Assembly (NCBI GenBank): GCA_905250025.1
Contig: CAJNOJ010000150.1
Span: 62,001 to 126,000 of the forward strand
Source of the DNA: Adineta ricciae
Taxonomy: Eukaryota > Rotifera > Eurotatoria > Adinetida > Adinetidae
Reading direction: 5' to 3'
Length of the DNA stretch: 64,000 nucleotides
Shown: one piece after another, positions 1 through 64,000 of the stretch
How the letters are laid out: every line of letters begins with the position of its first letter
Position numbering within the stretch: the first letter of the stretch is position 1
Position numbers and translations under genes: made by a program
The notes under the pieces: model-generated
What the model saw: the letters and a program-made list of their open reading frames with translations, nothing else
Database searches by the model: none
Told to the model about the DNA's origin: nothing

Positions 1-2520
1 GTGCGCTCGTCAGCAAACACTGCCGAATCAGCTGATCGACCTTTGGTATTGCAAGTAATCAATGAAGATCAGTTGCGAAGTCGAGCGTCGTCAACACGAT
101 CAGAAACTATAGAGCCTCCAAAAGTTACTACTTCTGAAGTTTATCCCGAACTACGTCGTTGTACTATTCGAGTATTCATACATTTATACATTCGTTCTCT
201 ACAAAGCATTTTCCATACGCTTTCTTTACGTTTTAGCGATCATCAAAATATCCTGACTTTGGTTTTCAAGTTGATCAATCATCAAATACATACAGTGGTG
301 CAGCTGGTTTTCAAATTAAACATCTAAAATCGAATTCTCCAGCTGAACGTACAAATATCGAAAACTACGATTATATTATTGAAGTAAACGGAAAAAATGT
401 TGAAAATGACGAATTGGAAGATCTTCGAGACGATATTAAAGAGATTTATAAAAATAAGAACAGCATCGAACTAGTAGTGATCGATGAAATCGGCTATCGG
501 TGGTATAAAACACATCGTTATCCTATTGATCCAAATTCAGCTAAGGCTAAAGTGACCCGGTATGTTTCATAATTTGATTCCTTTTTCAAAATCATCAAAA
601 ACATGTTTTTTCAATTTGGTTAGACATTATACACGTGCCTCACCTCAGAGCAGCCGAAGAAGTAGTACCAGTATAGAACCACCAGCTACAAGTATACCTA
701 GTGTGCAATCTCCCATATACCAGACACATATCAATGAACCACCACACAGAGATAATACAGACAACTACCGTCCATCTCATCACGACGATAAAAGTACCAA
801 GCTGCCAGGAAAACAAGTTGATTTGACCACAAGTCCAGATGCTAATTCGGGTATGACATCAGGAAATGATCAAAGAAACAACTATACAACTACTAGTAAA
901 ACTATCTATGTTTACTTTTCTGGAAAGGAATCCATTTGAATTTTTAGCTGCCGGCCAGTTGCCATCGTCTGGTAAAGGGTACCCACAATCACAATATCAC
1001 AATGGAACATCTTCAGCACATCTCGAAGGTCTATCAACACCTAGACCTCCATCACGTGCAAATGCAATTGATCTTATATCTGAAAAAGGTGTTCTTCGCT
1101 ATTATAATTTATCTAACGTCCGACATGAGTCCTGGGGATTCCGTTTGGATACCGAGCATGGGAAACATGTTATTGCAAATGTGAAACAGAATTCATTGGC
1201 AGGTAAAGGATATTGTTCGCCATCTTTTACAAGTAGAAACTGTTTTTTATGATGATCACTTAGAATCTGTTGGTCTAAAGAATGGTGACTGTATTATCGA
1301 AGTCAATGATGAAAATGTCGAAAATAACCCAAACTCAGGTACGAACTATTAAAAAATCTATAGAACTCTTAGTTTAGCAAGGTTCGCCATCGTCACAATA
1401 TGTTTCTGTTTTTATTCCAGAGGTGGTTCAGTTACTGAGAAGTGCATCGGCAAAAGGCAAGATGAGTTTACTAGTTGCACCTCATCTAGTTTACCAATTA
1501 CCGAAAAATTCACAAACATTTTCCCCAAAAACCAGCGAAGAAAGTTATTATAGTAATATTCCTTCTCAATTCGACAATGGTCTGTCATCAGCGAGAAGAG
1601 ATGATATTATTAATTTATCACATGAGCCATCCGATCCACTGCCACGTAAGAAATCTATGTTTAATTTCATAGAAGTCTCCTAATTAATCACTTGTTCATG
1701 TAGGCAAATGTTTACTTCTTCGTCATCCATCATCAAACAAGAAATGTGGCTTTGAAGTTCTCCAAAAAGAAGGTTATAAAACACCAATCGTCTCCAAAGT
1801 ATATCCCAATAGTCCAGCTAAAATAAGGTATGGAAAACTGTATTCTTGATAAACACCTCATACTTTTGCTTTGTTTCCAGTGGTCTAACAGAGGGTGATC
1901 ATATTGTTGCGGTTCAGTCAAGAAATGTTCAAACGTTCCCATCTGTTGATGACGTGATTGATCGTATTAGCCGGGACTTTGCCGAAGCAGGCGAAGTAGA
2001 ACTCTTAGTTCTGACTGGCCCAGCGTTTCAAGTCTTAAAACGAATTGGTGGAGAATTAAGAGACGAGGAATTCGATTATCAATCGCGAAACGTCAAATCA
2101 ATGCAACCGCGTTTATTCAGATTAGACTTTCAGCCTGATGAATATATGTTTGGACTTTCGTTTCGTCGTGAAAACTTGCTATACATCAGCCAAGTCGAAC
2201 CGGGCTCATCCGCCTATTGTCATGGCGTCAAACCAGGTGATATCGTTCTTGAAATCAACGGCCAAGATGTGAAATACACATCAGTGAGTGAAATCAAAGC
2301 ACTCATCGAAGAGAGTCAACAAAAACGAGGCTTGGATATCTTACTTATTGATTTTTATGGATATAAATATTCGGTAGAACACGCCATTCCATTGAATTCA
2401 TTTTTACCTTTCGTGCAAAAACGAAATGGATGTAAGTAGAAACTTCAGCTGACCTTCAATCTACTTTGCTTTGTTTTTTTAGCTACATCAGATAATATTC
2501 GCCATACGGTGTATTTATAA
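1..2520 (+). CDS. Multi-PDZ scaffold protein, NHERF/PDZK1-like (5' end outside window)
   Basis: The gene enters the window in frame and ends at 2518-2520 after a last short exon (acceptor near 2481). Four PDZ domains can be read. PDZ1 lies about 230-560 (carboxylate loop DFGF, later IIEVNGKNVEND). PDZ2 lies about 1080-1490 (SWGFRLD, GLKNGDCIIEVN). PDZ3 lies about 1700-2040 (KCGFEVL, GLTEGDHIVAV). PDZ4 lies about 2100-2390 (MFGLSFR, GVKPGDIVLEINGQDV). Ser/Thr/Pro-rich linkers separate them. Such proteins tether transporters and receptors beneath the plasma membrane through C-terminal peptide ligands. The protein itself ends HTVYL, which resembles a hydrophobic (class II) PDZ ligand. Exon joins between domains 1 and 2 are approximate. 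Order and number of PDZ domains suggest the NHERF3/4 group, but the missing 5' part prevents a firm assignment. Confidence 0.75.
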
Positions 2521-2873
2521 ACAAAGAAAATTAAAAAATATTCAATGAACTATAACAAATGCTGTGTTCGGCAGACGCTTTTTTTCCCCTGCTGTAAGAT
2601 TCTGTTTTCATTTTGTTTGTTCCTGCTTTATTTATCGAGAATACATTGCGATAGTTCGTTTATTTCCGATTTGATTTAGTATAAATGTGTACAAGTTGCT
2701 GATTATTCGAAATATTTGTATTTTGATTTCACAGTTTCATATCAAAAATAAATTTCTTCGCTTTTTTTTTCGTATTTCAAGTTGCATATGTGCAGAAGAA
2801 AATCAAATGTTATATCAAAATATCTTTATGTAACAAATTAGACTAACAAAAAATCAATATAAATTTTATCTTA
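2521..2873. other. Convergent intergenic region, no gene seen
   Basis: AT-rich sequence between the converging stop codons of the PDZ gene and the TAF1C-like gene. It contains AATAAA-like signals near 2747 and poly-T runs, as expected for two 3' UTRs. Confidence 0.6.
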
Positions 2874-5373
2874 TTATTCTAACGGAGGTTTCGTAGGATT
2901 TTCCGATGGCCACCATGGTCGATGCACTTCATTCCATAATGTTGATTCTCTGTTCGTTTCATTCAATTCATCATAATCAAAAATCTTCCGCCAATCATGT
3001 GTTGTTGATTGTGCCTCATCCTTGTAATGAAACAAACGAAATAAAGGTACAATTGAATCTAGAATTTCACATACAGTAGCATCGGATTGAACGTCATCTA
3101 GTTGTGATTTCCAATCTATCAGAGAGAAAATTCAGCATTTAATCGTACTGATCAACTGTTCTACCTTGAATCCAATTTCTTGCACGAGACATCTGCCCTT
3201 GGGTGGTTAATTCTGGCATACATTGACACATTGGACATTCGACAAGTTCAGCTGAAAAGAAATAATGTGTACTCATTGATGTATAGATTTGATCGTCCCG
3301 AAATTTACCTGGGATAGGTTTTTCTGTAGACTGATGATCGTTTTTAAATGTTGGAAAATCACGTAAAGATTTATGGGTCATTGCAGTAAGTGGCGTCACT
3401 ATTGTAAAATTGGTTGGCTCAGCATAATACGATAAACAAGCCTGACATTGAAATAGTGGCAGAAATCTGAAGTAAAGTTGTTAGGAACGAATGCTATTTG
3501 GAGTGGATGAAACAAACTTTGTTGACCAGTAATCATTTGCACGTTGAAAGCAATCTGGTGGCTTTTTGAATACATTATCAGGATCAGGATTCCATGTTTT
3601 CTCTTCATTTTTGTCGACGATTTCATCGAACAGCTGCACGTATATATTACCCGCACTGTTCAACTATAAAAATATGATCAACTTCGAATCGAATCAATTG
3701 GTTAGACTTTACTTGAAAGAGAAGAAACGACTTCGGATTAATTGTATTTGGCACAACAGTTAGATCTCGTGTGGGTACATCGAAATAGATTGATTGTGCT
3801 AATAACAATTCTTTCTTCGTATGACTAGCATTGCTTGTCGAATAGATTCGAGTATTTGATATAGGACAGACTTCCCATGAAGGACTCGTTTGCGTTAGAC
3901 GACGATGTTCATCAGTGCCATATTCAAGAATATTTGTATTAAACTGATCGTTGATCATAATTAGATGTTGATTATTCCACTGCGTTTGAGTGAACGATGT
4001 GGGCGGACGTAATAATTCATGATGAGAATGAATTGCCTTTTTCAAAGAAGAAGAAGAAGAAGAATAACAATCATATTTTGACAATTATAATTGTTTCCTT
4101 ACAGATCGATTGGGCATTCGCGAATCGATGATGACTAACGAATAGTCCGTAGTAAAAACATGTTGATAGGGATTCACTAAACTCGTTTTATAACCACGAA
4201 TGACTTCTGTTTCACCTAGATATGGATGATTAGTTCCCATTTTGAATAGTTCTTTGTATGATTCATTTCGTACACGTATATCGTATAGAATACACGAACT
4301 TTGATGATTATCAGCAATTGTGTACAGAAATGGTGATGCATCCCAATCGAGAAATATCTGTCGAGGAATGTGTGAAGAAGCAAGTTTTTCATCTGTTAAC
4401 TGATGGAGATAAGTGAATGTATCGTCATTGAAAAGATAAGTTCGATAATTCTTGTCAATACAAATTGCATTCGACGAAATATATGGATTGAATGTTAATG
4501 CAAGTATCGATGTATGATCCGACGTTTCAATATAAGAAGCCACCGAAGAATTGCTAGTTGTTGTATTGTATGAATAAAGTGCCAAACCATTCTAAAGAAA
4601 TATATATAGAGAAAAATAATAGCTTTATCTCTATTCAAATAGTCTGAGTATACGTGATTTGCAACGGCAATGTTTAATAACTGTTCATTTTCGACAAAAC
4701 AATCTAGTAGTTTGATTGAACTCGATGTTTCTATGACATGTCTTCGTTGTGGAGTATTAGATAAATGATCAGTAGTGTTCGACCAAAGTTCATCATAGAT
4801 ATGATCTGATAATGATTGAATATCTGAGAAGAAACGAATGATTGGAAGATTATCAGAGGAGGAAGATTTTCTTTACTGAGTTGGTTCTTTTTTGTAACAT
4901 AGATCAGATGATTCTGTTTGGCAATTAGACGAATGGAATTGTTTTTATATTTCTACAAAAAACGAACGTTTCGTTAAATGTTCACGAGTAATATCAATGT
5001 ACTCATTCGCATTTACTGTTGACAATGTATATTTATTCATATGAGTCAAATCTTCCATTGCAACTACAAGAAAGGAGTATATTTGTAATCATAGCGAAGA
5101 AAAACAATATACCCGAATATGTAAATGGTGGTGCTGTTGCTCGAAGAGTAGGTGCGTGAGTAGAGGGAGCGATTTTCTGCATCACAAACTTCCGATTAAT
5201 CGAGAAATCCTACACATCAGAACAAACTTTCGCGATACAAATAAGGTTTTATGCTAAAAATGACTAACCATAGTAGTGACAGGCCATTGATCTAGTAGAA
5301 TCTCGTGTGGTTGGTCATCGAATGTTAAACATTCAGGATAGAGAAGATCGGGAAATTCTAAATTTGATGCCAT
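2874..5373 (-). CDS. TAF1C: TAF1C-like RNA polymerase I transcription factor subunit
   Basis: Multi-exon gene. The start ATG is at 5373 (MASNLEFPDLLYPE) and the stop at 2874-2876 (ending KPPLE). TAF1C is a subunit of the SL1/TIF-IB complex, which recruits Pol I to rDNA promoters in the nucleolus. Two stretches resemble the TAF1C core. In exon 4085-4585, beta-propeller-like segments end in a block around HVFTTDYSLVIIDSRMPNRS, comparable with the vertebrate block about sensing promoter-bound Pol I. Further on, NPKSFLLFQVxxxGNIYVQL matches the family block GLVLFQLSAAGDVFYQQL. The intron near 4036-4102 carries a CTT-repeat polypyrimidine tract that looks like a Ser run if translated. Divergence is high, as is usual for this family, so a different WD-like protein is possible. 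Internal exon limits between 4600 and 5370 are uncertain. Confidence 0.68.
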
Positions 5374-5585
5374 TTCGTTTTATTTCTAGAAGTAAAGACG
5401 GTTGTAGTAATACAAGTCTGTCTGCCATCTTTATTGGATAGCATTATACCAATAAAAAATTTGACATATTATCTATGGAGATTTTAATAAGAATACTGAT
5501 TGGAGAACTGAACCAATCCAATCGCTAATCTGAAAAGAATCTATGCATGTTGGATTGATATTATTTCTGATGTAAAAAGTCAAAT
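5374..5585. promoter_or_regulatory. Compact divergent promoter region (TAF1C-like / phytochelatin synthase)
   Basis: Only 212 bases separate the two ATG codons of oppositely oriented genes, so both 5' UTRs and promoters must lie here or overlap the first exons. No TATA box or named site is convincing. Confidence 0.45.
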
Positions 5586-7131
5586 ATGACTAGTTCGAAA
5601 GCATGTCGTTCGTCTACAAGTCTTGAACAACCATATGGAAATATCTCAACACGATGTACACCTGGTTGGCATCGGCGTCCATTACCAAAACTGGCTATTC
5701 CATTCAATTCTGATCATGGCAAACGATTGTTTCGCGAAGCACTTCTCACTGATGGTTTACATGGATATTTTAGCCTAGCCGAGACATTTCATACACAAGC
5801 TGAACCATCCTACTGTGGTCCTGGCACACTTTGCATGGGTTTGTTCTACTGATTTTTCTCAATAAAATCATCAGTCCTACTCTACTATAGTATTGAACAG
5901 TTTAAATATTGATCCAGGCACAATCTGGAAGGGTAATTGGCGTTACTTCGATGAACATACACTTCGTACATGTGACAAACGCAAACCAAAAGAGAATCCG
6001 CTAGAAAATGTTTTAGAACAAGGCATTACATTTGAAGAATTCCTTTATCTTGCTGAATGCAATGGTGCATCGATTATTCCATACCTTGCTTCGAATACAA
6101 CACTTGCACACTTCCGTTCAGCTATATTAGCTGCTTGTACACGTCGTTTAGATGATGTTCGTCTTGTATGTAGTTACAATCGAAGCGTTCTGGAACAGAC
6201 AGGTACAGGACATTTCTCACCGATTGCTGGATATCACTCCGAAGAAGATTTGGTTCTAATTCTCGACGTTGCAAGATTTAAATATCCATCACATTGGATA
6301 CCAGCTGAGTTACTTTGGCAGTCAATGTGTACAATTGATTCCGCAACAAATAAATCTCGTGGATTTTACCTAGTTGCAAAATGGCCACGTGATTTCTCGA
6401 CGCAATGTGGTGTAAATAATTGTGAAGACGATAATGGGCAAAATTTAGCAATCGAGAAAATATTTTGTTCGTCCGAAGAAACTCTGTCATTATTCATCGA
6501 AAATCATCTTCATCCGCTCGCTAATTCGAACTTATCATTCGAGTCATTAGTTATTACAGTTCTACAAGCATTGCCACCAGTCGTTATACAACAAACGACA
6601 AAATGGACGTTTGATGTCATGCAAAAGTATCGCTTAGATGCAATTTCCAAGTCCAAATGCGATCAAGAATGCCAGTGCGTGAATATTTTTCAATCCTATC
6701 CATCATTTTTACCAGAAAATGTCAGTGAGAATTTCGTTGTTGACGATGCCGATTGCCGAAAGCCGTGTGCTCGTGTCACTCGTTCACATGTGCATGCGTA
6801 TGCCATGCCGACCCGATGTGCTCTCGCCCCTTTTGTCGAACTATTTCAGATCGAGAGTAATCGAAAATTATATGAAAAATTCGAACAGATGAATATCGAA
6901 CAACACTTAACTTTGACAGAAAATAAACCGATGTACTTATTCGGTGGTTTGTCATCGATGGTTGATGATAATGGCATGACGAAAAGAATTGAATGCGGAT
7001 TAACTACGATCTTTTTCTATGCACTTCGGACAGAGACGTTCCTTTCGATTGTTGATTTATTCGATTCAAGTAATGTGTCAAACGAACTGAAAGATGAAAT
7101 TAATTATGCTAAAGCTTGTTTTGGATTGTAA
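5586..7131 (+). CDS. PCS: Phytochelatin synthase (glutathione gamma-glutamylcysteinyltransferase)
   Basis: Exons 5586-5838 and 5891-7131 join in frame (CxM-V-LNSL) to give 497 aa. The enzyme condenses glutathione into phytochelatins, which chelate cadmium and other metals in the cytosol. The papain-like triad of the family is visible. Cys77 sits in SYCGPGTLC after a FxTQAEP block, His192 in TGHFSPIAGYH, and Asp210 in LILDVARFKYP; the His-Asp spacing of 18 equals that of plant PCS1. The C-terminal half (after about residue 260) is less conserved and contains Cys pairs (CGVNNC, CDQECQC, DCRKPC) typical of the metal-sensing region. Length is near that of plant enzymes. Animal PCS is known from nematodes and other invertebrates, so transfer from outside animals is not implied by presence alone. 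Confidence 0.93.
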
Positions 7132-7363
7132 AACTTGATTTTTCCAATAAATATGTTTTCGGTTTGAGAATCTATGATGATATTGACGACATCTATGTTT
7201 GTCTCAGAGTGCGAACGTCAAAACAGAGGTATTTCTATCTTAACAACATTTTGTATGTCAGTGCAGTTTGTGTGTACGTATGAATTGCCTGATAGAATTT
7301 TCTTCAGTGTTTTCTTAGAAGATATAAAATCAAAACTCAAACTCATCTGTTATGACCTTTTAG

Positions 7364-7971
7364 ATGGCTAACAAACCGAGCGCCCCAGTTATGAATCCTA
7401 TTGAACAATCAGGAACTGATTATCTTCAAATGCATCGCATATATGATCTTTTTCATAATCTATCCGCATCTTTAGTTTATAATAAACCAGGTAATGGAAA
7501 AAGACACACATTGTTCTCGTAATCATTACTTCATATTGCAATTTTTTGTCAAAATTGATTAGAGGATCCAAAAGCATTCATGATAAACTATCTTGAACAA
7601 TTGAAAAAAGCTCGATTAGCCGGTCTGGCTTCCCCGTCTCTGGTCGATGACAAAGACCTAACGTCTATTTTCCGTATGTTGGATCCTGCAGGCCATGGGC
7701 ACATCACATATTCACAATATGCCTCTAGTAAGTTCCCTTCTCTTTTCAAATTCATTGATCTGACGTAAACGTTCGTTTCTCAAGCCATGGAAGCTCTTGG
7801 TGTACCTACGTATAACACATCACCGGCTGGAAAAGACAATGATCGTATTACATTCGAGACATTTTCACAAGAAGCGTAAGACTAATGCCAAATTTTGAAA
7901 AGATCTCTTCGACGAGTGTTTTGTTTTCTAGACGAAAACGGCTAAACGAATTGAATGCTACATATCATTAA
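7364..7971 (+). CDS. EFCAB10: EFCAB10-like EF-hand / RIIa-type small protein
   Basis: Four exons (7364-7490, 7563-7727, 7785-7875, 7932-7971) give 140 aa. The N-terminus (DYLQMHRIYDLFHNLSASL, then a K/N-P-E-DPK-F block) resembles the dimerisation/docking fold of RIIa proteins. It is followed by DLTSIFRMLDPAGHGHITYSQY, one degenerate EF-hand loop that matches the human EFCAB10 layout (NLTSVFEMMDPSGRGYITLAQY). EFCAB10 is a poorly characterised protein associated with ciliated tissue. The ATG directly follows an apparent acceptor (TTTTAG), so the 5' UTR is probably in an upstream exon. Start choice rests on similarity to the family N-terminus. Confidence 0.75.
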
Positions 7972-8467
7972 CGATTTACATTTGATTGCTCATATAATTT
8001 TCTCTCTCTTTTCTTTCCATAATAATTAATGTGTTCCATGCAAAAGATATCTTTGGTTTCGAGCAAATATGATCTTGAGTATAATTTCATTCGAAATGAC
8101 GAAACAAAACAAAAGCGAGCACCCGTAGTAATCGAGTAATTCCATCTTTTTTGCTATTCTTTGTTTGTCTGTTACCAATAATAACAAATTTCATCAATAC
8201 TTTGACTTCAGTACAGTTCACGGATGAATGTTGAAATCGAAGAATAAACATGATTGGTAATTATCAAATGTCAAATAACAAATCAAGCCATACAAATTTG
8301 TGTTCTTTCTCTATGAGAAACATTTCAAGGAGAGGATTGATATTAGTTGAAATAAATAATAACCAAGCTGATTCGTCTCTCTCTCTTCCTCTCTCTCTTC
8401 GTTAACATTTTCAGTTTTATGCTCTTCGTAATAAGTAGCGTTTAATTACGTAATTCAACAGAGAGAA
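7972..8467. other. Intergenic, no gene seen
   Basis: AT-rich spacer between the EFCAB10-like gene and the next plus-strand ORF. A CT-repeat run (about 8380-8400) and no coding signal were found. Confidence 0.5.
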
Positions 8468-9127
8468 ATGATCGACTATGAGTTTTATTACGAGCAATAT
8501 CGTCGGGAGCCGAGAAGGTCAACGGCTACTCAAAAAGATCTATTAGATTATCATTCAGCTATTTCAACTGCCACTTCCAATAATTGGTCACAACCTGTCA
8601 AACGATCGCTTGCTACAACATGTATTGATGGCAGTAAACTACCAAGTACATATGAGAATCCTTATCAAGTTAAAGATTCGTTTCCGAAAGGGAAGTTTCG
8701 ACGAAAACCGCTCGTCGCATACGAAAAGAAATCGCGAGAAGCAACATCAATCATCGATAGTAGACCAGTTGCATCTGAAAAAAGCCGAACATCGTTGTCA
8801 ATGACTCCAAATCGGCCTGATATGACGCAATCGAAGAGTACACCCAGTCGAATTTCTAGTGCTTTTGTGTATGACGAGAAGGATAGCACTGCGAAGCTTT
8901 ATGGACGCCGTGCAACGGCACATGCGAACGGTTGGGTACGTCGATATAAATCAGTGAATCAGTCCCATGTAATAACGAATTTCCTACACGATTTGGAACG
9001 ACATCAGAAACATTTTTTCCGAAAGCGAACGTGTCAACCGCAACCATCACCGTTCTCACCTTCATCGTCCGCGTCATCGTTCGATCTGGACCTTCTGCTG
9101 AATAAACGTAGACGAAAGAAATGTTAA
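8468..9127 (+). CDS. Unknown single-exon protein, basic and Ser-rich (219 aa)
   Basis: An uninterrupted ORF of 219 codons begins MIDYEFYYEQYRREP. I recognise no family. The protein is basic, with clusters such as KGKFRRKP near the middle and NKRRRKKC at the extreme C-terminus, a possible nuclear localisation signal. It has a Ser/Pro-rich tail and no membrane segment or signal peptide. A central segment (GRRATAHANGWVRRYKS, then ITNFLHDLERHQKHFF) looks most protein-like and may be a short folded or helical element. Codon use resembles that of neighbouring genes. It is intronless among intron-rich neighbours. Confidence 0.6.
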   Translation: MIDYEFYYEQYRREPRRSTATQKDLLDYHSAISTATSNNWSQPVKRSLATTCIDGSKLPSTYENPYQVKDSFPKGKFRRKPLVAYEKKSREATSIIDSRPVASEKSRTSLSMTPNRPDMTQSKSTPSRISSAFVYDEKDSTAKLYGRRATAHANGWVRRYKSVNQSHVITNFLHDLERHQKHFFRKRTCQPQPSPFSPSSSASSFDLDLLLNKRRRKKC

Positions 9128-9407
9128 CAGTGTCAAGTAGTAAAAAGACGAACTAGACACGTGGAACAAAACATCGGATTGCTTTTTTTCTCATCTTTTG
9201 AAGATAAAGAACACGCTTCTCTATATGCTTTGAAATACACACACAGCTCGTATGTATCTAAGTCTCGTACTTCTTCATCGAACCGTCTGAGCAACAATGA
9301 CCTCTATCGCCTGTTTGTATAAGATTGTTAGTAAATATAAAGAAAGAAAACAGGGATATATAGTAGTCATTCTATAAATAGTATTATTTTTCATAAGAGT
9401 GCATTCA

Positions 9408-10187
9408 ATGACTAGTCAAAAAGTTTATCGAATTCTTGCATTCGGAGACAGCATCACTGAAGTATGATTTTGCGACATATTCAGCAAACACATTGGATGT
9501 TGTTTTTCGACTGCTCTAGGGTTTTCATTTTGCTGGATTTCGTTTCCATCCGTACACGATTAAACTGGCAGAATTGATCCGAAATCATTGTGAATGGACG
9601 TATAACGGTTCTTCCGATCGCCCACAAATCGAAGTAAACCGACTACTTAAAAGTTTCTTTTCATTCTTCAAATTCAGGTTAGAGTATGTGGCCGAAGTAA
9701 TGAGTGTGTACTTGGTGGTATGATTGATCGTCTGCGCAAAACTCTGTCCGATGCCGTCGAAGAAGGCCACTATTATCGTTGGATCATCATCTTAGGTGGT
9801 ATTCATGATTTGGGCTTAGGTGTAAAACCTGACATGATTTTCGACGGATTAAAACAGATGTATAACATGGCATATGAACACGGTGCAAATCTGGTGATAA
9901 TGACTATTAATGAAACAGGTCGTTTGAAAACAAATGATCCTCGTGATCTCGATCGGCATACATTGAACACATTGATCAAGAAATATGCATGGGAAAATCA
10001 CTATGCTGGTGGACGGCGAACTTTCTGTGTAGATATTAATGAAGCTATTCCATGGCACCGGCCAGATTTAGATCAAAAGAAAATACTATGGGATGATCAC
10101 ATGCATTTGACACCCAAAGGTTACGATTTGATTGGTACACTGATATTTCAAACCATTGTCGATCATCTGAATCTAAGAGATATTTAA
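9408..10187 (+). CDS. SGNH/GDSL-family hydrolase with altered block III
   Basis: Exons 9408-9461, 9520-9633 and 9678-10187 give 225 aa. SGNH hydrolases are esterases or lipases acting on acyl or acetyl esters through Ser-Asp-His. Block I is ILAFGDSITE (nucleophile Ser15). Block V is WDDHMHLTPKGYDLIG, which supplies Asp and His. Block III reads LGGIHDLG where the family normally has GxND, so the oxyanion-hole Asn appears to be His (codon CAT). No signal peptide is evident, so a cytosolic enzyme is likely. Its substrate cannot be told. The compact one-domain layout is common in bacteria, fungi and plants, so horizontal acquisition is possible but not shown by this sequence. Confidence 0.85.
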
Positions 10188-11162
10188 AACGAAAGAAAAT
10201 TTCATCCGAAACTCCTTGCTCAGTCTTTCGTCGTCTTCTTTTTTCTTTTTTTATACCAATGCAGGTGGATAGAGAACCGTCTGTCTAATTTTATCATTCG
10301 TACATAATCTCGCATTCTCTTTTTTTCATATTCTCCTCGTGTTATTGAAATGTAGATGAAAAATACAGGACTTCTTCTTTGTTAAGTTATTGTAGATTAA
10401 TAAAATTATTTTGCGAACATATTAGATAGACGCTTTTTTCTGATTAAATGTGTTGAATATTCATTTTATTTTTAAAATAAACAGACTATAGTTGTTTGCG
10501 AAAAATATGTCACGATGTGTGACAAGGTCTTGTTTTCTGCGGAAAATCGAATGTACCTAAATATACATTCAGACGGTAGGCAACTGCTGTTATTTTTGCA
10601 ACGCGCCAAGAAATGTCGCGAAAAGGCGCTCAGGTCCCTTTTTACTATGCACACCAACGAAATAAAATTTATATAGAGAATTTCTGCGTAACAATGAACG
10701 AGCTTTCAGATTACCGAAATTAATATTAATGAAATCTGTTTGTCAACGCCTGAACGATACTCGTTTTTCTGTTATTAGTCAAAAAATTTCATTGAATAGC
10801 CTCGTGTGAGTTCTATGAAAAGGCACATTGATCGACATGTGACGTGAGCGTTGCCCGATGCATGTTGTCGACACGTATGCACGCATCTGATTAAAATCAA
10901 GCGACATAAACAACAAATCTGGGAATAAAAAAGCAACTTTATTTTGACATATGGTTCGATCTTGAAATAACTTTTAATCGGCAAAAATCAATGGATCGAC
11001 CAGAATCTTGAAAGTCAAATATGCACAAGAGAAGTCTGTATGTTTTCAAAACGACATTTCCGCTACTTTTCGCATGTTCGCCATTAATTATTGAAGAGGT
11101 TCTATGTTTATATAAATCGATGTTGCAAATAAGTACTTTCATATTTGTCTTCTTCTACAAAA
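10188..11162. other. Intergenic, no gene seen
   Basis: About 1 kb between the SGNH hydrolase and the P450. AATAAA-type signals near 10400 fit the hydrolase 3' end. The small ORFs here have no protein character that I can support. The P450 promoter should lie in the right half. Confidence 0.5.
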
Positions 11163-12746
11163 ATGTTAGCTTTGGTGCTGGTCGCCTTTATTACCATGCT
11201 AAGCATGAGTATCATTTGTCGTAAAGTAAGTCAATGACATACTAGTAGTTTAGCCAAATGCTCGACGTTCGTTTACTTAGAAACGCATTTTCGATGAAAA
11301 CAGCGAGTCAAAGTTGACCGTACCTTGGGGACCTCGTCCTTGGCCTGTTATTGGTAATCTCCTTCAATTAGGTTATCGTCCGTACGAAACATTGTACCGC
11401 TGGTCGAAAATGACAAAATATGGACCAATATTTCGCCTTCGCCTCGGCTCACAAACGGTTGTTGTGCTGAATTCATCACCGATCATTCGCGAGGCCTTAC
11501 ATGATCATAGTGAAATATTTGCTGGCCGACCGTATCTTCATATGATTCATGAAACATTACATGGCAAAGGCGTTATATCGGCTCCATATGGCCGAGAATT
11601 CAATGACCACAAGAATTTTCTTATTAAAAATTTCAATCGATTTGGTCGTCGGCGACGATCATCTCTAGAAAATGGATGCCTGGATGAAGTGCGCTTTGTT
11701 GCCGAGCAAATTCGAGAACATCAATCGTCACCGTTTCTTGTCGGTAATATGTTGAGTCAAATATCATGTAATAATATTTGCACATTAACATTTGGCCGAT
11801 ACTTTGAAACGATGAACATGAATCATTTATTTGAAAAAATCAATGAAAATTTCAATCAAACAGCAACAATAGCCTGCTTCAATTTCTTGCCATTTACACG
11901 ACGATTTCGCAAGAATATCTTCGAGAATGTCAACGATTGTAACCGTGTCATACAGAAGTTGGTTGGCGAACGCGAAACCAATTTTGATAATGAATTTGTT
12001 ACCAATATCGTGGATGCTTATTTGGATGAAATGAACCAACATCGACAACGAAGCGCGCACTTCTCCAAAGAAAATCTCGATTCACTTGTTCAAGATTTAT
12101 TTGTGGCTGGAACAGAAACTGTATCAAATACATTAAACTGGGCAATATTTTATATTGTTGCGCATCCACACGTGCAACAGAATATTCACGAAGAAATCGA
12201 TCGAGTGATTGGCAAGGATCGACCACCATGTGAGAAAGATCGTTCGCGAATGTCTTATGTTGAAGCTGTCTTACTCGAATCGATGCGTTGCCATTGTGCT
12301 GGACCTATTCTGCTGCCACGAGCCACCACTCAAGATATAACATTTCACGGTTATTTCATTCCAAAAGATACATTCATTCTGGTAAACATGTGGTCAGCAA
12401 TGAAGGATGAGAAGAATTGGACCGAACCCGAGATGTTCAAACCAGAACGATTCTTGGATGAAAATCGATCTTTACGAAATGTTAACAATCCAGCGATGAT
12501 GCCGTTTAGTGTTGGTAAACGTGCATGCACAGGTAAATGTCTTTGTGAAATATTGATCATTTATTTTGTGAAACTCGCTTTCTAGGTGAACAAATCGCCA
12601 AAATTCAATTATTTTTGATTCTTGTCAGTTTATTTCAAAAGTTTGAATTTCAATTTTCAAATGGCTGGACTCCAAAAGATCTCCGTGGTCAACCTGGCAT
12701 CACACTTCGTCCACCAAACTGCCAATACGAAGCCTTCGTTCGATAA
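11163..12746 (+). CDS. Cytochrome P450, CYP2-clan type
   Basis: Exons 11163-11225, 11281-12532 and 12586-12746 give 491 aa, a normal microsomal P450 length. The first exon encodes only the ER signal-anchor (MLALVLVAFITMLSMSIICRK). A Pro-rich hinge follows (PWGPRPWPVIGN). Further motifs are the I-helix FVAGTETVSNT, K-helix ExxR (LLESMR), PERF-type FKPERF, and heme loop PFSVGKRACTG with the axial Cys. Exon 3 continues GEQIAKIQLFLILVSLFQKF, typical of the L-helix. The enzyme should be a heme mono-oxygenase on the ER using NADPH-P450 reductase. The substrate is not predictable; the CYP2 clan includes xenobiotic, fatty-acid and steroid hydroxylases. It converges on the ATP synthase alpha gene. Confidence 0.95.
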
Positions 12747-13150
12747 ACTATTCACTCCTACCCCTTAGTATCCCTTCACTAAGTCCTAGTTTTCTGTTTA
12801 TATTTTGCAGAAAGTCAAATTCAAATGAATAAATGCATAGATAAAACGTATCCCAGTGAAATCTTTTCGAATGAATCAATAAAGCAATGCTTTTGCGATA
12901 TTTTATTGAATACGGTGTTAGGAGAGACAAAATAGAGAGAGAGAGAAAGACAAATGTGCCAAATTACACTAAAGAATATGAAATAACAGGTAGAACAAAC
13001 GAACGGGTATGTTGTTTGGACAGTTGACAAGTCTAATACATATATATGTCTGCTGTTTAATCTTCTTCAAAAAAAGAGTTCGGAAAAGAAAAAGAGAACT
13101 GATAATCGCTACTAAAAAAGCTGGCACACGTTCCATCATTGTTCGCCGAT
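12747..13150. other. Convergent intergenic region (3' UTRs)
   Basis: Short spacer between the P450 and ATP synthase alpha stop codons. It holds AATAAA-like signals near 12826 and a short GA repeat near 12930; no gene is seen. Confidence 0.5.
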
Positions 13151-15284
<2,134 letters not shown>

Positions 15285-15711
15285 GTTTTTTATTCAACTA
15301 TTGTTGTTAGTGGTTATATGTGAATAAAAAAAATAAGCAAAAGAAAAGAGAACTATGTGTACAGAAGGGTTCCACAGTAGAGGCTTCCGCGAAACTTTGA
15401 TGGAAGCTGAAAAACAAAATCTATTTATTCGAAATAGTTGAGTAATTATATTCTTCTCGAGGATATTCTAAAGTAAATTTGAAATTTTTTCCCGAATATT
15501 TTTTTCCCATATCAATCAAACCATCATAGAGGTCACTAAAGTTCTTCCCACAATTGATTGGTTTTATTCATTCATTCAATCATCGAAAATTGTTTAAACT
15601 GAAAAAAAAATTCAGTTTAAGTCTTTTGTTAGTTGATTCCATTTTGTCTATGTTAATCTCCACAACTCTTTGCCGGTGTTGATTATTGAACAGTGAACAA
15701 CACATTGGAAA
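15285..15711. promoter_or_regulatory. Divergent promoter region (ATP5F1A / PELP1-like)
   Basis: Bidirectional upstream region of two housekeeping genes, 427 bases between start codons. No TATA-like or known element is convincing. Confidence 0.4.
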
Positions 15712-18700
15712 ATGTTTGTATCTACGAATATAAACGATGAGATTTCGAGAGGGTTGTTTTTTCTTAATCTTAGGTCGACTGGAAATACTCTTGAAGAACT
15801 TCATCGATTTTTTGAAGATGATCCCGATGATTATCTATTGGAAAGCGAAGCTGAGAGTCGTTTAAAAGCTCTTTATTCATGTCTTGTTGTACGACTAGTT
15901 TCACCACTTGCTTTCGCTATTCTCATCTCGTTTCGTTATTAGAATTCAACATCACGGACCATGTTACAAATCGGTTTAAGTGGTTTATTAACTTACGTAA
16001 AAGCATCCCAAAGAAGTGCGATTATCGATGAATTGTTATTATCAAAAGATTACATATCCGAGATCATCACTATTGCTGCTGATCATTTTACTACAGTTAG
16101 CTAAATAGAACTGATTTCATTTGAAACTATGAAAATTTCCTTTTATTTCAGGCACCATTGTTGTCAGCTACATGTCTCTATGAGTGTATGTTAGCATATC
16201 CGAAAAAATTCTCAACATTTCTCATTGTATGAATGTTTTTTTTTCTTCTGATAACAAACCACTGGTGTCATTCGATTTTCATTTAGAACAAATTTCGTCC
16301 AGTATTACCTCGTATTATTTACAAAAAGATGTCTGGTCCTAGCGAAGTAAATCAATCGTTCATTCATCGAAAAAATAAGCGCAAAGGATGTTTGGTTGTA
16401 GATATCTTGCAAGTGTATTGCGCATTTGTCTGTTCTTGGCATTCCATCGAGTTCGAAACAAGCAAAATCATGGAAAAATGAATATGATCGTTATCTTAAA
16501 ATCGCGTCTCTTCTCATCGATCAACTTTATTCAGGAATTAACGGTAACGCTCGAATGAGACCGAGCTTTTGTTCAATTGCTTTTCTTTCTCAGATCCACT
16601 CTATCCAGAAGTGACCGATCTTGAAACAGCATTGATTGCTGAAGTTGGAGATGTCATTTCATCATCGGATTATGCAGCGATTTTCGTTAACTGTTGTCAT
16701 ATATTGAGATATTTGTTCTTGTATGTATAAATACTATTCAACTGTGGGATTTCTTATTGCCTTTAATGAATATTTTCAGTGTGCAATTGGAATGTTCAGT
16801 ATCAGTCCCATGTGAACGAACATTTAAGTTAATATCAAAAGTCATTTCAATCACCAGTCAACAATTCGTATGAAGACAAACCTATTCTCTCTTTTCGCTG
16901 TATTAACAATTCTTTTTTTTCAGAATGTTCTTCATCGTAAACAACATTTACCGACATTACTCAGTTCTTGTATTCAGTTATGTGATACACTTGTTACATT
17001 GTATGATTTGCTTTTCATATCAGTTCGCAATTAGCTTTCACTTTTTTAGTAATCCATCGTCATTTATGTTTAATATTCGATCAATATTTTCATTGATTAC
17101 TTCATTACTTGATCTTGTACGCCCTCAAGCAGAATACTTGTGAGCGAAAGTTTCGTTTCGGAATGAATTCATTCGTTTGTTTGTTCGTTTTGATTAACAG
17201 AACATTATCCACCAGTATTTATCAGTTGTTAACCAATTTATTTGCTTTATTTCAACGGCAAGTTCGCATGGATGTTGATGTTTTACAAAATCTGATTCGT
17301 TGGATTCTCAACGATACAACAATCAGAACCCGAACAAGAATACCAGTTGCGTATCTATCCAAACCCGATCACAAACTCTCTCGAGCAGCTATCAATTGTA
17401 AGTCAATGGACTGCTTTCTTTCGCATTTTCTTCACTTGTGTTCGATTAGGTACACAACAATTACTCAACGTCTATTCAGATCATATGCCGAAAGATCAGT
17501 ATATTGTAAGAATTGACTCTCGTTTGTCTTTTTTCGGGGAAACTTGTTTTCGATTGTTTAGCATATTCAAAACCATTTCATTCATACAATTTTGGCTTGT
17601 CAAACGACGAATACTGTAATCAATAAACCGTACGATGATGAACTGTGTCGTGTTGGCTTATATGACATTCTCGAATGTTTATTAATCAACGAAAGAGCGG
17701 ATTGTGCAACTATTATTGGTATCAGCAAAGATATTATTGATAATGCAGCTTTATTAGATTCATCTGTTAAAGTAAGTAGAACAAATGACGTCAAAATAGT
17801 GAATTCTATCTATTTCAGGTGAAAATGACTGTACGAAAATTGAAACTTATCTGGCAACAAGTCCACGATTCGTCCAGTCAATTATACCAACCATGGTCGC
17901 TTTTAAACATTGACAAACCACGAAGAACGACTTCTGCTCAAAACATTCATTCATCTGTGACAACCAATGATTTTCATAATGTGTTCGCTCCTTCATCCAT
18001 GCCGATGATTACGAATGTTCAATCTGCATTACCTGTAGTAGCAGCAGTAGCATCGTCATCCATCACGATGCTGAATACAGAACCTTCGCCTTTGAATAAT
18101 TCTCAATCTCTCTCCAAACCAGCAGTATATAAACCACCTACAGAAACAACACCAAACATATTTTTACAAGCAGCAACAACAACACCGGTTATACCAGTTG
18201 CATCTACATCGCATGATATTGGATACAAAGCTCCATCAGCTAACTTTGATACACCAGTAGCAGGTAAATTGAAAACAAACGAACATTGATCATGTATATT
18301 ATTGCTTTTCTTTAGATGGAAATAAGGAAGAATTTCATCGTGCTGATGAGCGACAAGCAAAACGAATGAAAGTAAACGAAATACATGCTGTAGAAATTGA
18401 TAATGACGAAGATGATGATGGTGCTGAGCGTAAGATCTCGTCCATTTTTTGATACTCTTACCGAAAGATTTCTTTCAGATATCTTTAATGGAGAAAGCGA
18501 GGAGGAGCTTGAGAATGAGCATATGGACGATTATGATGAAGAACTTGTCGAGGAAAGTGAAGAAATGGATGAAAGTGATGAACTTGATGACGATGCCAAT
18601 ATCGATGAAGACGAAGGATCCAACGTAAATTCCGACGAAGATGACGAAAATTACTTTCATACTAATGGCATTAAAAAACCGAATCAACATTTAGGTATGA

Positions 18701-19639
18701 CGAGCTCGTTTGTTTCTTTCGGAATAGTAAAGACAACGAGATGCGATTAATTTTAGGTGTTCATCAATCGAATGTCGATTTACTTGGCATGGATGGTGCA
18801 CCATCAGATACGTATCTTCAAGCGATGAACGATAACTCCCATAAGAAATTCCGTCGTCAAAATCACCTCGATCACCAATATTCATCTCAACAACCATCAT
18901 CAACAGACTTTTCGCATACAAATAACAATGCTAATCCAAATCCGATGTATCATTCAGGTCCATTAAATGGTGATTGTAAGGGTACGAATAAAACACCTCT
19001 CGACAACGGCCAAACATCATCGGCTAGTGCTGCAAATGCAAGTCAAAACGCGGGCGGTGATGATGATGATGACGATGACGATATTGTATTAGTTAGTGAT
19101 GATGATAGTGAAGATAAAAAACCAGAAACAAAAACCAATAGTATGCATCTATTTTGAGAATAAACTTCATGAGAATATACTCGCGAATGATTTAGATTTA
19201 CCTTCTTTGCAACCAATCCCATACATGAGTGATTTGCCTATGACATCATGTGTTGAAACAGTTACCATCAAATCAACAACTACTACGACAATCATAATGA
19301 ATGAACCTTTGTGTGGAAAGGATCTATGCGACGATATCGATAGAGTACGTATTGGGCTGGTAAAGTATTAGTCTGCAATGAACTATATAGGCGTATTTTC
19401 GTAAAAGTCACATCTTAATAAGTTAAGTTGTGGCATTTTCTTTGCTAATGAGTTGAGATAGACGAACGAAAATGTAGAACTTTGATGGAAACTTTTTTCA
19501 ATACAAGATTCTCTACATCGTTTCTCTCTCCATCAGTAAATTTTCTTTCTGTTCTTTGAAGGAAACCATGGATTCACTTCGTGATGCTGTAAATCTTGTC
19601 AGTGATGATTATATGGCATCAACAGACGAACAGAATTAA
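15712..19639 (+). CDS. PELP1: RIX1/PELP1-like ribosome biogenesis factor
   Basis: Long multi-exon gene. The best start codon is split by an intron: AT at 15712-15713 and G at 15774, giving MSTGNTLEELHRFFEDD. The N-terminal half is an alpha-helical repeat region resembling the RIX1/PELP1 fold (CLYECMLAYPKKF, CIAHLSVLGIPSSSKQ, IFVNCCHILRYLF). The C-terminal third is low-complexity and very acidic (about 18480-18660, Glu/Asp runs), as in PELP1. Near 19080 a SUMO-interaction-like motif DDIVLVSDDDSED follows a poly-Asp run. A 54-base intron (about 19141-19194) and a last exon at 19561-19639 complete it. PELP1 works with TEX10, LAS1L and SENP3 in 60S pre-ribosome maturation and in the rixosome. Assignment rests on architecture plus patchy similarity; another HEAT-type scaffold is possible. 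Confidence 0.68.
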
Positions 19640-20080
19640 ATCGTGAATTATATTTGTATCTTTTATCATGTGATGTATGAAATCATTTGAAAACATACGT
19701 CGTATTAATTCATTCTTTGGTAATGTACATGTGATGATAGTAGGAAACAAAAGAAAACTAACTTCTCTCTCTGTCTCTGCGTGTATTCATGTGTGTTCGT
19801 GATAGACCTCTTTTTTCTTTCATGTCTTTAGCCGCTCAGCAGTTGTTCATTTATTGTTGTTGTTGTTCAACTTTGTCACTGTTATTCAATTTTCTGCTTA
19901 CATTTCTCTCTTTTCCTCTCATATAATCCATCTGCTGCTTTAGCTTCGCTGTCAGATGGATGAGAAACAACGACAATAAAAGAAAAACACCATGCAGATA
20001 AACTATTAGAGTGGTTACTTCATCTTCACTTTGTAGATGAAAGCAAAATCAAAACAAAGAGTAAAGAAACATTTCTTCAC
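19640..20080. other. Intergenic, no gene seen
   Basis: 3' flank of the PELP1-like gene with CT-rich and TTG-repeat runs (about 19760-19880) and an AATAAA signal at about 19975-19980. No coding signal. Confidence 0.5.
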
Positions 20081-20572
20081 GCAATAATTTGAGTAAATAA
20101 TTAACTTGTTTAACGACAGATTTAAAACTAATCATATTTCATTTATTTAATTCAATAGCAATTGTGAAGCCTTTTGAAGTTATAATTCATCATCAGACAA
20201 AAGATAGAATGAATGAAGACACATAAACACACACATATGTAAGTAAGAATATATTTTACAAATGTAAAGACCTCTATTCATATTGTCGCAATTTGATCGG
20301 AGTAGATCGCATGGGTATTGAAGAGAGAAATTTGTTTTTGAATAGATTTATTCAACAGCAAATCTGTTACTTCTACAGAGGTATTTAGATTTGTAAAATA
20401 TCTTCGTACTTAGATATGTGTGTGTTTATGTGTTTTCATTTATTCGATCTTTTGTCTGCTGATAAAGTATAACTTCGAAAAGCTACACAATTGCTATTGA
20501 ATTAAATAAATGAGATATGAATAGTTTTAAATCTGCTGTTAAACAAGTTATTCAATTTACTTAAACTATTGC
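20081..20572. repeat. Imperfect long inverted repeat (foldback / MITE-like)
   Basis: Left arm about 20081-20276 and right arm about 20376-20572 are reverse complements with scattered mismatches, about 85% by eye, separated by a loop of roughly 100 bases. Matching landmarks are AACTTGTTTAAC, AGATTTAAAACTA, ATTTATTTAATTCAATAGCA, GACAAAAGAT and CACATAAACACACACATAT. The arms carry no ORF. Long arms, AT-richness and intergenic position fit a foldback or MITE-type non-autonomous transposon. No clear target-site duplication was found, and a long-hairpin transcript source is an alternative. Confidence 0.85.
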
Positions 20573-20846
20573 CTATAAATTTCACTAACTGTTCAGTTGT
20601 ATGTCTAACAATAAATTACGAGAACTAGTTATCGTGAGTGGTTTTTGAAGAAAAAGGATGCTGCGTATTGAAATCGAAAAGAAGTTATCCTCGAGTGATT
20701 TTTTTGTTTTTGGAAATAAAGAAAAACTTCATTTTGAATTCCTTCATCTTTGTTCTCGTTGTTTAAAAAATAAACTAACAAACTTTTTGTAGACAAATTT
20801 ACTTACATCTGAGAAAGATAACTACTAATTTGATTTATTTCTTTTG

Positions 20847-22225
20847 ATGATATCAATAATCAGATACTTTCACGGATTTCGACGAACAATATCGACTATG
20901 AGCACAATCAAGATCGCAACTCATAACGGACATTTTCATTGTGATGAAATATTCGCTTGTTTTCTCTTGAAAAATCTACCTCGATATGCAGATGCAGAAA
21001 TCATCAGGTTGGTTGAACCAATTGATTCACTTCGTTACTGCAAAAGAAAACCAACTTCAGAACACACGACAGAAACGATATATTTATTGATTTAGAACTC
21101 GCGATCCAAAGGTTCTAGCTGAATGTCATACAGTTGTTGATGTTGGTGGTGTATTCGATGCTGAACAAAGACGTTTTGATCATCATCAAAAGTATATCAT
21201 TCATTGATATGGTTTTCTCATTGATTTTCATTTTTATGTCAACAGAACATTTACAGATACGTTTAATTCTCTACGACCGGAGAAACCTTGGACGATCAAA
21301 CTGTCCAGTGCTGGCCTAGTTTATGTTCATTATGGCAAAGAAATTATACAAGAATTGCTGAAAAAAGAATCTCTGGAAGAACATGAACGAAACCATTTGA
21401 CAGAAATCTTATTCGATAAAATGTACGAAAATTTCGTGCAAGAAATCGACGCTATTGATAACGGAATTGATATTGGCGAGAATATCAAGTAGGTAACGAA
21501 TCATCTATTCATCTAAGTTTATGCATTTTCTTGTTATGAAGATATAAAATTAATACAAATCTTAGCGCACGCGTTGGTTTCTTCAATCCTGGCTGGAATG
21601 ACCCTAATCCGGCCGAGAAGGAAGAAGTGAGTCGATTTAACAAGCTCAAGAAACCAGAAAATAAGTTATTGTACTTTCAGACGGGATTCAAACAAGCGAT
21701 GCAATTGATTGGTACAGAATTTCTTGATAAATTCCATTATTATATTCGTCAATGGTGGCCAGCAAGAGCTCTACTTGAACAAGCTATTGCTAAACGTTTC
21801 GAGGTAAGATCTATTCAGTGATCAGCTACTGATACAGAAATCGATCTTAGATTGATCCATCCGGTTCTATACTTGTTTTCGACCGTTCATTTCCGTGGCG
21901 TGAGCATCTGTTTGATATTGAAACTGAACAAAAAGATACTCTTGGCGACACAATTAAATATGTATTGTATCCTGACTTGAACAAAACTTGGCGTATCCAA
22001 GCTGTTCCATTGAACAACAAATCATTCGATAATCGTTTGTCATTACCAAAACAATGGCAAGGCTTACGCGATGATGAATTGAGTGCGAAAGCTGACATAC
22101 CAGGATGTGTGTTCGTGCATGCATCCGGTTTTATTGGTGGTAATCTCACTTATGAAGGTGTTCTAACAATGGCCAGACGTTCTTTGGAAATAGGGAACTC
22201 CAACAAGCGTAAGATTCAAGAATGA
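20847..22225 (+). CDS. MYG1: MYG1 exonuclease (DHH-type, UPF0160)
   Basis: Six exons (20847-21007, 21096-21191, 21246-21488, 21566-21626, 21681-21803, 21851-22225) give 352 aa. MYG1 is a 3'-5' RNA exonuclease of nucleus and mitochondrion that links cytosolic and mitochondrial translation in other eukaryotes. The N-terminus ([19 protein letters not shown]) is a plausible mitochondrial presequence. An internal Met (the M of [15 protein letters not shown]) could start a non-mitochondrial form. Family motifs are [20 protein letters not shown] and RFDHHQK (metal ligands of the DHH fold), then [11 protein letters not shown] and the C-terminal [16 protein letters not shown]. The gene is full length compared with the family. 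Confidence 0.95.
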
Positions 22226-22540
22226 GTAACACTGTTTTGTTTTCTGAATATCAACTGAAGCGGTGTGAAATATAAGAAGAAGAAGAAAAAACACACTTGA
22301 CAACAAAAGATGCACGATCACTAAAACATATGAAGAAATATATATCAACATAGAACATAGAAATGTATACTTGTGTACATAAAACAAACAGAGTCACTAC
22401 GGTCTTTTTCAGCTCCTGTCAAATCTACTATGAATGACTAGATGACGTTCGATTATGCTTTGATGCAAAGTCAACTCTAGTTTTCTTTCTTTTAACTACA
22501 TACATGAAATCAGAAAAGAAAAACAAACACCGGCTAAGAA
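22226..22540. other. Convergent intergenic region (3' UTRs)
   Basis: Spacer between the MYG1 and ENTPD stop codons, with AT-rich 3' UTR-like sequence and no gene. Confidence 0.5.
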
Positions 22541-24837
22541 CTAAGTAAGCGATTGTTCAGTTGGTATAGCATATTGGCTTTTATCTACGTTATTGAATCG
22601 ATTTGTCCGTTTTTGATAGACGTGACGTACGTATGCATGGCATGTAAGCACGAGAAATACCAATGTACCTAATGCGATAATAAATGAGATCGTGACCCAG
22701 CTGATGTACTGTTGTTTGCCTATTGGTTTTTCACGAAATTCAGCCGGAATGTAATTCGTTTGATTAATCATATAGCCAAGTGTCCAACCCACTTTACCTG
22801 TTGGGAATTTGTTTGCAAAACTTAACCGTTTTAAATCCTCTCCCTTGAACCCAATGGCATATGTGAGTAGAAGCCATGTGTACCATGCATCAAAACATAA
22901 GGCACGCTTATGTACTTCATTATACGATGTCATTGATTCTTGTTCGTATAATGCTGGATAAGGAGTTTCACACTAGACGAAAGCGAGCCGATTGAAAATG
23001 AATAGTAATCGATTGATTCAATGTCTTTTTTTCTTACCACACTCAATAAGCGTTGGGATATTTCCTCCGCAGAGAAATCTTTTAATCTATATCGTTCTTT
23101 GGCTGTTCCAGGTGACAGTGACATGCCTAAAAGATGCCGAACAAAATTTTCAAGATTTACTTTTGTTGATAGAACTAGTTTTGTTTCATATACCATGAGC
23201 TAAATTATTGAATACATAGTAGTAACCCGATAGACCAATAAAATTAATCTTTGATGGTAACATTGGTTGAAATGTATGATCAAACGTGCAGTAATCTTTT
23301 TTAAATGAACAATTCACTGTTTTATCATTACGTTTAGCATCGAATAAATTAATCAGACGTTGACGACAAAGACTGGCATTACCCGATCCAACAAATGTTA
23401 GTGACGAGATATTGAGATTTGGATTGAACTTTTGCTGTTCATTCAGTGTACATGGTGAGCCGAAGACTTTCGAAATTGGTATAGTATCGTTCGCCCCACG
23501 AGCTAAGCATGGATCACGTATAAGAATCCGCGTCGAGGAAGGCAAATAGGTTCGATTAACATTAATAGCCGCATTAACTAGACGAGCACGATAGCGTCTT
23601 AACGCTTCGTTTTTGCCCCAACATAAGTAACTATGAGCATAGGGGCTATAAATAGTATCGAATAGTGTTATATTTGTTGTAAATTCATCAGGAATTGGCT
23701 CATCGTCGATATTACGTACATCTAGGGAAGAAAAGTAACAGAACGTGCAGAAAATTTTGTTTTGTTTTCTTTCAACTAACATGTAAATGTAACCTGTGTT
23801 GACGCACCACCAAGATCAAGTACTCCGACCATGTTTGGATCCAGTTCGTCGGGACTACTAAGCGAATTTAGTAGTTTCTGTTTTTCGTGGCGATGTTTAA
23901 ATTTTTCTAAGAGGATATTTGTTGTTATCCATCCGTCGATGGCTTCTTCCATTCCAGTCAATATGCGCACCTATTAAAAATCAAATTCAAGGTCATTTTT
24001 CATTGATTATACGTCAAACAGTATTGAAAATAGAAGTAGTCATCGAAATTTAATTGATTTTTGCAATGATATGTGTAAAGGATATTTCAATACCCTAATG
24101 CTTTTTCATTGAAATAGGAGATTGAAAAGAAAAGGTTCCCTGATGTTTTGCATGTTTCTATTTCGAGCCCTTAATCACAAGAACATGTCCTATCAGGCTC
24201 GTCTGAAAGTAATCGAATACAATTTGGATCATTGATTTGTGCATTCGAATCAATTTGAGCAACTTACTTGTCGTGCAGCAACGAATTGAAATGGATATCT
24301 GGAAAAAATGTCGCGTATTGTTTCCAAGATTTGACTTGAACGTGTTATATTACGTAAGCGGGAGAGGCGCATGCCAGCAGTAGCACCAAGAAAAATTGGT
24401 GAAAACTTATGACGATTCGAAGGAATTTTCGATACAGCTTCTTCTAAACACGGTCGGAAATAATCGTGTAACAGATCGAGATTGTGTTCGAAATCAGATA
24501 TGGCTTTCAATTTATTCTTTTCGCCCTTCTTCTTCGAATCATCAGTATTAATTGCAGCTAATCCGCAAACGAAATATTCGTTGACAGACGACGTTGTACC
24601 TAACCCATCGGATTTGTCTGCTGGCCAGTGATACACAAACATTTCCGTATGTGAACTTCCAGCATCAAAAACAATGGCATAATTTGTAAATGGTATGACA
24701 CGTGCACGATAAATAATTGTTAAATATATGACGATTAAGGCTGCAAATATGAACAGAGTTACAGCTACTCCTTGAATGAAATGAATTATTGAACGAATAC
24801 GTTGTTGGCGCTTTTGTTTCTGTCGTTGTTCATCCAT
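22541..24837 (-). CDS. Ectonucleoside triphosphate diphosphohydrolase (CD39 family, cell-surface type)
   Basis: Five exons (24268-24837, 23781-23970, 23194-23721, 23038-23126, 22541-22972) give 602 aa. E-NTPDases hydrolyse extracellular ATP/ADP and other NTPs/NDPs to NMP and end purinergic signalling. All five apyrase conserved regions are present: ACR1 IVFDAGSSHTEMFVY, ACR2 PIFLGATAGMRLSRL, ACR3 GMEEAIDGWITTN, ACR4 VGVLDLGGASTQVTF, and ACR5 around CFDAWYTWLLLTYAIGF. Transmembrane helices lie near both termini (residues about 20-45, and VTISFIIALGTLVFLVL at the C-end), which is the ENTPD1/2/3/8 topology. The loop contains many Cys as expected for a disulphide-bonded ectodomain. It is somewhat longer than the vertebrate proteins (about 500 aa). 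The intron between exons 1 and 2 (about 297 bases) is the longest. Confidence 0.93.
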
Positions 24838-25313
24838 AATTAATTGTTGTCAAGGATTAGATTTCCATGAAGGAAAAAAACGATTTTCTTTTCTCTCTGA
24901 AATACCAAGAGAAATTATACATATCCATCAAGTTGCATTGCATTCGAAACTGTCACTGTCATTGATAAATACTCGTTAATACTAACACGAAAAAAAAAAC
25001 ACTTTACATTCATACGAAAATTCTACATGAAAAGCTCACTCGACTGATGTCGTTATTCAGAAATAATAATCGAAAGAAAGTGGAAAAAGTTTACCTCAAT
25101 CGACGAATACAATGTCATGTAGAAGTTTAAAGTAAGTAATAAATGTGATCAATCATTCGCTGTGAAAGTAGAAAGACAGATATCGAAAGAAATCATAGCA
25201 CAACTTTATTAATTCTAAAGCATCAGCAATTTCTCACTTTCTCTCTAAGTAATCTGATATAGAAATATAACTGATGACATGTATAGCATTTTTCTCCCCT
25301 TATCTTATATTCG

Positions 25314-25344
<31 letters not shown>

Positions 25345-28300
25345 CTTCCTTTCTCTCTCTCTTTCTTTTGTTTGGTCGATACATAACTAAGTTATTCCAC
25401 TTTAAAATCAGGTGTGCTCTTTAAAGATCGGTTCATGTCATCGCAGTACTATAAACATTGAATTAATAATCTCTGTTTACTTATATTTCATACGATCGAT
25501 ATATTTTCAGACTGAAAACGAAGTTAAGTTTCTTTTTCTTTTCTTTGCTTGTCACTATTGCTTACAACTTACTTCTGTTAAAAACACAAGAGAAATCTTA
25601 TCAATTCAGGTAGCAACACTTGTCTTCTCTTAATGTCCATTTGAATACTCTATTCTTCATATATGTTCGTCACCATAAAACTTGTTTTCGCGTCAAAAAC
25701 GTCCGATTCACTTTTCTATTATGTCTATATAACCGTTGATAATTCTCTCTTCCGTCAGTAGATAAAATCAATCTCGAGAAAATCATGACGCAAAAGGAAA
25801 TAGATTTAAAGTACTGTTGGCAACGCTCAGCACCATCAGGTGTTTTCATATCTCTCCTTTTCCGTATTTAATCACTATTAGCTGAAATGGAATAGCATCT
25901 GCTCATTTTTCTTCCTTTTCTTTTCTTTGTTAAACGCACATTTCGCACACAAACGGAAGAAAACAAACGTCACAATAAAAATGACTGATGGAATGGTTAA
26001 TTTCTGTTTAGTGAGCCTTCTCGAAAATGTCATTTCTCCTCAGTCGTACGCGTAAACAAAAGTATATCTCAAGATGGAATAAACATATGCGAGATTTATA
26101 TAGTTCAGATATCAGCGTCTGAAAATGAAGGATCATTATCATCATTATCGAATAAACAATCATATTCTCACAGATTCCTGTGATATTTATTGGGCTCTCG
26201 AGAAAGAATGTGTCAGCGGTGGTAAAGATCCTGATAGTTGATTGACATGGGACATTGGTTGTTATTAAGCTTGTCAATAAATAGAATTGCAATTAAAGTC
26301 AATGAGCTGGCTTGTCATCATTTGCAACATTCTGTTTATTAATTGCTTGGGATATTAAGAAACTATTAAACAAGACGAATCCTTATCGAGTATTGATAGG
26401 AATGTTATATTTCCAAACAAAATATTGTTTAGATAGAAAAGATAATAGATTTAGGCTGTTTTTCTAGACTAAAACAAAAAATATCGTCATTAACGAATTT
26501 CTCTCGGTCCTTGTCTAGTCAATCACCTTGTCAAATGGTTTCCCATTCACATTCGGACAAAGAAAATCTGCTTGTAAATGTATGGTAAAACGATCATGTC
26601 AAGATTATCGATCAGCTTCATGGTAATTTCAATAAACATCGCATCCGACTCAATACATATAATTAGAATAATGTCGACGCTTAATTGACGCTGATCATCA
26701 ACCGCGCAATGTCATCAAAAATTGAAATAAATATAGAAGCTAAACGAGAAAAATACGCCTCGATTATAACTTTAGCGGCTGTGCAAATATTTCTTTGAAT
26801 GTCAGACAAAAGTGCACTCATTACAAAGATATACGATTGATGAATATTAGTAATCAACTAATATCCAGTATGAAATCTAGGGTTCGCAAATCGACATGAT
26901 AGCTGAGATAAAAGTTAGACAAAGAACAAGCAATGTAAGCAAGTAAACATTACAAAATGTGTATTCTCTTTTATGACAAATTAGATACCTCGAAATATTT
27001 CATGCTAAATTAAAAACTACTTACTGAAAAACTGACACTTTCTACACGTGAACAAATGATACTTATCAAATGTCATATCTCCCATGTTCTGAATTCTATC
27101 TAATAGAAAGATTCCTTTCATCGAGACGATCTATTGATATGTCATTATAGATAGAAATATATCACAAGCTCACTATTATATGTCATTGTCTCAAACATTA
27201 ATCAGTAGTAACATATTGATACAGATCATTAAGGTACAAATGTCAAAATTTAAGCACCCCCTATGATAGTTTATAATTGTTCTCATCTAAGAAAATACTC
27301 CTGAGATATTAAACTTTTCGATGGAATGTTTTCTCGACTAGGTTTGTATCATATTAGCGTCAGTAAATCCAACAAAACTGACTGTTTCATACTTGACGAA
27401 GATCTGTTCTCGATCCTATGAGACACGACAAGCGTGTTGGAGCGCTAAAACATACCCTTGTAATAAATGATCTGATGAAATGCTAATCTATTGATAACTT
27501 ACGGTCTACGCTAATCGATTCTGACGGATAGAAAACGACGACTAATGACGTGAAGGTATTCTAAAAGAAATCAAATTTTACACGATGTACTGAAACGATC
27601 GACGTCTTTACCTTTTTAACCAGTACAAACGAGGCTCTACTAAAATGACAATTCACATATATACGCGGTTTGAAGGCAAATATAAATATATACTAACAAC
27701 TAAAGACGTTAAATGTTTCATTTAATCAATATTTACCATTGAAAACATATGAAATAAAATATGAATTTTTAAGACTTCTATTAACTGTCTATACTAAAAA
27801 GAAGAAAAAAAAAGAATAATATTGATTGTGTTTCAAATATTTATTAAACACGATATAAGATTTCGAAGGTGAAGAATTAATTAGCATTAGGTCTAGATTT
27901 AAGTATGAATTCTGTATTAAAAGGACAAGAGGTCAAGCTGATTTGGTAAAGTAATTAAACTGAGTATTTTTCTGATATATTTTATGTCTGTGTCGCAGCG
28001 TAAGAAAAAAATACAGAATGAGATGCTTTAATTGCATACGAAATATGTGTTAAAAGTCGAAGTTCCCGTTACCGGAAGCGTCCCCCATTGATTTCGGTGA
28101 TGAAAGCTCATCCATCTGTCAGTTTCAAGTCTTACCTGTCGTCTGTCAACCGTCGAGCCAGTAAATGGAAAGTACCTTTGTGTTAAAGCAAAATTTTTCC
28201 TTGGGAAAAGAGAAAACTCGAACCAATTTATTATCTAAAATTCGATTTCCAGTTTAAAAACTAAAGCAAACTCAAAGTGATTTCTATCTCGTATTATAAA

Positions 28301-29939
28301 TAACACACTAGTTTATAGCATGAGATAGTCACTGTGATGATATCTGTTAATCAACTGTAAACACTCTTTCTGTCAACATACTTAGATTGATCCAATCAAA
28401 AGTATCTATTGTACGAAAATAGATAAGTCGATTCGATTTATTTAAGTAAGTATGTGACGAGGTGTTTGTCATACATTGATATGACGAACCATTCAAGCGT
28501 TGTAAGCAGTCTTGTGTGACTATGTTGTCGAAGGCGTTTTTCAATTTGATAATAATAATAAGAAGAAGAAAATAACGATACTCATTATAATATTTCTTTT
28601 AGAGCGCGAAAGAAAAAACTCAATTGAAGAAATGTTTAAAGAAAAAGAACCCGTGTGAGTCAATATTTGATGAAATAGGTTTGAGCGGTGTTCTCTTTTA
28701 CATACGTGTATCGATATGTCGAATTGAATTAGAAAACAAAAAGCAATTGAACCGACTATAAATTGGCCTAGTTTCATAGAGAATACTTGATCATGAATGA
28801 CAAAGAAACCTATAACACTAATGCCATATAAATTCGGCCTTGTGATAAACAAATTTTGACTTTATAATCGTACAATAAATATTATTTTTGAAGTTAAAAT
28901 GCCGTTTTTTCCTTCTGCTTCACCGTTTTTCAACAGCGAATTCTGTCAATGTTTAAGCAAATCTTATTCGATTCATAGAGTCAAAATCAAATACCATTGA
29001 TATCTTTATTATACTTTACTTACTTCCTATACACAAAACAATTGATTTATTATTGTGGTGTTAACATTTCATGTCCAAATTAAAATGCTCTCCAATGTTT
29101 TTTTTTATTACTAGCGAAAAAACTGAAGGTTAAAATCCGCTCGTACATTTGTCTATCTCATTTCTAACTGGTACAATTCGATCAGTTGATCCCGAGACAA
29201 TCATTAGGAACAATAAATAAGGACACTTTTATTCGATTGACTGGCGTACGTCAAGGAGAAAAAGTATAGTTAGGATGCTGTCACGAAGTCGGAGACATTA
29301 ACGTGATAATAAAAAGATCGATTCTTATCTAGAAATAACGAGTTTGTTTTCGTACAAAACATTCGGATTAACGCGACGCGTTAATAATGTGCAGTTGAAG
29401 CCGACGCACTCAAAACCTTTTACTTTTTCTTCGTGTCGAGCCATAGCGATTGATTGTTGGCTTATCACCTGGATTTGGGTCGTTGTGTCCAAGTACTACA
29501 GAAATCAGGAGATTCAGTTTTGTGGATAAGCATTTCACGTTATAGTTAATAAAAGAAAAGAACGAGAACAAGAATTTCGAAGACTATCATATAGAGACCT
29601 CTATTGAAACAAATATATAATTTCGTTTATATGTATGAAAGGTCACCACTCGGTTGACCATGCATATTGAAAGTTGGTAAAAGATTCTCTTTGATGAAAA
29701 AAAAAAACTTAAGACGAAATGTTTGATAGGTGATGAATCATTATCACCAAACTTTTCCTTTTCGCGTTTATTTATTCTGTTGTCGATGATTCTTTCTTTT
29801 TTTCCGTGCCTCCTCCTGCATTCTCTGCCACGTCTCATCATATTTTCGATATATCCTCTTTTTCGAATGAACATCCAATTCTATCGAGTACATTTGCAAA
29901 CATCTCTAGATTTGTATTGAAAAGCGTCATTACTCAAAA
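24838..29939. other. Gene-poor stretch of 5.1 kb, no supportable gene
   Basis: This is far longer than any other gap in the window. It holds AT-rich sequence, a CT-rich microsatellite near 25313-25369, and only short ORFs (at most 103 codons, minus strand 28541-28852) without family likeness or plausible splice continuity. The left part should contain the ENTPD promoter and the right end the ARF promoter and 5' UTR. No tRNA B-box (GGTTCGANTCC) was noticed. Confidence 0.5.
25313..25369. repeat. CT/CTTT microsatellite
   Basis: Nearly pure pyrimidine run on the + strand made of CT and CTTT units, in the ENTPD-ARF intergenic space. Simple-sequence repeat; no function is inferred. Confidence 0.85.
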
Positions 29940-30766
<827 letters not shown>

Positions 30767-31130
30767 ACACAGTGCAAGTGAACAAATGCGAAATCTACCA
30801 ATAAGAAAAACAAATTGCACCGTACATATATACATATTCCATGAATTTTTTTGTTCGTTTCTTTTCGCTCTCACGTCTCTTGTGTTTGTTGTTTTATCCC
30901 AATAAAGAGAAAAATGAATCACAGAGGAGAGAACTTTATACATATATCATTTCCTTGCTTTACTGAAGTTTGTTTGTTTTTGATTTCTGTAAACTTAAAC
31001 CTCTATTAACTTTTACCTGTTTGGTTGTTTTTATTCATCTGGGTTCCACATCTTTCATTTCATTGTCTTAGTTGTTAACTCGAGAGAACAATAAAGAAAA
31101 CATACCATCTTCTCTTTTCTTTTTCGAGAT
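30767..31130. other. Short intergenic region
   Basis: Contains the ARF 3' UTR (AATAAA near 30900) and the upstream sequence of the ribokinase gene. No other gene is seen. Confidence 0.5.
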
Positions 31131-32393
<1,263 letters not shown>

Positions 32394-33240
32394 CACTTTT
32401 CGTTTCACATATACATGATTCTCCACATAATGATAGTGATTTTTCTGTAGTTGTTTCTTTTATCACGAACAGTATCGTTAGTAGAGTTCTACTATGAATA
32501 GAAGTATGATTCTATTTGCAATGCTACATTGAACAAAAAGAATCAAGGTCTTATTATGCATGATTTATTTTCTGCTTGAAAACAATCAGAAATCCCACGA
32601 GAAACGACAGCTTTGCATTGATCAGTTAATTGCATTAACAAATAATCAAATTCATTATGATCTATGTCACAGTAAACCTTAAGTCTTCTGGTGCGCAAAC
32701 TCAAATCAACGATTGTTCTGTTGTAGCAATCTCAACTTGAGATATAACATCAACGTCATTTGCCAGAAAGGGTAATAAAATTTTTCCTCATATCGCAAAG
32801 AAAACAATAAGGTAAGTTAATCCTTTACAAGAGCATAAATATAAAGGCAGATGTCAGTCAGAAAAGTATATCGCTTTGTTTTTTTCGAGTCATAAAAAAA
32901 AAACACTTTTCTTTGGGATAGAACCGTATAGTTATCGACAAATCTCGTTCTTTCCTATTCAGTAACAAACGCTACGAGTGCGACATCTGAAGTCATTCAT
33001 CTTCATTTTTTACCAATGATATTCCCGAAGTACTTAGCCTGATGTCGTACGTAAATAAACAAAGTTGTTCGTACATAACATAATTTCTATTATTCTCGAA
33101 AAGGAAAAAAAAAGAGAAAACTTGACATGTTTTGTACACGAGATGATTGATGATTCACGATTTTGAATTTGTCGAATCACACAGAGAAAAACCCGTTGGC
33201 AGAATCAATTCTTATCGTTTGCTCTTCTTTTTTAGTTACG
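32394..33240. other. Intergenic, no gene seen
   Basis: Region between ribokinase and the OSBPL9-type gene. AT-rich; includes an upstream acceptor-like TTTTTTAG just before the next ATG, so a 5' UTR intron of OSBPL9 probably lies here. Confidence 0.45.
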
Positions 33241-36200
33241 ATGCTATTCGAAGGTCCTCTTAGTAAATGGACAAATGTCATCCAAGGTTGGCAATATCGG
33301 TTCTTCGTTTTGGATCCTACCCAAGGAATGCTTATTTACTATACGGTAATAATCAAGTCGAAATGAAATCGAGATAAGAAGTAATACGAGTTTTGCTTCT
33401 AGTCAAAAGATAACATGGTCAAGGGTGAACGGCGTGGTGTGGTTTTATTGAGAGTAAGGAATATAATGATATTCTGCAAGTTATTCATATGAAATTTTTC
33501 GTTCTAGGGAGCTTATTTAGGGATCGATTCGGAAGATGATAGTACAGTAAGATTTGCCTATGAAGTTAGATTTGAGAGTTTCTTTCGATTATTCTACTTT
33601 TAGTTTACAATTCGATCTCATGGTAAAACATTCCATTTTCAAGGTAAATAAATTTTCTAGTAAATCTCTTACACGAATCCCATCGCGGAGAACCGTCTTC
33701 ACAAGTATACAACGAATATGTTGATTTAGCTCGCGATGCTGAAGAAAGACAAAAATGGATATCAAATTTAGAAGAAGCAATTAGTCTGAATAGTGTTAAT
33801 ACTGTAGGTTGAAATTATTTAAGAAAGATTTTGTTGAAACTTATGCTTCAATAGGATAAGCTATCTGTTTCAAGTACATCATTATTTGAACGCAAAATAG
33901 CGGAAGCAGATGCGTACCTACAATTATTAATTGATCAGGTTAATGTAAGAATATAATGTTCGAAATATGTCAACAATGCTATTCTCTTGTTCGTTTTTCT
34001 CATCTAGGCACTTGAGCAAAAAGGCGACCAAGAACAAGATGTTAAAGAGCAAGAATCTTGCAAACGTGTTGTTACTTCCGCAAAAGTAAATGAGAGATCA
34101 AAGGAAAGACATTATGTATTTATTTATTTATTTTCTAGAGGTTAATCGAAGCGGTGAAATATTCCATTGTTTCATTACAACTAGCTAAAGTAGGAAAAGT
34201 GTTCGTTTGTGAGAGATGTTTCTTCATCTGTTGTAAAAAGAAGCATTTTTGAATGGGTTTTATAATGCGAGAAGCTTTTCACAGAGATGAGAACAGTGAA
34301 TTAGCCTAAGCACTTGTGAACTGAAGTCGGTTAGATCGAACGAGATTAAGTCGACTTAAAGTTCATACTAACGTCACTTATAACTGTTGGTAGTAAGTTT
34401 GAATGCCATGAACTTTCGGGCACATTTTATATAATCATATAGAGGTAAACGCATTTCGATCATTCATGGAAGTTCTTACGAGAGAAAGCAAATGTCGAGT
34501 CTGTAGTGGCGCTACAACATTAGATTGTACTAACTAGTGAACGCAGACGATCATTGATCACGAAATAGACGTGGAAGTCATCAGCGATTTTCTTTCCAGG
34601 TACACATGGATCCACACAGTGATGTTAAGGCTGATGTAGACTATCAAGCTGTCCTATCACATATGAATATTCATAAAGGTAAAACGAGATTAAATTTCTT
34701 TCACATAAGCCCATTCGATTTGTTTCTTAGATAAAATTCTAAATAACAATGAAGCTTCATCTAGTACTGTCCAATCAGGTGTTCGTGGTGGATTAACAGA
34801 CGATAATGACATTGATCGAACATCTATTGGATGTAAGATTTCCTTTGAATAATTGACTTTTGAACAATGTTCTCTTTTCGAATAGCCTTGGATTTCCGTA
34901 CCGCTGTGAAAACTGTTCGCAAAAACTTTCCAGTTTCATCTTATTCCAGTAGTGATGACGATGATTTCTACGATGCTGACGAAGCGATGGAGTAAGACAC
35001 ACCTGCATAGAATTTTATTTTCTAATCTGAGTAAATCGCTGCTGAAATCTGTTTTTTCTCTACCAGTCCTATGCTTAAAAGTTCCGCAAAATCATCAACT
35101 AAATTATTCATTCTCTACCTGTCACATTGACTCTCGCAGATTTTCCTATTCTGCATGAGAGGTGAAAGCTCTCATTCCGCTGCCCTGATGCGTAACAAAT
35201 ATTTTTCTTATTTTGTTTTTGATTTGAAACATCAAATCGGAACCATCATAATCTCGATGCCTTTGCTTAATCGGATGAATTGTGCAAAAAGAAAAGCGAG
35301 CGTTATTTAGTTTGCTAAAGAACTGTTTCTCGATTGTTCGCAGTTCTTCTCTCATCGTCATCTTCTCTTTCAAGTTTTAAACGACATAGAAATTAGACGC
35401 CGTTCATAGCGGAAGGAAAAAAGAATGTGCTGAAGACAACTTCAACTGATAACGGAGACGAGTTCAGAGGAAATAATGCAGACGTAATAAGATCGTTACT
35501 GCCGACTCGTTGCTAGCATCTTTTTCTATTCGATGATGACGAGTCGTTTTTCCTGTTGCTTTTCTTTCAGTTTTTCCTTTCTTCTTTTGTTATGAAAATA
35601 GATTTCTCATAGATGAATGAATTTATTTATTTAGTACGCCAACAATATCACCCTCACCGACAACCAGTAATTTGCAACGAACAGAGACAATTAATAAATC
35701 AAATAACGATGTTCTATCAAAAACAACTGATAACTCAACACTGCTATTACATAACACTGACAACAATACAATAAACAAGGGCAAAATGAATGATACCCAA
35801 GTAGATGGAGCAAAGTAAAACTAAATAGACGAGTATTTGTTACTGTTTCTTGAATATTTCTTTTAGTCGTACAAGTAACTCACAAATTCCATTTGAAATC
35901 TATGAAGCTGCCTACGAAGAAGAGCCCGAAGAAGAATGTAAGTGCTACTTGTTGCTTTCCAAGTAAAACAATAAAAACAACTTCCTGTTCTAGTGGCACC
36001 CATCGATGGCACGATTATTTCACATTTAATTTCTCAAGTAAGATGACTCACCTTCTGTTCTCAAGCATCTAAGTCGTGCTAGATTGATAAACTAGATAAG
36101 ATATTATTTATGAGAAAAGAAATGATCTCTCTGATACGGAAAATACCATGTAATGAGAATTAATCGCGCATTAATATTGATTATTATCTTAGGCACGTAT

Positions 36201-37946
36201 TTCAATGGATTTAACCAAGATAACATTACCAACGTTTATTCTCGAACGTCGATCATTTTTGGAAATGTTAGCTGATTTTCTTGCTCATCCAGATCAATTT
36301 GTCAAGTATGTCAAAAGAGACGAAAGGATACTGGATGGAAATTCTTGCATTTAGTGTCGCAGATCACCATACACCACGTGATCGATTTCTTCAAGTTGTT
36401 AAATGGTATCTATCAGCATTTCATGCTGGTCGAAAGAGTCCTGTGCCGAAAAAACCCTACAATCCCATTCTCGGTGAAACATTTCAGTGTTATTACGATA
36501 TTGGCTTGTCATCAAATTCTAATGTTCGTAAACATAGTATCTTTTTCTTTCTTACTAGTCTATAATTATATATTATAGACAAAATTAGCAAAAGATGGAC
36601 CTGTTCCTTGGACTTCTGATGGCCAAGTGACATTCATTGCTGAACAAACTTCTCATCACCCACCGAGTAATTAAAATTTCCTCAATTTGTCTATGAATAT
36701 ATCATTGTTTCAGTTGCTGCGTTCTACGCTGAATGTCCATCGAAGCACATCCAAATTGATGGTTGTCTATGGACGAAATCGAAGTTCTTAGGTCTATCCG
36801 TAGCTGTACACATGATCGGAGATGCTACACTAACCTTACTGGATCATGATGAACGTTATGTGATGACATTTCCTAGTGCTTATGGCCGGTATGATTATCC
36901 AAAGTCTTTTTCTAACCTAGTTTTTATAATCAGACTCAAGTAGAATGTTGCTATTTTCATACGAATCGAACCGTCACTTACAGCGATAATTTAGATGAAG
37001 AAAGTTTGATGCTCGTGAAGTATAATTATAATTAAAGATTCAGCGAAGCGAATTCTTATTAGTCGATACATTTTGGTAGCTATGAGTGTCTAATGGAATT
37101 ATATAAGCAAAGAGCTCTTGTTTGGATTAAAATTTTAATCGAGACATCATCTTCAAGTTGCACCACTTTGCACATAAACCACGACATGAGAGCATTTCCG
37201 CAAACATTGAGTGCGTCAATGTTTTCTGCAGTTCAAGTACTCTTTTTTTAGATCAATCCTTGGTGTACCTTGGTTCGAAATGGGTGGAAAAGTAACCATC
37301 GACTGCGAGAAAACCGGCTACTCTGCAAATATAGAATTTCTGACAAAAGTATGATTTTCATTCGTGTTTGCATTTATTGCCTAATATTTCACCGATATTA
37401 TTTGCAGCCGTTTTACAATGGTAAAAAGCATCAAATAACCGGAAGTTTACATGGACCGGATAAAAAAGAATTCTGCAAGATCGATGGAGAATGGAATGGC
37501 GTGATGTACGCCAAGTATAGTGATACGAAAGTTTCGGACATCTTTTTCGATACGAAGACGACGCCAGTTATCAAGAAAAACGTTCGACCTATTGCTGAGC
37601 AAGGTGAATTCGAAAGTCGACGGTATGATTGAGCTCGGAGAAAGAGTGTCGTAATGAAAGTATTTGTTGGTATTTAGTTTGTGGAAAGATGTTACTTATT
37701 CTTTGAAATCGAAACAATTAGATAAAGCAACCGAATCGAAATCATTCCTCGAACAACGACAGCGCGAAGGAGCAAAAGAACGCGCAGAAAAATCAATTAA
37801 ATGGCAGACTAAAGTACCCGATGAAAAGAAATCTTTCGAACGAATGATTTCATTTTGTGTTTTCGTTTTAGTACTTTGTCGAATCGGGTGAACAAAAATG
37901 GTCGTATGAGAAAAAATTAACCAAACGATTGAAACAGCAATCATGA
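33241..37946 (+). CDS. OSBPL9: Oxysterol-binding protein-related protein, ORP9 type
   Basis: Many-exon gene. The PH domain is at 33241-33790 ([19 protein letters not shown], then [17 protein letters not shown] and [15 protein letters not shown]). A helical region follows, with an FFAT-like motif in an acidic stretch near 34945-34990 ([12 protein letters not shown]). The OSBP lipid-transfer domain starts near 36190 ([17 protein letters not shown]) and contains the family fingerprint EQTSHHPP near 36645. It ends with LWKDVT and a helical tail ([15 protein letters not shown]). Order and residues follow human ORP9 closely. ORP9 exchanges sterol or PI4P (and PS) at ER-Golgi/endolysosome contacts, docking to ER VAP proteins through FFAT and to PI4P membranes through PH. 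Introns near 34192-34600 and 36900-37250 are unusually long for this locus. The start ATG matches the vertebrate N-terminus. Confidence 0.95.
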
Positions 37947-38300
37947 TAATTCGAAGATTTTTCTTTCTAAAAACTTTCGTTTTACTGTGCAAACATGTGT
38001 TTATTTCTTTGTCGTTCCTAATCACGCCCAGAATTTGTCATTTTTTATTTCGATTTTTATGTATACTACAACCGAGTGACATTGTAAATCATCTCACTCT
38101 GTCAGATTAGCCTTGTTATTCTTTCTTAATATTTAAATGAAACACATATCTAAGCAAAATTCAAGTATCCATCTAGGTGCTAGTTCCACATAATCGTGTA
38201 CAATCATTTCGTCTTTGTTTTTCATTCCGCTTGATGATTCTTGAATTACTTAGTTATACTTCTTAATCTATGTATTGTATATATTCACATCATTTAGATC
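37947..38300. other. Short intergenic region
   Basis: OSBPL9 3' UTR and upstream sequence of the COX6C-like gene. No other gene is seen. Confidence 0.45.
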
Positions 38301-39079
38301 ATGTCGTCAGACGCGAAATCGGTTTCATCTGCTAAGCAAAGCAGCAAAGTTTCATCGAGTACTGGACGACCATCATTGAAAAATTTAACTCGTGCACGCG
38401 TTCCGCGCGCTGGTTTATTTGGCATAAGTCTTGCTATAACAGGCGCTCTTCTCTGGAAGATCAATGTCTCGGACCGGCATAAACGCAATATTTCGTCATT
38501 CTACAAGTGAGTATTGGTTGCCTGAATGGAAATGTTAGACAAGAATTACCGAAGAAAAAAAGCCTATTAGGATTTGTGCGTTTTACTTTATCAGAACGTC
38601 TCAATGAATTAGAAAGACTTTTCTGATAATTAAATGTAGAACTTACGTCAGTTAGAAGCGACAGTAATCTTCTGTGTAAATGAAATGTCGCATGTATCTA
38701 GGATACATAACTTTTCCGTATCAAATTCTTTCTATTCATTGCGAGCTTTATTTTACAAAGTTAATTGTTCGCGTCTAGAATTCATACATTATTAATCAAT
38801 GTATTATTTACTCGACATACAATTAGACATTAATCAATTTGTTTCTTTTTTTGTTTCCTTCAAGAGATTTTGATCCGGAACGTGATTACGCTCGAATGAA
38901 AGGTTCTGGTGTATTCAAAAGTCTTGGTATGAATTGTGATCTTTGATAAACAATGTGATATAATGTCGAAATTTCTTTTTTCAGAAGGCCAAGAACGACC
39001 AGCATGGCTTCATGAATACGAAGCCGAACTTGATAAGGCTATCGCTACTCTACGTACATCCGTCACCCGTAAATGGTAA
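38301..39079 (+). CDS. COX6C: Cytochrome c oxidase subunit 6C-like protein, extended
   Basis: Exons 38301-38506, 38865-38926 and 38985-39079 give 120 aa. The core RARVPRAGLFGISLAITGAL is followed by LLWKINVSDRHKRNISSFYK and DFDPERDYARMKGSGVFKSL. It aligns with animal COX6C (one membrane helix, then RVADQRKKAYADFYRNYD-type matrix/IMS tail), a nuclear-encoded complex IV subunit of the inner mitochondrial membrane. The family is normally about 75 aa. This protein adds about 30 Ser/Lys-rich residues before the helix and about 30 residues after KSL (GQERPAWLHEYEAELDKAI...). The first intron (358 bases) is long. Whether the extra ends are real depends on exon calls I could check only by frame. Confidence 0.8.
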
Positions 39080-39848
39080 TTCAAATGAAACAAATATTTC
39101 TTTCATTTTGATTCACACATTTCTCTATTCTAGATCGATGAAAATTCCTGATCAACCACAAATTCCTCAGCCAAAATTTTTAACCTATAATCGCCTGAAT
39201 AGTCATAGAATGAACAAACAAAAGACTCTCCTTTTTCTTTTGTATGTTTCAATGCCTCTAGTCTCATGAACCCCGTTCTTTTGTCTAATAAATGATCCGA
39301 CTTTGAATTCATTAAATTTCTTCGCTTGATGGATATCATTGTCAATATTAACAATATCAATTCCAAAACGTTGTCTTTCAAGAACGAAGCATAAACATCG
39401 AAGATTTTCTTTTCTTCTTCTCAGTCATTAAAAATAAAACATGCAATGTTGCAACAACAACAACAACAGTTACAGAGCATCAATTTGAAAAAAAGTCGAG
39501 AATGAGAGAAAGAAGAAGGCGGACGACAAGCTTCTAGCTACGTCCAATATTGAAAATGCAAATTCTTCTTGCATCGTTCTTTTTTTTTCTTTTTTTATCG
39601 ACGCCATTACAAACATTGGATTGGAAGGATAGCAACCGTAATCTGACTCCAAACATCATCCGCCGTGTCTACATATCTGCTTTGCTTAATTAATCCATCT
39701 CGTCTCTCTCTCTCTTTCTGTGTTGTTTTTTCTTCTCTCTTTCTCTCGAACATTTGTGTGAAGAAAAAGAGTGCTTTAACGAGTTGACGATTCGCTTATT
39801 TAATCTCACATTCAGCAACTTATTCTTAACGTTTCCATCGTTTCAATA
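39080..39848. other. Intergenic, no gene seen
   Basis: Between the COX6C-like and calmodulin-like genes. It contains a CAA repeat near 39454, CT-rich runs near 39700 and pyrimidine tracts. AATAAA-like signals lie near 39286 and 39434. Confidence 0.5.
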
Positions 39849-40845
39849 ATGGTGAGACTTTTGAACAATTGAAATGTAATTAAATGAAGATATTTTCTTT
39901 AGAGCACATTTTCTGCATCCAAAACTGAAGGTAGAGAAGAAGAATATTGAAGTAAAAAAGGTGCGACAATGTCTTTATTTCTTCAGAATTTCGCCATGTG
40001 TTCGAATTATTCGACAAAAATGGAGATGGAAGTATCGATGCCAACGAGATCGGGTAAGAAGTGTCAAATTAGCAATACATGTACCTCGATGTTTTTATAA
40101 ATATTTAACATCATGAATAAACAATTGGAACAATCTTTTGAAGATTAGAATATTTTCCGGATGGAAGCGTGAAATCATTTTTGTTAGGAGGAGATGATGA
40201 GATGTTCTTCTTGACATTTTGACTGAGTCAAGGTATCACGATTCAACAGTAAGAACGTTTTTTTGTTTGTGTAGACAAGTCATGCGATCATTGGGAATGA
40301 ATCCGACGAATAAAGAAATTGCTGATCTGATTGCCGAAGTGGATAAAAATGGTAAGTAGGGAGAGTCGATGGATGAACTTCCATTGCGAGATTTGTGTCT
40401 TTAGGTAATCAACGATTAGATTTTCAAGAATTTGTTAGTTTCATGAGTAAACACTGGCATGAACGCGATCAAGAACAAGAACTACGCGAAGCTTTTCGAC
40501 TTTTCGATCGAGATAATTCGGGATTTATAACGATCAATGAACTAAAACAGGTTTGTGTTCATTTCTATGTAAAAACCATTTCTCTTACCAGATGTTCCTA
40601 TCTTTCAAGGTCATGTTAAACATGGGTGAAAAGCTCAATCAAGAAGAATTGGAAGATATGATGAGAGAGGTATGTTGAGAAATATCATCATCCTACGTAT
40701 TTCTATTTTATTCTCTGCTGGGTAGGCTGATGTCAATCGCGATGGTAAACTTGATTATCAAGGTACGAAGTTAATCTTTTGTCAAAAACTAAATTCATAT
40801 TTTGACTTTCTTCTAGAGTTCGTGCAAAAACTTCTTTCAACATAA
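39849..40845 (+). CDS. Calmodulin-like protein with four EF-hands (148 aa)
   Basis: Eight exons (39849-39851, 39903-39930, 39987-40053, 40275-40351, 40405-40550, 40610-40669, 40726-40762, 40817-40845). The first coding exon is only the ATG, as in animal calmodulin genes. Four EF loops: EF1 residues 20-31 (DKNGDGSIDANE), EF2 56-67 (DKNGNQRLDFQE), EF3 93-104 (DRDNSGFITINE), EF4 129-140 (DVNRDGKLDYQE). The protein has calmodulin length and layout but is clearly diverged from canonical calmodulin. EF2 has Gln at loop position 6 where Gly is almost invariant, so that site may bind Ca2+ weakly. Likely a Ca2+ sensor with restricted targets; centrin and troponin C are less good fits. Confidence 0.93.
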
Positions 40846-41144
40846 GAAATGATGATTACGTTCAACCTTTGGACTATATTCCATATAGACTATATACATA
40901 CACTTCTTCGTATTCATTTTATTCATCTCTTATCGACTTATTGAAGAAAAAATAAATATAAACTATTCATAAGATAGATTTCCGTACACCTTGTACACGA
41001 AAGAACTTTTATTGAAGTGAAAAAATACGAATTTATTTTACTATTCTTGCACATATACAATTCATTGTAGTAGTAAAGAAGATGATTGCGTGTGAAATGG
41101 GAGCTTAATTACAATATAATCTATTCAATTGTGTAGATTGAGAC

Positions 41145-42692
41145 TTAACATATCGAACGCTGTAAAGTAAATAGTCGAAGTGTAACTGTATGTGAACTCA
41201 GTTCCTGAACGATCAATTTGTCCTGCTCATGCATAATCCTTAGTTGATTTTGTTTGTTGTTCTTTTTGAATTTGATATCCTGCCGAGATTGGCCCGTCGG
41301 ATGTTCGATGAGACGTATGATTGCTGTTTCGGATGATTCAGACTCGAAAAGTAATGTTAAAAGATTGTTATAATTATCAAAATAATGATCAGTTAAAACT
41401 CTCGACGATAAATCGACGAATTTCTGTGGCGTCGTCGGTCGGCCATAACGTGTCACATGTCGGTCGTTTGATGATCCTAAATTTCTCATTCCATCATCAA
41501 TTGTGTATAGAAGATTAACTGTCGTGGTTTCACCATGTGTTAATTGCCAAACATTTACAGATGACTCTCGAATATCAATAATGCAATCTTGATGGTGACT
41601 CGTGTCAATAAAATAGACTTGACTGTTCGGTGATATATTATCCGTCCAAGAACGCTTCAAATGCCCGTTGGGAACAGGTGTCGAGTCATGATTGATATGT
41701 AAAACGAAATAATCTTCATTGATGCGTGTGAGAAAATGCTGTGTACTGCAAAAAGCGTATTCAAACAGTGGACGTTCACAGTTGAATGTGAACAAACATG
41801 GTGGACAAGAATTGATATCGACATTGATTGGTAGAAGTTCATTTGGATGATCAAACAAGAAATGTGATTTGATTGTATACTTATCGAGGATAGCATTCAA
41901 GGAGTAGAGATTACAACTAAACAAATGCAATGAGAAGAGGAGAACAGAGGACAGTTTGTTTTACCTATTTCGTTGACTTTGTACAATCAATAGTTCGTGT
42001 GTAATTGTCGCTTGTTTGAGATCAGCACCAAAGATGTGTGGCTCAACTAAGAAGACGTAACTTAGCCAGCGCGGCCACATTCTCAATAAGATGAACAAAT
42101 GTGAGCGTTGTTTGTGCTTGGTGTGAATGGATATCATATGATTTTGTTCATGGTAGTCGAATGATTTTTCAAGAAATTTCACGGGAAGTTCACATTGGAA
42201 ACATATGCCAGATGTTGGCATACATGATTTGAGTTTATAATCATACAGAAATAAACGTTGATCAGCTGTCATCAAGATAAATCCGTCTTGTTTGGCGGAA
42301 TTGCGTTTCTCAAAATGACTATACGTACACATTCCAATGAAAATGATTTTAACTGTACACATATCTTCTCCGAGAAGAACTGGACGAGGTTTATCAATGA
42401 TATAAAGACGCAGAGTATTCGATTGTAATGTTAACATATAACGACCAAGAACAAACGTCGATTTGTTTGATAATAGTTGATGTGTTGAGATATGGTCAGA
42501 TTCTTGGAACCGGCATGAATAATTGGATTTCAGTAAATGTCGAAGACATATTTCGTTAATTGCGCCTGCTGTTGATATTGAACAATAAGGTCGTAGATGA
42601 TACAAACATGAATACAATGGCAGACGTTCAATATGAACATCTGGCCGACGACTTATTAGGGCGCGAATTCGATTTGCACGAGACAGTGGCAT
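41145..42692 (-). CDS. DCAF17: DCAF17-like CUL4-DDB1 substrate receptor
   Basis: Two coding exons (41965-42692, 41145-41916) join in frame to give 499 aa, near the 520 aa of human DCAF17. DCAF17 is a nuclear/nucleolar transmembrane-like protein that binds DDB1 in CRL4 ubiquitin ligases. Similar blocks: an upstream LFILLRMWPRWLSYV followed by VEPHIFGADLKQATITHELL and LYSLNAIL (human: EINKKIFGNVTDATLSHGIL), then CLFTFNCERPLFEYAF, and QVYFIDTSHHQDCIIDIRES with VNVWQL. The pattern is of beta-propeller strands without classical WD motifs. An acceptor precedes the ATG, so a 5' UTR exon probably exists. Similarity is moderate, hence the intermediate confidence. Confidence 0.75.
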
Positions 42693-42846
42693 AATCTGAA
42701 GAGAAAATGAATTTAGAATATACACTAGAAAAATACTCGGGATTGATATATTAATGTATATATTTGTTTACATATTAAAAATAAGTCTAAAACAGAAATA
42801 TGACGAAAGTATCACATTATTCATTCGGAATTTGCCACATTATAGT

Positions 42847-44948
42847 TTAATCAGTAACGTTCGGTACTGGTGAAATAATTGATCGATTTCGATTACCATA
42901 CAATCGAAGACGACGTTGTCGAATTTCTAAAAAGAAGAAATATTTCATGGGAAATGTTCGGAAAATTTTCAGCTATGCGGTTATATATCAGACTGGTGTT
43001 CGTTTTTCTGGTTAAAGCATGAGAAAGAGGATCTTGAGTGCGATTAATATACTCAATGCGCCAGGAGTTTTTCAATTCAGCAGTACACTGAAGAATTACC
43101 TTCGATAGTGAGCGCTTGCATAACATCGGGATCTACGATTGGTGATAGAAGCTGAGATGTATCAGGTTCTGATACGTTGTCTTCTGAAACTATTGATGAT
43201 TGAAGCTCTGCATTTCCTGATGGTTGTGAGTCTGTGTTAATCAAAGGCAGGAAATTTGGTATGGATGGCTTTTCTACAGGTGCGCCATTTAATTCTATGG
43301 AATTTTCAGCGTCTACTATAGTAGAAGACGATGGTGAACTAGTTGTTGATTCTGGTGGATTCATATCACTCGGTTGAGCTGATTGTATGTCATTCGAAGG
43401 TAACGGAGGCGTATCGTCGATTAGTGGTGGTACCGGCGAGTTTTCTTCTGACATTACTTCGGTATCAGCTGGTGCTGGCAATGGTATAGGCTCGGCCTTC
43501 TTTTCAGACTTATTTTTGTTAGAATTTGCATCTGCTAAACTAGCAGCAATACCAGTGGCTAACAATGTTTCATTGTAGTATTCTGCGCGTGCTTTATAGA
43601 GAGAATCCATTTTGTCTGCTGCAGCCGCAATGTCCTTTATATCTTCTATTTCCTGCTCCAACAAAATAGTCCTTCGAAGGAGTTCGGCCCTAACTTTCAA
43701 ACGATCGTCTACATTTTGTAATTTCTCTTCATCGTAAAAATCATCTTCCATAAGATTATTTCGCATTGATGAAGCATTTATAAGAAGTATACTGGTCGTG
43801 ACATATTGGCGTTGAAGTGATTTGTCTTCGTCGTTCGGATCGAGTTCATCATAGTTGTAGTTTATGACTTGTTGAGCTATCATCGCTGTTTTCGGCACTG
43901 ATTTTTCGAAATCATCAGACTTTTTTGTGGTCGAGGATGCACTCGAACCATTTGCTTTCGAACGGCACCTTAGACAATTACAAGGTCCCGTCATAAATCT
44001 TTCAACAAGCATACTCTTCGGCATCCCTACAAATATCAAAACTTGGTAAGAAATTAAACTTGTGCATGTGTACGTAACCTTGCGGTACGACAACGTCCTC
44101 GATAGTTAGACCGCTGGGGAGATATTGATTAAACTTTCTTTTCACTTCTGGATCGTTTGGATTCCGTCGATATTCATCAAGCAAAGCACTAGGTACTGGT
44201 ATCGGTCTATCATCTATGAAACCATCAGTATATTTCAAGTTTTTATCCATGACTAACGTTGGTAAATCTTGCGTTAAGAGTTCGTATTGTTGTGCATTAA
44301 TAGGATTCTCTTCAAGTTGCTTATCGGCTAAACACATCGGTAATGTTCCAGCTACAATAAATACCGAATAGCCATTGTCTTGAATAATATTTAAATATTT
44401 TGGTAGCGTTTGTCTCGGAAATATGCGTGGAACATAGTAAATAGAATTTAAATCGAAATAGTGAGAACCAAATCGTCGTATGGAAAACCAGTGTGAGCCT
44501 AAGTTGCATATAAAAGCTTGAACACATGTAGGATTCTGACGTGCTCTTTTGGCAATTTCGTCTTGACTTGCGAATGACACTAATTCTATGTCGAACATCT
44601 TCAGTGCAACTTGTAACACTTGAATGTTATAGAAACCAGTGTCTAATGAATATGAAAAATCTTCATGAGGATAGAAGAGAACAATCTTTTTTAAGCATAC
44701 CATCGACATTCTCCGATTCGCATGGTTTGTGATATAGAACGCGCTTTTCGTCTACGTCGAGTTCACTAAATGAAAAACGATTGGTTGTTAAAGATGAATC
44801 CGAATGATTCTACATACCGAGCGATGTCTGCCAGTGCATCAGCGGTAAAAAAAGAGCTTTGTAGAAGATTGTTCAACGCATGTTGACCACACAGAAAACC
44901 ATCTTGATGTTCATGATAGATCCCAGTCCGTGCCTTTACCTTTTCCAT
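42847..44948 (-). CDS. ATXN3: Ataxin-3-type Josephin deubiquitinase
   Basis: Five exons (44818-44948, 44701-44765, 44079-44642, 43100-44026, 42847-42926) give 588 aa. The Josephin domain covers about residues 1-190. The catalytic Cys is in GFLCGQHALNNLLQ, His in LGSHWFSIRRF, and Asn in YFDLNS. This is the ataxin-3 triad for cleaving ubiquitin chains. The rest is unlike human ataxin-3: about 400 residues, with a Cys pair segment (GPCNCLRCRS), a helical stretch and a Pro/Ser/Glu-rich low-complexity region. I see no polyglutamine tract and no convincing ubiquitin-interacting motif. The C-terminus is basic (EIRQRRLRLYGNRNRS). The start has a short extension (MEKVKARTGI) before the family-typical YHEHQDG. 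Josephin-domain identity is firm; the extended tail is lineage-specific. Confidence 0.9.
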
Positions 44949-45099
44949 CTACAAGAAAACAAAACGAAAGAATTCAAAATGAGATTCATTCAAAAGCAAA
45001 AGCGAAATTTGATTTATTGATTATTCAATGAGCGCGGAATCGACGATGATCGATTGATACTAGAATAAAGAGCAATACTTCGATTTAGAAGATAAATAT

Positions 45100-46261
45100 T
45101 CAGAACAAGATGGAAACGAACCTTTTCATTTGTTGAACTGGACGTTTCGGATTTTGTGTAGCGCTACGAACGCCTGCAACATCCGAGCCGGACGATTGAT
45201 TCTGACCTATGGAATTCTGTTGGCTGACTGGTTTGGAATTTCTAACCGCAATGAAAAATAAAACCGAGATTTATAACGTATTGAACTAAGAACCAACTTT
45301 GTTGCAGAATGCGCATTCGCTTGAAATGCTTTCTCAGCATTAAATGGAACAACTGTAGCCAATGAAATGTCCTCATTTACAGAAGAAATCAATAGCGAAG
45401 GTGTAATTGTATAATACCAATGTAGAACGTAAGGCGGAATACCAATATCAGTATATTTATATTGCCAATAGGGTAAACCACAATGAAGAAGAAGTAAACG
45501 ATAATAGTCGGTAAATGTTGAGGCAATTTTATGAAAATGTAGGGAACGATCCAGAAACCAGATGCTTACTTCATGATGCTAGAAAACAAGGAAAGAAACT
45601 AATGACAAAACTTCGGATATTTCGCACATACTGGATTGTATACGAGACAAATGCGGCCTTGTCCATCACATGGATCAAGTTCAAATATGTGCCACGATTG
45701 TGAATTAAAACGAGGTGAATCTAAAAGCAATGATTACAAATGGGAGAAATTGTTTCATAAGACAATTTTGCATTACCATTTTCCGCGAAGTCATTCAGTT
45801 CATCAATAGCCATCTGTTTCGATCCAGATAATACTATTTTATTCAAGTCATTCAACGAATTGATATACATTTTCCCGATAAATGTCGTTTGTAATTCTAA
45901 ATTCCAGCAAAATTTTCCAAGACGCTTCTATAGACTAGAACTACTTGTATTCTCAGTTTTAAATGACCATCGTATTTCTAAGCCATCTGATATTGTATAA
46001 AATCTTTTCATATCTTCTGGTAATTCGCATGAGGTTTTCTATAAGAAAAAGAAAAACTTTCGCGTCCAACCATCATTTCTGTTATTAAATCTCACCTCTT
46101 CCCATTGGACAAACGCATCGGATGTGCACGTTTTTTTGTCTTTGACATGAACTCGATCGATATCAGCCCGTTTTTCTAAATCGAATGTTTTTTAATCACA
46201 CAAGCTGATAGGAAAAGTTTATACCTAAATAATTAATGACTGCAGTCGTTGCAGGATCCAT
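45100..46261 (-). CDS. TPGS2: Tubulin polyglutamylase complex subunit 2
   Basis: Multi-exon gene read from ATG 46261 (MDPATTAVINYLEKRADIDR). TPGS2 is a non-catalytic subunit of the TTLL1 polyglutamylase complex that modifies tubulin in cilia and neurons. Blocks resembling human TPGS2: WEEKTSCELPEDMKRFYTIS with DGLEIRWSF (human WEQ...CVMPEDVKNFY...TW), then MYINSLNDL, SPRFNSQSWHIFELDPCDG with GRICLVY, FYRLLLLHCGLPYWQYKYTD, and a Ser/Gln-rich basic tail (RSATQNPKRPVQQ). The stop used is at 45100-45102. Exon ends in the middle (45400-45900) are approximate. Knowing the overall order of blocks matches the family raises confidence. Confidence 0.78.
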
Positions 46262-46363
46262 ACATTATCTTAAGAAAGAATGGAATTCATCTAAAAAGAG
46301 ATATGTTCTACTTAAACAAAAATTAATGGCTAGGGAAATGCAAACAAAAAAGAAACGATCAGG

Positions 46364-46730
46364 TCATTTCATTTGTATTGAATCTTTTTGTTTACTTTGA
46401 TAATGACTCATCTGCTCGAGAACTTCAGTTTCGCGTCGAAGACGTTCACGTTCTTTCAATTGTGAAACTAGTTCATCCTAGAAGAAATCAATTAGCAGCA
46501 ATTACTTTCGCACTGATCTGCTTACCCGCTCAGGATTCGGCGGCGGATGATGCCGTTTTCGTGCTTCAATGACACGGTCTTTGAATAATTCAGGACGACT
46601 AAATAAAAACATCGCGGCTAGAGGAAAACTGATATAGCACGCCATGCCTGAGTGAAGAAGAGCATAGCATTGTTCGATAACAAATTGATTCGGTCGACTT
46701 ACGAAAAACTTCTAATTTCCAAGAACCCAT
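46364..46730 (-). CDS. PET100: PET100 homologue, cytochrome c oxidase assembly chaperone
   Basis: Three exons (46703-46730, 46526-46647, 46364-46477) give 87 aa, easily missed because no exon is a full ORF. PET100 is an inner-membrane mitochondrial chaperone for complex IV assembly; the human protein is 73 aa. The start MGSWKLEVFRMACYISFPLA matches the family's MGVKLEIFRMIIYLTFPVA, including the N-terminal membrane anchor. It is followed by a charged helix (FKDRVIEARKRHHPPP, ERERLRRETE). All splice sites are GT-AG and the frame closes exactly. The gene sits head-to-tail after TPGS2 on the same strand, with no operon-like link evident. Confidence 0.9.
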
Positions 46731-47209
46731 GATCTAGAACAATGACATAAAATGAGCAGAATGATTTAGTTGGAAATTATTCTCTGCAACGTGCACGTTT
46801 GGTTTTATTCAGAACGGAAGAAGAGAACGAAAAAGAATAAGAGGTAAGTACGTTACGACAACAACGATGAGAAAAGAATGAGACTGAGAAGTCATAAAAG
46901 AGTACCAATAAGAGAAGAGAAACAACAAAAATCAACGAATAAAAATGACTTGAAGTAAATGTTGAATTGTATTGCTTTGTACGGAAATTTGCAGATTGTA
47001 ATCTTCAGAAAAAAAAATGAATAGAGAGATATCGATAATAAATAGCATATGACATGACGAACGACTGAATAAATATATATAGATATAGATAAATATATAC
47101 GAAGCATAAATGACATAACTTCTATAGAGAAAATGTGTTGTTACTCTGGTCATACTCTGTTGACGATCAATGTATAGATTTACACATGAAAATATTTGAA
47201 TGCATGGAT
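46731..47209. other. Intergenic, no gene seen
   Basis: Between the PET100 start and the TPD52-like stop. AT-rich with AT-dinucleotide runs near 47070-47100 (ATATAT/GATA). Serves as PET100 promoter and TPD52 3' UTR. Confidence 0.5.
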
Positions 47210-47947
47210 TTATTTGGTTAAATCTTTCTTCTCATCCAGATCTCCACCGAAATTTAGACGTTCGTCATGTGTCACACTTGATGGTAAAGTTCCTCCGGCA
47301 GCGCCGCGACTAAATTCATTATCATCATTGCCATTAAAGTTCATGGCAGATTTCGAGGGTGTTATTTTCGATTTGACGGCAGTAACGCCTGAACCAAGGG
47401 TGTTCTCAAATGTCTTGAAAAAGGTTGAATCTAAATAGAAATCCTTTCATGGTTAATTTCGTTCAATAGTGAAGAATGACCTACTTTTCAACGTTCCGAG
47501 ACGAGATTTCAAAGTTGTATTGACTGTTTGAAAAGCAGGAGCAATTCTATCTGTTGCCGCCTGTAATGTTTCGGCCGTTTTTTGATAAGCTGTTGTTGCT
47601 TTGATGTCATGAACAGTTTCATTCCAATCTTGTTTGAGGTCATCGACAAATCCGACGCCCAATAAAGTTTTCAATTCACTTTCGCGTTTTAATTTCGCTC
47701 CAAGCACTTGACGAAGGGTGATGATTTCATCTTGCACTTTCAATAGTTCTAAAGAAAAAGCATCGTGTGTTGCTTTGAGATAAAAGAGTATCGGGCAGCA
47801 AACCTTGCCGATAATCCTCTTCTTGTTTTAGGCGATCATCGTCTCGAAAGTCGAAATGCGGTTGATTGTTGTCGGCACTTGATGCACTCATTTCTTGATC
47901 ATGATCGAATGGTTTCGGCATCTTAGTCGAGTGTTGATCATCCATTT
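47210..47947 (-). CDS. TPD52: Tumour protein D52 (TPD52) family protein
   Basis: Read from ATG 47947 (MDDQHSTKMPKPF) through joined exons to the stop at 47210-47212. TPD52 proteins are small coiled-coil proteins that act in vesicle trafficking and lipid-droplet biology. The coiled coil runs RQELLKVQDEIITLRQVLGA onward. It is followed by LLGVGFVDDLKQDWNETVHD and TAYQKTAETLQAATDRIAPAF, the family's most conserved part (human: TSAYKKTSETLSQAG). The C-terminal tail is Ser/Lys-rich (TAVKSKITPS...). An in-frame stretch LFPSIDE precedes the ATG behind an acceptor at about 47969, so an upstream exon and a longer N-terminal isoform are possible, as known for the family. Confidence 0.85.
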
Positions 47948-48074
47948 CGTCGATCGAGGGAAATAATCTAAAACAAAAATATTCGGTATTAATCATTGAA
48001 TCGTAAAGTCGGATAAATATTCATCAAAGTTTTGAAATATCTGTAAATGAATCAGAAAAAAAACGTTAAATTTG

Positions 48075-49661
48075 TCAACTGTGTTGACTTTGATACAATT
48101 CGTAAGCACATGCAAGTTTTTCATGAGCAGTCGAACCATGTTGAAAACATTGCCATTTCGATTCTAATTGAGTCATAATACGTTTATAGACTTGGTCGAT
48201 TGCATGACTGTCTGCATGATTCGATAAGCCGAGCATAGCAGGTAAAGTGGATCGTTTCAAAATTCTTTGTACAAGTCGTTCCTCTTCAGCAGTATATTTA
48301 TCACCGTTCATAGTATAGTAATTTGTTGATTGTTGCGTTTTTAATGTTGTACATTCACCAGCAATCGATGTTAAGCCGGTACCCATATCCCACAGTTTCC
48401 TAATGAGTAACTGTTCGTCAACGCCATTTGATGTCATTAAACTATCGAGGTTCAGTCGAGCATAGACAATTCCATGTGTTTCTAATTCACGTTTACATGT
48501 ATGAGTTGCGTAATCAATGCGATATTCGACAGGAGATTCAAGATAAATAGTGAAATTCTCGAATAACGGATCCGTGCCATTATAATGATAAACATCGCCG
48601 AAATCTCGTCGAATGAATTGAACGTATGGACATAATTGTTCGGATACATGATAGGTTTCATCGTTTTGGTTGTCTATTGGACGGAGGATGTTTTTGTTTT
48701 GAAAATTTACATCAAGACTTGGAAATTCGTTTCGTAATTCATCTTCAATTGTACTCATATGATCTCGACCTGTTCGAGAATGATATTGAAACTGAATACG
48801 AAAATCGAAAACATCATCAAAAGTTTTCTGCCGACGATATTTTGAGTTTTGCCGATCTCGAATATAATCTAAAACATTTCGTAAAGTCAGAAATCAGCCG
48901 TCTCATGAAAGATAACAACACTCACCAATATTCGATGTTCGTTGAAAGTCCTTTGAGAATTCTACAATCGAATAGCTACTAGCTGGATCGACAACACATA
49001 CATGCGTTTGATTTTCGTTCGATTTCAAATAGATGCGAAATAGATGTTTTTGTTCTCCAAGATAAAACTTATGATTATAAAGTTTTTCAGCAAAATCTTT
49101 CGAATGACTGATAGGTTTAACGTTACAAAATGCAGAACGTAGAGTTTCATCCGAATGATAGTTAGTATTCGTTTGTTCGTAATAGTAATTTCTATCGGAA
49201 GAGAGAATTTTTTTCTCTAACAAATCACGGAGAACGTCGATTGAGTATTCACCATTGAAACGAAAATGTTTTGAAAAGAAATAGAAAACACCTGTTCGGA
49301 TGCTGATCACATACGATGATAAATCTTCGTCCGATATTGACGATAAAACTTTCCTGATTGAATCAGAAAAGCTTTCAGGAGCATCATTGGATGATGCTGA
49401 TGACGGGTGACTGTCGAGCAGTTGAGGTATGTATAATCTGTGTTTATGATGATTTCGAGCGCGTGTACCACAGTATTCGACGAAGACAATGTCATTAATA
49501 GTAGTCGGGAAAGCATTTTCGAAGAGCATAACACAATTTGTCGGAACGCGAGAATCTGATAATTGACGTTGACTTATAAAATGGCTGGCATGATTGACAT
49601 TCGAATCAGAAGAATCCTGCGAAGATAATTGGCGATCATGAGTATTCTTCGGCGGCGACAT
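48075..49661 (-). CDS. Large protein of unknown family (509 aa)
   Basis: Two exons (48926-49661 and 48075-48868) join cleanly in frame to 509 aa. I recognise no domain. The N-terminal 40 residues are Ser/Asp/His-rich and look disordered. From VPTNCVMLFENAFPTTINDI onward the protein looks globular, with alternating hydrophobic strands (YVISIRTGVFYFFSKHF, HLFRIYLKSNENQTHVCVVD). The second exon holds a further mixed region and ends in a helical HEKLACAYELYQSQHS. No signal peptide or membrane helix is evident. Codon use and intron style match neighbours, so it is a genuine gene. It may be clade-specific or a very diverged known family. Confidence 0.72.
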
Positions 49662-50100
49662 ATCACCTAAATAGACCAGTCATGTAATGTCGATGAAAAG
49701 GTGATATTTATACTCGAGTCCTGTTACTTTTTCTCACCGTATCAATGGTTTAATATCGATGAAAACACAAGAAAATATACGTCGCCTTTTTAGTCTGACA
49801 AAGATAAATTTCACGCGAATAAACTAGCGAAAAAGCATTTTTGCAAATTTACTTTCGTAAACTTTATCTCTGATAATGACGACCAGTTTGATACTTACAG
49901 TTAAGCGTAATATTTGATCGATTCGTCATAGTTCACCTAGCAGAACGAATTTCTGTACCACATCTACAGACGAACAAAAAAAAGAAATCATGATTGTCAG
50001 TATTGTATCATTGTTATCACAACAGTGCTTTCATTCAAAGTAAAACGAAACAAAAGACAATTATTGGAAATTATCATTGCGTATAAAAAAATTATTTGAC
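49662..50100. other. Intergenic, no gene seen
   Basis: Between the unknown gene's start and the ITFG1 stop. No coding signal. Confidence 0.5.
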
Positions 50101-52788
50101 TTAATAGATTGGCAAAACATTGGACGAATTACAGAGCATCATAATGAAATCTTTGGGATTGTAGTTTTCGCTCGCGGTCATCTTGAATCTGAAATTAATC
50201 ATGTTTAAATTTCCAAAAATATTCATCTCAATTCCAAACCTTTTCGCGGTATTGAAATACAGCAAGAACAATTGCGATGACAAGAAGTGTAGCGCCTAAT
50301 GCAATACCAGTATGAATAATCATTCGACTAGGAGTTACAAAAAGTTCGCTATGCCATCTGAAGAACAGTATATGGATAAATATGTGGATTCTTCAAGTCA
50401 GTCTTACTTGTCAGGATTCGTTAATGGTGATGGAACAATGACGATTTGTGAATTTGGAATCATCTGAGTGTAGGTTCGAACTAGCTTAACCTAGAAAGAG
50501 ACAATATGAAACCCTGGTATGACGTGCAAAATGCGAACCGATTGACCGTTCGGTGGTACGGCGACGGTTAATTTTTCAACAAAATTTGGTGTTGCACCAA
50601 GACCGATGATTACATAAGGTAACTCAAGTGTTAATTGTCCTGCTTGAGACATTTGAACAGCTAGAAAACGCGGTGAAAACGAATTTCTTCAGTAAGATAT
50701 ATCATTTACCTGATAGCTGAATCCAACTATCTTTAATCCCATCGATGGTAGTGATCGTTTCCATTTTAATCGATTGACCTGGCTGATTATTCCCATACGG
50801 CTAGAGAACAATAACCCATTGATTGATACAAACATATTTCTTCGCAATATCTTACCAATCTTTCCTGATGAGAACATGTATCACATGAGAAAGAGCTCAG
50901 TACTAGAAATCAAGTCATGTGATATAGAGCAAGTTTGTCGTTATTAAAGAATTTACCCATCACTTTGATGAAATGTACATCTTGGACAAGAGAATTTTGA
51001 AAACCGATTAATTCATAATCATTAGATGAATGGGCTTGTAAAATTAAAACGTCGGGATAACCCTAAACATTCGATTTCTTCGATGGAAAATGCATTGTTT
51101 TCAACTTACGTTTTCTAGTACGTCAAAAAACACGGCAAGTGTAGCATTGTCTGTGAGGAGTACATCTGTTTCGTCGGTTCGAAGAGTAAATGTACGATTG
51201 TAGGTACAATGGAGATTGTTGTCATTATTGCACGCTCGATTTTGAAGAAGAATTGCAATGGTTGCATTGAGGGAGCTAAAATTCAAAAACAATTATCGAT
51301 TATCACGAAGAAATTTACAGGATAATGCAACTTACTTTTGTTTCATTACAGCGATCATATCTGGGTAACCATCGAGGTTGTAATCAGCGATTTTAAGACT
51401 GATAGGTATTCGATCGAATGGCGATGGCAGATCATCCTTCAAAGGGAATCTCAAATCGCCACCAAATTTGATCGGTAACAAAGACCACTAAAGAACCGAA
51501 CATTCTCGTCGTATCGGAGATTTTTCTCAAGAAGATGTTGTTCACGTACTTGATCATTATCTCGAACATATATTTGACTATCAGAACAATCACTATTCAT
51601 ACAAACTGGTAGCAAATGTTCCAGAGTGCCATCCGCATCTAATCCAAACAACAATGAAGACGTTCAATCTAACAGTTCTGCTTTGTTACCGATGTCAGCA
51701 AATGTTGATAGATGGTAAATGGCTACTCCTGGCGGCGGATCATATTCGCTCAATAGTTTCATATCGATTAATGGTAATTCATATACACGAAATTTCGGTT
51801 TATTTTTATGATTGATCGTTAAGAACAAATCTATAGTAGACAAAACGAATCAGTTAGAGATAGTTTTTGAAGTTTCATCAAACCTGCAACGAGATCATTG
51901 TTAAAGTCTACTACAGCTTGTGTTGCATTTGGCAGAAGATCGTCGAGATTGTTGAATTGTGCAAAACTGGACACTGTTCGATTGTGACTATAGGTCAGAA
52001 TTCAAAAAGTCTCATGAACACAGAAGGAACGCACTGGCTTACAAAATTAAACAGCCCGGTTTATAGTTCACGTAATCGTTACTAATCATTCCAAGCAAAT
52101 CAACGTACGAATCGCCATTGATACTAAACGGATAAAATCATTCGTCTTCGTCGAAGTGTTATCGATCTATTTACTCTATAGTAGTTGGAATCGTTTGAAA
52201 GTAATAATTAATCGGTTGGAGATTGCCTAATCATTCAAGAAGTCCCCCACTATTCATTTTTCCCAGCTAAAACACTAAGTACTTACTGAACGTTTCACGA
52301 TTACCCCAGAGAAATCCGCCGCGATAAACCGTTTCGTCTGGTCTTGTTTTATACATTACAAATAAATCTAATTTACTATCACCATCATAATCCGCTGCTA
52401 ATGCATCGTAAACAATGCCTCTATAACGAAACGAAACTTAACTATTCGCCTTCTGACATGTCAACATACGGTATAGTCGCATTGCACTGTACTTTTGATG
52501 TTGGCGTACGATCATTATTGAGCATTACGCGAATAGTATCACCTTGGATATTTCGACAAAAGATATCCACAATTTTATCAGCGTTAAAGTCACCGAAGGC
52601 AAAGGGTATGCAATCACTGATAGAAAACTGTTGATTATTGTTAAAATCCCGGTGAAAAACACGTTTTTGTTCGTCATTATCACTTAGAAAATCGGTTGAG
52701 CGTACATAGATTGGATTTACAATTAAATTTATTAATAAGAATGCCCGAAACCAAGACCGATGATGGCCGAGGTTAATCTCATAACTCA
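50101..52788 (-). CDS. ITFG1: ITFG1/LINKIN (T-cell immunomodulatory protein) FG-GAP repeat membrane protein
   Basis: Multi-exon gene. The chosen start, 52788, gives MSYEINLGHHRSWFRAFLLI followed by NLIVNPIYVRSTD, a signal peptide. FG-GAP/beta-propeller repeats follow, with DxNxDxxxD-type calcium loops (AFGDFNADKIVDIFC, DADGTLEHLL, DYNLDG-like segments). Near the C-terminus a single transmembrane helix is present (about 50240-50330, MIIHTGIALGATLLVIAIVL), followed by a short cytoplasmic tail ending SNVLPIY. LINKIN is a cell-surface adhesion protein that interacts with RUVBL1/2 and tubulin. An upstream in-frame Met at 52975 exists but lacks targeting character. Short introns are numerous and their exact ends were not all checked. 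Confidence 0.85.
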
Positions 52789-53899
52789 TATGATCTAAAA
52801 GATTGACAATTAGTAAAGTGCAACAAACTTCAATACAAAAGAGAGTCAAGGCATATCTTCTACTGCTATTACAAGCTGGGAAAAAAGTGTAAATATATGC
52901 ACTTGAATGAAAGAGGATTGACTCAGCATCAGCAGCAATAGTGTGATTGAAATGATATGATTGGTTACATCTCAAAGTCTAATTAGAACTAGTCAGAAGA
53001 GATTCTCATCGGATATTCAAATGAGATTCGCTTTCTTCGTTGTATAATTGAATCATTTTTCTATTAATAACGAGTTGATCTTTGCCCTAATATTCAAGAA
53101 CTGAGGCAGATACATGAGTGACATCTACCGGAAAACTTCAGTCTCGCGAGTGGAAAACGACTTCCATCCCGAAACTGCTTTGATGAATATGCACTCGGAA
53201 AGTTTAACACACGGAAGCATTTTGAATATATTGCTGATTCGAGTTTGTTGATCAATTGACCGATGTCGTGTCGAGAAAGTAGTTTACACGAGGGTTTAAT
53301 TGGCCTCCTCGCCGAAGAAAAAGTGCGATATTCAAAGCTGAAAGGTTATACGTTCGATTTCTGAATGATTTCAAATCGTTTGAAAACATTCGTGATTACC
53401 ATTGACATCAAGTCGATAAATTGAGTATTTCTTCTCCCAAACGTATACGTCGCATTCGATTTCAAGGGTACAAATATAAATGCCTGCTTTTTTTTACGAG
53501 CATATCTCGTTTTATTATATCACCAATTGTAATTGTTATTATTGAATCTTTTCACTCTTTTTTTTCGCGTCCCCGTACGTGCACTGCGGTCTTTTCTCTC
53601 TCGCACTTCTTCCAGTAAAAAAAAGAAGAAAAAAAGCATATTGCCTGGGACATTTATTTTGTTCGAAACATCATAAAGAACTGGTAGTTTTTAAAAATAG
53701 GGAATAAAAAGAGAAGAGTAAAGTCAATAAATGAAAAAGAGAAAAAAGAGAGAGAGAGAGATGCGATGCACGTATGTATTCACTTCACAACGCCACTTGC
53801 ATATTAATATCACTAGCTTGACGAAGGCATTTCGTCGTATATACTCCAACTGATAAGACAAATCCGCAACAGAACGAAATATCTCTGCAAGGAAAAGTC
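52789..53899. other. Intergenic, no gene seen
   Basis: About 1.1 kb between the ITFG1 start (-) and the small membrane-protein gene (+), so it holds two divergent promoters. It contains poly-T runs near 53560 and an AG repeat near 53750. Confidence 0.5.
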
Positions 53900-54406
53900 A
53901 TGAAGAGTACACCGTTCACTCCAATGAGACATGCGCAAGGACAATTCCCTGGACTGTCGTCAGAGATACTCGGTAAGTTAAATCAAAAATTTATAGACTT
54001 TTCCTTTTTATTTGTTCAAATTGAAGATAAACCAGTGAAATCAAAGGGAATTTCACTGTTTTCTCCCATTCAATTCCATAGTTTTAAAAATATGCAGAAA
54101 TTTTCACGAATACATTTTTATCCAAGAGCTGTTTGACGTTAAATATACTCAATTCTTTGATGGAGTCTATTTTAGTATTCACTTGAAGAAGTGCTTTCCT
54201 TTTTAAATAGGTTTTGATAATGCATCGTTATTATTCTACGTCGGCGGTGGTTGTTTGTTGCTCGTTTTAGTATTCGGCATAATTCTCTGTCGATTAGATG
54301 TTTCAGCTGGTGACAGTGAGTAGCTGCATTTCAATGTTTCATTTTCTGTTCTTCTATTTCGTACCCAGGACGACGCGCACAATATGGCATCCGTATCGAA
54401 AATTAA
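53900..54406 (+). CDS. Small single-pass membrane protein of unknown family (71 aa)
   Basis: Three exons (53900-53972, 54211-54315, 54369-54406) close to a 71-aa protein with exact frame and GT-AG sites. The N-terminal half is polar (MKSTPFTPMRHAQGQFPGLS). A transmembrane helix follows (SLLFYVGGGCLLLVLVFGII then LCRLDV), and the tail is basic and short (GDRRRAQYGIRIEN). The positive tail suggests N-out/C-in orientation. The family is not recognised. AATAAA-like signal near 54475 supports a real transcript end. The gene converges on AMD1. Confidence 0.7.
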
Positions 54407-54900
54407 AATCAACACTGAACGCACGATAAGCCTTTTTCTTTTCGTTGTCTTTTAGTTCTGCTTTTCGTCTTAGTGAAATAAATCTAACAAATTAGTTTTG
54501 GCTATATATGAAGTCGTTCATTTATTTTTCTTCTTCTTCTTCTCAATGTTGCTTTGATCAATGATGGTAAAAGATTGAAAAAAACACAAAAAGAACAAAG
54601 TGAAAATAAAACTGCAACATTAATCTACAATGACCGTCGATTGAGCAAATATTATCTATACTTCCTCATATTGTGGTGAAATGCATACTTCAATTTCTTC
54701 GTTCGTTTCTTTGATGCTGACCGCAAGCGAACAAGATCTCGTTTTAGAAATATTTGAATCAATGGTGGCCATCGGAGAGAAATAATTTGTGAATTTATTT
54801 TCATTTGCTGCTTTTTGCTAAGCTTGTTGAATGCAACACTCGATCGTGCGTGCATGTCGACAGATGTTACACGACACACGCAGATGGTGTTGCGGAATCC
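54407..54900. other. Convergent intergenic region (3' UTRs)
   Basis: Between the small membrane-protein stop and the AMD1 stop; CTT-repeat near 54520-54545 and AATAAA-like signals. No gene seen. Confidence 0.5.
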
Positions 54901-56575
54901 TCAGCTTGGGTGTTTTTTGTAATAGCTGTAAATAAGATCGTGATCAACCAAACAGACAATTTGATGGTCGACCCGGCCATAGTCAGAAAAATGGAATAAT
55001 TTTCGTTGACCATCGAGACTTGTAGCTGCCTGAAAAAGTTGAACGTCATTCAGTGAGAGAGTTTGGTGCGGGATCGGAGAAGGATCTTACCGTGCCGCCA
55101 AAAATTGTCGTTGTGAATTTGCCTGGATTGAACATTTGAAGAATTTTCCGTATTAATTCTTGATATTGACTGTATGAGACATTAGTTTCGAAACTAACGT
55201 ACGAAAAATCCGGTTCTGGTGTTATGTGAATGGTAAAATAATGACCATCCGGTAGAAGGCCATTCATTGAATAACCACAGGGATCGAATAAATAATCGAA
55301 GATTTTTGCATTTGGAAATAATTTATCGATGCCGGCTTTCTGCAGAAGAAAACAAGACATCAATTGAAAATATTGATATTCTTAAAAGTCTGGCATACTT
55401 TTGTTGCTTCAGCAGCTGAGCTGGTATATTCCTGGTAAAAGATTTTCATTTTTTCCGGATCCAGATCAGTCATGATAATTTCCAATGTTTGATCGGATTT
55501 CTTGCTAACACATGTTCTATCAAGTGTGTACAAATACCTATATAACCATAAATATTCATTTTCCAAGCATTCTCATGCATCGTTCGTTCCTTGCGATATT
55601 TTATTACATCATTCATTCTCTCACGTTTCAATTTGAAATTTACTCGATGCCCTCTCATCTTTTCCATTCTACATCGGACTGTTATTGGCTGGCTAGAAGT
55701 CAGACGTTGATTATGTGAAATTCCGAGGTAAAGAATGCTTCTTTGTTTTTTACTAGGCATAGAAGAACGTCCAGATTACTGATCTTTTAGGTTTAATTTA
55801 AAGATAATTCCCCTTCGCCTTCAAATCTCCGTGAGAGAATGAAAACAAATCACGCTATCAACTTACCAGCAATCAACATTAGTACGACCAAGAACATAAG
55901 CAGAACCACCTGAAAAACGAGATAGTCGTGAGAAATTACAACATGATGTCATTATAGCTAATATTTACCTTCGAAAATTGAATCAAGATAAGCAACCTGT
56001 AGATGCAAAAATACACGATTAGTCTTTGCTTGTTAATGCTAGAAAAACTTCATACTTCGTGCTCGAAACTTGTATGAGGTGCTTTTTGCAATTCAGGTCG
56101 AAGAAATTTACGGCGACTATAGAAGATTTGCTAAATAGAAATTCAGCAATGTACACTTTTCCTCTTCAACGCAAGTCCGCAATTCGATTTCTTACATCAA
56201 CGATATCAAGTCCACAATAATCACGAGCAAGGTCCAACATTGGTTGAACAGCATGAAGCAACGTTGTTTCGCCACATGTTTTCAAGATGAAATGCGTTTG
56301 AAATACGAACATACTTGATTCGCTTAGTACATAAGTATCCGTTGTAGCCGATTGTGCATATGTCAGCACTTTACAATTGACCAAACTTAGTACGTCTTCG
56401 ATCAGATCCCTAAAGATCAAAGGTCGGCTTGTTAAAAAATTCAAACAGAATTGATGACTCACCGTGGAATATTTCGAAGATCATTGTGTGTGGTAGCTTT
56501 GCCCGACTCGTTTTCACTTGTAACAAACCAGATTTCTAATAGCTTTTCAGCTCCTTCGAAGAAATGGCCAGTCAT
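54901..56575 (-). CDS. AMD1: S-adenosylmethionine decarboxylase proenzyme
   Basis: Multi-exon gene. The start 56575 ([17 protein letters not shown]) aligns with the animal family start, and the stop is at 54901-54903 (ending YYKKHPS). The enzyme decarboxylates S-adenosylmethionine to supply aminopropyl groups for spermidine and spermine. It self-cleaves to make a pyruvoyl cofactor. The cleavage site and pyruvoyl-forming Ser are in [11 protein letters not shown], and the processing Glu is in HFFEGAEK. The catalytic Cys is in [11 protein letters not shown], and the His/Ser proton-transfer block is [27 protein letters not shown] and [12 protein letters not shown] are further landmarks. The reading frame stays open upstream to 56698. 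Confidence 0.94.
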
Positions 56576-57506
56576 TACGATAAACGTCGATTTTATCGAG
56601 TAGTTCGCTGTTGCGCGACAAAAGACTGAAGTTAAAGAAAGAAGATTGTTTTCTACAAATGCGCAAGCAGATTCTTTTTCTTTATATAGCCAGTGCAATA
56701 TTCATTTCTTCTCTTTCTTTCTTCTCTCTCCGTACTTTTCTCTTTTTTTCTCTTTTGTTATTCCAAACATTGAATCATCATCAGTAGGAAAAATGCACTT
56801 CTTGCGAAATTATTCTTGTGAATGACGGACGACAAAAATAGATTCTCTGTTTTTCCCTTCGACATTCTTTTCTATTTTCTTCCGTTCTAACTCAAAAACA
56901 ACCCGCATATATAAACGGAGAGGGTAAAATTCGTCATTAGAAGAAATGCAGAAGGGGCAAAATATGTACGTCACCGATTGCCTCGCGTGTGTTTTTATTT
57001 AATCATTCATTACACTTTTCTACGTTTTTAAGTCGACATTCCGTGTTTATTTTAGCCTCCTGACATCGATGTTCTTTTCCTTTCTTTCAGTACAAACTTC
57101 AGAATCATATTATATGTTCTAATGAATTCATAAATAATCAAAATATTCTCCATTTTCTTCTCGATGCAGTCATTAATGATGAAATCAGTCTGTCATTGGA
57201 GAATACTATGAACAAGTTTCTATGCGTACGTATATCATTATTATTCATCAAAAAAAAGACAAGAAGGAGTATCAAGATCTCGATTGAATAAGTGTGTATC
57301 TCATACAAACTCATCGAAAAGTGTGCACATTGAGAACATACTTAAGTGCAAAAGATGAACAAAAAAAACACATGGATAATATTAAAGATAAATGACTAGC
57401 TACGGCACACGAGTAAAAAAAGCATGTCTATATACAAAGGAGACATTATCCGACTGGAGGAACACATTCTCGCAATCGTAGGAAAGCATAGTTTGAGGAA
57501 AAATGA
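56576..57506. other. Intergenic / AMD1 5' region, no other gene seen
   Basis: Contains the AMD1 leader and promoter (with an open in-frame extension 56576-56698), CT-rich runs near 56720, and the 3' flank of the KCTD5-like gene. A poly-A run lies near 57360. Confidence 0.45.
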
Positions 57507-58653
57507 TCACATGCGTGAGCCACGTTCTTGTAAAATCTAGAAGAAAAGTCCAACAATAACATCATTGTGTCATTATTTCCACAATAGACTCACTTTAACT
57601 CGTTCGGAGACTGAAGTATTGCTATCTTCCCTTGTACCTCGATCATATTGTTTGGAAACAATACACAAAAATTCACCTTCGGGATACATATAACTTGAAC
57701 CGACAGGAGAATGGCCGATTAGCTATGGAAAATAAAGCAGATTTCAGCAAACAATAGAAATGAAATTAGTTCGGTAGATGTCTACCTGCTCAAATTTCCA
57801 TCCATCGCTTAATGAAGACATCAATTGTGTAACTTCTTTTTCCTGACATTGAATTACACGATATACACGACTTGTTCGACACTAAAACATAGAGCATTTC
57901 AAAGCTTCTGGAATCTTCTTAGTAAAAACCAAACAACAGACAATGTCATGCTATTTCAAATTCCATATGCGTGACACTTCGAATATTTCATCTATGTTAA
58001 TCCGTTGATGTACTTTCGTTTCTAGCATAAAGAATCTAGATGATAAACTATGTCAGCTATGTTTGGTGGACTTTGTCGAGTATTTCATCTGAAAGAAATG
58101 GGCGGTGTACATTTGTACTTACATCATTGAATTTTCGCTTGTCTCGTTCGCGAATTTTTTCTTTCACAAGTTCAATCAGAGGTCGTATGTTATAAAATTC
58201 AGCTTCTTCGAGTACGCCTTCTTCGACGAGATTTGTCTCGAGGATCAGTTTACCATGCCGAAGATAACTATATACAAAGAAAAAGAAGAAACATGACAAT
58301 GAAAAATCGATGTGTATATTACTTTAAGACGACGTTGAAATAGTTTGGATCACGATCGATTAAATAGGCTCCTTTATCATCCTACAGCGAATGAAATTGA
58401 TCAGAATTTCTCGATGAATTGATCTGCAACTTACAACATCAGTTTTGAGATCAGGTTCATGTTGACAAAGTCTGCCGAGAAATGATTCTTCCTTTGATAA
58501 AGTTGAACGTGTTGTCATGAAATGCTTGCCTCCGACATTTAACAAAACCCAATCGCGTTTACAATCAACTGATGACACTGGACGGGAATCGAAATGCACT
58601 ACTGAGTTCGTATCACCATTTTTTTGACTTGAACTATTATCATTTGTGATCAT
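57507..58653 (-). CDS. KCTD5: KCTD5-type BTB/POZ cullin-3 adaptor
   Basis: Multi-exon gene from ATG 58653 ([15 protein letters not shown]) to stop 57507-57509. The BTB fold begins [20 protein letters not shown] with [14 protein letters not shown] and [14 protein letters not shown] blocks and RHGKLI. It continues [20 protein letters not shown] and [10 protein letters not shown]-terminal domain follows ([40 protein letters not shown]), ending [10 protein letters not shown]. That end is practically identical to human KCTD5. KCTD2/5/17 are pentameric substrate adaptors for CUL3 ligases; KCTD5 targets G-beta-gamma. An upstream in-frame Met at 58698 exists but adds only hydrophobic residues and is judged 5' UTR. 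Confidence 0.93.
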
Positions 58654-59204
58654 TTTATCAGAAAGAACTACACATGCAAACGTCCAGAATGAAACCAATT
58701 CGATCTAGACGTTCGAACAAAAGAGAGAAGAAAAAACACAATACGATATTTTTTCTTTATTGAACATTAATTGATTACTAAATATATCCAATACGAATTG
58801 ACTAGATGGCAGTAGACATTAATATAGATTAAATCAGTCAAGTATGCAGAAAGAGAAATCTCCGATAGAGAAATATTTTTTTACTCATACATTATGTCGA
58901 TTCATTTCTCAAGTATGTCGAACTAAGAAAAAATATGAAATATTAATTAATATTTGGCCTTCGATGACATCAAAGAGAGACGAAGAAAAGAAAAACACGA
59001 TGAAATTCTGAGCTTTCATATGATGTAATATACAAAGTATTGTCAGACAAACTGCGACAGTCATTGGTTAGTTTTCACTAATAGCAAGCAATTTTCTTAT
59101 TTTCCCTTCTCTCTCTCTCTCGCTCCTTCATTTCGCACAAAATAGTCATTAGTTTCACACCTGTATATTACGCTCTACCTTGTGACAGAGAAATATTTGC
59201 TTTG
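58654..59204. other. Intergenic, no gene seen
   Basis: Upstream region shared by KCTD5 (-) and the small plus-strand ORF; AT-rich with a CT repeat near 59110. Confidence 0.45.
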
Positions 59205-59387
59205 ATGGATACATTTTTCGGTGCCGGTCGCATCTTTAACGGCGATCCTTTCGATAGTTACAGTGTTGCATACGATGGGCCGTATCCACCACCTGGCTAT
59301 ACACTTGTTCAAGATTCGATAACATACGTCAGTAGTTCTTTCAGTCCAGTCATGAATCCTCCAATATGGGACTATTATCAGTTCTAA
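59205..59387 (+). CDS. Possible small protein of unknown function (60 aa)
   Basis: A 60-codon ORF (MDTFFGAGRIFNGDPFDSYS...) with Pro/Tyr-rich composition and ending NPPIWDYYQF. Supporting points are an acceptor-like TTGTGACAG shortly upstream and an AATAAA signal about 35 bases after the stop. No signal peptide, membrane helix or known motif. It sits between KCTD5 and the lipase gene in a gap that would otherwise be empty. It could be a chance ORF or the last exon of a transcript with upstream non-coding exons. Confidence 0.4.
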   Translation: MDTFFGAGRIFNGDPFDSYSVAYDGPYPPPGYTLVQDSITYVSSSFSPVMNPPIWDYYQF

Positions 59388-59497
59388 TCTGTTTTTTTTT
59401 CTGTATCTGTGAATTCGTACAATAAAAACTTTAACAGATAGCTTGCTGGATTAACTAAAACTTCATACACACGCACACAAAGCACGAACAGATTAGT

Positions 59498-62400
59498 TTA
59501 GTCTATACGAGATGGCACAGCTGCGACGTCACCGGGATTTTCAGATGATTGGTGCATAATCTTTTTCATCATCTCGATAATTTCGATATTGTACTGAGCA
59601 ATTTCGGTTGCAGCAAAACCAAAATCGAGAAACCCATGTGGCCATTCATCGACAACAGTCAAATGATGTGGAACTTTGAGATCTCGAAGTCGTCGTGCAA
59701 ATTCCACATTATCGTCAATGAACGGATCTCGAAAAGAGAGACTTTAGTGGAAAGGCAAATGCAACTTTGAATGATCACTTACCACGTGCACACGGCTACA
59801 TCATCGAAGAAAGAGAAAGAAGAAAAATTAGTTGTTGTATAATGATAATAATAATTATTATTACAAAATATCTAATATTTCATTCATAACAGAAAAAGAG
59901 AACACAAACAGAAAAACAAACACCGCGAATACATGCACGGAAAGATCTACTCGGAAATCATATCTGAAAACGTTGAGATTGGAAAAATTGGATTTGTTAA
60001 TGGTGTGAAATTTTTCTTTTTAGATTGCTTTTTTTTCTTTTTTGAGAAACATGAAGATCGTGCGATCTCGTATCGTCGAGCTAGATCACTCATAACGAGA
60101 TCAGCTGCTTTTTTACAATGGTAATTGGCATTATAAAAACTCAGAAAACCATGTGTTACATTATGTACAATAACCATATGATGTTCAACAGATAACGAGC
60201 GTAAACGACGAGCAAAAGTTACAGAATCATCCAGTAAAGGATCTTGATGGCATGCCTGAAATATTTGAAGTATGCACAACAAAAACTAGACTGGTTTCAG
60301 GATATAAGGACGAAAACAATTGATGGACGATATGAATCAGTACTACTTAACGAAACGGTCAAAGAAAACAACTTACGACTAGATAGGTAGTTGGAAATTG
60401 TCGAAGAACGTCATCAGACGCACGTAGTGGAGACATATAGGGATTGTTGGGTAAGGTTGATTCACGGAGTTTTCGAAGGAGTTTTGCTTGACGTGAACCC
60501 ATGATATCACCTATGATGAAAGTACAATCGTCAAATTAGCTTTATCCCGTGAATATACCTAATCGCGTGTAGTATGTATCATCTCGGATGTATTCAGGAT
60601 TTTGATTTGTAGTGGAAAGTTTTGCTGTGTCGATTGCAGTCTCATCAGATGACGAAAGAGTCTTCTCTATTTTACGGCGTTTACCAGCCGGAATATCACC
60701 AACATCTTCAGAAGCTGCCGCCGATTCCAGAGCATCATGGGCTGGTTCCTCGTCAGCTTTGATGCCAGCATAAGCAGCTAGACAACGCCAGAGAAAGCCA
60801 GTATTCAACAAGGGATCCATTATGGCCATTAGTCGTGATGGTGACATGCTACGTTATATGAAGAGACAAATTCCGTCATTAGATGTCTGTATGTTCAAAT
60901 TACCTATAGCCTAGTAGGAACGGTGTATAAAAACAGATGATTCCATCGGGTTTTCTCAAGCCAGCTTCGATTGCTTTGATTGTAACGATAGTAACTAAAT
61001 TTCCACCGGCACTATCGCCTACGAGCAAAAGTGTTTTGCCATTCCATCCAAGTTTATTGGCATTTTTCAAAATCCATGCATAGGCATAATAGCATTCTTC
61101 AATAGCACGTGGATATGGATATTCAGGTGCCAAGGAATAATCAATTGAAACAATAGGAATTTCAAAATTCAATGCCCAAGGTTTCAAATAAATCTAAATC
61201 AATGTCAGATAAACGCTGGTTTTCGTTTAGAATCTCCGATGAACATACTTCATGAGTACTAGATGAAGTGGCAATAAATCCACCACCATGTATATGCACA
61301 AGAAGATGATCGCTCATGGGTAGAGTTTTTGTTGATGCAATTTCTAGATCAGCTTTTCTCAACGGTAGTTCTTTCATGCCTTCACGAATTTCATTAGAGA
61401 GTAGTTTGATGTTTACGAGCTGTCCAGGTTGTTCACTACCAGAACCTGTTGGGTTGTCAGAACCCGCTCCAATATTTCCAACTGCGCGTTCTTTTGGTTC
61501 TTCGACATTATCAGGCCTTGCGGTCGGCGGCGGAACAACAACCGAACCAATTTCAATTGGCTCAGGTCCGATTTGAAAGTATTTCGACACGGTCACGTTT
61601 GGTACTATGTAGCGCGAACCCATTTTAACATAATCATGATCAACAATATTCCAAAATGCTTTACAAAATAAATAATCACTATCACGGAAAATAGAAGCAC
61701 ACTAGAAAGAAAAGGTTCGGCTTTCGGACGTTTTATACGATATGAAAATCAACCTTTTTTGCTCGTTGTTCTGGAAATAGAATGTATTTCGGTGCTGTTG
61801 CAATACTCGCAGCAGCGTAGGGTATTGATCGATTGAATGTTTCGTAGTAAGTAGCTAGGCCCGCGAGGAGAAATGTAAGCATTGTTTGCATGGATGAAGC
61901 AAACTAGAATTATATAAGAAAAGCAATCGTGAGAGACACTTTCTTTGCACAAAAACTTCCTTCTTACTTGAAATCCACATGTACGACCAAAGAAATATTC
62001 CGAGTCGTACGCGACCATCTTGAAATAATCCAATTCAATATCAAGTGGAACATGATCAGCGTCAACCTAAACAACCGAAGAACATCACACATTCAATTTA
62101 ACAAGCAAACATCTCATGAAACTATGTTTCTTACATAGAGGACTGTCTTTTTAGAATAATCCACCATTTTAGCAGCCAATGCTATGATACGTTGCATGGC
62201 TATCAATGCTTTTGTCCACGATTCGAGATCTTGAAATAATCGTGAGGAATACATTAGATTGAACAACAGACCAACACGTTTGGTATCGACTTGTTGGAGA
62301 ATATCTAGCGTTCGTAAACAGGCTTGTCCGTGTGCGACGACTAGTGTTCGATAACCATTGGCTCGGATCTATTGATTAATACAAAGAAAAGTCCGTTAAC

Positions 62401-62957
62401 AATTAAATGACAACGGAAAATACCTCGGAACTGTAATCGAAATGATGAAAATTGTCCGTCAAGTAGCGGATATGGGGCATAGATGTATCTATCGATTGCA
62501 GAAGTTGGATTAATAGATGTTCAAATCGTCGACAAACATCGGTTTTCTGTTCCGAAAAATATTTACAATTGGTATCTGCTAATTCCCTCAATTTTGTATA
62601 GGTCAAATCGAAATTATATTCAAGTCCCACAGTATCTGGTGTTGGTGGCGTCAATGAAGTTCGCATAGTTCTTGGCAGACGATTCAAATGGGACGGAGTT
62701 GTTGTGGAAGTGCGTATGGCTGTTGCAGAAGCATTCGATGATAATTGGAATAGCGAAAATCTCTCATTGTTCTTGGCAGATATTGTGTATTTACGTTTCG
62801 TTGTCACGGCTGGTGATTGTTTTGATAGGCAAGACATTAGACGACCACCAGCAGCAGTCAGTGTTCCAATTGGAAAGCGATCCGTGATTGAACGAAAAGG
62901 TCCATCTGACGAATTGTTTTTCTCAGCTTTCGAAGTTGGCTCTTCTGTGATTTCCAT
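59498..62957 (-). CDS. LIPE: Hormone-sensitive lipase with two alternative 3' ends
   Basis: Multi-exon gene from ATG 62957 (MEITEEPTSKAEKN), preceded by an apparent 5' UTR intron. HSL hydrolyses diacylglycerol, cholesteryl and retinyl esters on lipid droplets. An N-terminal HSL-specific domain covers about 62650-61500 (RELADTNCKYFSEQK, SMQTMLTFLLAGLATYY, FNRSIPYAAASIA). The alpha/beta-hydrolase part has the oxyanion motif HIHGGGF near 61290 and nucleophile GDSAGGN near 61010. A regulatory-type insert (60560-60780) is Ser/Ala/Glu-rich. After the exon ending TTYLV at 60377, two endings are possible. Ending one: exon 60255-59947 (ACHQDPLLDDSV...THGFLSF). Ending two: microexon 59783-59795 plus exon 59727-59498 (CARDPFIDDNV...PHGFLDF). 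Both supply Asp and catalytic His. The full structure is otherwise intact. Confidence 0.93.
59783..59795 (-). other. LIPE: 13-nt microexon of the lipase gene (alternative 3' end)
   Basis: Between an acceptor ending GATGTAG and a donor GTAAGTGA on the minus strand lie 13 bases coding P-C-A-R plus the first base of Asp. Joined to 59727-59498 it restores CARDPFIDD, matching human HSL CALDPMLDD. Skipping it would break the frame. Confidence 0.7.
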
Positions 62958-64000
62958 ACTAAAGACAAAATAAATTCGATACACAAAACAGTCATCGAAT
63001 ATTTCTCGACGTCATTTATGCTAAAACTAATATACCGGTCAGATCAGAAGGTAACAAGTCCGAGTATTTACATCATTAAAGAACGATAAAGTTGCGTATG
63101 TGTATATCATATACAAATACAGATAAAACGAAAGCGAGATGTTTGTACGATAAGCTAAGATAAACATAGTGATGAACTCTTACTTACACTCAATCGTTCA
63201 ATAGTGAGAAGATGTTCTAAAAGTCAAAAATCAAAGTCTGAATATCATAGTATTCGTGCGAAGGAAAATCTGCTAGTATGATCATATGATTAGATCGTTT
63301 GAATGATACAAAGCTCTATTCTATATGAAAAAGAGAGAGAGTAAGGCTGTACTGTTCCATTTTATTCGATAGATCATAGACTTGCCATATTCATTCCAAC
63401 GATTTCTCCAATCAAGAACATCAAATAATCAATTTATCGATGTATTTGCACAATTATTCATTCTATTTGACAAATGTGTCAACTCACTCGGCTGGATTTG
63501 ACATTGCCGTTGTTTTTATATGCTGGATCAATCGATAATGTATCGTAGGTATTGCCCGGTGTGTAACATTGACTATTGATTTATAATGACGAATGTTTAG
63601 TAAATTTGACATGCGCAGGCACGTAGCACCGTATAAAAGGACTCAGAACGATTTGGATCTGTATATTTCACTTCGTTTTTTTATTTCTTGCGATTAAATT
63701 ACTCGATGTTTGTCGACATTTGTTCTGTTTGCCTGATGCTAATAATGATCTAGAGTTTGATAAAAAAAACAAGAACACTAGGAAATAATAGCTTTAGCGA
63801 TTATTAGCATATCAACGGTGGAAGACTAATCAATAATGTAAAATTGTGAGATTCTGTCAGAATCAAAGATAAGATTTATTTATGAACCTCTAGTATTCTC
63901 TTTTGAATGGTCGCAACGGGATCCGTTTAGAATAGTTTTTCAAACCTCTCCTTTTCCGACGCAAATGGACTCATTTGCGTATAATATAAAAACATTTGAC
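62958..64000. other. Terminal intergenic region, no gene seen
   Basis: Upstream of the lipase start; includes an acceptor TTTAG just before its ATG, hence a 5' UTR intron. The remainder shows no coding signal on either strand up to the window end. Confidence 0.5.
63631..63641 (+). promoter_or_regulatory. TATA-box-like promoter candidate
   Basis: GTATAAAAGG, a near-consensus TATA element, followed about 30 bases downstream by a pyrimidine-rich start-like segment (TATATTTCACTTCG). It would drive a plus-strand transcript leaving the window; no ORF starts within the remaining 350 bases. Confidence 0.35.

Follow-up and report, generated by a model that had tools for sequence, protein, structure and literature searches.

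A bdelloid rotifer gene for hormone-sensitive lipase with two tandem, probably alternatively spliced terminal exons

The window analyzed here is a 64-kb stretch of Adineta ricciae DNA, and the last 4.5 kb of its minus strand hold a complete gene for hormone-sensitive lipase (HSL). Eight exons, followed by either of two endings named 9a and 9b, were modeled on this strand: exon 1 (62957-62424), exon 2 (62368-62135), exon 3 (62066-61968), exon 4 (61903-61754), exon 5 (61701-61249), exon 6 (61193-60904), exon 7 (60848-60559), and exon 8 (60510-60377). Exons 1-8, from 62957 down to 60377, code for 728 residues common to both products. This shared part is backed by its open frame, by Pfam matches, and by identity to the A. 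ricciae public protein P0001, which has its first 829 residues in common with the 9a isoform. The donor of exon 1 is GTATTT, and that of exon 8, the upstream partner common to both endings, is CTAGTC/gtaagt. The shared part contains the HSL_N domain, the HGGGF motif, and the nucleophile motif GDSAGG (S551). Against a cut-off of 25 bits, the HSL N-terminal domain (PF06350) scored 170.4 bits, and the alpha/beta-hydrolase domain (PF07859) scored 147.6 bits in the 9a isoform and 144.6 bits in the 9b isoform. Structure prediction gave low model confidence between the two halves of the hydrolase domain.

Both endings lie downstream of exon 8 on the minus strand. An intron of 121 bases (60256..60376) leads to exon 9a (59947..60255), which codes for 102 residues and a stop and carries Asp733 (DPLLDD), His763 (THGFL), and a basic tail. 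From the 9a stop, a spacer of 151 bases (59796..59946), containing neither GTRAG nor AATAAA, runs to the acceptor of a 13-base microexon (59783..59795). This microexon starts ending 9b and encodes PCAR plus the first base of an Asp codon. It is separated by a 55-base intron (59728..59782) from exon 9b (59498..59727), which has its own stop. Microexon and exon together add 80 residues, including Asp733 (DPFIDD) and His763 (PHGFL). The boundaries read tttcag/GCATGC ... GAG TAG for exon 9a, gatgtag/CCGTGTGCACGTG/gtaagt for the microexon, and ttcgag/ATCCGTTC ... GAC TAA for exon 9b, with GT-AG at the junctions used for both endings. When spliced, the isoforms have no internal stop and are 830 (9a) and 808 (9b) amino acids long. 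Junctions, frames, and stops were re-derived on the minus strand, and all coordinates of the initial annotation held.

The two endings are homologous (22/39 identities, E = 2e-16), adjacent, in frame with the same upstream exon, and closed by stops of their own. This agrees with the initial annotation, which had described them as homologous exons that each restore the frame. The catalytic Asp and His are 30 residues apart in each ending and take positions 733 and 763 in either isoform, with Ser551 shared; in alignment, both isoforms thus have Ser, Asp, and His at the family positions (S551, D733, H763). When the 9b isoform was aligned to human HSL, its Asp and His fell on residues 693/723, which belong to the human triad. 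Alignments of 64 proteins, one led by a 9b protein and one by a 9a protein, showed no variation at the His and hardly any at the Asp. The geometry of the triad was assessed through sequence alignment, predicted secondary structure, and agreement of the folds. The claim that each ending carries the catalytic His was correct for the His and incomplete, since the Asp, a second member of the triad, is there as well. Judged from the protein alignment, the exchange reaches further than had been claimed, taking in two of the three triad residues together with the tail and the final portion of the fold.

Two other frames were seen near the gene. On the plus strand, a frame at 59085-59426 heads toward HSL and ends in ...NPPIWDYYQF with a stop at 59385-59387; an AATAAA follows at 59421-59426 (plus strand), about 70 bases from the 9b stop. 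If this frame is a gene, its 3' untranslated region probably overlaps that of HSL. Farther downstream of HSL, on the same strand (minus, about 57510-58653), lies a BTB/T1-like frame that by eye resembles a KCTD-type protein.

An exon search found four HSL loci in the genome, namely the one in the window (C150), one on C87, and two on C51. Exon 8, exon 9a, and exon 9b each matched these same four places. The C87 copy has 93.5% DNA identity to the window. The two C51 copies are 93.6% alike over 4.2 kb, and they match the window at ~70-75% in pieces. Bdelloids are tetraploid, and given this background C150 and C87 were taken as alleles and the C51 pair as ohnologues. The C51 copies lie at about 263-268 kb and 336-340 kb, in the same orientation and about 73 kb apart. 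A single N in the assembly (L010 near 4207) cuts off the first exons of the 336-kb copy, which makes a scaffold join likely instead of a real tandem duplication.

The layout is the same at all four loci. Exon 8 and 9a are 118-121 bases apart, 87-153 bases separate the 9a stop from the 13-base microexon, and another 55-61 bases precede 9b; for the two C51 copies these lengths are 118, 87-88, and 61 bases. Between the two locus pairs, 12 of the 13 microexon bases are alike. A layout repeated at four HSL loci, with a microexon that differs in 1 of 13 bases, is not due to chance.

Selection on the endings was estimated as dN/dS by simple counting (NG86, on short exons), with dS of 0.75-1.13 between pairs. 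Between the diverged pairs, dN/dS was 0.26-0.32 for 9a and 0.21-0.26 for 9b. Within pairs, 9a gave 0.11 and 0.08, and 9b gave 0.07 in one close-pair comparison and 0.42 in the other, where ten differences (4 synonymous and 6 nonsynonymous) were counted. By these values both endings look selected, which suggests purifying selection on each. A complete, stop-terminated ending precedes 9b, as would be the case if 9b were a decaying relic of an exon or gene duplication in the 3' untranslated region and 9a were the sole real ending. However, 9b is intact in four loci and in at least 32 bdelloid proteins among the matches listed, its dN/dS is about 0.2 between diverged pairs, its microexon and splice sites are kept, and seven public models end in 9b alone. 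A relic is therefore extremely unlikely and was rejected on the intact copies and the substitution pattern. The initial annotation had named decay of the downstream copy or of its splice sites in relatives as the outcome that would speak against two endings; no such decay was seen in the allele, in the more diverged pair, or in other bdelloids.

The splice signals suggest how the choice between 9a and 9b would be made. The exon 8 donor would join either the near acceptor, that of 9a, or, with 9a skipped, the far acceptor, giving the microexon and then 9b. All four copies lack a GTRAG donor both in 9a and in the spacer, and 9a accordingly has the character of a last exon. A reading of 9a as an internal cassette exon was rejected on the same absence. 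Without a good donor and with a stop, 9a would impose a mutually exclusive choice at the protein level. A weaker GTATTC/GTATTT site lies past the 9a stop, by 14 bases in C150 and C87 and by 19 bases in the C51 copies, and could splice a 9a transcript to the microexon within the untranslated region. Because 9a ends in a stop, the proteins would be mutually exclusive even if the RNA runs on. None of the four copies has an AATAAA in the spacer that separates the 9a stop from the microexon, and an ATTAAA overlaps the 9a stop in both C51 copies. In C150, the 150 bases after 9b also contain no AATAAA, and the missing signal near 9a is thus weak counter-evidence.

Two public contigs have a frame that continues beyond exon 8. 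In P0016, a bdelloid contig of 3223 bases, the frame reads past exon 8 into the intron; in P0052, a monogonont contig of 4367 bases, it reads past the exon 8 equivalent as if into an intron. P0016 covers the shared exons with no insertion of intron size and so looks like a cDNA with one retained intron; it is the only bdelloid contig of this appearance. This would fit slow or alternative splicing at exon 8, and the contig shows neither junction.

The endings of public bdelloid proteins were compared in the 20 highest-ranked entries of the first protein search. The ending is 9b alone in seven, including both A. vaga models, and 9a alone in one, from Rotaria sordida. Another five continue through 9a past its His and then into 9b, three join a truncated 9a to 9b, and four have no ending. 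In A. vaga, 9a was not seen in its two models. The microexon reading is used in 10 of the 20 entries.

Another possible reading is that 9b alone makes the working enzyme and that inclusion of 9a is regulatory or non-productive, acting as an alternative stop, through RNA decay, or by way of an inactive isoform. Entries ending in 9b alone (7/20) against those ending in 9a alone (1/20) fit this, the exact 13-base microexon in 10/20 models suggests RNA support for 9b, and the intron after exon 8 is unspliced in P0016. An exon that merely bears a stop needs no conservation of the kind seen in 9a, which keeps its frame, its triad residues and their spacing, and a dN/dS of 0.26-0.32 between diverged pairs. 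In addition, 9a has a Leu after Asp-Pro, as do 90 of 129 other endings; none of those 129 has the Phe found there in 9b. We consider a non-productive 9a improbable.

The eight fused entries (P0001, P0003, P0004, P0005, P0006, P0007, P0010, and P0014) could be taken at face value as a single chain in which 9a, without its stop, is followed by 9b, so that the protein has two Asp-His segments. The annotation of five of the 20 entries has this form, and in another three a truncated 9a leads into 9b. The join position, however, varies from entry to entry, a GTRAG donor is missing from 9a in 4/4 copies, a stop after a similar tail is common (23/30 9a proteins among the matches listed, with seven exceptions), and a second Asp-His segment would have no evident place in the fold. 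Such a chain is highly unlikely and was rejected on the inconsistent joins and the missing donor. Since the join positions differ, the fusions are probably gene-prediction artefacts and the annotation is worth correcting.

A second search used exon 8 plus each ending as queries, and 120 of 206 proteins were listed. Among the matches listed, there are at least 30 9a-type and at least 32 9b-type bdelloid proteins, some of them annotated Rotaria. Both endings are found in all four loci and in Adineta and Rotaria proteins, and they also occur in public contigs. Gln stands directly before 9a in 12/12 of the listed bdelloid frames that reach upstream, which fits a CAG/G acceptor. V-S or V-R follows exon 8 in 24/25 of the listed proteins that bear this exon, which fits the same donor; the remaining one, an annotated protein, has exon 8 joined to 9b.

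The tails of the two endings can be compared by the number of Lys and Arg in the densest 14-residue stretch after the His. Among the matches listed, 30/30 9a proteins have 5-9 and the 31 scored 9b proteins have 0-3, so that by composition the tail is basic in 9a and not basic in 9b. Among the same matches, 23/30 9a proteins stop within 17 residues of a [TI]NP[IS] motif and seven do not. Three of the 32 listed bdelloid 9b proteins (P0166, P0186, and P0212) have a Trp just before the catalytic Asp. As this Trp misfits an AG acceptor directly before the exon, these lineages may have lost the microexon or moved the acceptor.

The best explanation for the locus, to which we give a probability of about 0.85, is one HSL gene with two tandem homologous terminal exons that are alternatively spliced. 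The conserved loci, frames, and selection pattern are best read as initially proposed, with a duplicated 3' exon and a mutually exclusive choice of HSL C-terminus. The explanation draws on sequence, frame, splice signals, conservation, substitution pattern, and predicted fold, and from these we infer that both endings are used in RNA and that their products differ in function. Since related genes and species keep both endings intact, this single gene probably yields two forms of the enzyme in the animal. Either ending would complete the alpha/beta-hydrolase fold and give an Asp and a His to the Ser of the shared part. The isoforms would then differ in the surroundings of two triad residues, in the loop after the His, in the last helix, and in the tail. 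The most likely outcome would be two active lipases that differ in substrate preference or location; the different substrate or droplet binding suggested in the initial annotation is a hypothesis. Against the explanation stand the dN/dS of 0.42 in one close-pair comparison of 9b, the two A. vaga models that end in 9b, and the unspliced intron after exon 8 in P0016.

The age of the arrangement was addressed with trees. In the shared-part tree, the Adineta and Rotaria genes of the C51 type fall into a single clade (99/100), and both 9a and 9b are present inside and outside it; the exon duplication therefore predates the divergence of the two gene classes. HSL DNA of other rotifers was also sought in viral_contigs and genome_contigs, where the scans gave 28 and 109 pattern matches, respectively, and none was confirmed. 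Monogonont-like proteins have two types of ending. The first, seen in P0026, P0029, P0060, and the fragment P0207, is like that of other animals, and the second, seen in P0021 (Brachionus calyciflorus), P0035, and P0044, has a Phe after the catalytic Asp-Pro. P0021 was assigned to the monogononts by name and the other six by tree placement. Each monogonont contig ends in one ending type.

A tree built from 56 endings recovers 9a, 9b, and each monogonont type as a group of its own. There, 9b joins the second monogonont type with support of 91/80, which is suggestive only. A Phe after the catalytic Asp-Pro is found in 39/39 9b and 3/3 second-type monogonont endings and in 0/18 9a, 0/4 first-type monogonont, and 0/129 other endings, a count that describes these types and is partly built in, because the 9a and 9b rows were picked by motif. 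In the shared-part tree, carriers of the two monogonont ending types interleave. The forks involved have support of 92/99 (not starred) in the test tree and 100/99 (starred) in an earlier tree. Two monogonont genes, one per ending, were rejected on the shared protein part (p-AU 0.0044 and 0.0063) in a test with 8 monogonont rows, 6 of them with an ending, that grouped rows by ending type, left the ending out of the tree, and came after the earlier shared-part tree had been inspected. With the types interleaved and one clade per type rejected, one gene with two endings appears to explain the monogonont data better than two genes, and the tandem arrangement may predate the bdelloids.

At roughly even odds, the endings arose before the bdelloid-monogonont split and were kept as a splicing switch of the Asp-His half of HSL, so that each HSL gene would give two lipases of different specificity or location. 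If so, the two could serve, for example, release of storage fat versus turnover of membrane or sterol esters, or drying versus feeding. As to origin only, it is possible, if doubtful, that the endings were duplicated independently in bdelloids and monogononts. A single clade of 9a and 9b was not rejected in the endings tree (p-AU 0.279), and 9b groups with the second monogonont ending at only 91/80. The distribution of the Phe, for which the 9a and 9b rows were motif-picked, speaks instead for a common origin of 9b and the second monogonont type.

The probable switch between 9a and 9b is of interest because it concerns HSL, a central and much-studied enzyme of fat mobilization, and because it swaps two triad residues, is old, and is misannotated in public data. 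Interchangeable catalytic endings, in both copy pairs and in at least two bdelloid genera, would be a natural test of the specificity residues near Asp and His. Bdelloids survive drying and starvation, and in these animals the switch could place control of stored lipid at the level of splicing. The end of HSL is often wrong in public rotifer gene models, with 8/20 bdelloid entries fusing the probable alternatives.

Tandem duplicated terminal exons are already known from other genes. TPM1 has tandem duplicated last exons, Manduca serpin-1 has alternative C-terminal exons, insect serpins often have many alternative exons, and exons 7-8 of GNAO are its last coding exons. The initial statement that no equivalent had been described does not hold in this general sense. 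It does hold for HSL as far as the open-licence PubMed Central literature was searched, where no report of alternative HSL C-termini or of rotifer HSL splicing was found. Among human tandem duplicated exon substitutions, 236 events are described, 77 of which swap C-terminal regions, and the regions overlap only 10.7% of predicted ligand-binding residues, according to PMC9741552. Nine exon switches touching catalytic sites are counted in PMC7954323.

The rotifer HSL resembles human LIPE (cryo-EM 8zvq) in its HSL_N and Abhydrolase_3 domains and its HGGG and GDSAGG motifs, and the predicted rotifer folds match 8zvq over 552-556 residues. The 9b isoform is further like human HSL in having its Asp and His in the 693/723 columns. 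The three mammalian HSL isoforms share exons 1-9 and are told apart by their 5' exons (A, B, and T), as given in PMC2887374. On that account, mammalian HSL has one catalytic C-terminus, whereas in the rotifer gene the catalytic C-terminus itself would be alternative. In vertebrate GNAO, a local duplication led to mutually exclusive, conserved exon pairs (7.1-8.1 and 7.2-8.2) at the C-terminal end, according to PMC5896119. GNAO, however, is a signalling protein in which the swap concerns receptor coupling, while the HSL swap concerns catalytic residues of an alpha/beta hydrolase. Alternative C-terminal exons of insect serpins vary the part of the protein that sets specificity, according to PMC10513286. 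Serpins swap an inhibitor loop in this way, whereas in HSL, an enzyme, the swap would be between two exons, each with active-site residues.
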